From the NCBI RefSeq assembly GCF_010500835.1, contig NZ_JAAAMJ010000001.1, positions 124,001 to 188,000 of the forward strand: DNA of 64,000 bases. The letters are read 5' to 3'. This stretch comes from Aurantimonas aggregata (lineage in GTDB: Bacteria; Pseudomonadota; Alphaproteobacteria; Rhizobiales; Rhizobiaceae). The notes beneath the pieces are model-generated. The model was given only the letters and a program-made list of their open reading frames with translations. It searched no databases and was not told where the DNA came from. The translations under genes and the position numbers were made by a program. Below, piece by piece: positions 1 to 64,000 of the stretch; position 1 is the first letter of the stretch, and each line of letters starts with the position of its first letter.

Positions 1-2106
1 CGCCGGGATGTGCCGCGGCAGGAAGATCCGGAAGGCCGTGCCCTCGCCCTGCGTCGATTCCACGAAGATGAAGCCGCCGGACTGCTTGACGATGCCGTAG
101 ACCATCGACAGGCCGAGCCCGGTGCCCTTGCCGATCTCCTTGGTGGTGAAGAACGGCTCGAAGATCCGCTCGGCGACCTCCGCCGGCATGCCGGTGCCGG
201 TATCGGCGACCTCGACGAGCACGTACTCGCCCTCGGTCAGTTCGGCATAGCCGAAGCGTCGGGCCTCGTCGGCGGCAACGTTCCGCGTCGAGATGGTGAT
301 CCTGCCACCCCCCGGCATGGCGTCACGGGCGTTCTGAACAAGATTGGTGATCACCTGCTCGAACTGGCCGATATCGGCCATCACCGGCCAGAGATCGCGC
401 TCGTGGCGCCGTTCCAGCTTGGTGTTGTCGCCGCTGACCCGCTTCAGCAGCAGATGCATGTCGGCGATCACGTCGGTCAGGCTGAGCATCTTCGGCCGCA
501 TCGTCTGGCGGCGCGAATAGGCCAGCAGCTGGCGGACGAGCGAGGCGGCGCGGTTGGCGCTCTGCTTGATCAGCAGGAGATCCTGGAAGGACGGATCGCC
601 GGTGCGGTGATTGAGCAGCAGGAAGTCGACCGAGGCGGTGATGATGGTCAGCACGTTGTTGAAATCATGCGCGATGCCGCCCGCAAGATTGCCGATCGCC
701 TGCATCTTCTGGCTCTTGGCGTACTGGTCCTCGAGGACGCGCTGTTCGGTGATGTCGACGCCGTAGAGGATCGCCGCTTCGTCGCTATCGCCACCCGCCT
801 TGGGCACGGCGCTGATGTAGAGCCGGACGGAGCGCGGCGGCTCGCCTTCGATTTCGGCGTCGATCGCCGGAATGCCGGCCCGCCCGGTCGTCGCCGCGGC
901 CAGCGCCTGGCGCAGCCCCTCGCGGCCGTTCTCGCGCAGGCTGCGTTCGATCTCGGCGCCGCCGGCGGCTGCCTCTGCACCGAACAGCTGGCCGAAGACG
1001 GCATTCGCCCGCACCACGCGCCCGTGCTCGTCCAGCGCGGCGATCGCCATCGGCGAGGAGTTGAAGAAGCGCGTGAAGCGTGCCTCCGCGACTTCCAGCG
1101 AGCCCGGCGCCTCGTTGTCGCCGCCGCGGTTCAGCACCAGCGTTCGCACGATGCCCGGCGCCGCCGCGTCGCCTTCGGCGCTGCGTCGGAGCAGCCGGAC
1201 CGGCAGGCTCTGCCCCCGCTCGGTGACGAGATCGAGATCGATTACTGTCGGCGCGTCAGACGCGCCGACGTTCAGGCGCGGCGACAGCAACCCATGCGAG
1301 ACTTCGGGCACGAATTCGAGGATCGAGCGGCTGAACGGCTTGAATTCGCTGAGGTCGACATCGAGCCAGCCGGCCAGCGTGGCGTTCAAATAGGCGATGC
1401 GATGATCGGCATCGGCTGCGAAGAAGCCGGCCGGCGCCTTGTCGAGATAGTCGATCGCGTGCTGCAGGTCCTGGAACGAGCTTTCCTCGTGCTTGCGGTC
1501 GGCGGTGATGTCGAGGATCTGCCATGCCTGCAGCAGGCCGTTCGATGTCGCCAGCGGCCGCACCGAGGCGCGGTACCAGTGAGCCGTCGGGGCGGCTTCG
1601 CCGCCGGACAGGCTGCGCGGCAGCCGGAACTCGCGGTGACCCGCGCGATTTTCCCGCGCGAGGTTCGCCAGCGCGTAGATCGCCTCGGATGCCTCTGGCT
1701 CGCGCGCCAGGAGCCGCTCCAGCGTCTTCACCGTGGTTGCCGTCGTAGCACCGGTTGCCTCGCCATAGGCGCGGTTGGCGTAGATGATCCGACCCTTGCG
1801 GTCGACGATCAACGTTCCGGTTCGTGCCGTGTCGAGGAAATCCTTGGCGATCGCGCCTTCGGCGATTCGGCCGGTGAACTGGACGAAGCCGAGGGCGGTG
1901 GCGAAGATCGCGGCGATGCCGGCGATGGCCAGCGCCCCGAAGATGATCACCAGCGCGATCGCGCCATAGGCATGGCCGAACAGCGCCAGCAGCGCCGCCA
2001 GAAGGATCAGCCCGCCGCCGAGCACCAGCAGGCGGCGCACGCCGGAGGCCGCCGCGGCCCGGTCGATCAAAGGCTTCTCGACCGTTCCCATGGCCACTCC
2101 GTTCAT
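1..2106 (-). CDS. cckA: Cell-cycle hybrid sensor kinase CckA, 5' part (runs off window)
   Basis: The 702 codons present begin with two membrane helices (about residues 25-70). PAS-like sensor segments follow, then a DHp domain with the phospho-acceptor motif GGIAHDFNN (His480), then an HATPase with an N-box, DTGTGMP and [20 protein letters not shown]. The reading frame stays open to the window edge, so the receiver domain expected at the C-terminus of CckA lies outside. CckA is the membrane kinase/phosphatase that feeds phosphate through ChpT to CtrA and controls alphaproteobacterial cell-cycle timing. This assignment rests on the two-helix plus PAS plus HisKA layout and on the dksA/FliO-like neighbourhood. 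The start could instead be the in-frame ATG 15 nt downstream (2091), which has a GGAG five bases ahead of it. It is transcribed divergently from the FliO-like gene. Confidence 0.85.
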
Positions 2107-2368
2107 TCTGCCCCTCGCCTGCATGCGCCATGTTGGGCGCGCGCGATACTGAATCAAAAGCCAGACCGAGGCGAGATGTCGCTTGAACGGTTTTTCTTTG
2201 GCCTGCAATCGCGAAAAAGCCCGCTTCCGCCTTCGCGCGCGATCAATGACGCACTATGAACAGCCAAGCTGGTCCTATGCTTGAGTTTGGGACCTCTTCG
2301 TTCAACTCGGCCCGGCCACAGCTTTTTAGGCTGCGGTCGTCCCTCCCGCCCCGCAGGAGCTGCAGCCC

Positions 2369-3823
2369 ATGCCCCAATGGCTTGTCGATATCGTCGGGGA
2401 GAGCCTCGCCCCGATCGTCTGGGTGGCGATCGTGGCCCTCGTCGTCTGCCTTCTGGCGATCGTGGTGATCCTGCTCGCCAAGAAGGCCTTTGGCGGCATC
2501 GGTGGTGGCGGGTTCAAGACGCGGGCACCGCGGCTGGCGGTCATGGACGTGGCGCGGATCGACGAGAAGCGCCGGCTGGTGCTGGTGCGGCGCGACGAGG
2601 TCGAGCATCTGGTGCTCGTCGGCGGCCAGACGGATATCCTGCTGGAGGGGAACATCCTTCGCGTACCAGCCGCCCGTTCGCGCACCGAGCCGCAACTGGA
2701 CCGGTTGCCCGACCCTGACGACGCGCCGGCGGCACGCCGCTGGGATGCCCCGTCCAACGGTGACGAGCGCCAGAGCCGCCCGCATGTTGCTCCGCCGCCC
2801 GCGCCGGCCCGGCACGAGCCGCGGCATGGAGCGCAGAACGGCGACACGAACGCCCCCGAACCTCGCACCGAAGCGGCACCGAGCCCCGTCGCGACGCCAG
2901 CGCCGGCTCCCGTGGTCGCGCCGCCGCGTCCGGCGGCTCCGAAGCGCGACGCGGCGCCGCTGCCCGATGCGCGCCGGCCCGAGGCAGAGGCCGTCCGGCT
3001 TCCGCCGCGCCCGCCCGTCCCGCCGGCCCCGCCGGTACAGCCGCGGTCGATGGCGACCCCGACACTGCCGGCTGCGCAGCGCGAAGAGGCAGCTGCACGG
3101 CAGCCGACGCCCGCCGCATCGTCTCAGAGCACCGGTCGAATCGAGCCGTCGCTGGCGATGCCCGACCCGCAGCCCACGCCCGATATGTCGCGGCAGCGCG
3201 CCGAGCTGCGCGAGCGCCTGAGCCGTTCCCCGTCGACGAGCCTGCCACGCGCGCCGGCCGCCAGCGCGCCGGTGGTGACGCTGGACAAGCCGGCCGAAGC
3301 AGCACTCGAGCGACGCCCGCTCTCCGTGCGCAGCTTCGCCACCGCCATCCAGAACCGCGGCGCGCCGCTCGATGTGCAAGCGCCGGTGGCGCCGCCGAAG
3401 CCGGCTATCGCCCCGCCTGTCGCGGCCGCGCCGCCAGTCGTGCCTGTGCAGCCCGCCGCGTCGCGTGATGAGCCGGCCGGCGTGGCGACGCAAGAGCCGA
3501 GCCTCGAGGATTTCCTGTCGGCTGAACTCGATCTGGAACTGTCACGCGACGATGCGCCAGAGGTTTCATCAGATGCAGCGACGCCTTCACGCCCGGAGGC
3601 CGATAATGGTCCGGCCAGCGCGCCGCAGTTGACGGAGCCCGTGCCTCAGCCAATTTCGGCTGCGACCACGACCGTGGAACCCGCTCCCGAGCCGAAACGC
3701 CAATCGACGCCGCCCGCTGCAAATGCCGAATCGCCGGCACGCAAGCTGACGCTCGAAGAGGAGATGGAACGCCTGCTGGGTGATTTCAGCTTCGGGGAGA
3801 GCGATCGCCGCGACCGCGGCTGA
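2369..3823 (+). CDS. FliO-like membrane protein with long Pro/Ala-rich tail
   Basis: 484 aa. There is one strong transmembrane segment (about residues 15-38) ending in KKAFGG. A short beta-rich FliO-type domain follows, with RLAVMDVARID, RRLVLVRRDEVEHLVLVGG and GGQTDILLEGNI. FliO helps assemble the FliP core of the flagellar export gate. The remaining roughly 370 residues are low-complexity, rich in proline, alanine and arginine, and probably disordered. They end in a charged helix (LTLEEEMERLLGDF). No other flagellar gene is in the window. In rhizobia, FliO-domain proteins beside cckA are usually not in flagellar operons, so a flagellar role is not certain. The upstream 262 bp is a divergent promoter region shared with cckA. 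Confidence 0.7.
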   Translation: MPQWLVDIVGESLAPIVWVAIVALVVCLLAIVVILLAKKAFGGIGGGGFKTRAPRLAVMDVARIDEKRRLVLVRRDEVEHLVLVGGQTDILLEGNILRVPAARSRTEPQLDRLPDPDDAPAARRWDAPSNGDERQSRPHVAPPPAPARHEPRHGAQNGDTNAPEPRTEAAPSPVATPAPAPVVAPPRPAAPKRDAAPLPDARRPEAEAVRLPPRPPVPPAPPVQPRSMATPTLPAAQREEAAARQPTPAASSQSTGRIEPSLAMPDPQPTPDMSRQRAELRERLSRSPSTSLPRAPAASAPVVTLDKPAEAALERRPLSVRSFATAIQNRGAPLDVQAPVAPPKPAIAPPVAAAPPVVPVQPAASRDEPAGVATQEPSLEDFLSAELDLELSRDDAPEVSSDAATPSRPEADNGPASAPQLTEPVPQPISAATTTVEPAPEPKRQSTPPAANAESPARKLTLEEEMERLLGDFSFGESDRRDRG

Positions 3824-4029
3824 GAGGCACTGGCGCAGGTGTCGCAGCCTGCACCGTGACGACCGTGCGGTTGGCTGGCAGGCTGCCGGACACGCAGCAC
3901 TAAACCGAAGCTTCAGGGAACGGCCTCAACCCAAGACCGTCGCACCGAGAACTCGTCTGGTGGTCCCTGTCGGAGGCCCGGGAGGCCCCGGATGTGTCAG
4001 ACGCCGAGGCCCTTTATGGGCCGGTCGGC

Positions 4030-4446
4030 CTATTCGTCCCGATACACCTTCTCGCGCCGCTCGTGGCGCTCCTGCGCCTCCAGCGACATCGTGGCGATCG
4101 GCCGCGCGTCGAGGCGCTTCAGGCTGATCGGCTCGCCGGTCTCTTCGCAGAAGCCGTAGGTCCCGTCCTCGATCCGCTCCAACGCGGCGTCGATCTTGGA
4201 GATCAGCTTGCGCTGGCGGTCGCGGGCCCGCAACTCGATCGCCCGGTCGGTCTCGGATGAGGCCCGGTCGGCGGCGTCCGCCTGGCTGCTGTTCTCGTTG
4301 GCGAGCGCTTCGAGCGTCTCGCGTGATTCGCGCAGGATCTCGGCCTTCCAGGCGAGCAGCTTTCGGCGAAAGTACTCCTTCTGGCGATCATTCATGAACG
4401 GGCCGTCTTCCGACAGGGTCGCATCCATCTTGAGTGTCTCGCTCAT
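4030..4446 (-). CDS. dksA: RNA polymerase-binding transcription factor DksA (degenerate zinc finger)
   Basis: 138 aa. DksA/TraR family: an N-terminal coiled coil (about 20-95) that enters the RNA polymerase secondary channel, then a C-terminal globular zinc-finger fold. It acts with ppGpp on rRNA and amino-acid promoters. The acidic tip appears as ADAADRASSETDR. The finger reads GFCEETGEP...ATMSLEAQ. Only Cys100 of the four canonical zinc ligands remains; the others are Thr103, Ser121 and Ala124. This pattern is known among alphaproteobacterial DksA proteins and should give a zinc-independent fold. The start was chosen at MSETLKMD because GGAGGTG lies just upstream; a longer in-frame start 18 codons earlier has no ribosome site. 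A short GC hairpin (4008-4022) follows the stop. Confidence 0.93.
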   Translation of the reverse strand: MSETLKMDATLSEDGPFMNDRQKEYFRRKLLAWKAEILRESRETLEALANENSSQADAADRASSETDRAIELRARDRQRKLISKIDAALERIEDGTYGFCEETGEPISLKRLDARPIATMSLEAQERHERREKVYRDE

Positions 4447-4727
4447 TGGGCACCTCCGTTCCGCAGCCGGGCTTATAACGACGCTTCCGCAAGCGAACAA
4501 GTTGCTTCATCCGCGACAACCTGAAAGTGACTCGAAAAACTAACGCGCGGAATTCGTTCGCCTTTCAGCGCGCATATCCACCACGAAGCGTGACACGTGG
4601 ATGACGCGCGCGCCGGCCCGGCGCCTTATCCACCGATACTGGTGCGTCGCTTGCGGCTCGCGCGGGGATTGTCGCCGGTGCCGCGCCCCGATTGCCGCGG
4701 CGGCCGATTCGGCTTACTCGAACAAGC

Positions 4728-5258
4728 ATGTCTGCTGACCCGCGAAGCCGTCTCTTCATCCTGCGCCATGCGCATTCGTCCTGGGCCCTGCCGGGTCAGC
4801 GCGATCACCAGCGCCCGCTCGACGAGCGCGGCCGCGACGACGCGTTTCGGCTCGGGGCCTTCCTGGCGAAAGCCGAATGGCGCATCGATGCGGTGGCAAG
4901 CTCCACCGCGACCCGCGCCACCGAGACGCTGGACCTCGTGCGCCCGGCGCTGCCGGCCGGAACGCCAGAACATCTCTCCGACTCGCTCTATGCCCTTGGC
5001 GTCGACGCCTACTATGCCGAGGCATGCCGCGTGGGCGACGCCGGCGGCGTCCTCATCATCGGCCACAACCCGACCATCGAGGAATTCACCGTCTCCCTCG
5101 CCGGCGACGGCGAGGCGGAAGCGCTTGAGACACTCGCGGCGGGCTTTCCCACCTGCGGCCTGGCGATCGTCGAATTCGGCACCACCCTCGCTGACATCAC
5201 CCCCGGTGCCGGCAGGCTTCGTCGGCTGCTCGTTCCCGCCGAGTTCGGCGACGGCTGA
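4728..5258 (+). CDS. SixA-type histidine phosphatase
   Basis: 176 aa. Histidine phosphatase (phosphoglycerate-mutase-like) superfamily. The catalytic motif FILRHAHSSW near residue 14 supplies the phospho-accepting His. SSTATRATET gives the second Arg region, and IIGHNPTIEE gives the second catalytic His. Proteins of this size and motif are annotated SixA or phosphohistidine phosphatases and may act on Hpt or PTS phosphohistidines; the substrate is not shown here. The start at MSADPRSR was chosen over an ATG 12 codons upstream because the upstream residues are non-conserved and basic. It lies 75 bp before ycjX on the same strand, so cotranscription is possible. Confidence 0.85.
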   Translation: MSADPRSRLFILRHAHSSWALPGQRDHQRPLDERGRDDAFRLGAFLAKAEWRIDAVASSTATRATETLDLVRPALPAGTPEHLSDSLYALGVDAYYAEACRVGDAGGVLIIGHNPTIEEFTVSLAGDGEAEALETLAAGFPTCGLAIVEFGTTLADITPGAGRLRRLLVPAEFGDG

Positions 5259-5333
5259 CGGGTCGGGCTTTCGGCGCCGGCACAGGTCTCCTATATCGAC
5301 CTCGCAGCCAGAGTAGAGGATACCCGCGCGTTC

Positions 5334-6785
5334 ATGACCTCCCTTGCCGACGAGGCGCGGCTCGTCCTCGACAATTTCGCCGACCGCACCACCGGCCTCT
5401 TCCACCCGAACCTGCGGCTCGGCGTCGCCGGCCTGTCGCGCGCCGGCAAGACCGTGTTCATCACCGCCCTCGTCCACAATCTGCTGCATGGCGGGCGCCT
5501 GTCGCTGTTCGAGGCGCAGGCCAGCGGCCGGATCATGCGCAGCTACCTGGAGGAGCAGCCGGACGACGCCGTGCCGCGGTTCCAGTACGAGGAGCATATC
5601 CGCACCATCCTCGAGGACCGCGCCTGGCCGAAATCCACGCGGGCGATCTCCGAGCTGCGCCTCACCATCGAATACGAATCCGCCTCCGGCTGGTCGCGCA
5701 TGTTCTCCGGCGGCCGGCTGTCGCTCGACATCGTCGACTATCCCGGCGAGTGGCTGCTCGACCTGCCGCTGCTCGACAAGGATTTCGCGCGCTTCTCCGC
5801 CGAGGCGCTCGAACGGGCCCGGTTGCCCTCGCGCCAGGCCATGGCGGGCAAGTTCCTCGCGCTGGTCGACGGTCTCGATCTCGGCCAGCCGGCCGACGAG
5901 CCGACTGCCCAATCGCTCAGCACCGCCTTTGCCGAATACCTGAAGGCCTGCCGCGACGACTCGACCGCCCTGTCGACGCTTCCCCCCGGCCGCTTCCTGA
6001 TGCCGGGCGACCTCGAGGGCTCCCCGGCGCTGACCTTCGCGCCGCTGCCGGTCGAGCCCGGCCGGACCTATCCGAAGGGCTCGCTCGCGGCGCTCCTGGC
6101 GCGGCGCTACGAGGCCTACAAGACCGTCGTGGTGAAGCCGTTCTTCCGCGAGCATTTCGCCCGGCTCGACCGGCAGATCCTGCTGGTCGACGTCATGCAG
6201 GCGATCAATGCCGGCCCCGAGGCGGTGCGCGACCTCGAAACCGCGCTCGCCGACATCCTCGGCTGCTTCCGCCCCGGCCGCAACAGCTGGCTCGGCTCCT
6301 TCCTGACACGCCGCATCGACCGCATCCTCGTCGCGGCGACCAAGGCGGACCATCTGCACCGCGACAGCCACCGGCCGCTCGAGGCGATCGTCCGCCGGCT
6401 GCTCGACGACGCCATCGCCCGGGCGAAATTCTCCGGCGCCGAGACCGATGTGCTGGCGTTGGCGGCCGTACGGGCGACCCGCGAGGCGACCGTCACGGAC
6501 GGCGACGACCGTCTGCCGGTGATCGTCGGCACCCCTGCCGCCGGCGAGACGATCGGCCGGGACACGTTCGACGGCGAGACCGAGACAGCGGTGTTCCCCG
6601 GCGACCTGCCGAGCGACCCGGCCCGATTGTTCCTGCCGAACGCCGGCAAGCCGGCGGACGGCATCCGTTTCGTGCGGTTCCGCCCGCCGCGGCTGGAGCG
6701 CACGGCCGAGGGGCTGACGCTGTCGCTGCCCCATATCCGCCTTGACCGCGCGCTGCAGTTCCTCCTCGGAGACCGGCTGGCATGA
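5334..6785 (+). CDS. ycjX: YcjX family P-loop NTPase
   Basis: 483 aa, the usual length for the YcjX/DUF463 family. A P-loop GLSRAGKT occupies residues 33-40, and DIVDYPGEWLLDLPLL is the Walker B/switch region. Related G-proteins of this family bind GTP. In Enterobacteria ycjX sits with ycjF in a stress-linked operon; the cellular role is poorly defined. Here the stop overlaps the next start by 4 nt (ATGA), giving the conserved ycjX-ycjF-like pair and suggesting that the two proteins work together, with this one as the soluble NTPase. Confidence 0.9.
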   Translation: MTSLADEARLVLDNFADRTTGLFHPNLRLGVAGLSRAGKTVFITALVHNLLHGGRLSLFEAQASGRIMRSYLEEQPDDAVPRFQYEEHIRTILEDRAWPKSTRAISELRLTIEYESASGWSRMFSGGRLSLDIVDYPGEWLLDLPLLDKDFARFSAEALERARLPSRQAMAGKFLALVDGLDLGQPADEPTAQSLSTAFAEYLKACRDDSTALSTLPPGRFLMPGDLEGSPALTFAPLPVEPGRTYPKGSLAALLARRYEAYKTVVVKPFFREHFARLDRQILLVDVMQAINAGPEAVRDLETALADILGCFRPGRNSWLGSFLTRRIDRILVAATKADHLHRDSHRPLEAIVRRLLDDAIARAKFSGAETDVLALAAVRATREATVTDGDDRLPVIVGTPAAGETIGRDTFDGETETAVFPGDLPSDPARLFLPNAGKPADGIRFVRFRPPRLERTAEGLTLSLPHIRLDRALQFLLGDRLA

Positions 6786-7894
6786 GCAACGACGACGACT
6801 CCCGGCCCACCCGCCGTCCCGGTGCGTATCGCCTCGATGAAGCCGGCCTCGCCCGGGCTTCCCCTGTAGAGGAGCGTGTCGTCCCGACGCGTGCTCCACG
6901 GGCGATCGACGATCTGTCGCGCGTCGCGCTGGAGCCCGACGACGCCATCGAACGCCAGGCCCTGGAAGCACTGGAGGCCGCACCCGCGACAAGGCGCCGG
7001 CGCCGCTTTTCCTTCGGCAAGCTCTTCATCGCTGCCCTCGGCGTGCTGGTGTCGCTCGGCGTCGCGCTGGCGATCGATGCGCTGATCCGCGACCTCTTTG
7101 CGCGCTATGACTGGCTCGGCTGGCTTGCGGTTGGCGTCACGGTGCTGCTGGTGATTGGGGCCGTAGGCCTTGCTGCCCGCGAGGCGATCGGCCTGATGCG
7201 CCTGTCGGCGGTCGACCGCGAGCGCCGCGACGGCCTTGCCGCGTACGAGGCGAATTCGGCGAGCGACGCGCGGACCGTGGTGCGCTCCCTCTCCACCCTC
7301 CTGTCGGGACGGCCGGAGACCGCCCATGGCCGGGCGCGCCTCGCCGAACTCGACGACGAGGTCATTGACGGCGCCGACCTGATCGCGCTCGCCGAGCGTG
7401 AACTGCTCGGGCCACTCGACGCAGCTGCCCGCACCCTGGTCCTCGCCTCCGCCAAGCGGGTCTCGGTGGTCACCGCCGTCAGCCCGAAGGCGCTGGTCGA
7501 CGTCGCCTATGTGCTGTTCGAAACGGTGAAGCTGATCCGCCACATGTCGGAGCTCTATGGCGCGCGGCCCGGCACGCTCGGCCTGATCCGCCTGACGCGC
7601 GACGTTCTGGCGCATCTCGCCGTGACAGGCTCGATCGCGATCGGCGATGGCGTCATGCAGCAGCTGCTCGGCCACGGCGTTGCCGCGAAACTCTCGGCAA
7701 GGATGGGCGAAGGCGTCGTCAACGGCCTCCTGACCGCCCGGGTCGGCCTTGCCGCCATGGATCTGTGTCGGCCGCTGCCTTTCCTGCGGACCCGGCGTCC
7801 GCGCATCGGCGACATCCTCTCCGAACTCGTCTCGATCGGCGGCGGGTCCGCCGCTCGCCGGCGTCCGGCCGAAGCCGGTCCGAACGATTTGTGA
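6782..7894 (+). CDS. YcjF/TIGR01620-family inner-membrane protein (DUF697)
   Basis: 370 aa. A charged, disordered N-terminus (about 1-75) is followed by two close transmembrane helices (about 82-135, around FIAALGVLVSLGVALAIDALI and WLAVGVTVLLVIGAVGL). A DUF697-type domain at the C-terminus has further hydrophobic helices (LGLIRLTRDVLAHLAVTGSIAIGDG). It is translationally coupled to the ycjX-like NTPase by an ATGA overlap. The family is thought to be the membrane partner of YcjX; no biochemical activity is established. About 85 bp separate it from the next gene. Confidence 0.85.
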   Translation: MSNDDDSRPTRRPGAYRLDEAGLARASPVEERVVPTRAPRAIDDLSRVALEPDDAIERQALEALEAAPATRRRRRFSFGKLFIAALGVLVSLGVALAIDALIRDLFARYDWLGWLAVGVTVLLVIGAVGLAAREAIGLMRLSAVDRERRDGLAAYEANSASDARTVVRSLSTLLSGRPETAHGRARLAELDDEVIDGADLIALAERELLGPLDAAARTLVLASAKRVSVVTAVSPKALVDVAYVLFETVKLIRHMSELYGARPGTLGLIRLTRDVLAHLAVTGSIAIGDGVMQQLLGHGVAAKLSARMGEGVVNGLLTARVGLAAMDLCRPLPFLRTRRPRIGDILSELVSIGGGSAARRRPAEAGPNDL

Positions 7895-7978
7895 ACTCCT
7901 TGGCAAGGCTCTCTTAACCCTTACGAGCGATAAAGATTGGTGAAACAACCGCTTGCGCCCGTCAGGAAGGTCCCGCCC

Positions 7979-8512
7979 ATGTCCCGCATTCTGAAGGCCG
8001 GTCTCGCTCTCGCGATCGCCGCCTCTACCGGCCTCGCCTCGCCGGCCTTCGCCGAGAACGACGAGACGTTCTTCCGCCAGGTCGTCGGCCATTGGTCCGG
8101 CCCCGGCGAGATCGTCGCCGGCAAGTACAAGGGCACCAAGTTCATCTGCGACTTCGCCGGCACCCAGCACGCCAAGAGCGTCGGCATGGCGCTCGACGGC
8201 TCCTGCCGGGTCGGGTTGTTCTCCCAGCCGATGCGGGCCGAGGTGACCCGCGGCGGCAAGGGCTACACCGGCGCGTTCCAGGACGGCGCCAAGGGCAAGG
8301 GCCTCGACATCGTCTCCGGCGACGTCGGTGCCGATCGGATCGTCGTCAGCCTCGACCGCAAGCAGCTCAAGGGCGCGATGATCGCAAGGCTCGCCGACGA
8401 AGACACGATGGCTATCACCGTCTCTGTCCGCGTCGCCTCGGATCTCGTGCCGGTCATCGGCATGAACCTCAAGCGCACAGGCGCCGTCCGCCAGAGCGCC
8501 CTCACCGAGTAA
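7979..8512 (+). CDS. Small exported protein of unknown function
   Basis: 177 aa. A clear Sec signal peptide (ILKAGLALAIAASTGLASPAFA) would be cleaved after Ala-Phe-Ala, just before ENDETFF. The mature protein, about 150 aa, is predicted to be beta-rich (WSGPGEIVAGKYKGTKFICDFAG, GSCRVGLFSQPMRAEVTRGG) and has only two cysteines, which could form a disulfide. It looks like the small periplasmic beta-barrel proteins common in Rhizobiales. I do not recognise a function. The start at MSRILKAG has GGAAGG about 8 nt upstream and puts the signal peptide at the N-terminus; an ATG-less extension upstream was rejected. It converges on folK. Confidence 0.75.
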   Translation: MSRILKAGLALAIAASTGLASPAFAENDETFFRQVVGHWSGPGEIVAGKYKGTKFICDFAGTQHAKSVGMALDGSCRVGLFSQPMRAEVTRGGKGYTGAFQDGAKGKGLDIVSGDVGADRIVVSLDRKQLKGAMIARLADEDTMAITVSVRVASDLVPVIGMNLKRTGAVRQSALTE

Positions 8513-8536
8513 CATCACCGAGAAACCGGGCCGGGG

Positions 8537-9055
8537 TCACGAGTCCCCGCCCGGCTCCCGCCACCATTCCCCGTCGACGCTCGCGGGCTCGATGCCCTCA
8601 GGATTCGCGGCTGCGGCCCACTCGGCGACCGTACGGTTGCCGATCCGCAAACCTGGCGCGATCTCGGCCAGCGGGATCAGCACGAAGGCGCGGTCGGTCA
8701 CGCGCGGATGCGGCAGGATGAGCGCGTCGTCCGCGTAGAGCCGCTCGCCGTAATCGAGAACGTCGAGATCGAGCGTGCGCGGCCCCCAGCGTTCCCGGCG
8801 TTCGCGCTTGAAGCTACGCTCGGTCGCCAGACACAGTTCCAAGAGGTCGCGCGGCGACAGCGTCGTCGACACCATGGCGCAGGCATTGAAGAACCACGGC
8901 TGGTCGGTCTTGCCCCAGGGCGGCGTGCGGTAGAGCCGCGAGGCTGAAACGACATCGCAATCGGCCCGTCCGTCGATCAGGCGCAAGGCCGCCGCCATCG
9001 TCGCCCGCGGATCGCCGATATTGCCGCCGAGCCCGAGGCAGGCAGTCACGCTCAC
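8537..9055 (-). CDS. folK: 2-amino-4-hydroxy-6-hydroxymethyldihydropteridine diphosphokinase
   Basis: 172 aa. FolK transfers pyrophosphate from ATP to 6-hydroxymethyl-dihydropterin, the step before dihydropteroate synthase in folate synthesis. Family motifs are LGLGGNIGDP at the N-terminus, YRTPPWG, and the signature RWGPRTLDLDVLDYG with the Mg-binding Asp pair, then LPHPR. Its ATG overlaps the folP stop by 4 nt, so the two are translationally coupled. In many relatives folB lies between folP and folK; it is absent here. Confidence 0.95.
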   Translation of the reverse strand: MSVTACLGLGGNIGDPRATMAAALRLIDGRADCDVVSASRLYRTPPWGKTDQPWFFNACAMVSTTLSPRDLLELCLATERSFKRERRERWGPRTLDLDVLDYGERLYADDALILPHPRVTDRAFVLIPLAEIAPGLRIGNRTVAEWAAAANPEGIEPASVDGEWWREPGGDS

Positions 9056-9912
9056 CAGCGCTCCCCCTGGAGCGCGCGGCGCATGGCATCGGCGATCATC
9101 AGCGCGTCGCGGTTGGCCGGCACGTTGTGCACCCGGAAGATATCCGCCCCGCGTTCGCGCAGCAGCACCGACGTTGCCGCCGAGGCGATGTCGGGCTCTG
9201 GATCCGCGCGCCCGATCGCGCCGCGCACGAAGCGCTTGCGTGACGTGCCGACGAGCAGCGGGAAGCCCAAGCTCATCAGTTCGGCGAAGCGGGCCATCAG
9301 GATCATGTTCTCCGGCCCGTCCTTGGCAAAGCCGAAACCCGGGTCGAGCACGATGGCACCGTCTGCAACGCCCGCCCCGCGGGCGATCTCCAGCGAGCGG
9401 CGCAGGAACAGGAACTGGTCCTCGATGACATCGGGGAGCGTCTCGCGCTCCCGTCCCGTGTGCATCATGCAGAGGCCCGACCTGGTCTCGGCGGCAACCC
9501 GGGCGATCGCCGGATCCTTCTGCGCGCCCCAGACGTCGTTGACGATATGGGCCCCGGCATCGACCGCCAGCCGTGCGGTCTCCGAGCGATAGGTGTCGAC
9601 CGAGATCAGGCAGTTGGACCGGCGCGCCAGTTCCTCGATCACCGGCAGGATCCGCCGCTGCTCCTCAAGAGCGTCCACCGGCGTCGCTCCGGGCCGCGTC
9701 GACTCGCCGCCGATGTCGACGATGCTGGCCCCCTCGGCGACCATCTTCAGCGATTCCGCCACGGCAGCCTCGACACTGGCGTAGCGTCCGCCATCGGAGA
9801 AGCTGTCGGGCGTCGCGTTGAGGATGCCCATGATGCAGGCCACCCCGCCGAGCTCGACGCTGCGGCCATGGCCGACCTGCCAGGTACCGCCCCTTGGTTC
9901 GATGACGTCCAT
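9052..9912 (-). CDS. folP: Dihydropteroate synthase
   Basis: 286 aa. It condenses p-aminobenzoate with hydroxymethyldihydropterin diphosphate and is the target of sulfonamides. The TIM-barrel motifs are all present: MGILNATPDSFSDGG, VDIGGESTRPGA, ISVDTYRSE, IVNDVWG, VLDPGFGFAKD, VGTSRKRFV and RVHNV. The start at MDVIEPRGG was chosen because it gives the normal family length. In-frame ATGs further upstream (10029, 10173) would run into the divergent exported metalloprotein gene and add a non-conserved Arg/His-rich leader. Confidence 0.94.
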   Translation of the reverse strand: MDVIEPRGGTWQVGHGRSVELGGVACIMGILNATPDSFSDGGRYASVEAAVAESLKMVAEGASIVDIGGESTRPGATPVDALEEQRRILPVIEELARRSNCLISVDTYRSETARLAVDAGAHIVNDVWGAQKDPAIARVAAETRSGLCMMHTGRERETLPDVIEDQFLFLRRSLEIARGAGVADGAIVLDPGFGFAKDGPENMILMARFAELMSLGFPLLVGTSRKRFVRGAIGRADPEPDIASAATSVLLRERGADIFRVHNVPANRDALMIADAMRRALQGERW

Positions 9913-10069
9913 GGACGCTCCCGCCAGATGATGCTGTTCGGCGTCGTGGGTAACGCGCCACCGGGCGCCGCGCAATTGTGCGCGAGGCCGCTTGTGTTGC
10001 GGCGGCGATGGGTTAGCGTGATCCTTCATGCTATCGCCAGCCGCCTCACAGGCAAAGGATCGTTGCAGA

Positions 10070-10690
10070 ATGCGGACGAACAGGGGCCTGCCGTTGATCG
10101 GCGTCCTGGCGCTCGGCGTCGGGCTCGCCCATGCCTTGCCCGCCGAGGCGGCCAAGGTCACCCAGCGCACCACCTACTTCGCCGTGAAGGGCTCGACGCT
10201 CGAGGAACTCGATCGGGATCTCAGCCGCAGCGGTCCCTATGTCGCCGAGACCGGCCTGCGCCATCCCGGCGCGACCGAGGTCAAGTTCGACGGTCAGGTG
10301 ACCTACAAACGGGATGCCAGCGGCTGTCAGGTCGACCAGACCAATCTCAGCCTTACGCTCAACATGACCCTGCCCCGCTGGACTCCGCCGAAGCGGGTGG
10401 CACCGGAGACGGTCATGGTCTGGCGAACGCTCGAGGAGGATATCCGTCGGCACGAGAACCGCCATGCGGACATCGCCAAGGAATGGCTGAAGCGGATGGA
10501 GATGGCGATCCGCAATCTGCGGACGCAGCCCAGCTGCGCGGCGATGGAAGCCGACGTGAACAACATCACCCAGCGCTATCTCGCCTCGCACGAACGCGCC
10601 CAGATCGAGTTCGACACGATCGAGGGCCGCGAGGTCAATTTCCGCCTGCGTCGGGCGCTGTCGCGCACCATGCAGGAATACGTCCGCTAA
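10070..10690 (+). CDS. Exported DUF922-type putative zinc protease
   Basis: 206 aa. A signal peptide (GLPLIGVLALGVGLAHALPAEA) would be cleaved near residue 28. The mature domain matches the DUF922 family of predicted secreted Zn-dependent proteases. It has an HExxH motif at His128-Glu129...His132 (RRHENRHADIAKEW), preceded by a beta-rich part with TTYFAVKGSTLEELDRDL. Two cysteines, in SGCQVDQ and PSCAAM, may be disulfide-linked. The start MRTNRG has AAAGGA about 9 nt upstream. An alternative start 14 codons earlier would delay the signal peptide. Protease activity is a family prediction only. It is divergent from folP. Confidence 0.8.
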   Translation: MRTNRGLPLIGVLALGVGLAHALPAEAAKVTQRTTYFAVKGSTLEELDRDLSRSGPYVAETGLRHPGATEVKFDGQVTYKRDASGCQVDQTNLSLTLNMTLPRWTPPKRVAPETVMVWRTLEEDIRRHENRHADIAKEWLKRMEMAIRNLRTQPSCAAMEADVNNITQRYLASHERAQIEFDTIEGREVNFRLRRALSRTMQEYVR

Positions 10691-10736
10691 CCGACGCTCG
10701 CTGGAATGCTCTGGATAAGCAGGTGGCTCTGCGCCG

Positions 10737-11057
10737 TCAGGCCTGGCGTTCGGGAACCCTCAGCACCAGCCCGTCGAGGTCGTCCCGGATCTTGATCTGG
10801 CAGGAGAGCCGCGAATTCGGCTGCATCTCGAAGGCGAAGTCGAGCATGTCCTCTTCCATCGCCTCCGGCTCGCCGGTCTTCGCCGTCCAGGCTTCATCGA
10901 CATAGACGTGGCAGGTGGCGCAGGCGCAGGCGCCGCCGCATTCCGCCTCGATCCCCGGCACGTCGTTGCGGATGGCGTTTTCCATCGCCGTCGTCCCGAC
11001 AGGGGCGTCGATGTCGTAGCGTTGCCCGTCATGCGTGACGAAGGTGAGCTTGGCCAT
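10737..11057 (-). CDS. Adrenodoxin-type [2Fe-2S] ferredoxin
   Basis: 106 aa, the standard size. The cluster ligands follow the C-x5-C-x2-C...C pattern at Cys40, Cys46, Cys49 and Cys86 ([19 protein letters not shown] and SRLSCQIKI). The N-terminal [24 protein letters not shown] is typical of bacterial adrenodoxin-like ferredoxins that feed electrons to cytochromes P450 or take part in Fe-S assembly. No P450 or iscSUA gene is nearby, so its partner cannot be told. The start was placed at MAKLTF; the longer frame adds a basic leader with no homology. It faces the exported DUF922 gene tail to tail. Confidence 0.9.
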
Positions 11058-11265
11058 GAGGTCTCTCGTTCCAGGATTGCGGGCGATGACGTCGCCCCTC
11101 CCACGGCGGGAAACGAGACGAGACGGGAGTGGATGAGCCATCCGGCGCCCCGCCCGCCGACCAACGGGCGAACCCGTTGCCGAAAGCGGCAGGCAGCCGG
11201 TTTGTTAAGGTCGGCAGGCCCTTGAAGTCAACTCTTGCGAGGCCCCTTGCGGGGTTTCGTTTCGC

Positions 11266-11646
11266 TCAGTCGATCAGCGAGCGGGCGAAGCTGGAGACTG
11301 CCTCGGCCTCGAGGCGCAGCTGCGCCAGCGCCGTCTCGTCCCGGAGCGCGGTCTCGTATCGCTCGGCGGAGTCGGCCAGCCGAAAGGCGCCGACATTGCG
11401 GGCCGTTCCTTTGAGCGAATGGGCAATCTGGCGTCGGTCCTCCTCGCGCGCCCCGTCGAGACGCCGCATCAAGGTGTCGAGCTGACGGCCCAGCATGCCC
11501 AGCACGTCGGCTTCGAGCGCCCGGTCGCCGCAGGTCTGGCGTGCCAGATGGACGAGGTCGATGGGCCGGCGCCGGGACGGACATGGCGCGCCGGCGGCCG
11601 CATCGCCGACTTTCGACTTTTCCGGCTTGAGTGCCGCCAGAAGCAT
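11266..11646 (-). CDS. Hpt domain phosphotransfer protein
   Basis: 126 aa. A single histidine-phosphotransfer domain with the signature IAHSLKGTARNVGA, in which His76 is the predicted phospho-acceptor, flanked by four-helix-bundle amphipathic segments. The N-terminal 30 residues are variable. The start MLLAALKPEK was chosen because AAGGAG lies 6 nt upstream; an ATG five codons earlier lacks a ribosome site. Such free Hpt proteins relay phosphate between hybrid kinases and response regulators. It sits divergently next to the growth-pole gene, with which it shares a 443-bp upstream region. Its kinase partner is not in the window; it is not ChpT, which is a larger pseudo-kinase. Confidence 0.85.
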   Translation of the reverse strand: MLLAALKPEKSKVGDAAAGAPCPSRRRPIDLVHLARQTCGDRALEADVLGMLGRQLDTLMRRLDGAREEDRRQIAHSLKGTARNVGAFRLADSAERYETALRDETALAQLRLEAEAVSSFARSLID

Positions 11647-12089
11647 CCCCGTCTCCTTCATCGCCCGACGGCGGCATCTGCCGCGGTCCTGGGACGTGCC
11701 GGCATGACACCGGAACGTCCCATCATCTGGCGACAGCATGTATGAAGGATTAATCGGAAACGGCGGAATGAGCCGATCGGCAACCGCCGTTAACGATGGC
11801 CAGGTCAGAAGACCGGCGGTGCGGCAGGGCCTGCGGCCAGAACGTGTCGGATTTTCGTAAAGCCGTTAACCTTATGTTTAAACTTGTAGGTATCCGGCGG
11901 TTTTACGGTTTCTTTCGATGCAGTCGCTATCTACCATGGATCATGCGAAACTGCCGGCTGGAGGCTATGCGCCTACCGCCGATGGCCAGCATGCCGGAAT
12001 CGGACGGGGCTTCCAACCCCTCGTGCACGTCTGTTTGGCGACCCTCGCCGGAGTGGGTCCGTAGTAACGAGTATTGAGGCGCGACGGCC
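11647..12089. other. Intergenic region between hpt and the growth-pole gene
   Basis: 443 bp with no convincing gene; a 93-codon plus-strand frame is Arg/Cys-rich and lacks coding character. It is more AT-rich than its surroundings around 11840-11940 (GTTAACC, TTATGTTTAAAC), which is where divergent promoters would be expected. A TTAA-N8-TTAA arrangement resembles, but does not match, the CtrA consensus, which has 7 bases between the half sites. Confidence 0.4.
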
Positions 12090-15000
12090 ATGTCTAAGAC
12101 CAATCCTATCGATCAGCTTTCGGACGAGGCAGTCAACGAACTCGAGGCTGCCCTCAGGGCCGATCTCGGGGAGCCCGAGATCCACGACGAGACAGGTGAG
12201 GCGTCGGGCACGCTGATGGAAGACGAGTCCGTCCAGCACGCCGAGATCGAGTTCTCGCTGGATGAGTTCGAGCGCCAGATCAGCGAAACCGCCGGTCAGT
12301 TGCGCGGCGACCAGGGGGACACGTTCGAGGCGAGCGAAGCGGCAAGCCCATCTGATCTCGACAGCGTCGATGTGACCGCGGCAGACCCTTCGCAGACGGT
12401 TGGCCTTCGCCGCGAAGCCGGCGATGAGGCTTGGACGCCGGCGGCTGCGCCCGCTGCAGCCGTCCATCGCCCCGTTCCCGCCAGCGACACCCCCCGCGCC
12501 TATGCCCAGCCCCCGGCGAACGACGAAGAACGCCGTTCGACCGTCATGGCCGACGCGCTGCTGACCCGCCGCGCCTCGAAGGCGCCGCTGTGGATCGCCC
12601 TCGCCGTCTCGGTGGCCTGGCTCGGCTTCACCGGGTTCCTCGCCTACAGCCTCTACGACATCGCCTCGCTGAGCGAAGGCGTCGCCGATCCGTCGCGCCA
12701 GGGCGAGATCGCCCTGCTGGCCGCCATCGCCTTCGTGCCGGTGCTGCTGATCTTCGCTTTCGCCGTCATGGTCCGCCGTTCGGCCGAACTCCGCCTGATG
12801 AGCCGCTCGCTAGCCGAAGTCGCGCTGCGCCTCGCCGAGCCCGAAACGGTCGCCACCGAACGCGTGATGAGCGTCGGCCAGGCCGTTCGCCGCGAAGTGG
12901 CGGCGCTGGGTGAAGGCGTCGAGCGCGCTCTGGCGCGCACGTCCGACCTCGAGAACATTGTCCACAAGGAAGTCGGCGCGCTCGAGCGGGCCTATGCCGA
13001 CAACGAGGTCAAGATCCGCACCCTCGTGCAGGATCTGGGCGCCGAGCGCGAGGCGATGCTGACGCACGGCGAGCGCCTGCGCTCGACCGTCGTCGGTTCG
13101 CATCAGCGTCTGGTCGAGGACGTCGACCGGGCGTCGGACCAGATCCTGCAGCGCATCGAGGATGCCTCGCACCGCTTCACCGCCCTGCTCGACGAGCGCA
13201 GCGAGGTCCTCAACAAGGACTTCGCCGCCCGCAGCGGCAATCTCGTCGAAGCCTTCGAGGACCGCAGCCGCAAGGCCAACGATAGCCTGACGGCTCACAC
13301 CGAAAGCCTCGTCGCACGTCTCGGCCAGAGCGCCGACGACGCGACGCATCGCCTGATCACAACCGGCGAGGATGTCGGCCGGCAGTTCGACGAGCGGATG
13401 GAGGATCTCGATTCCCGCTCCCGCGCCATCGTCGGCCGTCTCTCCGAAATCGGCCATGACGTCACCGCGCAGCTGACCGCCACCGGCGACGCCGTCTCCG
13501 GCCTCATGCAGACGCGCGGCCAGAACATCGCCGGCGAGAGCCAGCGTTTCCTCACCGACCTCACCGAAGCGCTCGACGGCCGTTCCATCGGCCTCGCGAT
13601 GGAGGGCCAGACCTTCCTCACCAGCCTCGAAGAAGCCTTCGAGGAGCGGATGCGGGAGATCGGCGACAAGAACCAGTTCTTGCTGACCCACCTGGTGGAA
13701 ACCGTCGACGACCGCCGCGAGCGCCTCGACGCCGACTCCCAGCGCTTCATCGAGACGCTCGAGCTCGGCCTCGGCGAGCGCACCGAGCGGGCGAGCCGCC
13801 TGCTCGACGATGCCAATACCCGGATTCTCGGCGGCCTCGACAACCGCATTGAAACGATCGAGCGGGCGCTCTCGGAGCGTGGCGACTCCCTCGTCGCGGC
13901 CCTCGACCAGCGCAGCGACGCCATCGACCGCTCCGGCGACCGGATCGCCGACGCGTTGGAGCGCCGCTCGCTAGAATTCGCCCGCACCCTCGCCGATCGC
14001 ACCCGCGACATCGCCAATGCCTTCGCCAGCGGCCAGGCTGAGCTGACGATGAAGGCCGGCGACGCCGTCACCCTGGCACAGGCGACGCTCGAAGGCCGCA
14101 CCGACGAGTTGCGCCACCTCTTCGACGAGCGCATCGCCACCTTCGCCTCGCTCATGGACGAGCGGACTGGCCAGCTTGCCGGCACCGTCGACGACCGCCT
14201 GCTCGCCTTCGACCTGGCCAGTGACGGCCGGATCGACAGCATCGCCCAGAAGGCCGGCGACATGGACGCCGCCATCGAGCGCGCCGCCGCACGGCTCGAG
14301 GACCTTCTCTCGCAGCGCCGCGACGAGATCGAGGCCGCCGTCGATCGCGGCACGGCCGGCTTCCGCGAGACGCTCGACGGGCGCGTCCTTTCGATCGAGA
14401 AGGCGATCGTCGGGCACGGCGAGGACCTCGAAGCCACCTTCGCCTTTGCCCAGCAGAGCCTGCTCGGCAATCTCGAGGAGAAGAGCGCCGGCCTGACCCG
14501 CGCCATCGAAGACACCGTCGCCCGCATGGAGGATCTGATCGGCGGTGCCGAGGGGGCTCTCGCCCGCGGCATCGACGACCGGACCGGCACGCTGGCGCAA
14601 CTGCTCGACGATCGGCGCGACGCCATCGAGAGCCTGGTGGCGGCGAGCCGCGACGGCCTGGTCAATGGCCTCGACCAGCGGATCGAGGCGATCGCCAGCC
14701 TGCTGTCGGAGCGGGTCGGCCAGTTCCACGACTCGATCGAGGACGAATCCGCCCGCCTCATCGGCGGCATCGACGAGCGGACCGGGGCGCTCACCATGGG
14801 CCTCGCCGACCGCCTCGCCGCCAGCCACACGATCCTGTCGACGGCGCAGGACGACCTCCTCGCCGGTCTCGACCAGCGTCACCAGGCGATCCGCACGACG
14901 CTCGACGAGCGGGCGAGCGTCCTCCGCAGCCTGTCCGAGGAGACCCACCAGAACCTCCTCGTCTCGCTGGACGAGCGCATTGCCGGGATCTCCGGCAGCT

Positions 15001-18000
15001 TCGACGAGGCGGTCAAGAACGTCGCCGAGGAACTTGCCGAGCGCGTCCAGTCGCTCAGCGGAGTCATCGACGGCTCGCGCCTCGCCATCGTCGGCGAGGT
15101 CGACCGCAACACCGAACGGCTCCGCGAGGAGATGGACGAGCGCACCAGCAGCTTCGGCCAGCGCATCGCCATCGACGCCGGCACGCATCTGGCTGCCGTG
15201 CAGGACGCGCTCGGCCTCCTCGTCGACGGTCTCGACGAGCGCGTCGGCAAGCTGCGCTCGACCGCCGAAGAGGTCGAGATCTCGCTCCGCGATGGCCTCG
15301 ACGGCCGCTTCGAAGCGATCCGCACGATCATGCAGGACGGCCACGGCACGCTCATCGGCGACCTCGACCTCCGCACCGAGACGCTGGCCAGCGAGATCGG
15401 CGAGCGGGTGATGCGCGTCGGCGAGAGCCTCGACGGCCGCACGGCGGCGCTCCGCGGCGTCATCGAACAGGCACGGGCCATTCTGGTCGACGGGCTCGAC
15501 GACCGGCTGGCCGCCTTGCAGGGCGTCATCGACGGATCGGAGGGCACGCTGCTCGCCGGCCTCGACGAGCGCACCGCCCGCATCGGCGAACAACTCGACA
15601 ATGGCCGCGACTCGATCGCGGCGGCCATGGAAGAGCGCGTCGCCGGCATTGCCGAGGCGATCATCGAGGCCGATCTGCGGCTGGCTTCGGCGCTCGAGGA
15701 GCGCCGTGACAGCATCGCCGGCATCGTCGAGGAGGCTGCCCGTTCGGCGGCCGCGACCCTCGGCGACCGCGCCGACGACGTCCGCCGTGTCATCGAGCAG
15801 AGCGTCGGCGACGTCTCGACCTCGCTGGAAATCCGTCGCGACGAACTGCTCGCGGCGCTGGAGACGGGTTCGACGAGCCTGACCGGCGCGCTCGACCAAC
15901 GTACCGAGGCGATCTCGACGGCGCTGGACCGCGGCCTCGGCAATGTGGAGCGGACGCTCAACACCCGCACCGCCACCATCGCCGACACGCTGCGCCAGAC
16001 GATTGCCAGCGCCACGGCCGCCATGGGCGAGGAAGCCGCCCGGGCCCGCCAGAGCCTCGAAGGCGAGACGCGCAAGATTGCTGAGAGCGTCGACGGGATC
16101 GAGGGTATCTTCCTCACCGCTAGCGAGGAGGCCCGGCTGCGCCTGTCCGGCGAGGCCGACCGTCTCGCCGAGCGTCTGGGCGCGCTGGCCGACGATCTGT
16201 CGACCAAGGCGTCGCAGGCCAGCACGTCGCTGGTCGACGAAGGCGGCCGGATCGCGGAAAACATCAGCGGCGCGGCGGAAGTCATCCGCTCGCTGTCCGA
16301 GCAGTCGCGCACCCGCTTCGCCACCGAGGCGGAAGAACTGGCACGGTCGATCGCCGATCTCTCCGGCCGGATGCAGTCCGAAGCCGAAGACGTTCGCAAC
16401 GGCCTCGCCGAGCAGCGCGCGGCGCTGGCCGACAGTCTGGCCGGCATCACCATCGCCGTGGCCAACGAATTCGAGCGCAATAGCGGCAGCTTCGCCGCCA
16501 GCGTCGACGAGGCGAGCGAAAGGCTCCGCCTGGCCGGCCAGGAAGGCCGCGACCGCTTCGTCACCGATGCCGGCGAGATCGCCACGCAGGTGGAGAGCGC
16601 CGCCGAGCGGATGCGCGAGATGACCGAGGCGGCCCAGGCCGCCATGCAGCAGAACACCGACGGCTTCGCCCGCCGGCTCACCGGCGCCTCCTACCAGATT
16701 CGTAGCGAGACCGACCGTGTCGCCGAGACCCTCGAGCAGCGCTCGCAGCGCTTCACCGAGGAACTGGGTGCGGTCACCGAGCGGCTGTCGGAAATGCTGG
16801 CGGCCAACCCGCTGCGCACCGACCTGGAGGAAGCGACACGGTCGATCCACGACCAACTCGCCGAGGCATCGCAGACCTTCCTGCGCGATGCCGACCAGGC
16901 CCGGACCGAGATCCTGACGCGGGGCGGCGAACTCGCCGGCCAGCTCGCCTCGATCTCCGGCGCCATCCGCGTCGAGACGGACCGGGCGCGCGAACAGCTG
17001 CTCGAGAGCGCCGGCAATGTCGGCGAGGAACTCGTAGCCCGGCTCGCCCGGTCCGAGCAGGAGATCGATGCCCGCGCCAAGATCCTCGGCGACGATATCG
17101 ACGAGAAGACCCGGACGCTGGCCGCGCTGCTCAGCGCCCGCACGTCGGAGATTTCCCGCGTCCTCGACGAGGAAGCGCGGCCGATGTTCGACCAGCTGGG
17201 CGAGAACGGTTCGGAATTCGCCCGGCTGCTGGAACGCAGCACCCGCGACGCATCCGACCGGATGCGCGAGGAGAACGCCGCCCTCGTCGCCGCGCTCGGC
17301 CGCCGTGCCAGCGAGACGATCGAGAGCCTCAGCGCGTCGTCCGGCGAGATCCTTGGGGCCTTCGACGAGAAGACCTCGACCGCCGTCGGCCTGGTCGCCG
17401 AGATGCGCGACCAGCTGCAGCGCGAAGTCGGCGGCCTGATCGGCCGGCTCGCCCAGACCAGCGGATCGCTGCGCGGCCTCGTCCAGGAAGCGGCCAGCAA
17501 TCTCGGGGCGATCGACGCGACCCTGCAGGAAACCGGCACCCGCTTCACCCAGGGCGCCGAGCAGGCCTCGAACTCGATCTCGCTCTCCTCACGCCTGCTG
17601 GAAAGCAATGTCGAGCGCCTCGATCATCTGTCGATGAGCGCCTTCTCGAAGGTCGCCGGCATTGCCGATCGCTTCCAGGAACACGGGGCTGTCCTCGGCG
17701 ACGCCGTCAAGCTGATCGAGGCCAGCGAGATGACGCTGCGCTCGACGCTCGAGAACGGCCATGGCGGCATCGAGGAGCTGTCGTCCGGACTGGTCAAGCG
17801 GTCGGAGGAGATCGGCGAACTGATGCGTTCCTTCGAGGAGGTCATCGAAGGCCTGTTCGAGCGGACCGAGCAGCGCTCGCGTCTGGTCTCGGCAAGGCTC
17901 TCGTCGGAAGTCGGCGAGAAGCTCGGCGAGGCGGATGCCCAGATGCAGGGTGCCGAGGAACGCTCGCGGGCGGCCGCCGAGGCCATGCGCAGCTCGATCC

Positions 18001-19115
18001 AGTCGGTCGTCGAGGACGCCACCCAGCGCTTCCACGGCGCCACCGAGGAGATGCGCCGGACCGCCGCCGAAATCCGCGAGGAGCTCGAGAGCGCCCGCAA
18101 CGAGATCCGGCGCGGCGTCTTCGAACTGCCGGAGGAGACCCGCGAGACCACCGAGGCCATGCGTCGGGCCGTCGCCGACCAGATCCGCGCCCTGAAGGAT
18201 CTCTCGGACATCGTCTCGCAGTCCGGCCGCGCCTTCGACGTGTCGTCGCAGCGTTCCGCGCAGCGTCCGGCCACCGTGGAAGCACCGTCCCGCCCGGCGC
18301 CCCAGCGTGTCGAGCAGCAGCGGCAGGCGCCGGAGAGCCCGCGGGCACCGAAGCCCTCGGAACCGGCCGACCAGGCGCTGTTCAGCGAAGAGGAAGAGCG
18401 TGACGTCGAGGCGCAGATCGCCGCATCGTTCATGACCGATGGCAATCTGGCGCGTGATCTCCGGGGGTCGAACTACGACGCCCCGGCACGGGCACCGTCG
18501 TCGACCGCCGGCACGGCATCAGGCACCGGCCCGGCCGAGATGCGCGGCGCCGAGCGGGCGCAGACCACGCAACCGTCGCAGCTGCGTCCGTCGGCACGGC
18601 CCGCCGAGCCACAGGGCCCGCAGGCCGGGGCATCGCGTCCCGGCGGCGGCTGGGTCTCGGATCTGCTGCGCCGCGCCTCGCGCGACGAGGAGGAAGCGGC
18701 TCCCGCTGCTGCAGCCCCGGCACGGCCGGCACCCGCCGCCTCGCAGCCGACCGAGCGCTCTCCGGAGCATGTCGTCGACTCGCTCAACTCGCTGTCGGTC
18801 GACATTGCCCGGGCCATCGACCACAACGCCTCGGTGGAGCTCTGGGACCGGTATCGCAAGGGCGAGCGGAACGTCTTCACCCGCCGGCTCTACACGATGA
18901 AGGGCCAGCAGACCTTCGACGAAATCCGCCGGAAATATCAGCGCGACGCGACCTTCCGCGAGGCCGTCGACCGCTATATCGGCGACTTCGAGACGCTGCT
19001 CGGCGACGTCTCCAAGAACGATCCCGAGAACCGGACGACACACACCTACCTGACGTCAGACACCGGCAAGGTCTACACCATGCTGGCCCACGCTTCGGGG
19101 CGCTTCGACAGCTGA
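12090..19115 (+). CDS. Giant growth-pole-ring (GPR/RgsE-like) coiled-coil membrane protein
   Basis: 2341 aa, the largest gene here. The N-terminus (1-165) is acidic and probably cytosolic. Two transmembrane helices follow at about 166-188 and 206-228. After them come some 1,800 residues of almost unbroken amphipathic helix, built of LDER/LDDR-type units spaced 11 residues apart (for example LDNR, LSER, LDQR). This is the apolipoprotein A-like hendecad pattern. A Pro/Ala-rich linker (about 2050-2220) leads to a conserved-looking C-terminal domain (WDRYRKGERNVFTRRLYTMKGQ). Size and layout match the Agrobacterium GROWTH POLE RING protein and Sinorhizobium RgsE, which mark and are needed for the polar growth zone in Rhizobiales. 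Homology is inferred from architecture, not from an alignment. A strong hairpin follows the stop. Confidence 0.82.
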   Translation: MSKTNPIDQLSDEAVNELEAALRADLGEPEIHDETGEASGTLMEDESVQHAEIEFSLDEFERQISETAGQLRGDQGDTFEASEAASPSDLDSVDVTAADPSQTVGLRREAGDEAWTPAAAPAAAVHRPVPASDTPRAYAQPPANDEERRSTVMADALLTRRASKAPLWIALAVSVAWLGFTGFLAYSLYDIASLSEGVADPSRQGEIALLAAIAFVPVLLIFAFAVMVRRSAELRLMSRSLAEVALRLAEPETVATERVMSVGQAVRREVAALGEGVERALARTSDLENIVHKEVGALERAYADNEVKIRTLVQDLGAEREAMLTHGERLRSTVVGSHQRLVEDVDRASDQILQRIEDASHRFTALLDERSEVLNKDFAARSGNLVEAFEDRSRKANDSLTAHTESLVARLGQSADDATHRLITTGEDVGRQFDERMEDLDSRSRAIVGRLSEIGHDVTAQLTATGDAVSGLMQTRGQNIAGESQRFLTDLTEALDGRSIGLAMEGQTFLTSLEEAFEERMREIGDKNQFLLTHLVETVDDRRERLDADSQRFIETLELGLGERTERASRLLDDANTRILGGLDNRIETIERALSERGDSLVAALDQRSDAIDRSGDRIADALERRSLEFARTLADRTRDIANAFASGQAELTMKAGDAVTLAQATLEGRTDELRHLFDERIATFASLMDERTGQLAGTVDDRLLAFDLASDGRIDSIAQKAGDMDAAIERAAARLEDLLSQRRDEIEAAVDRGTAGFRETLDGRVLSIEKAIVGHGEDLEATFAFAQQSLLGNLEEKSAGLTRAIEDTVARMEDLIGGAEGALARGIDDRTGTLAQLLDDRRDAIESLVAASRDGLVNGLDQRIEAIASLLSERVGQFHDSIEDESARLIGGIDERTGALTMGLADRLAASHTILSTAQDDLLAGLDQRHQAIRTTLDERASVLRSLSEETHQNLLVSLDERIAGISGSFDEAVKNVAEELAERVQSLSGVIDGSRLAIVGEVDRNTERLREEMDERTSSFGQRIAIDAGTHLAAVQDALGLLVDGLDERVGKLRSTAEEVEISLRDGLDGRFEAIRTIMQDGHGTLIGDLDLRTETLASEIGERVMRVGESLDGRTAALRGVIEQARAILVDGLDDRLAALQGVIDGSEGTLLAGLDERTARIGEQLDNGRDSIAAAMEERVAGIAEAIIEADLRLASALEERRDSIAGIVEEAARSAAATLGDRADDVRRVIEQSVGDVSTSLEIRRDELLAALETGSTSLTGALDQRTEAISTALDRGLGNVERTLNTRTATIADTLRQTIASATAAMGEEAARARQSLEGETRKIAESVDGIEGIFLTASEEARLRLSGEADRLAERLGALADDLSTKASQASTSLVDEGGRIAENISGAAEVIRSLSEQSRTRFATEAEELARSIADLSGRMQSEAEDVRNGLAEQRAALADSLAGITIAVANEFERNSGSFAASVDEASERLRLAGQEGRDRFVTDAGEIATQVESAAERMREMTEAAQAAMQQNTDGFARRLTGASYQIRSETDRVAETLEQRSQRFTEELGAVTERLSEMLAANPLRTDLEEATRSIHDQLAEASQTFLRDADQARTEILTRGGELAGQLASISGAIRVETDRAREQLLESAGNVGEELVARLARSEQEIDARAKILGDDIDEKTRTLAALLSARTSEISRVLDEEARPMFDQLGENGSEFARLLERSTRDASDRMREENAALVAALGRRASETIESLSASSGEILGAFDEKTSTAVGLVAEMRDQLQREVGGLIGRLAQTSGSLRGLVQEAASNLGAIDATLQETGTRFTQGAEQASNSISLSSRLLESNVERLDHLSMSAFSKVAGIADRFQEHGAVLGDAVKLIEASEMTLRSTLENGHGGIEELSSGLVKRSEEIGELMRSFEEVIEGLFERTEQRSRLVSARLSSEVGEKLGEADAQMQGAEERSRAAAEAMRSSIQSVVEDATQRFHGATEEMRRTAAEIREELESARNEIRRGVFELPEETRETTEAMRRAVADQIRALKDLSDIVSQSGRAFDVSSQRSAQRPATVEAPSRPAPQRVEQQRQAPESPRAPKPSEPADQALFSEEEERDVEAQIAASFMTDGNLARDLRGSNYDAPARAPSSTAGTASGTGPAEMRGAERAQTTQPSQLRPSARPAEPQGPQAGASRPGGGWVSDLLRRASRDEEEAAPAAAAPARPAPAASQPTERSPEHVVDSLNSLSVDIARAIDHNASVELWDRYRKGERNVFTRRLYTMKGQQTFDEIRRKYQRDATFREAVDRYIGDFETLLGDVSKNDPENRTTHTYLTSDTGKVYTMLAHASGRFDS

Positions 19116-19149
19116 GAGAGCTGGCCTTCGCGCCATCGGTAACGACGAA

Positions 19150-19187
19150 CGGCGGCCGCTTCGAAGGGAGCGGCCGCCGTCTTCGTT
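19150..19187 (+). terminator. Rho-independent-like terminator after the growth-pole gene
   Basis: An 11-bp perfect GC stem (CGGCGGCCGCT / AGCGGCCGCCG) with an 8-nt loop is followed by TCTTCGTT. It lies 35 bp after the stop codon of the growth-pole gene. The T-tract is interrupted, as is common in GC-rich genomes. Confidence 0.75.
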
Positions 19188-19261
19188 CGAGGCAGACATT
19201 AGGGCTTGGTCAGGCGGAGCGTTCGGTGCGGCCGAAGCGGCGGGCCTGAAATACGGCAAGA

Positions 19262-19300
19262 CAAAGCCGGTGATGAGCTTTCCGCTCGTCACCGGCTTTG
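19262..19300 (-). terminator. Terminator of the mla operon
   Basis: A 12-bp stem CAAAGCCGGTGA / TCACCGGCTTTG, extended by a partly paired inner region. It lies just beyond the stop of the last gene of the minus-strand mla operon. The stem is symmetrical and could also stop leftover plus-strand transcription. Confidence 0.7.
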
Positions 19301-19336
19301 GCATGTCAGGCAGAGAGAATGGCGCCTATGGCGTCG

Positions 19337-19927
19337 TCAGATCAGCGCCAGCGTCCAGCGGACGATCTCGGCCGAGATCTGCTCGAAGGCTCGGTCGAGG
19401 GCAGCGACATAATCGGCGTTGGCCGTGCCGGTGACCGGCGCCTGGACGGCGAAGACCTGCGTACGCAGAACGCTGCCGTTGCGGTCGTTCAGCGCCTTGA
19501 CCGAAATCTCGATCACCGCCCGCGTCGGGCCGACTGCCTCGATCTCGAACTTCCGCAGTTCCATGACCATCTGGTAGTCGATGGCCAGCCCCTGGCCGGG
19601 CACCCCAACGGCGCCGATCCGGCCGGTGTTCTCGAAGGCCTGCAGGAGCCGCAGCTGCACCATGCGCGGCAGCCGGTCGCTCCACTGGCTGCCGGCAAGA
19701 TACTGCACCGAGAAAGGCGTCGGCTTCACGACGATCCGCTCGCTGTCCAGCGTCTTGATCGCGGTCGGCTCGGGGATGAGGATCTGCGCCCGGCTCTGGC
19801 CGGCAACGTTCTGGACCATCGCCGGAGCGGAGATCTCGAAGGTCGCGGGCGGCGGCGAGGAGAGGCAGGAACTAAGGGACGCCGCGAGGAACGCCAGCAG
19901 GACCGGTCGGGTCGTTGAACGCATCAT
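19337..19927 (-). CDS. ABC-type transport auxiliary lipoprotein (PqiC/Mla-associated)
   Basis: 196 aa. A lipoprotein signal (RPVLLAFLAASLSSC) has its lipobox Cys at residue 21, so it is probably lipid-anchored. The body matches the ABC transport auxiliary lipoprotein family (as in PqiC), with TFEISAP near the mature N-terminus, ILIPEPTAIKTLDSERIVV and SVQYLAGSQWSDRLPRMVQLRLLQAFENTG. Members work with MCE-protein lipid transporters between the inner and outer membranes. It is the last gene of mlaE-mlaF-mlaD-lipoprotein, 82 bp after mlaD. Two adjacent ATGs (19927 and 19924) are equally good starts. Confidence 0.88.
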   Translation of the reverse strand: MMRSTTRPVLLAFLAASLSSCLSSPPPATFEISAPAMVQNVAGQSRAQILIPEPTAIKTLDSERIVVKPTPFSVQYLAGSQWSDRLPRMVQLRLLQAFENTGRIGAVGVPGQGLAIDYQMVMELRKFEIEAVGPTRAVIEISVKALNDRNGSVLRTQVFAVQAPVTGTANADYVAALDRAFEQISAEIVRWTLALI

Positions 19928-20008
19928 GTCTTGCCTGTTCCTGTCGCCGTCGCGACCTTTTGCTCGCACCCGTCACCGCAGCTGTCAACGTGCCGTCGAC
20001 AGGCGCCG

Positions 20009-21958
20009 CTAGCGCCGGGTTCGACCGTCATATTCCTGCACCGCGTCGCCGCCATAGATCAGTCGGCTCGGGTTGTTCGAGAAATCGTCGACGGCCCGGT
20101 CGATGCGGCCGACCGACTGCGTCACGTTGCGCACCAGTGTCTGGAATTCGCGCAGGCCCTGGCCGGTGAACCGCTGGAGATTGGCCGAGATCGGCGTCAC
20201 CTCCGCCTGGATCGACTGGGCGGCGGACCGGATCGACCGGAGCGTCGTGGCGACGTCGGTGCCGAGGCTGGTACCGTCCCTGGCGCCGGCCAGGAGGTCG
20301 TTGACCGAGGTCACGACGCTGTCGATGCGCTGAGACGCGGCGCTGATGCGCTGGCTGGTCAGCTCGACATTGGTGATGATGTCGTTGATGTCCTCGCGCC
20401 GTTCGCCGATGGAGTCGGCGACGCCGGCGATCGAGTCTGCCGCCCGGGCGACGTTGTCGGTCGCCGAGGACACGTTCTCCACCGCGCGGTTGACCTGGCC
20501 CGGATCGATGCTGGCGAGCAGCGTGTCGACCTGGGCGCGCGTTTGGGAGAACCCCTCGAGAGCAGTCTCGAGCGTCCGAACCGTCTGGTCGACGCCGTCG
20601 ATGATCGACTGGATTTCCGGCGTCTTGGCGCTGAGCGCCGAGGTGACGTTGCGCACGTCGCCGATCACCTCATTGACGGTCGTCGCATCGATCGAGTTGA
20701 TCAGCGCGTCCGCCGAGGCCACGGTCTCGTTCACCTGGCGGCTGGCTTCGGTGATGTTCTCGGTGATCGGTCCGAGCCCGGCGAGCAGACCGTCGATCTC
20801 GCTGCTGCGCCCGGCGATCGTCGTGGTGATGCGGTTGACGTTCTGGGCCGAGTTGGCGACCCCAGCGATCGCCGAATTGATCGCCTCGCGCTGCGTCGAG
20901 ATCGACTGCGTCAGCGACGAGACGTTGCTGGCCGTCGCGGCGATGTCGTCGATAGCGGTGGATACCGTGGCGGGATCGACGGCCGCGACGACGCGGTTGG
21001 CCGTTTCCAGCGTGGTGTCCAGACGCTCGGCGACACGCGTCGCCGTCTCGGTGATCGGCCCAAGGCCGGCGAGGAAGCGGTCGATCTGCGGCGTGTTGCG
21101 GCTGATGATCTCGCCCACGCCGCCGATGCTGTCCGCCGCGGTCCGCACCGAGGCGACGACGCTCTCGACGTTCTCGGACTGGGCCCGCAGCGTCTCGGAC
21201 ATGGCGGCGATGTTGGAGACCGTGGTGCGGATCGCGGCCGGATCGACCGCTGCGAGGATGGCCTGCGCCTCTTCGATCGCCTGCGGCAGACCCGCGGCCA
21301 CCGTATTCGCGGTGTCGGCCAGCCGGCTCAGGCTTTGCAGGAACTGGTCGACGTCGTCGGAGTTGGCCGCAAGGCTCGAGGTGAACCGCTCGATGTTCTC
21401 GGAGGTCTTCGAGACGTTATCGAGCGTCACGCTGATCGAGGGCCCGGCGCCGGCGACGATGCTCTCGAACTCGCCGAGGATCGTGTTCGCCCGGTCGGCG
21501 ATGTCGCGGGCCGTGGCCAGGATATCGGTGATGTCCGACGGATTGGCCCTGATGATCGGCACGGTGCCCTGCTGCTGCGCTTCCTTGATGATGTCCGGCT
21601 CGTCGGCGGCGCCGCCCTTCAGCTCGATGAACGCAAATCCCGTCAGGCCCTGGAAGCCGATATTGGCCTGCGTCGTTTCCTTGATCGGCAGGTCCGGATC
21701 GACCTGGGTGGAGGCGATGACCACACGGGGATTGTTGGGATCGATGCGCAGCGACTGAACGGAGCCCACCGGCAGGCCGTTGAACAGCACCTGGCTGCCC
21801 TGCTGCAGGCCGGTGACCGAACCCTCGATCCGGACCAGCAGCGGCACGCGGGAGTCGCCCTGGGACGCGAAGATCGACCAATAGACGAAACCGAACGCCA
21901 GCACGAGGACGACGAGCGTGAAGAGACCGACGCGGACGTAGTTCGCCTTGGATTCCAT
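20009..21958 (-). CDS. mlaD: MlaD-like MCE-domain lipid transporter subunit with long helical repeat tail
   Basis: 649 aa, against about 180 in E. coli MlaD. One N-terminal membrane anchor (about 9-30) is followed by a single MCE domain (about 35-125: VRIEGSVTGLQQGSQVLFNGLPVG, TGFAFIELKGG). The remaining 500 residues are helical, rich in Ala, Ser, Thr, Asn and Ile, and contain related segments such as LAGLGPITETATRVAERL and LAGLGPITENITEASRQV about 110 residues apart. This resembles MCE proteins whose helices form a tunnel across the periplasm. It is the substrate-carrying subunit of the Mla-type phospholipid transporter. The start codon overlaps the mlaF stop by one base (TGATG). Confidence 0.88.
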   Translation of the reverse strand: MESKANYVRVGLFTLVVLVLAFGFVYWSIFASQGDSRVPLLVRIEGSVTGLQQGSQVLFNGLPVGSVQSLRIDPNNPRVVIASTQVDPDLPIKETTQANIGFQGLTGFAFIELKGGAADEPDIIKEAQQQGTVPIIRANPSDITDILATARDIADRANTILGEFESIVAGAGPSISVTLDNVSKTSENIERFTSSLAANSDDVDQFLQSLSRLADTANTVAAGLPQAIEEAQAILAAVDPAAIRTTVSNIAAMSETLRAQSENVESVVASVRTAADSIGGVGEIISRNTPQIDRFLAGLGPITETATRVAERLDTTLETANRVVAAVDPATVSTAIDDIAATASNVSSLTQSISTQREAINSAIAGVANSAQNVNRITTTIAGRSSEIDGLLAGLGPITENITEASRQVNETVASADALINSIDATTVNEVIGDVRNVTSALSAKTPEIQSIIDGVDQTVRTLETALEGFSQTRAQVDTLLASIDPGQVNRAVENVSSATDNVARAADSIAGVADSIGERREDINDIITNVELTSQRISAASQRIDSVVTSVNDLLAGARDGTSLGTDVATTLRSIRSAAQSIQAEVTPISANLQRFTGQGLREFQTLVRNVTQSVGRIDRAVDDFSNNPSRLIYGGDAVQEYDGRTRR

Positions 21959-22809
21959 CAAACAATCCCCTCTTGGGCATGCCCGGCATTTTCCGGCGCG
22001 ACGATGGTGCGCGCACGTTTGCCGTGGAAGTACGATTTCACCCACGGGTGGTCGAAGGCGAGCATGGTCGACAGCGGACCTTCGACCAGCACCTTGCCGT
22101 CCCCGAGCACGGCGATGCGGTCGCACGCCTGGAACAGGCTGTCGAGGTCGTGGGTGACCATGTACACGCTGAGGCCCAGCGTGTCCCGGAGCGTCATGAT
22201 CAACTGATCGAAATCGGCAGCGCCGATCGGGTCGAGACCTGATGTCGGCTCGTCGAGGAACACGACGTCCGGATCGAGCGCCAATGCCCGTGCAAGGGCG
22301 GCGCGCTTGATCATGCCACCCGACAGTTCGGAGGGGAATTTTCCGGCCGCATCCTGCGGCAGGCCGACGAGATCGAGCTTCAACCGCGCCAACTCGTGCA
22401 TCAGCGCCGGCGACAGGTCGAGATACTCTCGCATCGGTACTTCGATGTTCTCGAGAACCGTCAGCGAGGAGAACAGCGCGCCATGCTGGAACAGGACTCC
22501 CCAGCGGCGTTCCACCGCCAGCCGGTCGTCGTCGCTGGCCTCCGGGTAGTTGATCCCGAACACGTCGATCGTCCCGCCCTGCTTCTGGTTGAGGCCGAGA
22601 ATGGTCCGCAGCAGCACCGACTTGCCGGAACCCGACGGGCCGACGAAGCCGAGGATCTCGCCGCGTCGCACGTCGAGCGAGAGGTTGTCGAGGATCGTGT
22701 TCTCGCCGAAGCGCACGGTCACGTCCTCGACGCGGATGATGATGTCGTCATCCTGCGAAGCGGCGGCGGCCCCGTTCGGGCGAGCGGGATCAGAGACCAA
22801 TGGAGGCAT
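21958..22809 (-). CDS. mlaF: MlaF-like ATP-binding protein of lipid ABC transporter
   Basis: 283 aa. A complete ABC ATPase: Walker A GPSGSGKSV, Q-loop region FQHGALFSSLTV, signature LSGGMIKRAALARA, Walker B VVFLDEPTSGLDP and switch MVTHDLDS. The LSGGM signature and SGLDP are typical of MlaF/Ttg2A ATPases that drive phospholipid transport with the permease encoded just upstream. The first 30 residues are variable. Its 5' end overlaps the permease gene; an ATG at 22830 is also possible, and neither start has a strong ribosome site, which suggests coupled translation. Confidence 0.92.
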   Translation of the reverse strand: MPPLVSDPARPNGAAAASQDDDIIIRVEDVTVRFGENTILDNLSLDVRRGEILGFVGPSGSGKSVLLRTILGLNQKQGGTIDVFGINYPEASDDDRLAVERRWGVLFQHGALFSSLTVLENIEVPMREYLDLSPALMHELARLKLDLVGLPQDAAGKFPSELSGGMIKRAALARALALDPDVVFLDEPTSGLDPIGAADFDQLIMTLRDTLGLSVYMVTHDLDSLFQACDRIAVLGDGKVLVEGPLSTMLAFDHPWVKSYFHGKRARTIVAPENAGHAQEGIV

Positions 22810-23968
22810 AGAAGATCGCGAATATCCCATCCATCAGGATGACCAGGAAGATGGCCTTCACCACCGCGGCGGTGACGTGCAGGCCGAGGCTTTCGGCGCT
22901 GCCACCGACCTTCATGCCCTCGGAGGACGCCACGAGCCCGATGATGATCGCCATGAACGGCGCCTTGATCAGGCCCGAAAACACCGTGAACAGGTCGATG
23001 GAGGACTGCATCCCCTGGATAAAGTTCGCCGTCGAGATGCCTGAATAGACGTTCAGCACCAGCATGCCGCCGAGCAGCGCCGAGAGATTGGCGAGGACGG
23101 TCAGCAACGGCAGCGCGATGGTCAGCGCGACGAGGCGCGGAAACACCAGGACCCCGATCGGGTTGAGCCCGATGACCTGGAGCGCGTCGACCTCCTCGCG
23201 CATCTTCATCGAGCCGATCTCGGCGGTGATGGCGCTGCCGGATCGTCCGGCGATCATGATCGCCGTCAGGAGCACGCCGATCTCGCGCAGGACGAGAATG
23301 CTGATGAGGTTGACCGCGTAGACCTCTCCGCCGAAGCGACGCAGCTGGAAGGCGCCCTGCTGCGCGATGATCGCGCCGATGAGGAAGCTCATCAGCATGA
23401 TGATCGGGACCGCCTTGACCCCCATCTGGTCGATCTGGTTGAAGATCGCAGCCGAGCGGATCTGCGTCCGTCCGCTGAGCCGGCGTCCGGCGCCGAAGAT
23501 CGCGCCACCGATGATGTTGAGCGCGATGACGATCTCGTCATACATGCTGACGACACCGCGCCCGACAGCGTCCAGCAGACCGGCCAGGACGTTGCCCTTG
23601 GGCGCCACGACGTCCGGCCGCTCGGCGTCCATGGCGCGCCGCACCGCATCGAACAGGGCCGTGTCGCGCTCCGCCACGCCCTCGAGCTTCGACTGTCCGC
23701 CGAGGTCGCGGGCGAGCCGCTCGATGACGAACGCGCCGGCGGTATCGATCCGACCGATGCTCCCGCAGTCCACGACGGCACTCGAGGCAGCGTCCGACTT
23801 GCCGACATCGCCGACCGTCTGCTCCAGCGAGCCGACGGTGCGCGCCAGCCAGTCACCGGTCGCCTTCAGCACGACGCGGCCGTCCCGCTGCTCGCGATCG
23901 AGCGCAGGCGGAACAGCGTGACGCCGCCCGGTCGCGCCGGCCGTACGTGCTGGTGAACTCTCGGGCAT
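22790..23968 (-). CDS. mlaE: MlaE-like lipid permease with N-terminal STAS domain (MlaB-MlaE fusion)
   Basis: 392 aa. Residues about 30-115 form a STAS-like domain (RVVLKATGDWLARTVGSLEQ, AVVDCGSIGRIDTAGAFVIERL), comparable to the separate MlaB protein of E. coli. Residues about 130-392 are the MlaE permease with five or six membrane helices and the conserved loop EIGSMKMREEVDAL. It forms the channel part of the Mla phospholipid transporter in the inner membrane. It is the first gene of the operon and overlaps mlaF. The start MPESSP was chosen because a 32-residue upstream extension is not family-like; GGAAGG lies some 13 nt upstream, further than ideal. Confidence 0.92.
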   Translation of the reverse strand: MPESSPARTAGATGRRHAVPPALDREQRDGRVVLKATGDWLARTVGSLEQTVGDVGKSDAASSAVVDCGSIGRIDTAGAFVIERLARDLGGQSKLEGVAERDTALFDAVRRAMDAERPDVVAPKGNVLAGLLDAVGRGVVSMYDEIVIALNIIGGAIFGAGRRLSGRTQIRSAAIFNQIDQMGVKAVPIIMLMSFLIGAIIAQQGAFQLRRFGGEVYAVNLISILVLREIGVLLTAIMIAGRSGSAITAEIGSMKMREEVDALQVIGLNPIGVLVFPRLVALTIALPLLTVLANLSALLGGMLVLNVYSGISTANFIQGMQSSIDLFTVFSGLIKAPFMAIIIGLVASSEGMKVGGSAESLGLHVTAAVVKAIFLVILMDGIFAIFYASIGL

Positions 23969-24123
23969 GGGCGAGTGCTTGACCTTCCTTCGAAGTGCCG
24001 GACATAGCGAGGCGCGGATCGCCCTGTTCGCGGCGCTTCGTACTGGGGGCCAAGGATTAATCATCTATTGACCTCTTGTCATGGATTCTCCGCCGTTCCG
24101 CCGCCCAGAGGGATCGATAAGCC

Positions 24124-25104
24124 ATGCCGCGTCGTGTTTCGGTCACAGTCGAGCACTTCCCGCTCGCCCGCGAATTCCGCATTTCGCGCGGCGCCAAGAC
24201 CGAAGCGGTGGTGATCGTCTGCGAGATCGCCGACGGCGAAGTGCGCGGGCGCGGCGAGTGCGTGCCCTATGCCCGGTACGGCGAGAGCGTCGACAGCGTC
24301 ATCGCGGCGATCGAGTCCGTCCGCGCCGACATCGAACAGGGCGCGTCGCGGCAGGATCTCCTTATGCTGCTTCCCGCCGGGGCAGCGCGCAACGCCCTCG
24401 ACTGCGCGCTCTGGGATATCGAGGCAAAGGCCAGTGGGCAGCGGGTGGCAGAGCTGATCTGCCGCACGGCGCCCCGCCCCATCGAGACCGCCTATACGAT
24501 CGGTATCGACGCGCCGGCCGCGATGGCACAAGCCGCCAGGGTTGCCCAGCGCAGCCTGTTGAAGATCAAGGTCGGGACCGAGGGCGATCTCGAGCGCATG
24601 GCCGCCATCCATGCGGCGACCCACGGGACCCGGCTCATCCTCGACGCCAACGAAGGGTGGACCGATGCCAATGTCGGGGCCCATCTCCAGGCTGCCGCGG
24701 CGGCCGGGGCCGTGCTGGTCGAACAGCCGCTGCCGAAGGGCGCGGACGCCATCCTCGCCGAGATACCGCATCCGGTGCCGATCTGCGCCGACGAGTCGGT
24801 TCATACCACAGAGGACCTCAAGGCGCTGCGCGGCCGCTACGACTTCGTCAACGTCAAGCTCGACAAGACCGGCGGCCTGACCGAGGCGCTGCGGCTCGTG
24901 ACGCGGGCGCAGGAACTCGGATTCGGGGTGATGGTCGGCTGCATGGTGGGTACGTCCCTGGCCATGGCCCCTGCCGTGCTGCTGGCGCAGCTTGCCGAGT
25001 TCGTCGACCTCGACGGGCCGCTGCTGCTGGCGAAGGACCGGCCACACGGCCTCGTCTATGACGGCTCGACCGTGGCCCCGCCGAGCCCGGACCTCTGGGG
25101 CTGA
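24124..25104 (+). CDS. Dipeptide epimerase (enolase superfamily)
   Basis: 326 aa. Muconate-lactonizing-enzyme subgroup of the enolase superfamily. Catalytic lysines are in LLKIKVG (Lys147, Lys149). Metal ligands are Asp174 (ILDANEGW), Glu200 (VEQPLP) and Asp223 (CADES). The second base is the Lys of VNVKLDKTGG (Lys245 or Lys248). A D-x-D pair (Asp295, Asp297), used by L-Ala-D/L-Glu epimerases to hold the dipeptide amino group, is present, as is GCMVGTS. It probably epimerises L-Ala-D-Glu from peptidoglycan turnover. The related N-acetyl-D-glutamate racemase DgcA is an alternative, but no DgcN-like gene is adjacent. The gene stands alone, divergent from mlaE. Confidence 0.85.
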   Translation: MPRRVSVTVEHFPLAREFRISRGAKTEAVVIVCEIADGEVRGRGECVPYARYGESVDSVIAAIESVRADIEQGASRQDLLMLLPAGAARNALDCALWDIEAKASGQRVAELICRTAPRPIETAYTIGIDAPAAMAQAARVAQRSLLKIKVGTEGDLERMAAIHAATHGTRLILDANEGWTDANVGAHLQAAAAAGAVLVEQPLPKGADAILAEIPHPVPICADESVHTTEDLKALRGRYDFVNVKLDKTGGLTEALRLVTRAQELGFGVMVGCMVGTSLAMAPAVLLAQLAEFVDLDGPLLLAKDRPHGLVYDGSTVAPPSPDLWG

Positions 25105-25137
25105 CCCCGGCCCCGTCGATGCTGGCCGACTGAGCCT

Positions 25138-26166
25138 CTAGCTTGCGAGGCGCAGCGCCGGCTCGGCCTGCGCTTCGAGCGAGGTCTGCAGGAAGACGTC
25201 GGCACAGGCCTCCCAACTGTAGGCCTTGGAGCGTTCGAGCGCATCGCTGCGCTGCAGCGACAGCGCCGCGAGACATGCCTCGCGCAGATCCGTCGAGATC
25301 CGCCCGGCATTCGACCCGGCGATCACGTCGATCGGACCCGGCTCCGGATAAGCCGCCACCGGCACGCCGCAGGCCAGCGCCTCGATCAGCACGATCCCGA
25401 ACGTATCGGTCTTGGAAGGGAAGACGAAGACGTCGGCGGAAGCATAGTAGCGCGCCAGCGCCTCGCCGGTCTGGGCGCCGGCGAAATGCACGTGCGGATA
25501 GCGCCGCATCAGCTCCGGCAGCATCGGCCCGTCGCCGACGACGAGCTTCGACCCCGGCAGGTCGAGGTCGAGAAAAGCCTCGATGTTCTTCTCCGGCGCG
25601 ATACGCGACACGGTCAGGAAGATCGGCCCCGGCAGGTTGAGCGCGATCGGCTCGGCGGGATGGAACTGGCGGCGATCGACGCCGCGCGTCCAGGTGACGA
25701 GATTGCGGAACCCAAGATCGACCAGCTTGCGGCGCATCGACTCGGTCGGCACCAGGCAGGCCGATGCCGGGGCATGGAACCGCCGCAGGAAGCCGTAGGT
25801 CAGGCTTTCGGGGATCGGCGCCCGCTTGCGCAGATATTCCGGGAATCGCGTGTGGAAACTCGTGGTGAAGCGCCGTCCGCTGCGCAAGGCGGCCCGCCGC
25901 GCTGCGAGGCCGACCGGGCCTTCCGTCGCGATGTGGATCGCCGTCGGCTGGAACTCGTCGATGATCTGCCCCAGGCGGTCGGCGGAGGCGAGTGCCAGTC
26001 GGATCTCCGGATAGGTGGGACAGGCGACGGTGCGGAAGTCGAGCGGGCTGACCACCCGCACTTCGGCCCCGCGGTCGCGCAGCTGGTCGCAGAGGCTGGA
26101 CAGCGTGCGCACGACGCCGTTTACCTGCGGCTGCCAGGCGTCGGTGGCGATCAGGAAGCGGTTCAT
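25138..26166 (-). CDS. GT4-family glycosyltransferase
   Basis: 342 aa. GT-B fold: an N-terminal acceptor domain (FLIATDAWQPQVNGVVRTL) and a C-terminal nucleotide-sugar domain with ILTVSRIAPEKNIE-like and VVGDGPMLPELMRRYP segments. The conserved E-x7-E region is in DTFGIVLIEALACGVPVAAYP. The closest-sounding relatives are alpha-mannosyl/glucosyl/glucuronosyl transferases that act on diacylglycerol or phosphatidylinositol. It follows the metallophosphoesterase gene by 18 bp on the same strand, so the two are an operon. In Agrobacterium a similar transferase (Agt) makes glycolipids during phosphate starvation; that role here is inference. Confidence 0.85.
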   Translation of the reverse strand: MNRFLIATDAWQPQVNGVVRTLSSLCDQLRDRGAEVRVVSPLDFRTVACPTYPEIRLALASADRLGQIIDEFQPTAIHIATEGPVGLAARRAALRSGRRFTTSFHTRFPEYLRKRAPIPESLTYGFLRRFHAPASACLVPTESMRRKLVDLGFRNLVTWTRGVDRRQFHPAEPIALNLPGPIFLTVSRIAPEKNIEAFLDLDLPGSKLVVGDGPMLPELMRRYPHVHFAGAQTGEALARYYASADVFVFPSKTDTFGIVLIEALACGVPVAAYPEPGPIDVIAGSNAGRISTDLREACLAALSLQRSDALERSKAYSWEACADVFLQTSLEAQAEPALRLAS

Positions 26167-26184
26167 GGGCTTCGGTCCTTGCTT

Positions 26185-27024
26185 TCAGGCCGCCTCGGCC
26201 GCCGACGATGGAGCGGTATCGGCAGCATACGCCTCGCGTTCACCCTTGGGCAGTCTCTCGCGGGCGGTCTCGGTCCAGCGGATCAGCTCGAACGACCCGT
26301 CGTGGCGCTCGGCGACCGCGGTGCAGCTTTCCACCCAGTCGCCGGTGTTCACGTATTCGATGCCATCATGCGTGGTCAGCTGTGCGTGGTGGATATGGCC
26401 GCAGATCACGCCCTCGCAATCGTGCTTTCGTGCCTCCTCCGCCAGTGCCGTCTCGAAGGCGCCGATGAAGTTGACCGCGTTCTTGACCTTCAGCTTGGCC
26501 CAGGAGGAAATCGACCAGTAGGGGAAGCCGAGCCGGCGCCGCACGACATTGAACACCACGTTGATGGCGATTGCGGCATCGTAGGCCCAGTCGCCGAGAT
26601 AGGCGATGACCCGGGCATTGCGGACGACGACGTCGAAGGCATCGCCGTGGATGACCAGGAAGCGGCGCCCGTCCGCCGTGACGTGGATGTCGGTGAGCTT
26701 CACCTCGACGCCGCCGAAATGCTGGCCAGGGAAATCCCTGAGGAACTCGTCGTGATTGCCTGGCACGTAGATCACGGAGGCGCCCTTGCGTGCTTTGCGC
26801 AGGAGCTTCTGGACCACGTCGTTGTGGGCCTGCGGCCAGTGCCACGAGCGCTTGAGGCGCCAGCCGTCGACAATGTCGCCGACGAGATAGATCTTCTCGG
26901 CGTCGTGAACGCGAAGGAAATCCACCAAGAGTTCGGCCTGCGCCGCCTTGGATCCGAGATGGACGTCGGAGATGAACAGCGTCCTGAAGTGACGCGCCGT
27001 CGTCAACTGATGCATGGTCGCCAT
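26185..27024 (-). CDS. Metallophosphoesterase, UDP-2,3-diacylglucosamine diphosphatase-like
   Basis: 279 aa. Calcineurin-like phosphoesterase with the metal motifs SDVHLGS, VGDIVDGW, VPGNHDEF, VIHGDAFD and CGHIHHA in order. It belongs to the YbbF/LpxH-like branch, but the genuine LpxI/LpxH step of lipid A synthesis cannot be assigned from sequence; many Rhizobiales carry this paralogue in addition to LpxI. It heads a two-gene operon with a glycosyltransferase, which suggests glycolipid or phospholipid remodelling. ATG at 27024 or at 27015 (MHQLTT) could be the start. It is divergent from maeB. Confidence 0.88.
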   Translation of the reverse strand: MATMHQLTTARHFRTLFISDVHLGSKAAQAELLVDFLRVHDAEKIYLVGDIVDGWRLKRSWHWPQAHNDVVQKLLRKARKGASVIYVPGNHDEFLRDFPGQHFGGVEVKLTDIHVTADGRRFLVIHGDAFDVVVRNARVIAYLGDWAYDAAIAINVVFNVVRRRLGFPYWSISSWAKLKVKNAVNFIGAFETALAEEARKHDCEGVICGHIHHAQLTTHDGIEYVNTGDWVESCTAVAERHDGSFELIRWTETARERLPKGEREAYAADTAPSSAAEAA

Positions 27025-27211
27025 CCTGTGCCTGCCTCACCGGTCCCCTTCGCTAAGAGCTGGAAATGACTGATTCTGATTGCATGCGTGTGACGCATGG
27101 CACGCGCTCCCGTTGCGGCAGGTGCCGCGGGTCGGTTGCCAGCCGCAGGTGATCGTTTAGAAGGAGCCGCGGGCGGCGTGGGACAGCCGCCGGAAAAGCA
27201 GGGGAGTTTGC

Positions 27212-29527
27212 ATGTCGGAGAACGAAACGGGCGGCACGGGCATGACCACCGCCGACCTCGACGAGCAGGCGCTGTTCTACCACCGCTATCCGACGCCCGG
27301 GAAACTCGCCATCCGCGCCACCAAGCCGCTCGGCAACCAGCGCGACCTGGCGCTGGCCTATTCGCCCGGCGTCGCCGCCCCCTGCCGCGAGATCGCCCGC
27401 GACCCGTCGCTGGCCGCGGTCTACACCAGCCGGGCCAATCTGGTGGCGGTGGTCTCCAACGGCACCGCCGTCCTCGGCCTCGGCGACATCGGTCCCCTCG
27501 CCTCCAAACCGGTGATGGAGGGCAAGGCGGTTCTGTTCAAGAAATTCGCCGATATCGACGTCTTCGACATCGAGATCGAGGCGCGCGAGATCGACCACAT
27601 CTGCGACGTCGTCGCTGCGCTTGAGCCGACCTTCGGCGGCATCAATCTCGAAGACATCAAGTCGCCGGAGTGCTTCGAGGTCGAGGCACGGCTGCGCGAG
27701 CGCATGGCGATCCCGGTCTTCCACGACGACCAGCACGGCACCGCAATCATCGTCGCGGCGGCGATCCGCAACGGCCTGATGCTCGCCGGCAAGAACCTGG
27801 CGGACGCGCAGATCGTCACCTCCGGCGCCGGTGCCGCCGCCATCGCCTGCCTGAACCTGCTCGTCGAGCTCGGCGCGCGCCGCGAGAACATCACCTGCAC
27901 CGACATCGAGGGCGTCGTCTACGAGGGGCGCGAGAAGCGCATGGACCGCTGGATGGCGGTCTACGCGCGGCAGACCGACAAGCGCACGCTGGAAGAGGCG
28001 ATCGAGGGAGCCGACGTGTTTCTCGGCCTCTCGGCCGGCGGGGTCCTGAAGCCCGAGTATCTCAAGTCGATGGCCGAGCGGCCGATGATCATGGCGCTCG
28101 CCAACCCGACGCCGGAGATCATGCCGGAACTCGCCAAGGCTGTGCGGCCGGACGCGATGATCTGCACCGGCCGGTCTGACTTCCCCAACCAGGTCAACAA
28201 CGTCCTCTGCTTCCCCTACATCTTCCGCGGCGCCCTCGATTGCGGCGCCACCGGCATCACCGAGGGAATGAAGATGGCCGCGGTCGACGCCATAGCGGCG
28301 CTCGCCCGCGAGGAAGTGTCCGAAGTCGCGGCGCGGGCCTATGGCTCCGAAACGCCGGTCTTCGGGCCGGACTATCTGATCCCCTCGCCCTTCGACCCGC
28401 GGCTGATCCTGAAGATCGCCCCGGCCGTCGCACTGGCCGCCGAGGCCGAGGGCGTTGCGTCCCGGCCGATCACCGACATGCCGGCCTACATGGACCGGCT
28501 GAACCGCTTCGTCTTCCGCTCCGGCCTGATGATGAAGCCGATCTTCCAGATCGCCCGCAATTCCGGCAAGCGGGTCATCTTCTCCGACGGCGAGGACGAG
28601 CGGGTGCTCCGCGCCGCGCAGGTTCTGCTCGAGGAGAAGGTTTGCCTGCCGATCCTCGTCGGCCGGCCCGGCGTCATCGCCAGCCGGCTCGAGCGCTACG
28701 GCCTGCGCATCCGGCCGGGCACCGACTTCGAGGTGGTCAATCCGGAGGACGATCCGCGCTACCGCGACTATGTCGACCATTATTTCGAGAAGGTCGGCCG
28801 CAAGGGCGTCAACCCGGACACGGCGCGCACCATCGTGCGCACCAACAACACGGTGATCGGGGCCGTTGCGGTCTCGCGCGGCGAGGCCGATGCGCTGCTC
28901 TGCGGCCTCGAAGGCCGCTACCCGCCGCATGTGCGCGACATCAGCCAGGTCATCGGCATGACGCCGGGCGTGCGCCGCTTCGCCGCGATGAGCGGCCTGA
29001 TCTTCCAGCAGGGCACGAAGTTCTTCCTCGACACCTATGTCCAGCGCGACCCCTCGGCCGAGGACATCGCCGAGATGACGCTGCTCGCGGCGGAGGCGAT
29101 CCGGCGCTTCGGCATCGAGCCGAAAGGCGCGCTGGTCTCGCACTCCAATTTCGGCACCGACGACACCGAGGCGACGCGCAAGATGCGCCGGGCCCTGGCT
29201 CTGATCCGGGCGCAGGCGCCGGACCTCGAAGTCGACGGCGAGATGCACGGCGACGCCGCGCTGAACGAGGAAATGCGCAAGCGCCTGATGCCGAATTCGA
29301 CCCTAAAGGGCGAAGCAAATCTTCTGATCTTCCCCAATCTCGACGCCGCGAACATCACGCTCAGCGTGGTGAAGACGATGACCGAGGCGCTGCACATCGG
29401 GCCGATCCTGCTCGGCGCGGCCTCGCCCGCCCATGTGATGACGCCCTCGATAACGTCGCGCGGCATCGTCAACATGGCGGCGATCGCGACGGCGCAGGCC
29501 GTCCAGCAGGCGGAAGCCAAAGCCTGA
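27212..29527 (+). CDS. maeB: NADP-dependent malic enzyme with phosphotransacetylase-like domain
   Basis: 771 aa, the normal length for the bacterial multidomain MaeB. Residues about 1-430 are the malic enzyme: [50 protein letters not shown] and FLGLSAGG. Residues about 440-765 resemble phosphate acetyltransferase ([37 protein letters not shown]) but normally lack that activity and act in regulation. It decarboxylates malate to pyruvate with NADP, supplying pyruvate and NADPH during growth on dicarboxylates. GGGGAG just ahead of the ATG supports the start. A perfect 16-bp palindrome (TGAGGCAC/GTGCCTCA) covers the stop codon and ends before the convergent gltX. Confidence 0.96.
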
Positions 29528-29555
29528 GGCACGTGCCTCAAGCCTGCATCACGCC

Positions 29556-30929
29556 TTAGCCGAGGCGTGACAGCAGTCGTTCCCGGCCGATCAGCGGCAA
29601 AAGCCCGGCAAGCTCCGGCCCATGGTCGACACCGGTGATCGCGAGGCGAAGCGGCATGAACAGCGCCTTGCCCTTGCGACCCGTCGCCTCCTTCACCGCG
29701 CCGGTCCAGGCGCGCCACGTGCCGGCGTCGATCTCGCCCGCCGGCAACAGGTCGCGCGCCGTCCGGACCATCGCCTGGTCTTCCTCGGACAGGTCCGGCG
29801 TCGGCACTTCGTCGCCGAACACCACCGGCACCCACTGGGCGACGTCGCCGACCTTGGCGCAATTGCCTCGGACGACATCCCAGAAGGTCGGCGCCTGCTC
29901 CGGCGGCACGCCGATCGCCGCCAGCCGGTCGGCAACCGCCGGATAGTCCAGCCCGTGCACGATCTCGGCGTTGAGCCGGTCGAGCTCGGCGGGATCGAAC
30001 TTCGACGACGATGCCGAGACCTCGTCGAAGGCGAGGCGCTCGCCCAGCGACGCCAGGTCCGGCATCGCCTCGATGGCACCGGCATGGCCGACCAGCACCG
30101 CCAGCGAGGCGACGGCCATCGGCTCGTAGCCTTCCTCCCGCAGCGATTTGAGCGACAGCGCTCCGGAGCGCTTCGACAGGCCTTCGCCGCCGAGCGCCGT
30201 CAGCAGGTTGTGATGGCCGAAGCGCGGGACCGTGAGGCCGAGCGCCGCGAAGATCGCCGCCTGGACGCCCGTGTTGGTGACGTGGTCGTCGCCCCTGATG
30301 ACATGGGTGACGCCGAGATCGCCGTCGTCGACGATGGACGGCAGCGTATAGAGGAAGCTGCCGTCCTCGCGCACCAGAACCGGGTCCGACAGCGAGGCGA
30401 GATCCACCGTCTGCGGACCGCGGATGAGATCGTCCCAGTGGATCTCGGTGCGCGTCGGAAAAAACGGATCGTCGCCAAAATTCGGCAGCAGGAACCGCCA
30501 GTGCGGGCGCCGCCCCTCGGCGGCGAGCGCCGCGCGTTCGGCCTCCGTCAGCCGCAATGCCTCGCGGCCATAGACCGGTGGCAGGTTGCGGGCGGCAAGC
30601 CGCTTGCGCTTGCGGTCGAGCTCGTCAGGGGTCTCGTAGCAGGGATAGAGCAGGCCCGCTGCCCGCAGCCGCTCCGCCGCCGCCTCGTAGAGCGCCAGCC
30701 GCTCCGACTGCCGCACCACGAGATCCGGCGAGATGCCGATCCAGGCGAGATCGGTCTCGATCATGTCGGCGTATTCGCGCCGCGACCGCTCCCGGTCGGT
30801 GTCGTCGAAGCGCAGGACGAATCGGCCGCCCTCCCGCCTGGCGAACAGCCAGTTGAACAGCGCGGTGCGCAGATTGCCGATGTGCAGGTGGCCCGTGGGC
30901 GACGGCGCGAAACGAACGGTGACGGTCAT
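29556..30929 (-). CDS. gltX: Glutamyl-tRNA synthetase (second-type, GltX2-like)
   Basis: 457 aa. Class I synthetase with the HIGH motif as HIGN (residues 16-19, in [19 protein letters not shown]) and the KMSKS motif as GLSKRSG (residues 250-256). It charges tRNA-Glu and, in organisms lacking GlnRS, mischarges tRNA-Gln for GatCAB. Most Rhizobiales carry two GltX proteins. The HIGN plus GLSKRSG-type motifs resemble the second, divergent type rather than the HIGG/KLSKR housekeeping form. No other copy is visible here. It is downstream of the nadE-membrane protein pair by 83 bp and converges on maeB. Confidence 0.93.
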
Positions 30930-31012
30930 CGCCCTGACCTAGAGAACGTGCGAGGCGCTGGCAATCGGACGGCCCTGCCCGGCATGTCATTCACCGGCCG
31001 ACGACAACTGGC

Positions 31013-31312
31013 CTAGATATCGAAGCGGATCGGCGCGCCGGTCGCCAGGAGCCAGGCAAACAGCACCAGCCCCGACAGAACCAGGCCGGTGCCGAGCATC
31101 AGCTGCCGCGCCGCATAGCGCCGTTCGGGCTCGAGGTCGGGGCCGAACGCCTCGTGCCGCGTCGCCCGGAAGAAGTCGCCGAACTGGAAGCTCGGGCGAT
31201 AGCCGACGACCTTCCATATCCGCCGCATCGCCAGGAAATAGCGCAAAAAGAACAACAGGCCGACGCCGGTGAAGGCGATGGCGAGCGAGTCGAGCGGCGG
31301 CATTTCCAGCAT
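31013..31312 (-). CDS. Small two-helix membrane protein, unknown function
   Basis: 99 aa with two predicted membrane helices (LDSLAIAFTGVGLLFFLRYF at about 7-26, and MLGTGLVLSGLVLFAWLLAT at about 72-91) separated by a hydrophilic loop rich in Arg and Phe. The start lies 2 bp after the nadE stop, so it is cotranscribed and probably translated by coupling. I recognise no domain. The tight spacing and coding-like composition support a real gene. Confidence 0.6.
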   Translation of the reverse strand: MLEMPPLDSLAIAFTGVGLLFFLRYFLAMRRIWKVVGYRPSFQFGDFFRATRHEAFGPDLEPERRYAARQLMLGTGLVLSGLVLFAWLLATGAPIRFDI

Positions 31313-31314
31313 CG

Positions 31315-33033
31315 TCAGGCTCCGTGCCGGAACCGGTTGGTGATCGGATAGCGCCGATCGCGGCCGAAATTCTTCCGCGTCACCTTGGTCCCCGGCGCCG
31401 ACTGGCGGCGCTTGTACTCGGCGACATAGAGCAGCCGCTCGATATGCCGCACCGTGTCGGCGTCGTAGCCCCGCGCCACCAGTTCGTCGACGCCGCCGTC
31501 ATGCTCGACCAGATGCTCGAGGATCGCGTCGAGGACCCCGTAGGGCGGCAGCGAATCCTCGTCCTTCTGATCCTCGCGCAGTTCCGCCGAAGGCGGCTTG
31601 TCGATGATCCGCACCGGAATGACGACGCCATCCGGCCCGAGCGAACCGGTGGGGCAATGGGCGTTGCGCCAGCGCGCGAGGCGGAAGACCTCGGTCTTGT
31701 AGAGGTCCTTGATCGGATTGAAGCCGCCGTTCATGTCGCCGTAGAGCGTCGCATAGCCGACGCTCATCTCGCTCTTGTTGCCGGTGGTGACGACCATCGC
31801 GCCGAACTTGTTCGAGATCGCCATCAGGATGACGCCGCGTGCCCGGCTCTGGATGTTCTCCTCGGTCACGCCCGGCTCGGTGCCCGCGAACATTGGCGCC
31901 AGCGCATGGCCGAAGCCCTCCACCGCCTCGGCGATCGGCACGATGTCGTAGCGAACGCCGAGCGCCTTGGCGCAGGCCTCGGCGTCTTCCAGGCTGGTTT
32001 CGGCGGTGTAGCGGTAGGGCAGCATCACGCAATGGACGCGCGCCGCGCCCAGCGCATCGACGGCCATGGCCGCGACGATGGCCGAATCGATGCCGCCGGA
32101 AAGGCCGAGCACGACCGAGCGGAAGCCGTTCTTGTCGACATAGTCGCGCAGCCCGAGGACGCAGGCCCGCCAGATTGCCTCGTCCGGGTCCGGCAGCGAT
32201 GCCACCGGCCCGCCCTCGCAGACCCAGCCATCGTCCGTTTTCGCCCACTGCGTGACGAACACGCCCTCGTCGAACTCGGGCAGCTGAAAGGCGAGGCTAC
32301 GGTCGCCGTGGAAGGCAAAGGAGGCGCCGTCGAAGACGAGATCGTCCTGGCCGCCGACGGCGTTGGCGTAGACGACGGGCAGGTCGGTCTCGATAACCTG
32401 CCGCAGCACCACCTGATGGCGCACGTCGAGCTTGCCGCGATAGAACGGCGAGCCGTTCGGCACCAGCAGGATCTCCGCGCCCGATTCCGCCAGCGTCTCG
32501 CAGACGCCGAGATCGCCCCAGATGTCCTCGCAGACCGGGATGCCGAGCCGCAGCCCGCGAAAGTTCACCGGACCCGGCATTGGGCCCGCCTGGAACACCC
32601 GCTTCTCGTCGAACTCGCCGTAGTTCGGCAGGTCGACCTTGGACCGCCATGTCTGGATCCGGCCGTCGTCGAGGACCGCGACGGCGTTATGGAGACCCTC
32701 GTCGTTGCGCAGCGGGCAGCCGATGATGACCCCCGGCCCGCCATCCGTCGTCTCCAGCGCCAGCGCCTCGACGGCTTCCCGGCAGGCATCGACGAATGCC
32801 GGCTTCAGCACGAGATCCTCTGGCGGATAGCCCGCAATGAACAGTTCGGTGAACAGGACGAGGTCGGCCCCCCGGCTCGCAGCCTCCGCCCGCGCCGTAC
32901 GGGCACGCTCCAGATTGCCGGCGACGTCGCCGACGACGGGGTTGAGCTGCGCGACGGCAAGCGTCAGGCGGTCGGTCAGGTTCTGCACGCCAAGTCCTTC
33001 TTCGAACATCCCGTTGGTGTTCTCGCCGGTCAT
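31315..33033 (-). CDS. nadE: Glutamine-dependent NAD+ synthetase
   Basis: 572 aa. Two domains: an N-terminal nitrilase-type glutaminase (about 20-285; LAVAQLNPVVGDVAGN, the catalytic Glu in FTELFIAGYPPEDL, Lys in RSKVDLPNYGEFDE, Cys in VCEDIWGD) and a C-terminal synthetase with the PP-loop LGLSGGIDSAIVAA. It amidates deamido-NAD using glutamine ammonia, the last step of NAD synthesis. The first residues are not conserved, and starts at MFEEGLG or near LTDRL are possible. It leads a unit with the 99-aa membrane protein and perhaps gltX, and is divergent from the DUF1003 gene. Confidence 0.95.
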   Translation of the reverse strand: MTGENTNGMFEEGLGVQNLTDRLTLAVAQLNPVVGDVAGNLERARTARAEAASRGADLVLFTELFIAGYPPEDLVLKPAFVDACREAVEALALETTDGGPGVIIGCPLRNDEGLHNAVAVLDDGRIQTWRSKVDLPNYGEFDEKRVFQAGPMPGPVNFRGLRLGIPVCEDIWGDLGVCETLAESGAEILLVPNGSPFYRGKLDVRHQVVLRQVIETDLPVVYANAVGGQDDLVFDGASFAFHGDRSLAFQLPEFDEGVFVTQWAKTDDGWVCEGGPVASLPDPDEAIWRACVLGLRDYVDKNGFRSVVLGLSGGIDSAIVAAMAVDALGAARVHCVMLPYRYTAETSLEDAEACAKALGVRYDIVPIAEAVEGFGHALAPMFAGTEPGVTEENIQSRARGVILMAISNKFGAMVVTTGNKSEMSVGYATLYGDMNGGFNPIKDLYKTEVFRLARWRNAHCPTGSLGPDGVVIPVRIIDKPPSAELREDQKDEDSLPPYGVLDAILEHLVEHDGGVDELVARGYDADTVRHIERLLYVAEYKRRQSAPGTKVTRKNFGRDRRYPITNRFRHGA

Positions 33034-33115
33034 CTGTTCAACCGTCGATCCGGCTCATATCAATCTCCCGGTGACGGCGCGAGCCCGGCTTCGGCCGACC
33101 TTGGAGAGAACCACC

Positions 33116-33664
33116 ATGTCGAAAGTGAAATTCGAGGCGGGCGCGGTGCGCTGGTTCGGCCGACCGCTCGATCGGTTGCGACCCGTCGAGCGGCGGATCC
33201 TGGAGCAGGCCCACGCCCGGCAGCCGATCGCCGCCGACAGCAATGCCGCTTTCGAGGCGCAGCTTTCCTTAGGCGATCGGCTCTCCGACAAGATTGCGAT
33301 CATCGGCGGCTCCTGGGGCTTCATTCTCGCCTTTCTCGCCTTCCTTGTCGTCTGGGCTGTCGCCAATACGCTCCTGCTGACGACGAACCCGTTCGATCCC
33401 TATCCGTTCATCTTCCTCAACCTGATCCTTTCGATGCTCGCCGCCATCCAGGCACCGATCATCATGATGTCGCAGAACCGGGCCGCGGCCCGCGACCGGC
33501 TGGACGCCGGCCACGACTATCAGGTCAACCTCAAGGCCGAGATCGAGATTCTCGCTTTGCACGAAAAGGTCGATGCGCTGCGGAGCGCCGAACTGGCCGC
33601 CCTCGCCGCGACGCTGGCGGCGATATCCGAACGCCTGGAACGAATGGAGCGTGGCTTGTCCTGA
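33116..33664 (+). CDS. DUF1003 family membrane protein
   Basis: 182 aa. Two central membrane helices (IIGGSWGFILAFLAFLVVWAV and FIFLNLILSMLAAIQAPIIMM) are followed by the typical DUF1003 sequence SQNRAAARDRLDAGHDYQVNLKAE and a C-terminal coiled coil. The family is widespread, of unknown function, and sometimes linked to stress or phage traits. The start MSKVKFEAG has GGAG 9 nt upstream; longer in-frame reading into the nadE promoter is not needed. Confidence 0.9.
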   Translation: MSKVKFEAGAVRWFGRPLDRLRPVERRILEQAHARQPIAADSNAAFEAQLSLGDRLSDKIAIIGGSWGFILAFLAFLVVWAVANTLLLTTNPFDPYPFIFLNLILSMLAAIQAPIIMMSQNRAAARDRLDAGHDYQVNLKAEIEILALHEKVDALRSAELAALAATLAAISERLERMERGLS

Positions 33665-33875
33665 GGCTTGCGAATGACCGGGAGAAGCGCGATCCTCTCG
33701 CAGCCGAGAAGCCTGACCTCGCCGGGTGGCGCGGCAATTTCGCGGGCGTATTTCGTCAGGCCCCCGAACGAAGCCACTTCTTTGCGCCGCAAAACTCTGT
33801 AACAAGCCGCCGCAATGAACCAGACACTGCCGCGGTCCGTTGCCGGCGGTAATTCCTGTCCCGACGGTCGGAGCC

Positions 33876-34562
33876 ATGGTGTACGAAATTCTGGGCCTCA
33901 TTGGCCAATTCGGGCCGATCATCGTCCTGGCCGGCACCTTCTTCGAGGGTGAGGTCTTCGCGATCATCGGCGGCTTCCTCGCCTATCGCGGCTCATACCC
34001 GCTCGAGATGATGATCGCGCTTGCCTTCGTTGGCTCGTGCATCGGCGACCTCTCGGTCTTCCTGTTCGCCCGCTACGCCTCTAACCATCGATGGGTGGCG
34101 CGCTGGCGCGACCACGACAAGTTCGCCCGGGCCATCCGCCTCGTCGAGCGGTACCCGGCATTCTTCGTCATCGTCAACCGCTACATCTACGGGTTGCGGA
34201 TGCCAGGGCTGATCGCGCTCGGCCTGTCGCGCATATCGGTCGTCCATTTCGCGCTGCTCAACCTGATCGGAGCCGGGCTTTGGGCCGGCATCTTCACCAC
34301 GCTCGGCTATGTCTTCGGCTACTCGATCGGGTCGGTCTTCGCGCAGCTGGAAGTGATGGAGCAAGGCGTCGGCATCGCCCTGGCGGTGATCGCGGTCCTG
34401 CTCGCAAGCTGGTTCGCCTGGCGTCAGTGGGGTCCGGCGCTGACGAAGCGTATCCGCAGGCGCCGACGCGACGCCACCGCGGCGTCTGACGAGACCCAGC
34501 CGGAACTCGCTGCCGTCAGATCCCGATCGCAGCCTCTCCCCGATCGAGGATCAGAGGAATGA
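33876..34562 (+). CDS. DedA family membrane protein
   Basis: 228 aa. DedA/SNARE-associated family: FGPIIVLAGTFFEGEVFAIIGGFLAYRG, then GDLSVFLFARY, RYPAFFVIVNRYIYGLRMPGLIALGLSRI and NLIGAGLWAGIFTTLGYVFGYSIG, giving about five membrane helices. Family members are probably lipid carriers or scramblases (undecaprenyl phosphate or phosphatidylethanolamine) that support envelope integrity under stress. The C-terminal 45 residues are basic and polar. The start MVYEIL was chosen over an ATG 12 codons earlier because it puts the first helix at the N-terminus. The 3' end overlaps the convergent hemerythrin gene by 47 nt. Confidence 0.88.
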   Translation: MVYEILGLIGQFGPIIVLAGTFFEGEVFAIIGGFLAYRGSYPLEMMIALAFVGSCIGDLSVFLFARYASNHRWVARWRDHDKFARAIRLVERYPAFFVIVNRYIYGLRMPGLIALGLSRISVVHFALLNLIGAGLWAGIFTTLGYVFGYSIGSVFAQLEVMEQGVGIALAVIAVLLASWFAWRQWGPALTKRIRRRRRDATAASDETQPELAAVRSRSQPLPDRGSEE

Positions 34563-35106
34563 TCAGGTCTTCTTCATCCTCGAGGTGCCGGATCAGCCGC
34601 TTCAACAGCCGCTCGCTCGCATCGGCGTAGCCATCCGCCGCGCGGCGGGCCGCGTCGCTCGGCCGCGGGCCGGCGGCGACCTCGATCGCCAGGAAGCGAT
34701 TGGCCGTCTCGGCGGTTTGCATGAGGTCGTGGTGGATCACCTCGTGGTCGGCCTCGAGCAGCTCGAAACCGTGCGCCAGCTTGCGCTCCGCCCGCTGGAA
34801 CGCCGGAAAGTAATGCTGGTCCTCGATCTGATGGTGCCCCTCGAGCTGCGTCAGGAAGAACTGCAGGCGCGGCGCGAACCAGCGGCGAAAGGGATCGAGC
34901 TCGACCGTGCCTTCACGGTGCTGCGACAGCCCATCCTGCAGCGCGCCGCCGAGTTCGCGGAACATATCGTGCCGCTGTAGCCAGAAGCGCGCCGTGTTGC
35001 CGAGATTGGCGTGGCCGTCCCAGACGTCGCGCGGATAGCGCTCGAGCAGCTGGCGCAGATCGGCGGGCAGGCCGGGTCGGGTGTCGAGGTCGATGGCTTG
35101 AATCAT
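34516..35106 (-). CDS. Hemerythrin domain-containing protein
   Basis: 196 aa. A four-helix hemerythrin/HHE-type domain with candidate iron ligands in WDGHANLGN, LQRHDMF, EGHHQIEDQHYFPAF, EADHEVIHHDL and RHLEDEEDLI. Such proteins bind a di-iron centre and sense or carry oxygen, NO or iron; which of these applies here is not visible. Its 3' end overlaps dedA on the opposite strand. It is followed upstream (divergently placed only by a short gap) by a dioxygenase gene on the same strand, so both may share a transcript. Confidence 0.85.
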   Translation of the reverse strand: MIQAIDLDTRPGLPADLRQLLERYPRDVWDGHANLGNTARFWLQRHDMFRELGGALQDGLSQHREGTVELDPFRRWFAPRLQFFLTQLEGHHQIEDQHYFPAFQRAERKLAHGFELLEADHEVIHHDLMQTAETANRFLAIEVAAGPRPSDAARRAADGYADASERLLKRLIRHLEDEEDLIIPLILDRGEAAIGI

Positions 35107-35154
35107 TGTCGCAGCATCCGCCGGTTTCCGTTTCGTATCGCTGGATAATTCGCC

Positions 35155-35952
35155 TCAGGCAAAGGCGAAGGCTTCCATCGCCAGCACGCCGAAATCATGG
35201 CTTGCGTGGAGCTTCGTCGCCTTTGCCGCGGCGCCTGCGGCCCCGAGCGCGACGTAGAGCGGCATCAGATGCTCGTCGGTCGGATGGTTTTCGCGCGCGA
35301 ATGGAGCACTCGTTCGATAGGCCGCCAGCGCCGACCGGTCCCCGGCGACGAGCCGGTCGGTCATCCACTCCGAGAAGGTTGAAACCCATTCCGGCGTCGC
35401 GGCCTTTCGGTCGTTCTGGCGGATCCGGGCGAAGGCTTCGCGCAGATTGTGGGTGAACGAACCCGACCCGATGACAAGTACCCCGTCGGCCCGCAGGAAG
35501 CCCAGCGCCGCGCCGAGCTTCAGATGGTAAGCTGGCCCCTCGCCCGGGTCGATTGAGACCTGCACGACGGGGATGTCCGCGTCCGGGTAGGCGAGGCTGA
35601 GCGGCACCCATGTGCCATGGTCGAAGCCACGGTCGGTCACCGCTTCGGCAGCAAACCCGCTCTCGCCGAGCGCCGATGCGATGCTGGCTGCCAGCGTCGG
35701 ATCGCCTGGCGCTTTGTACTGGATCGCGTAGAGGCTGCGGTCGAAGCCGCCGAAATCGTGGATGGTCTCAGGCTGGGCGTCGCCCGAAACGAGGATCTTG
35801 CCCTCGGCCTCGAAATGCGCGCTGGCGACGACGATGGCCCGCGGCCGCGGCAATGCGGCGGCAAGGCCGCGCAGAAAGTGCGTCGCCTCGGTCTCGGCGA
35901 CCGCCACGTCGGGCGAGCCGTGGGAGATGAACAGGCTAGGCATCGGGGACAT
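35155..35952 (-). CDS. LigB/DODA-type extradiol ring-cleavage dioxygenase (YgiD-like)
   Basis: 265 aa. Class III extradiol dioxygenase family, 4,5-DOPA dioxygenase type. Family motifs are LFISHGSPDVAV (metal His), IVVASAHFEAEG, GFDHGTWVPLSLAYPDADIPVVQVS, VIGSGSFTHNLREA and FARENHPTDEHLMPLYVALGA. Metal-binding His residues are all visible. The physiological substrate is unknown; E. coli YgiD cleaves DOPA. The start MSPMPSLF has GGAG about 8 nt upstream; the earlier in-frame ATG at 36036 would add a 28-residue non-conserved leader. Confidence 0.9.
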   Translation of the reverse strand: MSPMPSLFISHGSPDVAVAETEATHFLRGLAAALPRPRAIVVASAHFEAEGKILVSGDAQPETIHDFGGFDRSLYAIQYKAPGDPTLAASIASALGESGFAAEAVTDRGFDHGTWVPLSLAYPDADIPVVQVSIDPGEGPAYHLKLGAALGFLRADGVLVIGSGSFTHNLREAFARIRQNDRKAATPEWVSTFSEWMTDRLVAGDRSALAAYRTSAPFARENHPTDEHLMPLYVALGAAGAAAKATKLHASHDFGVLAMEAFAFA

Positions 35953-36013
35953 GGCGTCGGCTCCGGTCGGGACCCGATCAAAATAGTACCCGCATGCCTC
36001 TGCGGTCACGCGA

Positions 36014-36054
36014 CCTGCGGCGGACGGATCGTTCACAGATCCGTCCGCCGCAGG
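36014..36054 (-). terminator. Long perfect hairpin after the DAHP synthase gene
   Basis: A perfect 17-bp stem (CCTGCGGCGGACGGATC and its complement) around a 7-nt loop, starting 14 bp past the stop codon of the DAHP synthase gene. There is no T-tract on either side, so termination may need Rho or the hairpin may protect the mRNA end. Confidence 0.55.
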
Positions 36055-36067
36055 TGGAGGCTGAAGC

Positions 36068-37450
36068 CTAGCGGATGACCGCCTGCTGCTGCGACGGTGC
36101 GGCCGCGTGGTCGTCCTTCAGGAGCTCGGCCACCAGGAAGGCGAGTTCCAGCGCCTGGTTCGCGTTGAGCCGCGGATCGCAATGGGTGTGGTAGCGATCC
36201 GACAGGTCTTCGGCCAGCACCGGCCGCGCGCCGCCGGTGCATTCGGTCACGTCCTTGCCGGTCATCTCGATATGGATGCCGCCGGCATGGGTGCCCTCGG
36301 CGCGATGCACCGCGAAGAAGCTCTCGACCTCCGACAGGATCCGGTCGAACGGCCGCGTCTTGTAGTGGTTGAGCGTGATCGTGTTGCCGTGCATCGGATC
36401 GCAGGACCACACGACCTTACGCCCTTCCCGCTCCACGGCGCGGATCAGCTTCGGCAGATGCGCGTCGACCTTCTCGTGCCCGAAGCGGGTGATCAGCGTC
36501 AGGCGCCCGGCCTTGTTCTCCGGGTTCAGCCTGTCGATCAGCCGCAGCAGTGCGTCGGGCTCCAGCGACGGGCCGCATTTGAGGCCGATCGGGTTCTTGA
36601 TGCCGCGGCAGAACTCGACATGGGCGTTGTCCTCCTGCCGGGTGCGGTCGCCGATCCAGATCATGTGGCCGGACGTCGCGTACCAGTCGCCGGAGGTGGA
36701 ATCGACGCGCGTCAGCGCCTCCTCGTAGCCGAGCAGCAGCGCCTCGTGGCTGGTGAAGAAATCGGTCTCGCGCAGCGACGGGTGGTTCTCGGAGTTGATC
36801 CCGATCGCCCGCATGAAGTTCATCGTCTCGGAGATGCGGTCGGCCAGCGCCCTGTAACGCTCAGCCTCCGGGCTCCCGCCCACGAAACCGAGCATCCACT
36901 GATGCACGTTCTCGAGATTGGCGTAGCCACCCTGGGCGAAGGCGCGCAACAGGTTGAGCGTCGCCGCCGACTGGCGGTACGCCTCGATCTGGCGCTCCGG
37001 CGAGGGAATCCGCGAGGCCTCGTCGAACTCGATGCCGTTGATGATGTCGCCGCGATAGGACGGCAGCGTCTTGCCGTCGCGGGTCTCGTTGTTCGACGAG
37101 CGCGGCTTGGCGAACTGTCCGGCAATACGGCCGACCTTCACCACCGGCTGCGAGGCGCCGAAGGTGAGGACGACGGCCATCTGCAGGAAGGCGCGGAAGA
37201 AGTCGCGGATGTTGTCGGCGCCGTGCTCGGCGAAGCTCTCGGCGCAGTCGCCGCCCTGCAGGAGGAAGCCACGGCCTTCGGCGACTTCGCCCAGCGCACG
37301 GGTCAGCTTGCGCGCCTCACCTGCAAAAACCAGCGGCGGGTACGTCGCGAGCTTCTTCTCGGTGTCTGCCAGCGCCATCGGGTCCGGGTAATCCGGGACC
37401 TGCTCGATGGGCATCGAGCGCCAGCTTGCCGGGTTCCAGTCCTTCGCCAT
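36068..37450 (-). CDS. Class II 3-deoxy-7-phosphoheptulonate (DAHP) synthase
   Basis: 460 aa, the usual length of the plant-like AroA-II type. Signature segments are [74 protein letters not shown] and [18 protein letters not shown]. It joins phosphoenolpyruvate and erythrose 4-phosphate, the first step of the shikimate pathway. The class II form is standard in Rhizobiales. The gene is monocistronic with a strong hairpin at its end. Feedback control cannot be judged from sequence. Confidence 0.95.
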
Positions 37451-37616
37451 GGTCTTGTCTCCTGACCGGACGCTTTGCCGGTCGTCTGTCTCTGCGTCGC
37501 GGGGTCGAAATAGGATGGGTCGGCTCGCAATACGATCGGGCCGCCACCTGCGCGGGCTTTAAGCACTTCCGGGCGGTTTTGTCATCTTTCGCGGCAAATA
37601 CCGCCTCGCCGCGCTC

Positions 37617-38252
37617 TCAGCCGGGGGTGATAAATCGCGCGCCGCGCTCGCTGACCAGCCGGTCGAACAGCGCAGCTTCCCCATCGGACAGGGTGACCGA
37701 GCGCGGATAGCGCGGCTGGTCGCGATCCTGCAGGACTGCTGTCTCGAAGCCTTCCGTTCCGGCAACGAAGCGACGCAGCCCGTCTTCTCCATAGAGCGTC
37801 CGGAAGCCCTGCATGACTGCGTCGAGGTAGCTCTGCAGGATCGCCGACTGCGTCTCGGCGGCGTCCGGGGTACCCCGGTGCGCCTCGTAGATATAGACCG
37901 GGACGTCGGCAATCGGCGGCCGCTCGACCGAGAGCCGTCCGAGATCGACGATCCGGCGGGCATAGCCGGCCTCGCGCTCGTCGACGGCTGGCAGATGCTC
38001 CACCCGGTCGTAGACGACCACCCCCTCGATGGCCTGGTCTTCGGTCGGTTGCACCGAAAGGAGCGCCATGTCGCCGTCTTCGCCACGGGGCAGCCAGAAG
38101 CGCTGCCATCCATGCGCGCTCGCCCGACGGATCCCGAGGAACTTGGTGCGCAGCGTCCGCCGATTGACCAGCGACCCGTAGCCGAAATAGGCGACGATCT
38201 CGCCCTTTTCGGCCAGCTCTGCCAGGTCGGGATGGTCTTCGTGAATGTCCAT
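37617..38252 (-). CDS. Gamma-glutamylcyclotransferase-family protein
   Basis: 211 aa. GGCT-like fold with the substrate-loop motif YFGYGSLVNRRTL near residue 23, WLPRGEDGDMALLSVQPTEDQAIEGVVV and VPVYIYEAH. The family includes ChaC-type and plant-type gamma-glutamyl cyclotransferases acting on glutathione or gamma-glutamyl amines. The catalytic Glu is not obvious to me, so the exact activity is open. It is divergent from the adjacent hydrolase gene. Confidence 0.75.
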   Translation of the reverse strand: MDIHEDHPDLAELAEKGEIVAYFGYGSLVNRRTLRTKFLGIRRASAHGWQRFWLPRGEDGDMALLSVQPTEDQAIEGVVVYDRVEHLPAVDEREAGYARRIVDLGRLSVERPPIADVPVYIYEAHRGTPDAAETQSAILQSYLDAVMQGFRTLYGEDGLRRFVAGTEGFETAVLQDRDQPRYPRSVTLSDGEAALFDRLVSERGARFITPG

Positions 38253-38392
38253 GCCGTTGCTCTACCGGAACCGTCAGCAAGTTCAACAGCCCCGGCGCCA
38301 TTCGCTCGCGCGATGCGACGGCCGGAAGGGCCGACCGGCACAGTTGGCGGACGGGCCATTGATGTCTGCGCCGGCATGCCCACGTCTGCTCC

Positions 38393-39295
38393 ATGACCGA
38401 AGCCGTATCGACTGCCTCTCCGACGCCCGTGCGGCGCCGGGACCTGACCGTTCGCACCGACGACGGCGTCGACTTGCCGGCGACGCTGTTCGTCGGCGAG
38501 AACGCCGACACCGATGCACCGGCGATCCTTTTGTCGTCCGCGGCGGCCGTCGAGCGGCGCTTCTATCGAGCCTTCGCCGAATATCTTCTCGAACGCGGCG
38601 CCCAGGCCGTGCTCACCTACAATTATCGCGGCCTCGGCGCGGCGGCCCGCCAGCCGGGCGCGCGCCAGCACCGCATGAAGGAATGGGGCACGCGGGACTT
38701 TCCCGCCGCGCTCGAGGCGCTGCAGCATCAGACCGGGGCGACCCGCCTGGTCGGCATCGGCCATTCCTTCGGCGGACTGGCGATCGGGCTGTCGGGGGTC
38801 TCAGCAAAGTTCGAGCGCTACGCGATGGTCGCCTCGCTGAACGGCTATTATCGCCGGACGCGCGAACCGCTCAAGGTCTTCGCGCGGATGAATTTCGCCG
38901 GCGTGCCGGCCACCTACCTGCTCGGACAGGTCCCCGCCTCGCTCGGGCTGGGCACCGCCCTCGCCGGTCCGATCTTCCGGGACTGGGCGCGCTGGTGCCG
39001 GCGCGAGGCGTTCTTCTTCGACGATCCGGCCGTGGCCGAAACCTCCCGCTTCGCCGATGTGCGGCTGCCGCTCCTGTCGATCGGCATTGCCGACGACCCG
39101 TGGGGCACGCCGGCCGCCGTTTCGGCGCTGCTGCGGCGCTTTCCCAACGCCGACCTGACCGAACGCTGGCTGTCGGCGCCCGAAGGGCAGCGCGCGATCG
39201 GCCACAGCGGCTTCTTCAAGCGCAATCTGCGCTCGACCCTCTGGCAGCCGGTGGCAGATTTCCTGCTGGCCGGGACCGTCCCGCCAGCGCACTGA
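38393..39295 (+). CDS. Alpha/beta hydrolase
   Basis: 300 aa. Alpha/beta-hydrolase fold with nucleophile motif GIGHSFGG (Ser125), a likely acid in IGIADDPWGTP (Asp234 or Asp235) and His271 in AIGHSGFF, which together make a credible catalytic triad. NYRGLGAA lies in the oxyanion region. It resembles the COG4757 group of predicted esterases/peptidases; the substrate is unknown. The start ATG overlaps the leader of the divergent gene's promoter region. It converges on the glutathione reductase gene. Confidence 0.82.
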   Translation: MTEAVSTASPTPVRRRDLTVRTDDGVDLPATLFVGENADTDAPAILLSSAAAVERRFYRAFAEYLLERGAQAVLTYNYRGLGAAARQPGARQHRMKEWGTRDFPAALEALQHQTGATRLVGIGHSFGGLAIGLSGVSAKFERYAMVASLNGYYRRTREPLKVFARMNFAGVPATYLLGQVPASLGLGTALAGPIFRDWARWCRREAFFFDDPAVAETSRFADVRLPLLSIGIADDPWGTPAAVSALLRRFPNADLTERWLSAPEGQRAIGHSGFFKRNLRSTLWQPVADFLLAGTVPPAH

Positions 39296-39304
39296 GGCGC
39301 TGGA

Positions 39305-40699
39305 TCAGGCCGCGATGCGCTCACCGTTCCGCAGCCGGTAGCTCGGCTCGTACATGGTGACGAGTTCCTCGGCCATGGTCGGATGGACCGCCATGGTGGA
39401 ATCGAACTGGTCCTTCGTCACGCCGGCCTTGACCGCGATCCCCAGCACCTGACTGAGCTCGCCCGCGTCGGGCCCGAGAATATGGGCGCCGATCACCTTT
39501 CGGCTGGCCGCATCGACGACCAGCTTGATCATGGTCCGCTCGTCACGGCCCGACAGGCTGTTCTTCAGCGGCTTGAACGTCGCCTTGTAGATCTCGATCT
39601 CGTCGAAGCTCTTGGCAGCGTTGGCTTCCGTCAATCCGACGGTGCCGATCTCGGGCTGGGAGAATACGGCCGTGGCGATCGTGTCGTAATCCGGACGGGT
39701 GGGATTGTCCCGGAACGCCGTCTCCACGAAGCACATCGCCTCGTGGATGGCGACCGGCGTCAGCTGGACGCGATGCGTCACGTCGCCGATGGCGAAGATA
39801 TTGTCGGCGGTCGTGCGGGAATATTCGTCGACCACCACGCCGCCACGGGCGTCGAGTTCGACACCGGCCTTCTCGCACCCGAGATTCTCGGTATTCGCCT
39901 TGCGGCCGATCGCCAGCATGACCTCGTCGGCATCGAGGATGTCGCCACTCTCGCAATGCGCCTCGAAGCGCCCGTCCGGCTTCTGCACGACCTTGATCAG
40001 CGTGTCGCGGCAGCGCACCGACATGCCCTTGTGCTCCATCGCCTGGTGCAGGCCGTGGCGAAGATCGTCATCGAAGCCCTGCAGGATCTCCTGGCCGCGA
40101 TAGACCAGCGTCGTCTGGACACCGAGGCCCAGAAAGATGTTGGCGAACTCCACTGCGATATAGCCGCCGCCCAGGATCACCACGGACCCCGGCAGGCGCT
40201 CCAGATGGAACGCTTCCTCGGACGTGATGCAGTGCTCGGCACCCGGCAGGTCGGCAAACGGGTTGGGACGGCCGCCGGTGGCGATCAGGATCTTGTCGGC
40301 CGTGACCACCTTGTCCGTCGCCAGCAGCCGGATCTCGTGCTGCCCCTCGATCACCGCGCGCGACGCAAGGATCTGCGCTCCGGTCTTCTGGACATTGGCG
40401 TGATAGATGCCTTCGAGGCGCTCGATCTCCCGGTCCTTGTTGGCCATCAGTCGCGACCAGTCGAAGCGGCGCTCGCCGAAGTTCCAGCCGAAGCCGCGGG
40501 CATCTTCCCACGCCTCGGAGAACTGCGAGGCATAGACGAACAGCTTCTTCGGCACGCAGCCACGGATGACGCAGGTGCCGCCGAAGCGATATTCCTCGGC
40601 GATGGCGACCTTCTTGCCGAGCATCGCAGCGCGGCGCGCCGCACGGACGCCGCCCGAGCCGCCACCGATGACGAAGAGATCGTAGTCGTATGCGCTCAA
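39305..40699 (-). CDS. gor: Glutathione-disulfide reductase (TTG start)
   Basis: 464 aa. It has an FAD-binding GGGSGG, the redox-active disulfide GGTCVIRGCVPKK (Cys43 and Cys48), the NADPH-binding GGGYIAVEFA, ADKILIATGG, a second FAD motif IFAIGDVTHR and the C-terminal catalytic VHPTMAEE. It reduces oxidised glutathione with NADPH. No ATG lies at the expected N-terminus: the conserved beginning SAYDYDLFVIGGG is preceded by TTG at 40699, which I take as the start. The in-frame ATG 48 codons earlier overlaps the upstream gene and adds an Arg-rich leader. It lies 14 bp downstream of the DUF2059 gene and so is probably cotranscribed with it. Confidence 0.92.
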   Translation of the reverse strand: MSAYDYDLFVIGGGSGGVRAARRAAMLGKKVAIAEEYRFGGTCVIRGCVPKKLFVYASQFSEAWEDARGFGWNFGERRFDWSRLMANKDREIERLEGIYHANVQKTGAQILASRAVIEGQHEIRLLATDKVVTADKILIATGGRPNPFADLPGAEHCITSEEAFHLERLPGSVVILGGGYIAVEFANIFLGLGVQTTLVYRGQEILQGFDDDLRHGLHQAMEHKGMSVRCRDTLIKVVQKPDGRFEAHCESGDILDADEVMLAIGRKANTENLGCEKAGVELDARGGVVVDEYSRTTADNIFAIGDVTHRVQLTPVAIHEAMCFVETAFRDNPTRPDYDTIATAVFSQPEIGTVGLTEANAAKSFDEIEIYKATFKPLKNSLSGRDERTMIKLVVDAASRKVIGAHILGPDAGELSQVLGIAVKAGVTKDQFDSTMAVHPTMAEELVTMYEPSYRLRNGERIAA

Positions 40700-40713
40700 G
40701 TCGGCACCCGTTC

Positions 40714-41277
40714 TTACTGCGGCGTCGCGGGAGCGGCAGGATCGGCCGGCGCCGCCCCATCGGCGGGTGCTTCGCCGCCGTAGAGCTCGTTCATGCCCTC
40801 GAGCGCGCTCTGGCGCAGATCGCGTTCGATGCCGTTGCTCCACACCTCGACCGCCTGGAGCATGTCCCGCGTCGCCGCCGGACCCTGCGCCAGCAGCTTC
40901 TGGCCCGCCTCGGACTGGTAGAAGTCGGCGATGGCGCGAAGCTCTTCCTCGGTGAAGAGGTTGGCGTAGACGCGGGCGACTTCCGATTCCAGCGCGGCGC
41001 GGCGCGATGCCAGCTCGATGGCCCGCTCGTCGACCATCTCCGAGATCTCGTCCTGGCGGTCGGGACTGTTGGGGATCAGCTCGGCCTTGATCTGCGTCGC
41101 CGCATTCGGAAGGATGTTGTCGAACTGCGCCGTCGCGTCGATGGCGGCAATGGCGTCGCGGGCGGCGGCGATGTGCGAGGCGGTAGCCTCCTGCGCCATC
41201 GCCGATGCCGGCGCCATCAGCACGAAGGCGGCGGCCGCAAACAGGCCCCGGCGCGTCGATTGGCTGAAGTTCATCAA
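40714..41277 (-). CDS. Exported DUF2059 domain protein
   Basis: 187 aa. A Sec signal peptide (GLFAAAAFVLMAPASAMAQ) is followed by a helical DUF2059 domain with VARVYANLFTEEELRAIADFYQSEAGQKLL, which is the family core. It ends in a Pro/Ala-rich tail. The function is unknown. It lies just upstream of gor in the same direction, an arrangement that may be conserved. ATG codons at 41277 and 41274 are both possible starts. Confidence 0.88.
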   Translation of the reverse strand: MMNFSQSTRRGLFAAAAFVLMAPASAMAQEATASHIAAARDAIAAIDATAQFDNILPNAATQIKAELIPNSPDRQDEISEMVDERAIELASRRAALESEVARVYANLFTEEELRAIADFYQSEAGQKLLAQGPAATRDMLQAVEVWSNGIERDLRQSALEGMNELYGGEAPADGAAPADPAAPATPQ

Positions 41278-41470
41278 GCGTTAGTCTCCGTTATCTGGCG
41301 ATGCCCCGCATCGGATCGCATCGGCTTATCACGTTATCACGACAAAGACTGGCCGGCTGGCCCGTGCCTCGTGCCCGTGCAGGGCCGGCAGCAGCCAGCC
41401 CGTTCGTCCCTTGGCCCCGGGTCTAGTGGATCGCCGCATGGCCTGACAAGTCGGCTCGCCGCCGTCGGCT

Positions 41471-42166
41471 TCACGCCTTGAGGATCGAAACCCCATCTGC
41501 GGAAGCCAGGATCGCCTCGGTGGCAAGTCCGAGGAACAGCCCGTGCTCGACGACACCGGGTACCGAATGCAGCGCCGCGGACAGTGCTTCCGGATCCTCG
41601 ATGCGGCCATAGGCTGCGTCGAGGATCAGGTGGCCGCTATCGGTGATGAAAGGCTCCTCGCCGACCCGGCGCAGGGTCAGGTCAGGATCGAGACCGAGAG
41701 CCCGCGACGCTTTCTGGATCGCCAGGAAGGTCGCGATCAGCCCGAAGCCGTTGATCTCGATCGGCAGCGGAAAGTCGCCGAGCGTCTCTACCTGCTTCGA
41801 GGCGTCGGCGATCACCAGCATCCGGTCCGACGCCGCCGCGACGATCTTTTCGCGCAGCAGCGCGCCGCCGCCGCCCTTGATGAGCCGCAACCGGCCATCG
41901 AGTTCGTCGGCACCGTCGATCGCCACGTCCAGCTGCGGCACAGCCTCCAGCGTCGCCGTCGGCACGCCGAGCTCGCGGCAGAGCGCCTCGGAACGTTCCG
42001 AGGTGGTCACCCCGACGATGCCGAGCCCGCCTTCGACGCGCTCGGCCAGGAGACGGATGAACGCCTCGGCGGTCGAGCCAGTGCCGATGCCGAGCCGCAT
42101 GCCGTCCTCGACACGGTCGAGCGCCGCTTTCGCGGCCTGTCGCTTCAGTTCCTGCATGTCCGCCAT
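41471..42166 (-). CDS. rpiA: Ribose-5-phosphate isomerase A
   Basis: 231 aa. It interconverts ribose 5-phosphate and ribulose 5-phosphate in the pentose phosphate pathway. Motifs are [46 protein letters not shown] (catalytic Asp, Glu and Lys) and VIADASKQV. The start MADMQELKR gives the family length and has AGGAAA upstream. Longer in-frame starts would read through the promoter shared with gph. It is divergent from gph, with about 150 bp between. Confidence 0.95.
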
Positions 42167-42319
42167 GACGGCCCCGTTTCCTGCGCGTTCTGCCCGCTCG
42201 TCTAGCCGGTCTACCGCAAGGTGTCGATTGCCGTCCCCGGCGGTTGACGTCATGACCAAGTCCGGCCAGAGCGGTCGACGCCGCAGGATCGCGGCGATCA
42301 GCGCAAGGCGAACCCTGAC

Positions 42320-43006
42320 ATGACGGATGTCGCTGTCTTCGATCTCGACGGCACGCTGGTCGACACCGCGCCGGATCTCACTGCCAGCCTGAACTACTGC
42401 CTGGCGGCGGCGGGCATGGACGCCGTGCCGCTCGACCTCGTGCGCCCGCATGCCGGCCACGGCGCCAGGGTGATGCTGCGTCAAGCCTATGGCTGGGACG
42501 GCCGCCCGCTCGGCGAGACCGAGGAAGACGAGCAGCTGTCACGGTTCCTGGAGCATTACGAGGCAAACATCGCGGTGCAGTCGCGCCCCTTCCCCGGCGC
42601 CCTCGACGCCATGGAGCGCCTCGCCGCCGGGGGCTTCACGCTGGCCGTCTGCACCAACAAGCACGAGCGGCTGGCCGTGCTGCTCCTGTCGGAACTCGGC
42701 ATGGCCTACCGCTTCGCGGCGATCTGCGGTGCGGACACCTTCGCCCGCCGCAAGCCCGATCCGCTTCACCTCACCGGCACCATCGACAGGAGCTTCGGCA
42801 AACCGGCCGGATCGATCATGATCGGCGACACGATCACCGATATCGCCACGGCCCGCGCGGCGGGAGTCGCTTCGGTGCTGGTGGATTTCGGGTATGCGCC
42901 GGACCCGGAGGCCCGCGCCGGGGCGACGGTGGTGATCGACGATTATGCCCGGCTCGACGCCGCCTTCGCTCGCCAGATCGTGGCCAGGGCGGCGCTGCGG
43001 CGCTAG
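42320..43006 (+). CDS. gph: Phosphoglycolate phosphatase-like HAD hydrolase
   Basis: 228 aa. HAD superfamily with motif [11 protein letters not shown] at residue 7, motif II VCTNKHE, the Lys in RRKPDP (motif III) and motif [18 protein letters not shown]. The helical cap domain is of the Gph type. It removes 2-phosphoglycolate formed by DNA repair or oxygenase side reactions. Other sugar-phosphate substrates are possible. It lies just upstream of the tRNA-Val gene on the same strand. Confidence 0.88.
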
Positions 43007-43110
43007 ACGGGGCGGACCGCATCTGTTCCTGGCAAGCCGCTTGTTGACGAATGGGCCGTTCGGGCACTATATCCCCGGCACCTTGCCGCTGGCGCCTTGC
43101 CGCGCGGTCC

Positions 43111-43185
43111 GGGCGCGTAGCTCAGCGGGAGAGCACCTCGTTCACACCGAGGGGGTCACAGGTTCGATCCCTGTCGCGCCCACCA
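43111..43185 (+). tRNA. tRNA-Val(CAC)
   Basis: 75 nt with an encoded CCA. The acceptor stem is GGGCGCG/CGCGCCC, the D arm is GCTC...GAGC, the anticodon stem is CCTCG/CGAGG with loop TTCACAC (anticodon CAC at 43143-43145), and the T arm is ACAGG-TTCGATC-CCTGT. All stems pair perfectly. It reads valine GTG codons, which are very frequent in this GC-rich genome. Its 3' end borders a patchy accessory region, a common site for island insertion, although I see no repeated 3' end copy further on. Confidence 0.97.
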
Positions 43186-43268
43186 TTCTTCCATTGGGCC
43201 GAACATCTTACACCCTCGGAATTTGCACCAAGCCGCTACCTTCTCCGCAGGCGAAGGAGGCATGCGAC

Positions 43269-43451
43269 GTGACAAACTCCAGCCTTCGCCCCTCCGACAG
43301 CGCCCCGATCAAGAGCGAGCTGCGCTACGACGAGGCACCGGCGATCTCTTCTGGACGAAGGCACGCTCGAGCCGCCGCTTGGACCGCCCTGCTCTATGCG
43401 TTGGGAGCGGCGGCTACAGGAGCAACGAGAACGAGCGACGCGAACATCTAG
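43269..43451 (+). CDS. Possible small protein (GTG start, strong ribosome site)
   Basis: 60 codons starting at GTG, 8 nt after AAGGAGG, one of the best ribosome sites in the window. The product has a polar first half and a hydrophobic stretch (AAAWTALLYALGAAATGA) that could be one membrane helix. I recognise no family. Without homology this remains a guess; it could be a remnant like the transposase fragment just downstream. Confidence 0.35.
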   Translation: MTNSSLRPSDSAPIKSELRYDEAPAISSGRRHARAAAWTALLYALGAAATGATRTSDANI

Positions 43452-43574
43452 TCCATCGTGTCACCTGACTCCTGAAGACCGGCGGGTGGCCGGAGGGGCG
43501 GCTCGACCACGAGGATGACTGCACGGGTAACGACCGGCGGGCACCTGAGACCCGCCACCGGGGTTCAAAACTTT

Positions 43575-43770
43575 GCCAACCGGTAACCCCCTGAGACAAT
43601 GCTGCGACGGAGAGTCTCTTGCTTCCGAAAGGACGGCGCGGAAATTTTACCGTAAACGCGATCAGGCGAAGGCAGACGTGTTCGACCATATCGAGCGCTT
43701 GTATAATCCGACGCGCAGAGCGAGCTTGGGTTAGCTTAGCCCAAGAGACTTCGAGCGACGGGAGCGTTAG
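43575..43770 (+). pseudogene. Decayed 3' end of an IS3-family transposase (OrfB)
   Basis: In one frame the sequence reads DNAATESLL. After a one-base shift it continues SERTARKFYRKRDQAKADVF, then DHIERLYNPTRRASLG, a stop, and LSPRDFERRER. This lines up with the typical IS3-type OrfB end [50 protein letters not shown]. The His-Ser-Thr of the RRHSTLG motif is damaged and a stop replaces the Tyr. At least two frameshifts and one stop show that it is dead. The rest of the element is missing upstream. The following 90 bp has a GC hairpin (GGGCC...GGCCC) but no gene. Confidence 0.72.
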
Positions 43771-43862
43771 CCAACCTTGTCTCCATCAGACCGACAGCAG
43801 GCCAGTTCGATCGCTGGGCCCCCCTTCGGGCGGCCCAGCTAATTGGCATATGCAGCGGCTGC

Positions 43863-44558
43863 CTAGTTCGGGTTCTGCCCCGGAACGACACCACCCGAAG
43901 GGGTGGTCGACTCGGCCGGATCAGCACCGCCCTGACCGCTGGCCGCCGTCGACGCGCCGGATTCCTGCGACGACATCGAGCCTTCGGTGGCGCCGGACGT
44001 CGTTGCCGACGTCGACCCGGTGACCATCGCATCGGCACCCGTGGTCATGACCATCTGATGGTGCTGCTCGAGAACCGGAAGGGTCGTCGCGGCAAACTCG
44101 CGGATGGGACCGGCTTCGCCGCCCTGTGCGTAGGCGCCGAACAGAGCAACCGCCTCATCATGGGCCTGACGCTGCATCTGGAGATACGCCGCGTCGAACT
44201 GGCCTTCGGGCAGGTCCTGCAACTGATCAACCATCTGCTGGTGGCGCTGGTCCAGGCCCGCAGGCACCGCGAGATCGGCACCGGAGGCTTCCACTGCCTG
44301 CATCAGCGCCTCGCCGGCGGCAGTGTGATCCTGCACCATGCGCTGCGCGAAATGGCGTACGTCAGCGCTCTGGGTACGCTCCAGCGCCAGTTCGCTGGAC
44401 TCGATCTCGAAGCGGTTCGAGAACGTCGCCGTCGGCACGAATTCTGCGGCGGTCAGCGCGGCCTGCTGCTGGGTGGCCGGGGCGGCCGTCTGCGCCGAAG
44501 CGACGCTCGGGACGAACAGCGCGGCAGCCAGGGCTGTGGTGACAAAATATCGGTTCAT
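43863..44558 (-). CDS. Exported DUF4142 protein
   Basis: 231 aa. A signal peptide (YFVTTALAAALFVPSVASAQ) is followed by the DUF4142 helical domain: FSNRFEIESSELALERTQSADVRHFAQRMVQDHTAAGEALM, LPEGQFDAAYLQMQRQAHDEAVALF and LPVLEQHHQMV. The last 60 residues are a Ser/Gly/Thr-rich disordered tail. DUF4142 proteins are ferritin-like periplasmic proteins often induced by general stress; their biochemical role is unknown. An exact EcfG-type promoter lies about 40 bp upstream of the ATG, so control by the general stress sigma factor is likely. The start MNRYFV was chosen to put the signal peptide first. Confidence 0.88.
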   Translation of the reverse strand: MNRYFVTTALAAALFVPSVASAQTAAPATQQQAALTAAEFVPTATFSNRFEIESSELALERTQSADVRHFAQRMVQDHTAAGEALMQAVEASGADLAVPAGLDQRHQQMVDQLQDLPEGQFDAAYLQMQRQAHDEAVALFGAYAQGGEAGPIREFAATTLPVLEQHHQMVMTTGADAMVTGSTSATTSGATEGSMSSQESGASTAASGQGGADPAESTTPSGGVVPGQNPN

Positions 44559-44988
44559 TGGAATGATCCTGTGCTTGAGGGGCTCGTTGCCCACATGGCA
44601 CCCCAACGCACGCCGATTTTTGATGTTCCGGAACAATAAGTTAGCCGACGATCAGACCTTTCCCCAAGGGACTCTGACGCCGGCCTGGTGGCGAAGGAAG
44701 AATCCTGGACGGGTGGGACGCCGGTGCCTTCGCCAACGTCGAAATCGGCATGGCAAGTGCAGATCGTCGGGAGCGAAGTCGGTGTCTGCGCATTTGTCGC
44801 TGATCATGCGCGGTGAGCACCTTGTTGTTGAGGAATCTCAGAACCCCTCGACCGCAGATCCTGGGGCGGAAGCCGCGTATGAGTCCGCTCGGTCCACTGC
44901 GGCGGGAGCGCCGGGCGCATTAGGACCCCGCCGATCACACCCGCACAGCCTGAGCACGACGCGCGGCTAGCAAAGCAGAGGCAGACGA
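44559..44988. other. Intergenic region between DUF4142 and a membrane-protein gene
   Basis: 430 bp. The first 70 bp hold the EcfG-type promoter of the DUF4142 gene. The rest (about 44640-44970) shows no convincing open frame; a 210-codon plus-strand frame covering it is antisense to the DUF4142 5' end and has no coding character. It presumably holds the promoter for the 139-aa membrane protein, which I cannot place. Confidence 0.4.
44605..44629 (-). promoter_or_regulatory. EcfG-type general stress promoter for the DUF4142 gene
   Basis: On the minus strand GGAAC, 16 nt, CGTT: an exact match to the EcfG (alphaproteobacterial general stress response) consensus. The -10 lies 46 bp before the ATG of an exported DUF4142 gene, a spacing suitable for a short leader. 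Confidence 0.7.
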
Positions 44989-45408
44989 ATGACGGCCAAA
45001 CGACTGTTGCTGAAGAATCTGCGCCTCAGCGTCATGGACAACTCGTCAGCCTACGCTTTCTCCATAACCATCACGGGCACCTACGCGCTCCTCGCCACGA
45101 TTGCAGCGCCCGGCCCGCTCGAGATCTTTGCCGGAGCCGGAGGCGCAGTATGCGCGTTCATGGTCGCAGAACTGCTGACGCTGCTGCTGCTTCGCGAAGA
45201 CCCGCAGCGGTCCGACACGGTCAAACTGCTCGGGCGGATGCTCAACCTGCTGTCGGTCGGCTGCGCGACGGGTGCGGCGTATCTGTGCGGCCTTCTGTTG
45301 GACGGGCCGTTCGGCTGGCTGGTGGCCGGATTCACCGCAAGCCTGATCTTCATCTTGCTGGAAGGGCTGGAACTCGCCTTGGCCGAGGCGAAGGAAAAGG
45401 GCGTCTGA
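44989..45408 (+). CDS. Four-helix integral membrane protein, unknown function
   Basis: 139 aa with four predicted transmembrane helices (about 22-44, 45-70, 82-105 and 107-130), for example AFSITITGTYALLATIAA and FGWLVAGFTASLIFILLEGL, and a basic N-terminus (KRLLLKNLRL). AGAGG sits 7 nt before the ATG. I recognise no family. Codon use and hydrophobicity pattern are convincing for a real gene. It converges on the DUF2243 gene. Confidence 0.65.
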   Translation: MTAKRLLLKNLRLSVMDNSSAYAFSITITGTYALLATIAAPGPLEIFAGAGGAVCAFMVAELLTLLLLREDPQRSDTVKLLGRMLNLLSVGCATGAAYLCGLLLDGPFGWLVAGFTASLIFILLEGLELALAEAKEKGV

Positions 45409-45475
45409 CGCAGGCACATGCGTCGACGGGCACGGGCGGATCTGCGGTCGCGCATCTTGCGCGGGTGGTCGAACG

Positions 45476-46243
45476 TCAGACCCGCAGATAATCGAAGCAG
45501 CCCGCCGGCAGACCGGCACCACTGACCAGAATGGCGCCGTGCCGATAGAGCGTCGATGTCCATGTGCCGGGATCGGTCTCGATCACCAGTAATTCGCCGC
45601 TCGGATCGGACCAGACGAGGCGGCCCCCGACCAGCGACATCGCTTCCAAGGCAGCGCCCGGGGCCGTTCCAGGCGCGAAGAGGACTGTCGTAAACTCACG
45701 GTCCCGAGGCGGTTGCAAGGCCTGTGTTCCAGCCCCCACGGTCGCGAGGGTCGCCAGTGCCGCGGCGACGACCGACGGCTTTCCGGGCGAACCGCCGGTC
45801 GGGCGCGAGCCCATCCACCAGCCGAGCAGAATGGGAACGAGGCCGAACACCACGAACCACAGCAGATCCCAGAACAATGGGGATGCGCTGTCCATCCGGA
45901 TGCGGTGGATTCCCAGGAGCCAGTGCGACAAGAGGCTGTCGAGCACGTGCCAGGCGCCGAAGCCGAGCAGTAAGGCCGCAGTCAGTTGGATCCCCGACAC
46001 TGCGCCGCCGCCCCGCCAGGAACGCCAGAGCATCCAGAGGCCTGCCCCGGCGACAACGTACATGAACGCGTGGAAATATCCGTCGGCGGCGACCTGGAAC
46101 CTCAGGTCGTCGGAGTTGATGGCGCTGAGCAGGTGATGCCACTGTAGGATCTGATGCAGCAGGATGCCATCAAAGAAGCCGCCCAGCGAGAAGCCGAGCA
46201 GATACCCTGCCCATCGGGAACCGGGAGACGTTGTCGCTGACAC
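45476..46243 (-). CDS. DUF2243 membrane protein with extra C-terminal domain
   Basis: 255 aa. Residues about 10-155 match the DUF2243 membrane family: LLGFSLGGFFDGILLHQILQWHHLLS, a Tyr/His-rich FHAFMYVVAGAGL, FGAWHVLDSLLSHWLLGIHRI and WDLLWFVVFGLVPILLGWW, giving four helices with several conserved His that could bind metal or haem. The last 90 residues (after a fifth hydrophobic stretch) form a soluble domain not usual for the family. The function is unknown. It lies 43 bp after the SDR gene on the same strand. Confidence 0.85.
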   Translation of the reverse strand: MSATTSPGSRWAGYLLGFSLGGFFDGILLHQILQWHHLLSAINSDDLRFQVAADGYFHAFMYVVAGAGLWMLWRSWRGGGAVSGIQLTAALLLGFGAWHVLDSLLSHWLLGIHRIRMDSASPLFWDLLWFVVFGLVPILLGWWMGSRPTGGSPGKPSVVAAALATLATVGAGTQALQPPRDREFTTVLFAPGTAPGAALEAMSLVGGRLVWSDPSGELLVIETDPGTWTSTLYRHGAILVSGAGLPAGCFDYLRV

Positions 46244-46286
46244 GATCTTCTCCTATGCCGTACGGAGGCCGTCGAAGTTTTGACGA

Positions 46287-47261
46287 TCAGCGGCGCGACC
46301 GCAACAGCAGCAGGAGCCCCACGCCGGCCGCGAGCGCAGCGCCGGCAGCCATTGTCCCCTGCCGCCGCTGCGACGGCGAGCGCAGCCCCCCATCGATACC
46401 GCCTGCGATGGCGGGAGGGCCGAACAAATTGCCACTGGTCGGCTCGATCGGGGTCGCGTGCGAAAGCGATCGTTCCGTGATCCGCTTCACGAGGCCGATG
46501 GTGAAATCTGGCGCCAGAAAATGACCGACACGAGCGGCATTGGTGACCCAGCCCACAGTGGTCGTGCGACGAGGCCGCCTTGCCAGGCGGACGACAGCGT
46601 CGGCCACCTTTCGTGCATCGAAGACAGGAGGCGGTGCGGTGACCTTGCGCCCGACGTAGTTGGCGGCATGCCCGATGCCGGGCGTGTCGATGAACGCCGG
46701 ATAGACGTCGCAGACATGGATGTTCGGATGGTCGACCAGTTCCGCGTTCAGGGCTTCGGAAAAGCCCCGCAAAGCGAATTTCGAGGCGCTGTAGGCAGAC
46801 GCGAAGGGCATGGCCGCAAAGCCGCCGAGCGAGATCATGTTGATGAACGTGCCGCTGCCCTGGCGCAGAAAGACCGGCAGCACGGCGTGGGCGCTGTTCA
46901 TGTGCCCTACGAGGTTCGTCTTGATGATCTGCTCGTGGGCCTCCATCGGCACCTCATGGAAGCGTCCGACAGCGCCGACGCCGACATTGGCCAACCAGAC
47001 GTCGATCCGCCCGCCCAGCAAGAGCGCGCGGTCGCGCAAGGCAGCCACCGCCGCGGAGTCCGTCACGTCGGTTGGCACCGCGACTACCTCCGCCCCTAAG
47101 TTCCTGCAGCCCTCCGCCACCTTCTCCAGCGCCTCCCGCCCGCGCGCAGCCAGAACCAGCTTCGCTCCGGACCGGGCGAATGCCTCCGCCGTCGCCTGTC
47201 CGATCCCGCTGGATGCACCGGTGACGACGACGACATGACCGCGCAAGCCGCTTCGTTCCAT
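46287..47261 (-). CDS. Short-chain dehydrogenase/reductase with C-terminal membrane anchor
   Basis: 324 aa. Rossmann motif TGASSGIGQATAEAF, catalytic Ser in MISLGG and Y-x3-K in YSASKFALRG. The usual NNAG is replaced by LANVGVG. The C-terminus carries a hydrophobic anchor (GAALAAGVGLLLLLRSRR), so the enzyme is probably membrane-attached. Substrate unknown. SDRs of this kind recur in stress-related accessory clusters of Rhizobiales. The start MERSGLRGH was chosen to begin at the Rossmann fold; the longer frame adds a polar leader. It is probably cotranscribed with the DUF2243 gene. Confidence 0.88.
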   Translation of the reverse strand: MERSGLRGHVVVVTGASSGIGQATAEAFARSGAKLVLAARGREALEKVAEGCRNLGAEVVAVPTDVTDSAAVAALRDRALLLGGRIDVWLANVGVGAVGRFHEVPMEAHEQIIKTNLVGHMNSAHAVLPVFLRQGSGTFINMISLGGFAAMPFASAYSASKFALRGFSEALNAELVDHPNIHVCDVYPAFIDTPGIGHAANYVGRKVTAPPPVFDARKVADAVVRLARRPRRTTTVGWVTNAARVGHFLAPDFTIGLVKRITERSLSHATPIEPTSGNLFGPPAIAGGIDGGLRSPSQRRQGTMAAGAALAAGVGLLLLLRSRR

Positions 47262-47479
47262 AAACAAAACCCTTCCATATGCGCCAGCCGCGTCACGATT
47301 GACCGATGTGCCCGGCTGGAGTGCGATCCGGTCATGCCCGGGCTGCTCCCTCAAGCTGGAAACAGATTACGGCACCGCCCGTCCCGACAAGCGGCCCAAC
47401 TCTGGCAAGGCATCGCCAGTCTCGTTGGGAAGATTGCCCGAGCCGGCAGGCCTCCTGCTCAAATCGCCTTCGGCAGTTG

Positions 47480-47854
47480 TCAGTCGACGGTGATGTTGAA
47501 CGGATTGGGGTCGAAGCCGAAATGATCCAGAAGCGGCTCGGTCTCTCCTTCCGGCATCAGGAACATCCAGACTGCATTCTCAAGCCCGCCGCCCGACGCG
47601 GTGACGGACCAGAATTTCGAGTCCCTTCCGCCGAGACCCGGACGGGTACCGGTCTCCACCAGATGCTCCGTGTAGACGTCCCGCCGGGGCACGAAATAGA
47701 CCGGCGTTTCGCCGAGCCCGTGAACAAGAAGCGCATCCCTGGTAGCGGCCATGACTGCATCGTGGCGTCGGATCACGACGGGACGCGGCTCGCGTTCGAT
47801 GCGAAGCGACGTGGCTGTTGACCCACCAGGGGTCTGTCCGGGTAGATCGTCCAT
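47480..47854 (-). CDS. DUF427 domain protein
   Basis: 124 aa. Beta-rich DUF427 family: RIEREPRPVVIRRHDAVMAATRDALLVHG, PVYFVPRRDVYTEHL, KFWSVTASGGGLENAVWMF. The family is of unknown function and is often found near stress genes. GGAGG lies 5 nt before the ATG chosen (MDDLPG); the ATG four codons earlier falls inside that ribosome site. The gene is monocistronic. Confidence 0.85.
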   Translation of the reverse strand: MDDLPGQTPGGSTATSLRIEREPRPVVIRRHDAVMAATRDALLVHGLGETPVYFVPRRDVYTEHLVETGTRPGLGGRDSKFWSVTASGGGLENAVWMFLMPEGETEPLLDHFGFDPNPFNITVD

Positions 47855-48087
47855 GGGAACCTCCAATGCTTCGTTCGTAAGTCGATATTCAGCGGTTGTT
47901 TGCGGGGCCGGCGTCCGAGGGACACCGAGGGTGCGCCGCCGGATCAGGGAGCTACGGCAGGAGCATCACGTCGTAGTGCGGTGATTCAGCACCGCTGGAG
48001 CGAAAATTCAGCCGTGCGACGAGCGGCCCGAGACCCTTCTTCGCGCCGGGGCGGCATGCCCCCCCATATCTGCGTGACCACAAGCCG

Positions 48088-48324
48088 TCAGGGCGTCTCT
48101 CCGAGCGTTTCGTCAGCCGTATCGTCAGGATCCTCACCGTCGAGCGGGGCATCCTTGTCGACCGCCAGCGCCGCGCCCTCGATGTGACCGCTGTCAGCCT
48201 CGCCGTCTGTCACCGGATCATTGCGCTCCACCGAGGTGAGACGATCCTCTCGGGGCTGTGCGGGAATGTCGCCGATACCGCCACCGCCGCTGGCGTCGTC
48301 GAGGTGTTCGTTGGTCTTGGACAT
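48088..48324 (-). CDS. Small acidic hydrophilic protein
   Basis: 78 aa, strongly acidic, rich in Asp, Glu and Gly, with no hydrophobic core (MSKTNEHLDDASGGGGIGD... EDPDDTADETLGETP). It is probably intrinsically disordered. AAGGAG is 6 nt before the ATG. Such proteins are common in stress-response regions of alphaproteobacteria. I know no function. A GGAAC lies 51 bp upstream of the ATG, but no good -10 follows at the right spacing. Confidence 0.6.
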   Translation of the reverse strand: MSKTNEHLDDASGGGGIGDIPAQPREDRLTSVERNDPVTDGEADSGHIEGAALAVDKDAPLDGEDPDDTADETLGETP

Positions 48325-48548
48325 GACGATCTCCTTCATGCTGAGCAGGATGAGAAAGCTTCCAGGGCTGCGGATGTTCCGGGCTTCGAGCGAACGGCGC
48401 TGCCTCTTCCTGCCTGCCAGCGGCTGCGTGCGGGTTCAATTGAGCCATCGGAGCGGGTTCTGCCGTGTGCCGGTCCTTTCTTTGCCGGCGGTTCAGCCGC
48501 GGAAGGAATTTTTCGTTAGTTGCGTGCGGGATCTGCCGGCGCGCGGAG

Positions 48549-48573
48549 GGAGCCAACAGGCGGGACGTTCGTT
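48549..48573 (+). promoter_or_regulatory. Possible EcfG-like promoter before the MBL-fold gene
   Basis: GGAGC, 16 nt, CGTT on the plus strand: one mismatch from GGAAC-N16-CGTT, 36 bp before the ATG of the MBL-fold hydrolase gene. A single mismatch in the -35 makes this a weak call. Confidence 0.35.
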
Positions 48574-48609
48574 GCAGCCGACTGATGGCCTCATGCGACA
48601 GGAAACGAG

Positions 48610-49425
48610 ATGACTGTCCAGCTTCCGCTACCCGAGAGTGCTCGCGCTCCCGAGCAGGTCGATTCAGCGCATGTTCGCGCAGTCTTGCCTGACCTTGCGT
48701 ACCTGCGGGCGGCGATGGTCAACGTCGCCTTCATCGGCCCGGCGAACGCCCGGGACCGCGGCTGGGTGTTGATCGACACGGGCGTGGCCGGGACCGGAAG
48801 TCAGATCGCTGCCGGCATCGCCTCGCGCTTCGGCACATCGCGCCCTGCGGCGATCATCCAAACCCACGGCCATTTCGACCATGTGGGCGCTCTAAAGGAA
48901 CTGGGCGAGGAGTGGGACGTGCCGATCTATGCTCACGACCTCGAGCACCCCTTCCTCACGGGACAGCAATCCTACCCGGCACCGGATGCGGGCGCGGAAG
49001 GCGGCATCATGCCGAAACTCGCCCCGTTGTTTCCCCGCTCGCCGATCGACGTCTCAGCCCGTCTCAGATCTTTGCCCGACGACGGCACCGTGCCGCATCT
49101 TCCGGGTTGGCGCTGGCTCCACACGCCCGGTCACGTCTCCCTCTGGCGAGAGGCAGACAGGACGCTGATTGCCGGTGACGCCGTGATCACCACGGGACAG
49201 GAATCGGCCTACGAGGTTGCTGTCCAGCAGCCAGAGATGCACGGTCCGCCGCGCTATTTCACGCCCGACTGGGCGGCAGCGGCGGCATCCGTCAGTCTCC
49301 TCGCTTCGCTGGAGCCGAGCCTGATTGTCACCGGTCACGGCCGAGCCATGGCGGGACCCGAGATGCTCGCGGCCCTGCATCGTCTCGCCGACAATTTTGA
49401 GGAGATCGCGCTGCCTAGGGCGTAG
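48610..49425 (+). CDS. MBL-fold metallo-hydrolase
   Basis: 271 aa. Metallo-beta-lactamase fold with the zinc motif THGHFDHVG (His86, His88, Asp90, His91), a further His in LHTPGHVSLW, Asp in LIAGDAVITT and a final His in VTGHGRAM. All expected metal ligands are present. The family covers lactonases, glyoxalases and thioesterases; the substrate here is not evident. AGGAAA lies about 6 nt ahead of the ATG. Confidence 0.88.
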   Translation: MTVQLPLPESARAPEQVDSAHVRAVLPDLAYLRAAMVNVAFIGPANARDRGWVLIDTGVAGTGSQIAAGIASRFGTSRPAAIIQTHGHFDHVGALKELGEEWDVPIYAHDLEHPFLTGQQSYPAPDAGAEGGIMPKLAPLFPRSPIDVSARLRSLPDDGTVPHLPGWRWLHTPGHVSLWREADRTLIAGDAVITTGQESAYEVAVQQPEMHGPPRYFTPDWAAAAASVSLLASLEPSLIVTGHGRAMAGPEMLAALHRLADNFEEIALPRA

Positions 49426-49599
49426 TGGATCTCCGTACAGTGGAGGCGTGGATCGGGTCCGGGGTGCAGGTCCGGCGGCCTTCCCTTAGGGCCATGCCGC
49501 GGAAACTGGCTGGTGGGTTCGGCCGCGGCACTGGGGACATAAGCTCCTCTCCGCTCAGTCGCTGGCTCCTCAAGAGAAGAAGTTGGCCCTGCCATTGCC

Positions 49600-50325
49600 T
49601 CACTGGCATCCTATCTGCTCGTCGCCGTGCAGATAGGACGCGCTGAAGTCGGCCTCGGTGCGAAGGCCTCGCCAGTCATGCACCGTGAGTAGGCTCTGGC
49701 GGAGAGTAATTAGCTTCTTTCGACGCAGATCCTGTAGCGCCCGATTTACATAAACGACCGTCAGCCCCGTCGCGTCGGCCAATTGCTCTTGCGTCAGCGG
49801 GAAGGTGCAAGTCGCATCATCGGCGAAATCCATGGCGCGCCGGTATGCGAAAATCTCGCACAACAAGTGGGCGACCCTCTGGTACCCCGGACGCTGCCCA
49901 ACATTCATCACCCATTCCCGCGCGATCGCGGCATCGGCGAGGCTTCTGGCGAGGAAGGCTCGGGAAATTGCCGGACGCTTGTCCATGAGGTCGAGCACCT
50001 GGTCCCTGCGTGCCACGGCAACGGCGCAGTCGGTTACCGTCTCGATGGAATGGTCCGGATCGTCGAAGAAGAGCGAGGAAAGGTCGCAGATATGGCCGGG
50101 CATGAGGATGCCGACGATCTGCCTGTTTCCCTCTCTGTTCGCCTTGTGCCGCACCGCCACACCGCTCCGAAGGATCGTCACGAGGTCGGAACGGTCGCCC
50201 TGTCGCCGCAGGAAGGCGTGCTTTCCGACCACTATCGTACGGGAGAAAACGTCGAACAGTGCACCGAGGTCTTCGTCTGGGACAGGCAGAGCCAGCCGAA
50301 CGGGGCCGCGATCAACGTTCAACAT
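49600..50325 (-). CDS. Crp/Fnr family transcriptional regulator
   Basis: 241 aa. An N-terminal cyclic-nucleotide-binding-like beta barrel (about 20-130: FLRRQGDRSDLVTILRSGVAV, IVGILMPGHICDLSSLFF) is followed by a dimer helix and a Crp-type winged helix-turn-helix (about 170-215: LTQEQLADATGLTVVYVNRALQDLRRKKLI). It lacks the N-terminal Cys cluster of Fnr/FixK oxygen sensors and the full cAMP-binding set, so its signal is unknown. GGAGG precedes the ATG at good spacing. It may control the surrounding stress genes, which is inference. Confidence 0.88.
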   Translation of the reverse strand: MLNVDRGPVRLALPVPDEDLGALFDVFSRTIVVGKHAFLRRQGDRSDLVTILRSGVAVRHKANREGNRQIVGILMPGHICDLSSLFFDDPDHSIETVTDCAVAVARRDQVLDLMDKRPAISRAFLARSLADAAIAREWVMNVGQRPGYQRVAHLLCEIFAYRRAMDFADDATCTFPLTQEQLADATGLTVVYVNRALQDLRRKKLITLRQSLLTVHDWRGLRTEADFSASYLHGDEQIGCQ

Positions 50326-51025
50326 CGAGCTACCTCCAGGAACGAGCGTGAGGTGATCCTAAACGCCTTATGCCACTGAAACGAAATGGCTTTACAGCGA
50401 AGGGTCTGTTAGCGAGCATCCCCTGTCGAGGTGGTAACGCCTGATTGTTTGCGTTAGTTTCCTTTTCGTGTGCAGGGTTTCGGGGGCCCACCCGGCCGCT
50501 CCTTCCTGCTCTCGCCCGGTCGGAGGCGGCATGATGCCCGATCTCTCTTCCCAGAACTGCAAGGATATTTCGCTTCGTTCGCTCCGGAGGATGGCTCCCG
50601 TGCGCTCGCCGTGCGCCTCGACCGGGTCGAGTTCCCACAGCGCGACGTCCTGTTTCGGCCGGGTGAGCTCGTCGAGACCATCGTGTTCCCGAGAGCGGCA
50701 TCATCTCGCTAGGTCGATGCGGCGAAGAAGGAGTCCCCGTTCAGCGCCTGTGCAAGGTCCTCTGCGTCAGCGCGAGCGGCTGTTTGCCTGAAAGGAGCGT
50801 CCGGCCTGCCGCCGGCAGCGCCACGACATGGTGTTGCTGGCGCGCATGTCCGCTTGGCCTCTGCTCTGTCGAGCCGGACCTACGGAAGCCCGCGCTGCCG
50901 GTATCGTTCACCATGCGGACTGCGATCCTGCATCTGACGGAGACTCGGACGGAAAGCTCCTTTTCGAGACAGGATCGCGTGTGACTGCGCCCATCACCCT
51001 TCGACCAACGACATGCTGCCGCGTC
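50326..51025. other. Intergenic region with a broken regulator fragment
   Basis: 700 bp with no intact gene. 50326-50500 is the promoter region of the Crp/Fnr gene. 50500-50760 holds a decayed Crp-like fragment described separately. The remaining 260 bp has no recognisable frame. Confidence 0.5.
50530..50760 (+). pseudogene. Broken Crp/Fnr-like regulator, N-terminal fragment
   Basis: GGAGG precedes ATG-ATG, which encodes MMPDLSSQN, the typical start of rhizobial Crp-like proteins. The sequence continues in another frame as LQGYFASFAPEDG, RLDRVEFPQRDVLFRPGE, VETIVFP, and in a third frame as ESGIISLGRCGEEG. The pieces add up to the N-terminal cNMP-binding fold, so at least two frameshifts have occurred and no helix-turn-helix part remains. 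The intact regulator lies 200 bp away on the other strand. Confidence 0.6.
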
Positions 51026-51352
51026 CTACCGCCCTGTCTTGGTGGCGGAGTGGAAATCGGCGGGCTTGCCGGCCACCCATTTCACGAATCGCGCGACCGT
51101 CTCGTTGTCGGTGAGCGGCGTGCCGCTTTCGGCGTGGCGGACCAGCTCGCTCGCCGTGAAGTTCGCGTCGATCGTCTCCCGGCAGATCGGATGGACCGGC
51201 ACCGTGTCGCGGCCGCCCCGGCTTTTCGGGATGGGATGGAAGCGATCGACGGTCTTGCCGAGCGGCCGCCCGCACAGCCAGCACGGCTCCGCCGGCGCCT
51301 CGGCCGCCGCTTCGTCCACCAGCCAGCTGGCGTCTCGTATCTTCCGTGCCAT
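51026..51352 (-). CDS. Small HNH-type protein
   Basis: 108 aa. A zinc-knuckle start (CWLCGRPLG), an HNH-type core (DRFHPIPKSRGGRDTVPVHPICRETI) and a C-terminal segment ending FVKWVAGKPADFHSATKTGR. It resembles small HNH proteins common in alphaproteobacteria. One of the usual paired His residues is Phe (FH instead of HH); the general-base His may still be present. Role unknown. GAGGAG lies 8 nt before MARKIRD. Confidence 0.75.
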   Translation of the reverse strand: MARKIRDASWLVDEAAAEAPAEPCWLCGRPLGKTVDRFHPIPKSRGGRDTVPVHPICRETIDANFTASELVRHAESGTPLTDNETVARFVKWVAGKPADFHSATKTGR

Positions 51353-51495
51353 GTCGCCGCTCCTCAGCATGCCGAGCGCGATGCGGTATTCGGCTTAGCG
51401 CTTTCCGCAGGACTGATGGGCCGAACCTGTGCTGCCGGTCAAGCAGGGCAAAGGAGCCGACCCGCCTCACGGTCATTCGCCCACGCGCCGCAGCC

Positions 51496-52188
51496 TTACT
51501 GCAGCCCTCTGCCGTCGCTGGCCAGGATGGACAAGGCGGCGAGGATCAGCGCAACCAGGAGCGCGACAGCGCCCAGCAGAACGAAAAGCAGCGCCCTCCC
51601 GAAGGCCCGATGCCGGCTGGTCCCGCGATGCACGACGAACCATTGCGTCAACGCGGCCAGATACCAGGCAAGGCCGGCGAGGAAGATCGATGCGCCCAGG
51701 ATCCGCGCCGTGGTGCCGTCGCGAATGCCGACGGTCATCGCCAGGTCGATCGCCAGGACGAAGGGTGCCGCGATGAAGCAGTGGCTGTAGAAGGCCGGCC
51801 GCAAGGTCGCCCGGTTCAGGGCCAGCCCTTCCTGCCGCACCGCCTGCACGGCCAGGAGCAGCGGGAAGAGGCTGAAGGCCACTGCCCGGAACATCAGGAG
51901 ATTGCGGGTATCGGCGAAGACCCCGCCGGCAGCCACGTGCGAGGCACCGAAACCGAGGTCCAGGAGATGCGCGATGACGATCGTCAGGAACAGGAAGATC
52001 GGCGGGCTGAGCGCATCGATGAACTGCTCGTCCGGCAAATCGGCCAGCTCGCTTCTGGCATAGGCCATCATCCGGAGTGGCTGACGGACGCATCGCCACA
52101 GGGTCAGCGGATAGAAGACAAGCCAGGAGACGAGCTCGTAGAGCAGCGCCTCGATCGACTTGAGGAGGTTCATGAAGTCCACGGGCAC
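51496..52188 (-). CDS. Integral membrane protein of unknown function
   Basis: 230 aa with five or six hydrophobic segments (ALLYELVSWLVFYPLTLW, PIFLFLTIVIAHLLDLGFG, FRAVAFSLFPLLLAVQAV, CFIAAPFVLAIDLAMTVG, ILGASIFLAGLAWYLAALTQWFVV, ALLFVLLGAVALLVALILAALSI). It resembles polytopic proteins annotated only as permeases in Rhizobiales. ATGs at 52188 or 52173 (MNLLKS) could start it. It is followed by the hut cluster upstream on the same strand, but 88 bp separates them. Confidence 0.7.
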   Translation of the reverse strand: MPVDFMNLLKSIEALLYELVSWLVFYPLTLWRCVRQPLRMMAYARSELADLPDEQFIDALSPPIFLFLTIVIAHLLDLGFGASHVAAGGVFADTRNLLMFRAVAFSLFPLLLAVQAVRQEGLALNRATLRPAFYSHCFIAAPFVLAIDLAMTVGIRDGTTARILGASIFLAGLAWYLAALTQWFVVHRGTSRHRAFGRALLFVLLGAVALLVALILAALSILASDGRGLQ

Positions 52189-52276
52189 CCTCCGGCATGG
52201 CCGGTCAGCCTATCGCCGCCGTGTCGCGGACTTCAATGGGCGCCAAAGTCGCGGCCATTCGGCCGGCGACGTCCGC

Positions 52277-53950
52277 CTACAGGATTGCCGGCAGGTTGAG
52301 CCCGTTCTCCCGCGCGCAGTCGAGCGCCTCGTCGTAGCCGGCGTCGGCGTGACGCATGACGCCGGTGGCCGGGTCGTTCCAGAGGACGCGCGCGATGCGC
52401 CGGTCCGCGTCTTCCGACCCGTCGCAGCAGATCACCATGCCGGCGTGCTGAGAGAACCCCATGCCGACGCCGCCGCCGTGGTGCAGCGACACCCAGGTGG
52501 CGCCGGAGGCGGTGTTGAGCAGGGCGTTCAGCAGCGGCCAGTCGGAGACCGCGTCGGAGCCGTCCTTCATCGCCTCGGTCTCGCGGTTGGGCGAGGCGAC
52601 GGAGCCCGAGTCGAGATGGTCACGCCCGATGACCACCGGCGCCGAGAGTTCGCCGTTCCGCACCATCTCGTTGAAGGCGAGGCCCAGCCGGTGACGGTCG
52701 CCGAGCCCGACCCAGCAGATCCGCGCCGGCAGGCCCTGGAAGGCGATGCGCTCGCGCGCCATGTCGAGCCAGCGGTGGAGATGATGGTTGTCGGGCAGGA
52801 TCTCCTTCACCTTGGCGTCGGTGCGGTAGATGTCTTCCGGATCGCCGGAGAGCGCCGCCCAGCGGAACGGGCCGATGCCGCGGCAGAACAGAGGGCGGAT
52901 ATAGGCCGGCACGAAGCCCGGAAAATCGAAGGCGTTTTCCAGCCCCTCGTCCTTAGCGACCTGGCGAATGTTGTTGCCGTAGTCGAGCGTTGGCACCCCG
53001 GCCGCATGGAAGGCCAGCATCGCCTCGACATGGGTGCGCATCGACGCGCGGGCGGCCTTTTCCACGGCCTTCGGGTCGCTCTCGCGCCGGGCGCGCCATT
53101 CGGCCATCGACCAGCCGACCGGCAGATAACCATTGATCGGGTCGTGCGCCGAGGTCTGGTCGGTGACGATGTCGGGGCGGATGCCGCGGCGGACCATCTC
53201 CGGCAGGATCTCGGCGGCGTTTCCGAGGAGGCCGACCGACTTCGCCTCGCCGGCGGCGGTCCAGCGCTCGATCATCGCCATCGCCTCGTCGAGCGTCTCG
53301 GCCTTCTCGTCGACATAGCGGGTGCGCAGGCGGAAATCGATCGAGTCCGGGTTGCACTCGACCGTCAGGCAGGAGGCGCCGGCCATCACCGCCGCCAGCG
53401 GCTGGGCGCCGCCCATGCCGCCGAGACCGCCGGTCAGCACCCACTTGCCCGTGAGGTCGCCGCCGTAATGCTGGCGGCCGGCTTCCACGAAGGTCTCGTA
53501 GGTGCCCTGCACGATCCCCTGCGTGCCGATATAGATCCAGGAGCCGGCCGTCATCTGGCCGTACATCGCGAGCCCCTTCTTATCGAGCTCGTTGAAATGG
53601 TCCCAGGTCGCCCAGTGCGGCACGAGGTTGGAATTGGCGATCAGGACGCGCGGCGCATCCCTGTGGGTGCGGAAGACCCCGACCGGCTTGCCGGACTGCA
53701 CCAGCAGCGTTTCGTCTTCCTCCAGCGTCCGCAGCGCCGCGACGATCTTGTCGAAATCGTCCCAGGTGCGCGCCGCCCGCCCGATTCCGCCATAGACCAC
53801 CAGCTCGTTGGGGTTTTCGGCGACCTCCGGGTCGAGATTGTTCATCAGCATGCGCAGCGGCGCCTCGGTCAGCCAGCTTTTGGCCGACAGCTCGGTGCCG
53901 CGGGCCGCGCGAACGGTGCGGGCGTTGTGGCGGCGGTCGGGAAGCGTCAT
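52277..53950 (-). CDS. hutU: Urocanate hydratase
   Basis: 557 aa, the normal length. It uses a tightly bound NAD as electrophile to hydrate urocanate to imidazolone propionate. NAD-binding region [31 protein letters not shown], and the strongly conserved [17 protein letters not shown] and [17 protein letters not shown]-like segments are present (here [17 protein letters not shown]). It is the last gene of hutI-hutH-hutG-hutU; its ATG lies 4 bp after hutG with AAAGG upstream. Probable control is by HutC from the hutI promoter. Confidence 0.97.
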
Positions 53951-53954
53951 CGGG

Positions 53955-54755
53955 TCAGCCTTTCAGTGCGGGCGCCAGCGCTTCGAGGCGGCGCAGGAGT
54001 TCGGCGAGAACGGGGCGCAGGCGAGCCGCACGGGTCTCGTCATAGGCAAAGGGCGGCGCCTCGCTCGCCAGATGCGTCGCCTGCGCGAGTTCCATCTGGA
54101 TCGTGTGGACGCCCTCGCCCGGCGCGGCGTAGTGGCGTGTCGTCCAGCCGCCGCGGAAGCGACCGTTGACGATGCTGGTGTAGCCGTCCGCCGTCTCGCA
54201 CACGCCACGAACTGCCAGTTCCACCAGCCTGTCGCAGGTTCGCCCGCCATCGGTGCCGATGTTGAAGTCCGGCAGGATTCCCTCGAACAGATACGGGACG
54301 CGGGAGCGGATCGAGTGGCAGTCGTAGAGGATGGCCACGCCGTGGATCGCCTTGACGCGGGCGATCTCGGCGGCCAGCGCCGCATGGTAGGGCGCATGGA
54401 ACAGCTTCACCCGCCGCGCGACTTCCGCATCGTCCGGCGCCCTGCCGTCACGCCAGATCGGCTGGTTGTCGAAATCGGTCAGCGGCACCAGCGACGTCGT
54501 CGCCTGGCCCGGATAGAGGCTCGCCCCGCCCGGATCGCGGTTGGCGTCGACGACGTAGCGGTGGAAGGTCGCGCGCACCGTCGTCGCGCCCGGCAGCAGG
54601 CCCTCATAGAGAAGGTCGATGTGCCAGTCCGTGTCGCGCAGCTTCATGCCTTCGTCGTTCAGGCAGGCACGGATGTCGTCCGGCACCACTGTGCCGGTAT
54701 GCGGCAGCCCGAGCACGACCGGCGACGAGCCGCGGTGGACCTCTACCGGGCTCAT
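53955..54755 (-). CDS. hutG: N-formylglutamate deformylase
   Basis: 266 aa. It hydrolyses N-formyl-L-glutamate to glutamate and formate, the last step of the five-step pathway. Family motifs: [74 protein letters not shown] and [13 protein letters not shown]. Choosing MSPVEVHRG as the start gives the family length; ATGs at 54764 and 54782 are in frame. The pathway is therefore HutF/HutG, not the one-step formiminoglutamase. A palindromic repeat separates it from hutH. Confidence 0.93.
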
Positions 54756-54785
54756 GCGACGCATCCAGGAAGCGGTGAGCATCGC

Positions 54786-54974
54786 AGCGATTGATCTCCC
54801 CCCTTGTGGGGGAGATGGGCGGCAGCCCAGAGGGGGGTGATGCCGCGCGGCCTTCGCCCTGATCCCGCGTCCTGTCGCTGGTTTAGAAAGCGATACCATA
54901 CGAGGTGGGCGCCCCTCGAGACTGCCCTCTGCCTGCCGGCATCTCCCCAACAAGGGGGGAGATCGATTGCGCCG
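54786..54974. repeat. Intergenic inverted-repeat element inside the hut operon
   Basis: Two inverted arms of about 45 bp face each other across about 95 bp. Each contains GATCTCCCCCCTTG followed by TGGGGGAGATG or TTGGGGAGATG, then a GGCAG...AGAGGG block. This looks like the short palindromic repeats scattered between genes in Rhizobiales (RIME/REP-like). It fills the hutH-hutG gap and would form a large RNA hairpin in the hut transcript. Confidence 0.75.
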
Positions 54975-54984
54975 TTGATGTGCC

Positions 54985-56517
54985 TCACGAGTCCAGCCCC
55001 GGCAGCACGTCGCCGACGCTCGCGACCAGCGCGCCCGAGCGCACCAGCTCGGCGGCCGCGTCCAGGTCGCCGGCCATGTAGCGGTCGTCCTCGAGCGTCG
55101 GCACGACGGCCCTGATCGCAGCGTGGGCCGCCAGCAGGCGGGTGCCGGTCGCCAGCGGCGCGCGCAGATCGATGCCCTGCGCCGCCGTCAGCGCCTCGAT
55201 ACCGATGATCGCCGAGAGGTTCTGCGTCATTAGCAGCAGCCGCCGCGCGCCGTGGCAGGCCATGGAGACGTGGTCTTCCTGGTTGGCCGAGGTCGGCGTC
55301 GAATCGACGCTGGCCGGGTGTGCCATCTGCTTGTTCTCGCTCATCAGCGCCGCCGAAGTGACCTCGGCGATCATCAGCCCCGAGTTCAGGCCGGGGCGCT
55401 TCGTCAGGAAGGGCGGCAGGCCGAAGGACAGTGCCGGATCGACGAGCAGCGCGATGCGGCGCTGGGCGATCGCGCCGATCTCGCAGATCGCCAGCGCGAT
55501 CTGGTCGGCGGCCAGCGCCACCGGCTCGGCGTGGAAATTGCCGCCGGAAACCACCGAACCGTCGGACAGCACCAGCGGATTGTCGGTGACGGCGTTCGCC
55601 TCGATCACCAGCGTTCCCGCTGCCTGCCGCAGCACGTCGAGACAGGCGCCGTCGACCTGCGGCTGGCAGCGGATGCAGTAGGGATCCTGTACCCGCTCGT
55701 CGCCGGTCAGATGGCTGTCGCGGATCTGCGAGCCCTCGAGCAGGGCGCGCAGGGAGGCTGCCGCCTCGATCTGCCCGCGATGGCCGCGCAGCGTGTGTAT
55801 CTCCGGATGGAACGGCGCGGAGGAGCCCATGGCCGCGTCGGTCGACAGCGCGCCGGTGACGAGCGCCGCCTGCGCGGCGCGGAAGGCGCGGAACAGCCCC
55901 GCCAGCGCGAGGGCGGTCGAGACCTGCGTGCCGTTGATCAGGGCGAGCCCTTCCTTGGCCGCGAGGGTCACCGGCGAGAGCCCCGCCGCGCGCAACGCCT
56001 CGGCGGCGGGGCGCACGGTGCCGTCGACTACCACCTCCCCCTCGCCGATCATGGCAGCCGCGACATGCGCCAGCGGCGCCAGATCGCCGGAAGCGCCGAC
56101 CGAGCCCTGCCCCGGCACGACCGGCAGGATGCCCTTGTCCAGCATCGCCTCGATCAGTTCGACGATCACCGGGCGCACGCCCGACGCGCCGCGCCCGAGC
56201 GACACGAGCTTCGTCGCCATCACCAGCCGCACGATCTCGGGAGCGAGATTGTCGCCCACCCCGCAGCAATGCGACAGGATGAGATTGCGCTGCAGCGTCT
56301 CGACGTCGCCCGGCGCGATCCGCACGCTGGCGAGCTTTCCGAAACCGGTGTTGATGCCGTAGACGGCGTCCTCGCCGGCAGCGATCTCGGCGATGCGCGC
56401 CGCACTGGCCTCGATGCCGGGCCGGCAGGCGGGATCGAGCCTCACCGGCTCGGTGCCGCGATAGATGCGCTCCAGCGTCGAAAGCGTGACGTGGCCGGGC
56501 GTGAGAACGATGGTCAT
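54985..56517 (-). CDS. hutH: Histidine ammonia-lyase
   Basis: 510 aa. It deaminates histidine to urocanate, the first step. The MIO cofactor triad Ala142-Ser143-Gly144 is in [25 protein letters not shown] and the C-terminal [19 protein letters not shown] region are typical. The ATG overlaps the hutI stop by 4 nt (ATGA), so the two are coupled. The gene is the second in the minus-strand hut unit. Confidence 0.97.
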
Positions 56518-57731
56518 GCCGCGACGTCCCGGATAACCCGGTGCAGCGGGTTGAAGCCGATCCGGTAGGCGAGTTCGGCCGGATGCTCGACGTCCCAGAC
56601 GGCGAACTCGGCGCATTTGCCGGGCGTGATCGTGCCGAGCTCATCTGCCAGACCAAGGGCGTGGGCCGCCTCGCGTGTGACGCCGGCGAGCGCTTCCTCC
56701 GGCGTCAGGCCGAACAGCGTCGAGCCCATGTTCATGGCGAGCAGCGGCGAGGCAAGCGGCGACGAGCCGGGATTGCAGTCGGTGGCAAGCGCGATCGGCA
56801 CGCCGGCTTCGCGCAGCGCCGCAACCGGCGGTGCCTGCCGCTCGCGTAGCGTATAGAACGCGCCCGGCAGCAGGACCGCCACCGTGCCGGCCTCCGCCAG
56901 CGCATCGACCCCCTCCTGCGACAGATATTCCAGGTGATCCGCCGACAGCGCGCCATACCGGGCCGCGAGCGCGGCACCGCCGAGATCGGACAATTGCTCC
57001 GCATGGAGCTTGACCGGCAGGCCGAGCGCGCTGGCGCGCTCAAAGACCATTGCCATCTCGTCGACTGAAAACGCGATGCCCTCGCAGAAGCCGTCGACCG
57101 CATCGATCAGCCCCTCTGCCGCGCCCTGCTCCATGCCGGGCAGCACCACCGCCTGGATGTAGTCGCCGGGCCGGCCTTGGTATTCGGTCGGCACGGCATG
57201 CGCGGCGAGATAGGTGGTGAGGACGCGCACGTCGCGCTCGGCACCCAGCCAGCGCGCGACGCGCAGCATCTTCAACTCGTCCGCGACGGTCAGGCCGTAG
57301 CCGGACTTGATCTCCACCGTCGTCACGCCTTCGGCGAGCAGCGCGTCGAGGCGCCGCGAGGCGCTGTCGAACAGGCTGTCTTCGCTGGCCGCCCGCGTTG
57401 CCGAGACGGTCGAGACGATGCCGCCGCCCGCCGCCGCAAGCTCCTGGTAGCTGGCACCAGCCAGGCGCAGCTCGAACTCCCGGGCCCGGCTGCCGCCATG
57501 GACGAGATGGGTGTGGCAGTCGATCAGCGCCGGGGTCACCAGCCGCTGCCCGAGACCCTCGGCCTCCTTGCCGTGCCATTCGGCCGGCAGGTCGGCGGCC
57601 GGGCCGGCGAAGACGATCTGCCCGTCGATCGTCGCCACCGCGGCATTTGTCACCAGCCCGTAGGGCGCGCCCGACCGCTCCATGGTCGCGAGCGTCAGCT
57701 CGGTGAGAAGGCGTCTGGCCATGGCGCGCAT
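56514..57731 (-). CDS. hutI: Imidazolonepropionase
   Basis: 405 aa. Amidohydrolase fold: [25 protein letters not shown] near residue 70, [43 protein letters not shown] and the metal Asp in [12 protein letters not shown]. It opens the ring of imidazolone propionate to formiminoglutamate, the third step. Start codon ATG at 57731 or 57722. It is the first gene of the minus-strand hut unit and is divergent from hutF with a HutC-like site between. Confidence 0.96.
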
Positions 57732-57761
57732 CCGTCGGTTTCGGTTGAGCCGAAAACCTAT

Positions 57762-57775
57762 TATGTATAGACATA
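57762..57775. promoter_or_regulatory. Putative HutC operator between hutI and hutF
   Basis: A palindrome TATGTATAGACATA with core TGTATAGACA, in the 77-bp gap between the divergent hutI and hutF. It is the obvious place for GntR-type HutC control of both units. A near-identical core occurs at the importer gene 62 kb into the window. Confidence 0.72.
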
Positions 57776-57808
57776 TAGTGTCAATCGCGGCGGGGGTGAG
57801 GATAGCCG

Positions 57809-59173
57809 ATGCGGATCAGGGCTGAACAGCTGCTGCTGGAAGACGGCTGGGCGCGAAACGGCCTCGTCACGATCGGCGACGATGGTTGTATCACCGCGAT
57901 CGATGCCGCCGGCGAGAACGAGGCCGCAGACCAGGCGGTGCCTGTCCTCCTGCCGGCGCTGTCCAACCTCCACAGCCATACATTCCAGCGCGCCATGGCG
58001 GGGCTCACCGAGACCCGTGGGCCGGAGGGGCGCGACAGCTTCTGGACCTGGCGCGTCCTGATGTACCGGTTTCTCGACGTGCTGACGCCGGACGAGATCG
58101 AGACGATCGCCGCCTTTGCCTTCATGGAGATGCTGGAGGCCGGCTTCGGCGCCGTCGCCGAGTTCCACTATCTCCATCATGCCCCGAACGGCGCACCCTA
58201 TGACGACCTCGGCGAACTCTCGTCCCGCATCGCGGCTGCGGCGACGACAACTGGCATCGGCCTGACGCTGCTGCCGGTGCATTACCGCACCGGTGGTCTC
58301 GACGGACGGCCGCTGACCGGCGGCCAGCAGCGCTTCGGCAACGATCTCGGCCGGTTCCTGAAACTGGTCGAGCGGGCGAAGGAAATCCTCGCCCCGCTCC
58401 CCGCCGACACAAGCCTCGGCCTCGCGCCGCATTCGCTGCGGGCCGCCCCGGCGGACGACATAAGGATCCTCGCAGCCACCCTGCCGGACGGACCGTTCCA
58501 TATGCATGCCGCCGAGCAGGAGGCCGAGATCGAGGAGGTTCTCGCGGCGACCGGGCGCCGTTCCATCGAGTGGCTGCTCGAGAATTTCCAGGTCGACGAG
58601 CGCTGGTGCCTGATCCACGCCACCCACATGACGCAAGCCGAAACCGAGGCGCTTGCCCGTTCCGGCGCGGTGGCCGGCCTCTGCCCTGTCACCGAGGCCA
58701 ATCTCGGCGACGGCATCTTCGAGGGCGTCGCCTTCCTGGAAGCTGGCGGCAGCTTCGGCATCGGCTCGGATTCCAACATCCGCATCAGCGCCGCCGAGGA
58801 GCTGCGCCAGCTGGAATATTCGCAGCGGCTGAAGCACAAGGGCCGCGCCGTGCTCGCCGAGCCGGGCGGCTCCGTCGGCCGCCGCCTCTACGACGGGGCA
58901 CTCAAGGGCGGCGCCCGTGCCCTCGGCCGCGAGGCGGGCGCGATCCGGGTCGGCGCCTTTGCCGATCTCGCGGCGCTCGACCCGGCCCGCTTCGCCGGCT
59001 CCGGCAAAGGCGACGGCATCCTCGATGGCTGGATCTTCACCGGCGGTCGCGAGGCCGTGACCGACGTCTGGTCGGCCGGGCGCCACATCGTGCGGGAGGG
59101 TCGGCATATCGACGCCGACGCGCTGACCCGGCGCTATCGCGCGGTGCTGGCCAATGTCATGGGGCGCCTGTGA
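57809..59173 (+). CDS. hutF: Formimidoylglutamate deiminase
   Basis: 454 aa. Amidohydrolase of the HutF type: [24 protein letters not shown] (metal His), [33 protein letters not shown] and [23 protein letters not shown]. It releases ammonia from N-formimino-L-glutamate to give N-formyl-glutamate, the fourth step. It begins the plus-strand unit and overlaps hutC by 4 nt (GTGA). It defines this as the five-step route used by Pseudomonas and Rhizobiales. Confidence 0.95.
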
Positions 59174-59871
59174 AGCCCGGCCCCCGCTCCTCGTTCCGCG
59201 TCATCAAGGACGAGATAGCCCGACGCATCGGCGAGCAGACGTGGAAGGCCGGCGCCCTGATCCCCGGCGAGGAGGCCCTGGCCGCCGAGTTCGGCGCAGC
59301 CAGGGCCACCGTCAACCGGGCGCTGCAGGAATTGGCGCGCGCCGGGCTGATCGAGCGCAAGCGCAAGGTGGGGACGCGCGTCGCGCTGCATCCCGTCCGC
59401 CAAGCCCGTTTCGCCATTCCGCTGGTCTCCCAGGAGGTCGCCGCTGCCGGCGCCGCCTATCGCTACGCCCTGCTGGCGCGGGAGGCCCGGGCGGCGGATG
59501 CACGGGACGCCGAACGTCTGGGCGTTGCACTCGGCGACATGGTCCTGCACCTGGAATGCCTGCATCTGGCCGACGAGCGCCCGTATCAGTTCGAGGATCG
59601 GCTGATCAATCCGTCGGCCGCGCCGAAGGCGATGGAAGAGAGCTTCGAGACCCTGGGGCCGAACGAATGGCTGGTCGGCGCCGCGCCGTTCTCGCGCGCC
59701 GAGTTCACCTTCCTCGCCGCCCTGCCGAGTGCGCGCGAGGCGAAAATCCTCGATGTCGCAGAGAGCGAACCGGTGTTCGTCGGCGAGCGGCGCACCTGGC
59801 TGCTCGCGCGGCCGATCACCGCCGTGCGCATGGTGCACCCGCAGAGCCACCGGCTGACGTCCCGCCTATGA
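59170..59871 (+). CDS. hutC: HutC histidine-utilisation repressor (GntR family, GTG start)
   Basis: 233 aa. A GntR-type winged helix-turn-helix (about 8-70: IKDEIARRIGEQTWKAGALIPGEEALAAEFGAARATVNRALQELARAGLIERKRKVGTRV, split here only for reading) is followed by a UTRA ligand-binding domain (about 95-230: YQFEDRLINPSA, PSAREAKILDVAESEPVFVGERRTWL, VRMVHPQSHRL). HutC binds urocanate and releases hut operators. The start is GTG, overlapping the hutF stop. Its 3' end overlaps the convergent ABC ATPase gene by 6 nt. It is the probable regulator of both hut units and of the importer. Confidence 0.93.
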   Translation: MKPGPRSSFRVIKDEIARRIGEQTWKAGALIPGEEALAAEFGAARATVNRALQELARAGLIERKRKVGTRVALHPVRQARFAIPLVSQEVAAAGAAYRYALLAREARAADARDAERLGVALGDMVLHLECLHLADERPYQFEDRLINPSAAPKAMEESFETLGPNEWLVGAAPFSRAEFTFLAALPSAREAKILDVAESEPVFVGERRTWLLARPITAVRMVHPQSHRLTSRL

Positions 59872-60663
59872 GCGGGCCAGTTCGCCGCGGTCGGCCTGGA
59901 TCGCCTCCGCACGGATTTCCTCGGTCAGCCGGGCGCGCATCTCGCTGAATTCCGGGCTCGACTTCATCTTGTAGTGGCGCGGATGCGGCAGGTCGACGGG
60001 CAGGATCGACTTGATCCGGCCGGGTCGCGCCGACATCGTCACGACCCGCGAGCCGACGAAGATCGCCTCCTCGATGTCGTGGGTGACGAACAGCACCATC
60101 TTGTGCTCGCGCTCCCAGATGCCGAGCAGGAGTTCCTGCATCAGCCCGCGCGTCTGGTTGTCGAGCGCGCCGAAGGGCTCGTCGAGGAGCAGGATCTTCG
60201 GGTCGTTGGCGAGCGCGCGGGCAATCGCGGTACGCTGCTGCATGCCGCCCGAAAGCTGCTTCGGCCAGTGCTTCTCGAAGCCCTTGAGCCCGACCTGATC
60301 GACGTAGAAGCCGACGATCTCGCGTTTCTCGGCCTCGCCCATGCGCTTCTCGCGCAGGCCGAAGGCGATGTTGTCCTCGACGCTCAGCCAGGGAAACAGC
60401 GTGTAGGACTGAAACACCATGCCGCGGTCCGGTCCGGGGCCGGTAATCGCCTCCCCGTCGAGCGTCACGGTGCCGGTGGTCGGCCGGTCGAGGCCGGCGA
60501 TGATGCGCAGCAGCGTGGACTTGCCGCAGCCGGACGGCCCGAGAATGGTGACGAAATCGTCCGACGGCACGGTGAGGTCGGTCGGCTGCAGCGCGACGAC
60601 CGGGGCGCCGCCCTTCACGCCGGGAAACACCCGGCCGAGGCCGGAAATGACGAGCTCGCTCAT
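59866..60663 (-). CDS. ABC transporter ATP-binding protein (nitrate/taurine type)
   Basis: 265 aa. Walker A GPSGCGKST, Q-loop FQSYTLFPWLSV, signature LSGGMQQRTAIARAL, Walker B ILLLDEPFGALD and switch FVTHDIEEAIFVGSRVV. It belongs to the SsuB/TauB/NrtD type of importer ATPases. Its ATG overlaps the permease stop by 4 nt, so the two are coupled. It energises the importer whose binding protein lies upstream. The substrate is unknown, but its setting suggests histidine, urocanate or a related imidazole. Confidence 0.93.
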   Translation of the reverse strand: MSELVISGLGRVFPGVKGGAPVVALQPTDLTVPSDDFVTILGPSGCGKSTLLRIIAGLDRPTTGTVTLDGEAITGPGPDRGMVFQSYTLFPWLSVEDNIAFGLREKRMGEAEKREIVGFYVDQVGLKGFEKHWPKQLSGGMQQRTAIARALANDPKILLLDEPFGALDNQTRGLMQELLLGIWEREHKMVLFVTHDIEEAIFVGSRVVTMSARPGRIKSILPVDLPHPRHYKMKSSPEFSEMRARLTEEIRAEAIQADRGELARS

Positions 60664-61436
60664 GCCAGCCTCCAGGCGAAGAGCCAGCGATTGATCGACT
60701 TGAACAGGAAGTCCGAGATCAGGCCGATCAGCCCGATGACAATGATGCCGAAGATGATCTGGCCGGTTGCCATCAGCGCCTGCGAATTGATGATCATGTA
60801 GCCGATGCCCGACGAGGCGCCGATCAGCTCGGCGACGATGACGTAGGTCCAGGCCCAGCCGAGCACGAGGCGGAGGATCTCCGCGATGTCCGGCGCATTC
60901 GCCGGCACGAGGACGCGGCGCACGATGCCACGGTCGTTCGCCCCCAGCGTGTAGGCCGCCTCCACCAGGTCTTGGCGGGTCGAGCCGACGGCGCCCGCCA
61001 CCATCAGCGTGATCTGGAAGAACGAGCCGATGAAGATGACCAGCAGCTTCTGCGTCTCGCCGATGCCGGCCCACAGGATCAGCAGCGGCACGAACGCGGA
61101 GGCCGGCAGGTAGCGGGCGAAGGAGACGAAGGGCTCGAGCAGCGCTTCCACCGGCTTGTAGGTGCCCATGGCGATGCCGATCGGCACGGCGAGAGCCGCC
61201 GCGATGGTGAAACCGCCGACGACGCGCCAGATGGTGATCCCGATGTCGCCGAGGAAACCGCGCTGCGACAGCAGGTACCAGCCGTCGCCCAGCATGGTCA
61301 GCGGGTCGGCGAGGAAGGTGCGCGACACGAAGCCGCCGTAGGTCGCGAGCGACCAGAGGGCGACGAACAGCACGAAGAACGAAAAGCCGAGGACGACGCG
61401 GGTGCGCGTGTCCACCGGCTGGAAGGGTCGGATCAT
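60660..61436 (-). CDS. ABC transporter permease (nitrate/taurine type)
   Basis: 258 aa. Six membrane helices, beginning VVLGFSFFVLFVALWSLATYGG, with the EAA-type loop LVEAAYTLGANDRGIVRRVLVPANAP that contacts the ATPase. It is the SsuC/TauC/NrtB fold. It is the second gene of a three-gene importer (binding protein, permease, ATPase), 80 bp after the binding-protein gene. Substrate as discussed for the binding protein. Confidence 0.93.
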   Translation of the reverse strand: MIRPFQPVDTRTRVVLGFSFFVLFVALWSLATYGGFVSRTFLADPLTMLGDGWYLLSQRGFLGDIGITIWRVVGGFTIAAALAVPIGIAMGTYKPVEALLEPFVSFARYLPASAFVPLLILWAGIGETQKLLVIFIGSFFQITLMVAGAVGSTRQDLVEAAYTLGANDRGIVRRVLVPANAPDIAEILRLVLGWAWTYVIVAELIGASSGIGYMIINSQALMATGQIIFGIIVIGLIGLISDFLFKSINRWLFAWRLA

Positions 61437-61516
61437 CGTGCGGGGTCCGGCGCTTGGTGGGTCAAAAGCCGCGGCAGCCGGTCAAAACCGGTCGCCGCGG
61501 AACACAGGCGGATGCC

Positions 61517-62467
61517 TTACTGTATGAAGCTCGGGTCGGCCAGACCGTCGATTTCCGGCTTCTCGCGGATCACGCCGATGTCGAGCAGGAGGTCGGCGGC
61601 AGCATCCGAGAACTCGCGCCATTCGCCGGCGAAGAACGTCTTGTTGGCCTCGCGGTCCTGCCAGCGCAGATGCGAGGCGGAGGCGGCGAACTGCTCGCCT
61701 GTCTGGTTCACGTCGGCGCCCATGATCTCGTAGGCCCGGGCCTGATCGCTTTCGATCATCTCCAGCGCCTCGAAATAGCTCTCCGCGAGCGCCTTGGCGG
61801 CCTCGGGGTTTTCCTCCAGGAAGGCCGGCGTGCAGCCGACCGTGTCCATCACCGCCGGGTAGTCCAGCGTGGTGGCGAGGATCTTGCCGGAATCGGGCGC
61901 GTCGCGCACCGTCGACAGATACGGCTCGTAGCTCATCGCCGCATCGTTCTGCCCGGCGACGAAAGCCTGCGCCGCCGGTCCGGGCTCCATGTTGACCACC
62001 GAGACGTCGTCGAGCGACATGCCGTTCTCGTTGAGCATCCAGGCCAGCAAGAAATACGGCGAGGTGCCGGGCGTCGAGGCCGCGATCGTCTTGCCCTTGA
62101 GATCCGCGAAGGTCTCGACATCGCCGCGCACCGCGATGCCGTCGGCGCCGTAGCTCTTGTCCATCTGGAAGATCTGCGTTGCCGCGACGCCGTTGGCGTT
62201 CCAGGCGACCCAGGTCTCGACCGTCGTCGCCGCGCACTGGATGTCGCCCGAGGCGATGGCGAGGTGGCGGCTCGCCTGCGGGATCTTGGAGAGCGTGACG
62301 TCGAGACCGTTCTTCTCGAAGATCCCGGCCTCCTTGGCGAGGGTCAGCGGCGCGAAGCCGGTCCAGCCGGAGAGGCCGAGATTGATGCTCGTCGTCTGCG
62401 CCTGGGCGCCGGAAAGCCCGGCAAGCACCAAACCGACCGCGCAGCCTGTCTTAGAAAGCAAATCCAT
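61517..62467 (-). CDS. ABC transporter substrate-binding protein, HutC-linked
   Basis: 316 aa. A signal peptide (CAVGLVLAGLSGAQAQ) is followed by a NitT/TauT-type periplasmic binding fold: GLSGWTGFAPLTLAKEAGIFEKNGLDVTL, DLKGKTIAASTPGTSPYFLLAWML, SYEPYLSTVRD. Family members bind taurine, alkanesulfonates, nitrate or pyrimidine precursors. Here the gene starts 18 bp after a palindrome that matches the hut operator, and the importer abuts hutC, so I infer an imidazole-type substrate such as histidine or urocanate. Binding specificity cannot be read from sequence. Confidence 0.88.
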   Translation of the reverse strand: MDLLSKTGCAVGLVLAGLSGAQAQTTSINLGLSGWTGFAPLTLAKEAGIFEKNGLDVTLSKIPQASRHLAIASGDIQCAATTVETWVAWNANGVAATQIFQMDKSYGADGIAVRGDVETFADLKGKTIAASTPGTSPYFLLAWMLNENGMSLDDVSVVNMEPGPAAQAFVAGQNDAAMSYEPYLSTVRDAPDSGKILATTLDYPAVMDTVGCTPAFLEENPEAAKALAESYFEALEMIESDQARAYEIMGADVNQTGEQFAASASHLRWQDREANKTFFAGEWREFSDAAADLLLDIGVIREKPEIDGLADPSFIQ

Positions 62468-62484
62468 TTTCGTCGCCCCTCCAT

Positions 62485-62498
62485 TTGTCTACACAAAT
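62485..62498. promoter_or_regulatory. Second HutC-like operator, upstream of the importer
   Basis: TTTGTCTACACAAA, whose reverse complement contains TGTGTAGACA, differing by one base from the TGTATAGACA core between hutI and hutF. It lies 18 bp upstream of the binding-protein ATG, where it would overlap the ribosome site or promoter and block expression. Confidence 0.65.
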
Positions 62499-62656
62499 AC
62501 AGACTGACGGAAGGCCATGAGGCGGTCAAGCGGGGTGGCGGCGCCGGCCTGCGGATTGAATCGGCAGGCGCGGAGCGAATGCTGTGCAATGTGCCCACCG
62601 ACGCGGCAAAGGCGCGATCACGGGTAAACGACACCGGCTCGGTGGAGATCGTCAGC

Positions 62657-62690
62657 GCCCGGCGTGAGCTCTTTCGAGCCCGCGCCGGGC
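62657..62690 (-). terminator. Hairpin after the host-attachment-family gene
   Basis: A 15-bp imperfect stem (GCCCGGCGTGAGCTC with GAGCCCGCGCCGGGC, two G-T pairs) and a 4-nt loop, 22 bp past the stop of the gene to its right. There is no T-tract, so the terminator role is tentative. Confidence 0.45.
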
Positions 62691-62711
62691 GGATCGTCGC
62701 TGACGCCCTGA

Positions 62712-63116
62712 TCAGGCCTTCTGGACCGCCGCGGCAATGTCGTCGACCGAATGGCCGGTCAGGTCCTTGGCGAGATCGCCGACGATCTTGCCCTTGAGGT
62801 TCGCGTGATAATGCTTGCGCATCTCGCCGAGCGTGCGCGGATCGGCGATGATGAAGACATGCTCGAGCTTGTTCTTGAGCGCCATCTGGTTGAGATGCTC
62901 GGCACTTGCCGCGGCGAAGGCGTCTTCGTCGCCGCGATGCGAATCCGGATTGGCCGACGAGCTCTGGTGCCGCCCGCCCGACCCGGCGTTGCTGGCGTCG
63001 ATCGTCGGGTCTGCCATCGGCGCGAGGTCGAGCTGGGTCTCGGTCCCCTTGTTGTGGAAGAGCTTGAGGTTCTTTCCGTCCACGACGGCCACGATCGTTC
63101 CGTTGGCAAGGATCAT
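62712..63116 (-). CDS. Host-attachment-family (BaeRF-like) protein
   Basis: 134 aa. It matches the PF10116-type family once named host attachment protein after an Agrobacterium gene: TIVAVVDGKNLKLFHNKG, then FAAASAEHLNQMALKNKLEHVFIIADPRTLGEMRKHYH, KIVGDLAKDLTGHSVDDIAAAV. The fold is related to archaeal eRF1/pelota domains, and a role in translation or stress is suspected. GGAAC-N16-CGTC sits 70 bp upstream, one mismatch from an EcfG promoter. It is monocistronic. Confidence 0.85.
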   Translation of the reverse strand: MILANGTIVAVVDGKNLKLFHNKGTETQLDLAPMADPTIDASNAGSGGRHQSSSANPDSHRGDEDAFAAASAEHLNQMALKNKLEHVFIIADPRTLGEMRKHYHANLKGKIVGDLAKDLTGHSVDDIAAAVQKA

Positions 63117-63185
63117 CGGTAAACTCCTGATTGTCCGGTCGGCACGATGTGGCCGATCGGGTTTCGACGAATGTCGTCACTGCGA

Positions 63186-63210
63186 GACGTTTCGCGGCGG
63201 GGTGCGTTCC
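63186..63210 (-). promoter_or_regulatory. Probable EcfG-type promoter for the host-attachment-family gene
   Basis: On the minus strand GGAAC, 16 nt, CGTC: the -35 is exact and the -10 differs in its last base from CGTT. It is placed 70 bp before the ATG. Confidence 0.5.
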
Positions 63211-63276
63211 CTCCGCTGTTGGTGGCAAGGTGCTGCTCGGAGCTCTCGGAAAGCCGGAGCCCGGCAAGCGAGGGCC

Positions 63277-63426
63277 TCAGGGCAGCGGCCGGTCGTCCTC
63301 CAGCATCCGCTCCGCCGAACCGTCGAGATCGTCGAACTGGCCGCTGTTGAGGCTCCAGAGGAACGCCGCGAGGCCGAGGGCCCCGAGCCCCAGCGCCACC
63401 GGAATGAGCACGATCAGGAGGTTCAT
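63277..63426 (-). CDS. ccoS: Cbb3-type cytochrome oxidase assembly protein CcoS
   Basis: 49 aa. One membrane helix (LLIVLIPVALGLGALGLAAFLW) is followed by the CcoS/FixS signature NSGQFDDLDGSAERMLEDD. It is needed to load cofactors into the cbb3 oxidase made under low oxygen. Its ATG overlaps the ccoI stop by 4 nt, the normal ccoGHIS order. It is too short for many gene finders but is clearly real. Confidence 0.93.
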   Translation of the reverse strand: MNLLIVLIPVALGLGALGLAAFLWSLNSGQFDDLDGSAERMLEDDRPLP

Positions 63427-64000
63427 GCGGCCTGCTCCTGCAAGGCGGTTGCCGCCACCGGCACGGGTTCGCCGCTGGCAGACGGCGCAGGCACCTGCGC
63501 AACCGGCCGACGTGCCAGTCGCCGCTCGCTGCCGCCCCGCGTGAGCCGGAGACTGTTGCCGATGACGATGATCGAGGAGGAAGACATGGAGATTGCCGCC
63601 ACCAGCGGCGTGACATAGCCCGCCACCGCCAGCGGCACGGCGAAGCAGTTGTAGAGGATCGCCAGCCCGAAATTCTGCCGGACCAGAGCCTTTGCACGCT
63701 GGGCGATGCGATGCGCGTAGGGCACCGCCAGCAGGCTGTCGCGGGTGAACACGAAATCCGCAGCCTGCCGGCCGGCATCGCAGGCCGAGGCCGGCGCCAT
63801 CGAGACGTCCCCGGCGGCAAGACTCGGCGCGTCGTTGAGCCCATCGCCCACCATCAGCACGCGATGGCCCTCGGCCTGCAGCGCGCGGATCCGGTCGATC
63901 TTCATCGCCGGGGTCTGCGCGGAAGCAAACCGTTCGATCCTGAGCCCCTGCGCCAGCCGTTCGACCGGCCCGGCGGCGTCGCCGGAAAGGAGTTCGACGT
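63423..64000 (-). CDS. ccoI: Copper-transporting P-type ATPase CcoI/FixI, 3' part (runs off window)
   Basis: The last 192 codons. The nucleotide-binding domain end has VELLSGDAAGPVERL and the hinge motif VLMVGDGLNDAPSLAAGDVSMAP, followed by two or three final membrane helices (NFGLAILYNCFAVPLAVAGY, PLVAAISMSSSSIIVIGNSLRL). The MSSSS and NSLRL pattern is typical of the copper P1B-ATPases that supply CuB to cbb3 oxidase. The N-terminal metal-binding part, the phosphorylation Asp and the CPC motif are outside the window. It is translationally coupled to ccoS. Confidence 0.92.
   Translation of the reverse strand, partial: VELLSGDAAGPVERLAQGLRIERFASAQTPAMKIDRIRALQAEGHRVLMVGDGLNDAPSLAAGDVSMAPASACDAGRQAADFVFTRDSLLAVPYAHRIAQRAKALVRQNFGLAILYNCFAVPLAVAGYVTPLVAAISMSSSSIIVIGNSLRLTRGGSERRLARRPVAQVPAPSASGEPVPVAATALQEQAA

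Follow-up and report, generated by a model that had tools for sequence, protein, structure and literature searches.

GPR of Agrobacterium tumefaciens (Atu1348) is described as a protein of 2,115 aa with two N-terminal transmembrane segments, a 1,700 aa helix, PF01442 across ca. 75% of its length, and a C-terminus that is required for function (PMC8262873; we compare it by this published description). RgsE of Sinorhizobium meliloti has 2,089 aa and 42% identity to Agrobacterium GPR (PMC7327166), and in three genera, GPR/RgsE orthologs have been localized to the growing pole or to the new pole (PMC8262873, PMC7327166, PMC9938171). How GPR works is presented as unexplained in PMC8262873.

An RgsE ortholog and its conserved neighborhood

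The longest open reading frame in the window, i.e., in the whole 64-kb stretch of DNA that we analyzed, is a GPR/RgsE-family gene (Table 1) whose limits had been placed exactly by an earlier sequence-only reading; it starts with ATG, encodes 2341 aa, and is the single match for this gene in its own 4.86-Mb genome. This genome is Aurantimonas-like, with Aurantimonas, Aureimonas, and Jiella as the closest relatives that carry a name. Compared with two congeners, dN/dS amounts to 0.064 and 0.086 in the core and to 0.022 and 0.053 in the C-terminal domain (C-domain), with higher values of 0.17 and 0.13 in the N-terminal segment, and because these values are low, we conclude that the frame evolves as a protein under purifying selection.

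The gene is an ortholog of Sinorhizobium RgsE and a homolog of Agrobacterium GPR, a kinship that had been proposed before and is supported by the domain order, C-domain identity, and gene neighborhood that it has in common with S. meliloti RgsE. Its product carries two N-terminal transmembrane helices and, behind them, a long helical core, PF01442-like repeats along most of its length (Apolipoprotein A1/A4/E; 154.7 bits with a cut-off of 90, 3e-45, 12 stretches), and a C-domain that is 70.7% identical to that of RgsE, but it is longer than its S. meliloti counterpart (2341 versus 2089 aa) and ca. 36% identical to it across the whole length. This counterpart is an annotated CDS with just the length of RgsE given in PMC7327166, though the public record labels it (L022:11776-18045) with the misleading name "kinesin". 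By analogy to the orthologs of other genera, the window protein may likewise occupy a polar position and serve as a scaffold. ZorA of Zorya also combines a transmembrane anchor with a long helical tail, but the weak NCBIfam ZorA match of the window protein (35.8 bits) is far below the cut-off of 700, and we rejected membership in that family. In Aurantimonas manganoxydans SI85-9A1 (L026 / L071), the open frame of GPR that includes the C-domain spans just 533 codons, owing to a sequencing error or else to a disruption of the gene.

The gene order of S. meliloti, folP-DUF922-ferredoxin-HPt-GPR, is the same in the window, where DUF922, ferredoxin, and HPt were recognized by Pfam and folP by homology. 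Across 108 loci that include 1.5 kb or more of upstream sequence, we found the ferredoxin gene at 106, the HPt gene at 87, DUF922 at 82, and folP at 74, although some of these loci end too soon to cover all four genes. In 90 of 113 order members, an HPt-like gene lies upstream of the GPR-family gene in head-to-head orientation, and a simple pattern search detected H-x-L-K-G in 60 of these 90 genes; at the sensitivity of our search, no such neighbor was found in the Brucella-type clade or in several Aureimonas. Among 41 loci of the class-wide set, some of them short upstream, ten have an HPt-like gene (two of the same order and eight from four families plus Sphingomonas), and the Sphingomonas copy (L185:2622-2915) seems to be without the H-x-L-K-G histidine. 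The window further encodes an MlaD/MCE-domain protein (20009-22126, minus strand) whose long helical C-terminal region has a period of ca. 3.55-3.57, near that of most GPR homologs from other orders.

Table 1. Features of the GPR/RgsE locus (window coordinates)
Feature	Position	Strand	Basis
2Fe-2S ferredoxin gene, conserved neighbor	10737..11141	-	PF00111; at 106/108 loci
HPt-domain protein gene, head-to-head with GPR gene	11266..11739	-	PF01627; frame from first ATG
GPR/RgsE-family gene, 2341 aa	12090..19115	+	ORF from ATG, single own-genome match, PF01442, RgsE synteny
N-terminal segment, aa 1-160, variable	12090..12569	+	Indel pattern, dN/dS 0.17 and 0.13
Two transmembrane helices, aa 167-185 and 210-228	12588..12773	+	Hydropathy, AF2 helices
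Conserved juxtamembrane block, ca. aa 229-341	12774..13112	+	Invariant or nearly invariant columns of alignment A3
Hendecad zone, aa 501-1400, period 3.66-3.67, 22/11-residue steps	13590..16289	+	Fourier, self-match, motif spacing
Distal helical zone, aa 1401-2055, period ca. 3.60, mixed segments	16290..18254	+	Fourier
Proline-containing linker, aa 2056-2224, irregular indels	18255..18761	+	1/37 C-region indels fit the whole-turn rule
Conserved C-terminal helical domain, aa 2225-2341	18762..19112	+	A1/A2 conservation, 102/289 class genomes, AF2

Periodicity and packing of the helical core

The sequence-only reading had described LDER-type motifs recurring in 11-residue steps over ca. 1,800 residues. 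A periodic array is indeed real, as the core contains 22 LDxR-type motifs compared to a mean of 3.5 and a maximum of 12 in 1,000 shuffles, and of the 21 intervals between neighboring motifs, 17 are multiples of 11 (15/17 within residues 500-1400). Yet its commonest step is 22 residues, and with 21 of the 22 motifs at positions 367-1268 and a single one at 1548, the array covers ca. 900 rather than 1,800 residues. The best self-match lags in the middle of the core (ortholog average) are 22, 44, 11, 66, and 29, which makes a double hendecad the practical unit. No tandem DNA repeat was detected within the GPR gene of the window, so the repeat units have diverged at the DNA level.

Fourier analysis of aa 236-2035 gives a hydrophobic peak at 3.660 residues with a power of 116 (shuffled 95% level 11), compared to a power of only 0.1 at 3.5. 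The proposed hendecad rather than heptad pattern holds for the middle half of the protein, but the flanks lie at 3.57-3.64 and the exact 11-residue register is limited to residues ca. 500-1400; by segment, the period is 3.63 (236-500), 3.66-3.67 (501-1400, the only part near 11/3), and 3.60 (1401-2035), with direct 11-residue peaks at aa 801-1400. As a heptad control, we used the E. coli SbcC coiled coil because SMC of the own genome gave no match above the cut-off, and its seven windows showed periods of 3.44-3.54 with powers of 4.9-12.5. A heptad coiled coil was rejected on these grounds and because in none of 38 tabulated sequences (window included) does the power at 3.5 residues exceed 3.2, and 35 of them have a whole-core peak at 3.59-3.67 with a power above 20. 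Most of the 38 are zoned in the same way, with ca. 3.58 just past the membrane, 3.64 further on, a long stretch at 3.66, and finally 3.57-3.64; exceptions are short members (837-1169 aa) with a short 3.66 section or none, and L047 and L049 (small genomes) as well as L054, which center on 3.62-3.64.

To map the layout of charges, we selected 683 windows by their 11/3-like period and set them in phase by their hydrophobic residues. The resulting hydrophobic stripe is narrow, occupying just 3 of 11 positions (0.58/0.92/0.49); relative to it, R/K has its maximum at -65 degrees and D/E at +98 degrees, and R/K falls on one common side in 102/102 orthologs and D/E opposite in 97. Between like helices in parallel, a basic flank would face the acidic flank of the next helix, whereas an antiparallel arrangement would set like against like. 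The narrow stripe and its oppositely charged flanks thus favor a parallel coiled coil over a helix lying on lipid, from which we infer a parallel oligomer of rod shape. An alpha helix has ca. 3.6-3.65 residues per turn, so that a period of 3.66 implies little supercoil. The window protein has three prolines in aa 253-2055, though low core proline is partly by construction since a proline rule placed the distal boundary; with an alternative cut 350 residues before the end, core proline is 0.09%.

We consider it moderately probable that the membrane-anchored GPR core is a parallel, nearly untwisted coiled-coil rod in which whole-turn indels keep the stripe in line. The two transmembrane helices would anchor the protein in the inner membrane, ca. 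1,800 residues would continue as a helix with one narrow hydrophobic stripe, and a linker followed by the conserved helical domain would end the protein. Several copies would associate in parallel through their stripes and so form a nearly untwisted rod of ca. 270 nm if fully extended (1,800 residues at 0.15 nm each), which may hold the C-domain and its partners in position at the growth pole; the ring of Agrobacterium is reported to be 200 nm across (PMC8262873). As an analogy, the peripheral-stalk b-subunit of the F-ATPase also joins a transmembrane anchor to a hendecad helix in a right-handed coiled coil (PMC6131620), though it is far shorter than the GPR core.

An AF2 model of residues 158-586 (429 aa; pLDDT 76, pTM 0.26) has two helices in the transmembrane region, the second of which extends into a helix of ca. 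200 residues, and then two more long helices; its low pTM and two weak breaks, which could be bends or hairpins, count against the rod. This N-terminal model had no structural matches below E 1.4, and core residues 501-1400 had no solved homologs at E 0.001. The C-domain is predicted to be all-helical (pLDDT 72, pTM 0.60), with only weak matches to solved homologs (E 0.26 and above) and no confident PDB match in Foldseek (best E 1.6). The best VIA-align score among 319 chains was Z 6.2, and since such a value is commonplace among helical bundles, it neither assigns nor excludes a fold.

The class A helices of apolipoproteins are 22-mers punctuated by proline, and both of their flanks carry basic residues. 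A likeness to apolipoproteins had been part of the sequence-only reading, and it is borne out by the PF01442 score but not by the charge layout: steps of 22 residues are present, but prolines are nearly absent and the flanks carry opposite charges. As proposed in PMC8262873, which models parts of GPR as bundles like those of apoA-IV and argues in favor of lipid roles, the core might instead be an apolipoprotein- or perilipin-like giant amphipathic helix on the inner membrane that sorts or organizes lipids at the pole. The strong PF01442 similarity fits this proposal, as do the 11-residue repeats typical of the lipid helices of perilipins, apolipoproteins, and synucleins (PMC5889406) and the role of the pole as a site of membrane and cell-wall synthesis (PMC8262873), and a lipid-facing stripe would likewise be kept in line by whole-turn indels. 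We nevertheless find it unlikely, given the narrow stripe with opposite flank charges and a core that is net negative (-0.058 per residue) with almost no Trp (0.01%) or Tyr. The giant amphipathic helix of Plin4 resembles the window protein as a very long 11-residue-periodic helix, but its repeats have no indels between them and carry a net charge of +1 per 33 residues (PMC5889406), while the window protein is net negative, has oppositely charged flanks, and is anchored in the membrane. Plin4 was no longer targeted to droplets when its net charge was shifted from +1 to -1 per 33-mer, though the negatively charged helix coated droplets again once it was made more hydrophobic (PMC5889406), so the net negative charge of the core weakens the case for lipid binding but is in principle no bar to it.

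Insertions and deletions in whole turns

Indels were called in 38 disjoint nearest-neighbor pairs that cover 76 of 112 sequences (120 less 7 truncated or short ones and 1 duplicate), and they were accepted if the 30 residues on each side were at least 60% identical; 71 gaps in the N region, 55 in the core, and 59 in the C region failed this flank test and were not counted. Of the 36 core indels that were accepted, 33 have a length of the form 11a+18b (the null averages 12.6 and reaches 23 at most in 20,000 draws with each length shifted by up to 8 residues), including 13 multiples of 11 (null mean 3.1), and the three that break the form measure 1, 3, and 48 residues. In coiled-coil terms, 18 residues are a heptad plus a hendecad. 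The same form fits 0 of 18 indels in the N region (before ca. aa 252) and 1 of 37 in the C region. Other gap costs or flank thresholds gave 33/36, 33/35, and 13/13, a loosened flank test gave 47/50, pairs of at least 85% identity gave 18/19, and lengths up to 70, where 24% of integers qualify, gave 24/27; a first pass with other region limits had found 13/31 multiples of 11. The rule is not made by the aligner, as most of the simulated deletions that were recovered had their true lengths (78 of 86 exact, with 28 in the 11a+18b set compared to 27 true ones). Two 66-aa indels sit at about one site within a single genus, and some indel events may thus be shared rather than separate.

When the local period is measured in the partner that lacks the insert, it predicts the indel quantum. 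Our phase statistic uses 34 events, omitting the length-3 event (residues on both sides) and the length-1 event (too short; 0.28 turn off). Indel length divided by local period is near an integer, with a mean cosine of 0.906 compared to 0.06 under the null (SD 0.12, maximum 0.53), and 30 of the 34 events lie at most 0.1 turn from whole turns of the local stripe; the others are a 22 (0.13 turn), the 48 (0.18), a 94 (0.15), and the 145 (-0.27). Swapping periods among events lowered the mean cosine to 0.65, and none of 5,000 swaps reached the observed value. Multiples of 11 occur at a mean local period of 3.658 (13 events) and other lengths below 70 at 3.626 (15 events), and stripe alignment seems to matter more than exact length. 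Under the rod reading, gains and losses would survive mainly as whole turns, i.e., 11 residues (3 turns) at 3.67, 18 residues (5 turns) at 3.60, or sums of these, because packing is proposed to require that the stripe stays in line.

Part of this quantization can be explained without selection by unequal recombination, given that many inserts are near copies of their neighbors: identity to a neighboring stretch is 0.78-1.00 for single inserts of 11, 22, 29, 44, 62, and 65 aa (93% for the 44 aa), and several breakpoints, including those of the 121 and the 145, have a 24-base match better than ca. 98% of background places. That the 11/18 quanta are nothing but a mutational by-product of recombination between tandem units, with phase unselected, would be compatible with either packing model, but we regard it as rather doubtful. 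Both 66-aa inserts are without similarity to their neighbors (0.18 and 0.20) and have a 24-base breakpoint match no better than background, yet they are 0.02 turn off whole turns; moreover, short non-unit indels are common in the N and C parts but nearly absent from the core, and the window gene has no detectable DNA tandem array. Probably, both processes act, with recombination supplying whole units and phase deciding which ones stay, and we infer selection on phase.

Distribution of the family and wider reading

The C-domain was present in all 40 genomes searched (own included), and genomes as reduced as 1.1 Mb (L049) and 1.4 Mb (L058) retain members of 1717 aa and 936 aa, respectively, which suggests that the family member is hard to lose. 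In a set of 289 genomes of the class, the C-domain profile matched 102, of which 4 belong to the same order and 98 to other orders (one only at E 4.9e-4), with Sphingomonas parapaucimobilis as a named carrier. Distant RgsE homologs have been reported from Emcibacterales and Rhodospirillales (PMC7327166), and with 98 alphaproteobacterial genomes of other orders, the family is spread more widely than that source describes. We fetched 20 proteins of this set (2 of the same order, 18 others), and the 18 have one to three N-terminal hydrophobic segments, long cores with at most 2.1% proline, total lengths of 699-2486 aa, and a whole-core period of 3.57-3.59 in 15 and 3.62 in 3. In 16 pairs from outside the order, accepted core indels were limited to one 323-aa event (2 pairs), one 4-aa gap (residue 439/1387), and small indels close to the ends; larger differences in length, for example the 193 aa that separate L152 from L172, failed the flank test. 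The two ends of 9 order members are matched by an HMM of the short rods, and the weaker matches between these ends overlap or are out of order. An origin of the long proteins by insertion of a middle section into a shorter rod is only suggested by this, since helical periodicity allows spurious matches.

The occurrence of the C-domain in other orders, including Sphingomonas, where such polar growth is not established here, could also mean that the window protein is an ordinary long coiled coil without a pole-specific role in this lineage and that polar growth is assumed from homologs alone. We consider this improbable in light of the localization of orthologs from three genera to the growing pole or the new pole (PMC8262873, PMC7327166, PMC9938171) and the synteny that is conserved within the order.

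The novelty lies in the whole-turn rule for core indels, the broader range of the family, and the pairing with HPt. A literature search that covered few subscription papers and no preprints gave no paper with GPR in its title for the hendecad or indel pattern, which is weak evidence of novelty, and the main text of PMC8262873 uses neither "hendecad" nor "repeat".

It is possible, though we say so tentatively, that GPR is a length-tunable, nearly untwisted strut of Alphaproteobacteria with a period of ca. 3.57, into which Rhizobiales inserted an expandable whole-turn 11/3 section, and that HPt links it to a phosphorelay while 20-residue deletions rotate its stripe. Deletions of 20 aa in predicted coiled coils of GPR, present beside the wild type, are reported to cause severe shape defects (PMC8262873). 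At 3.66 residues per turn, 20 residues make 5.46 turns, i.e., nearly a half-turn rotation of the stripe, while 22 residues bring no such rotation. If GPR is such a strut, the published deletions would act by misaligning the stripe and not by the loss of a special motif. The whole-turn rule thus offers an alternative reading of these phenotypes and predicts that core deletions of 11 or 22 residues would be tolerated but those of 7 or 20 would not, while our results widen the family beyond Rhizobiales and point to the HPt protein as a possible partner of GPR.
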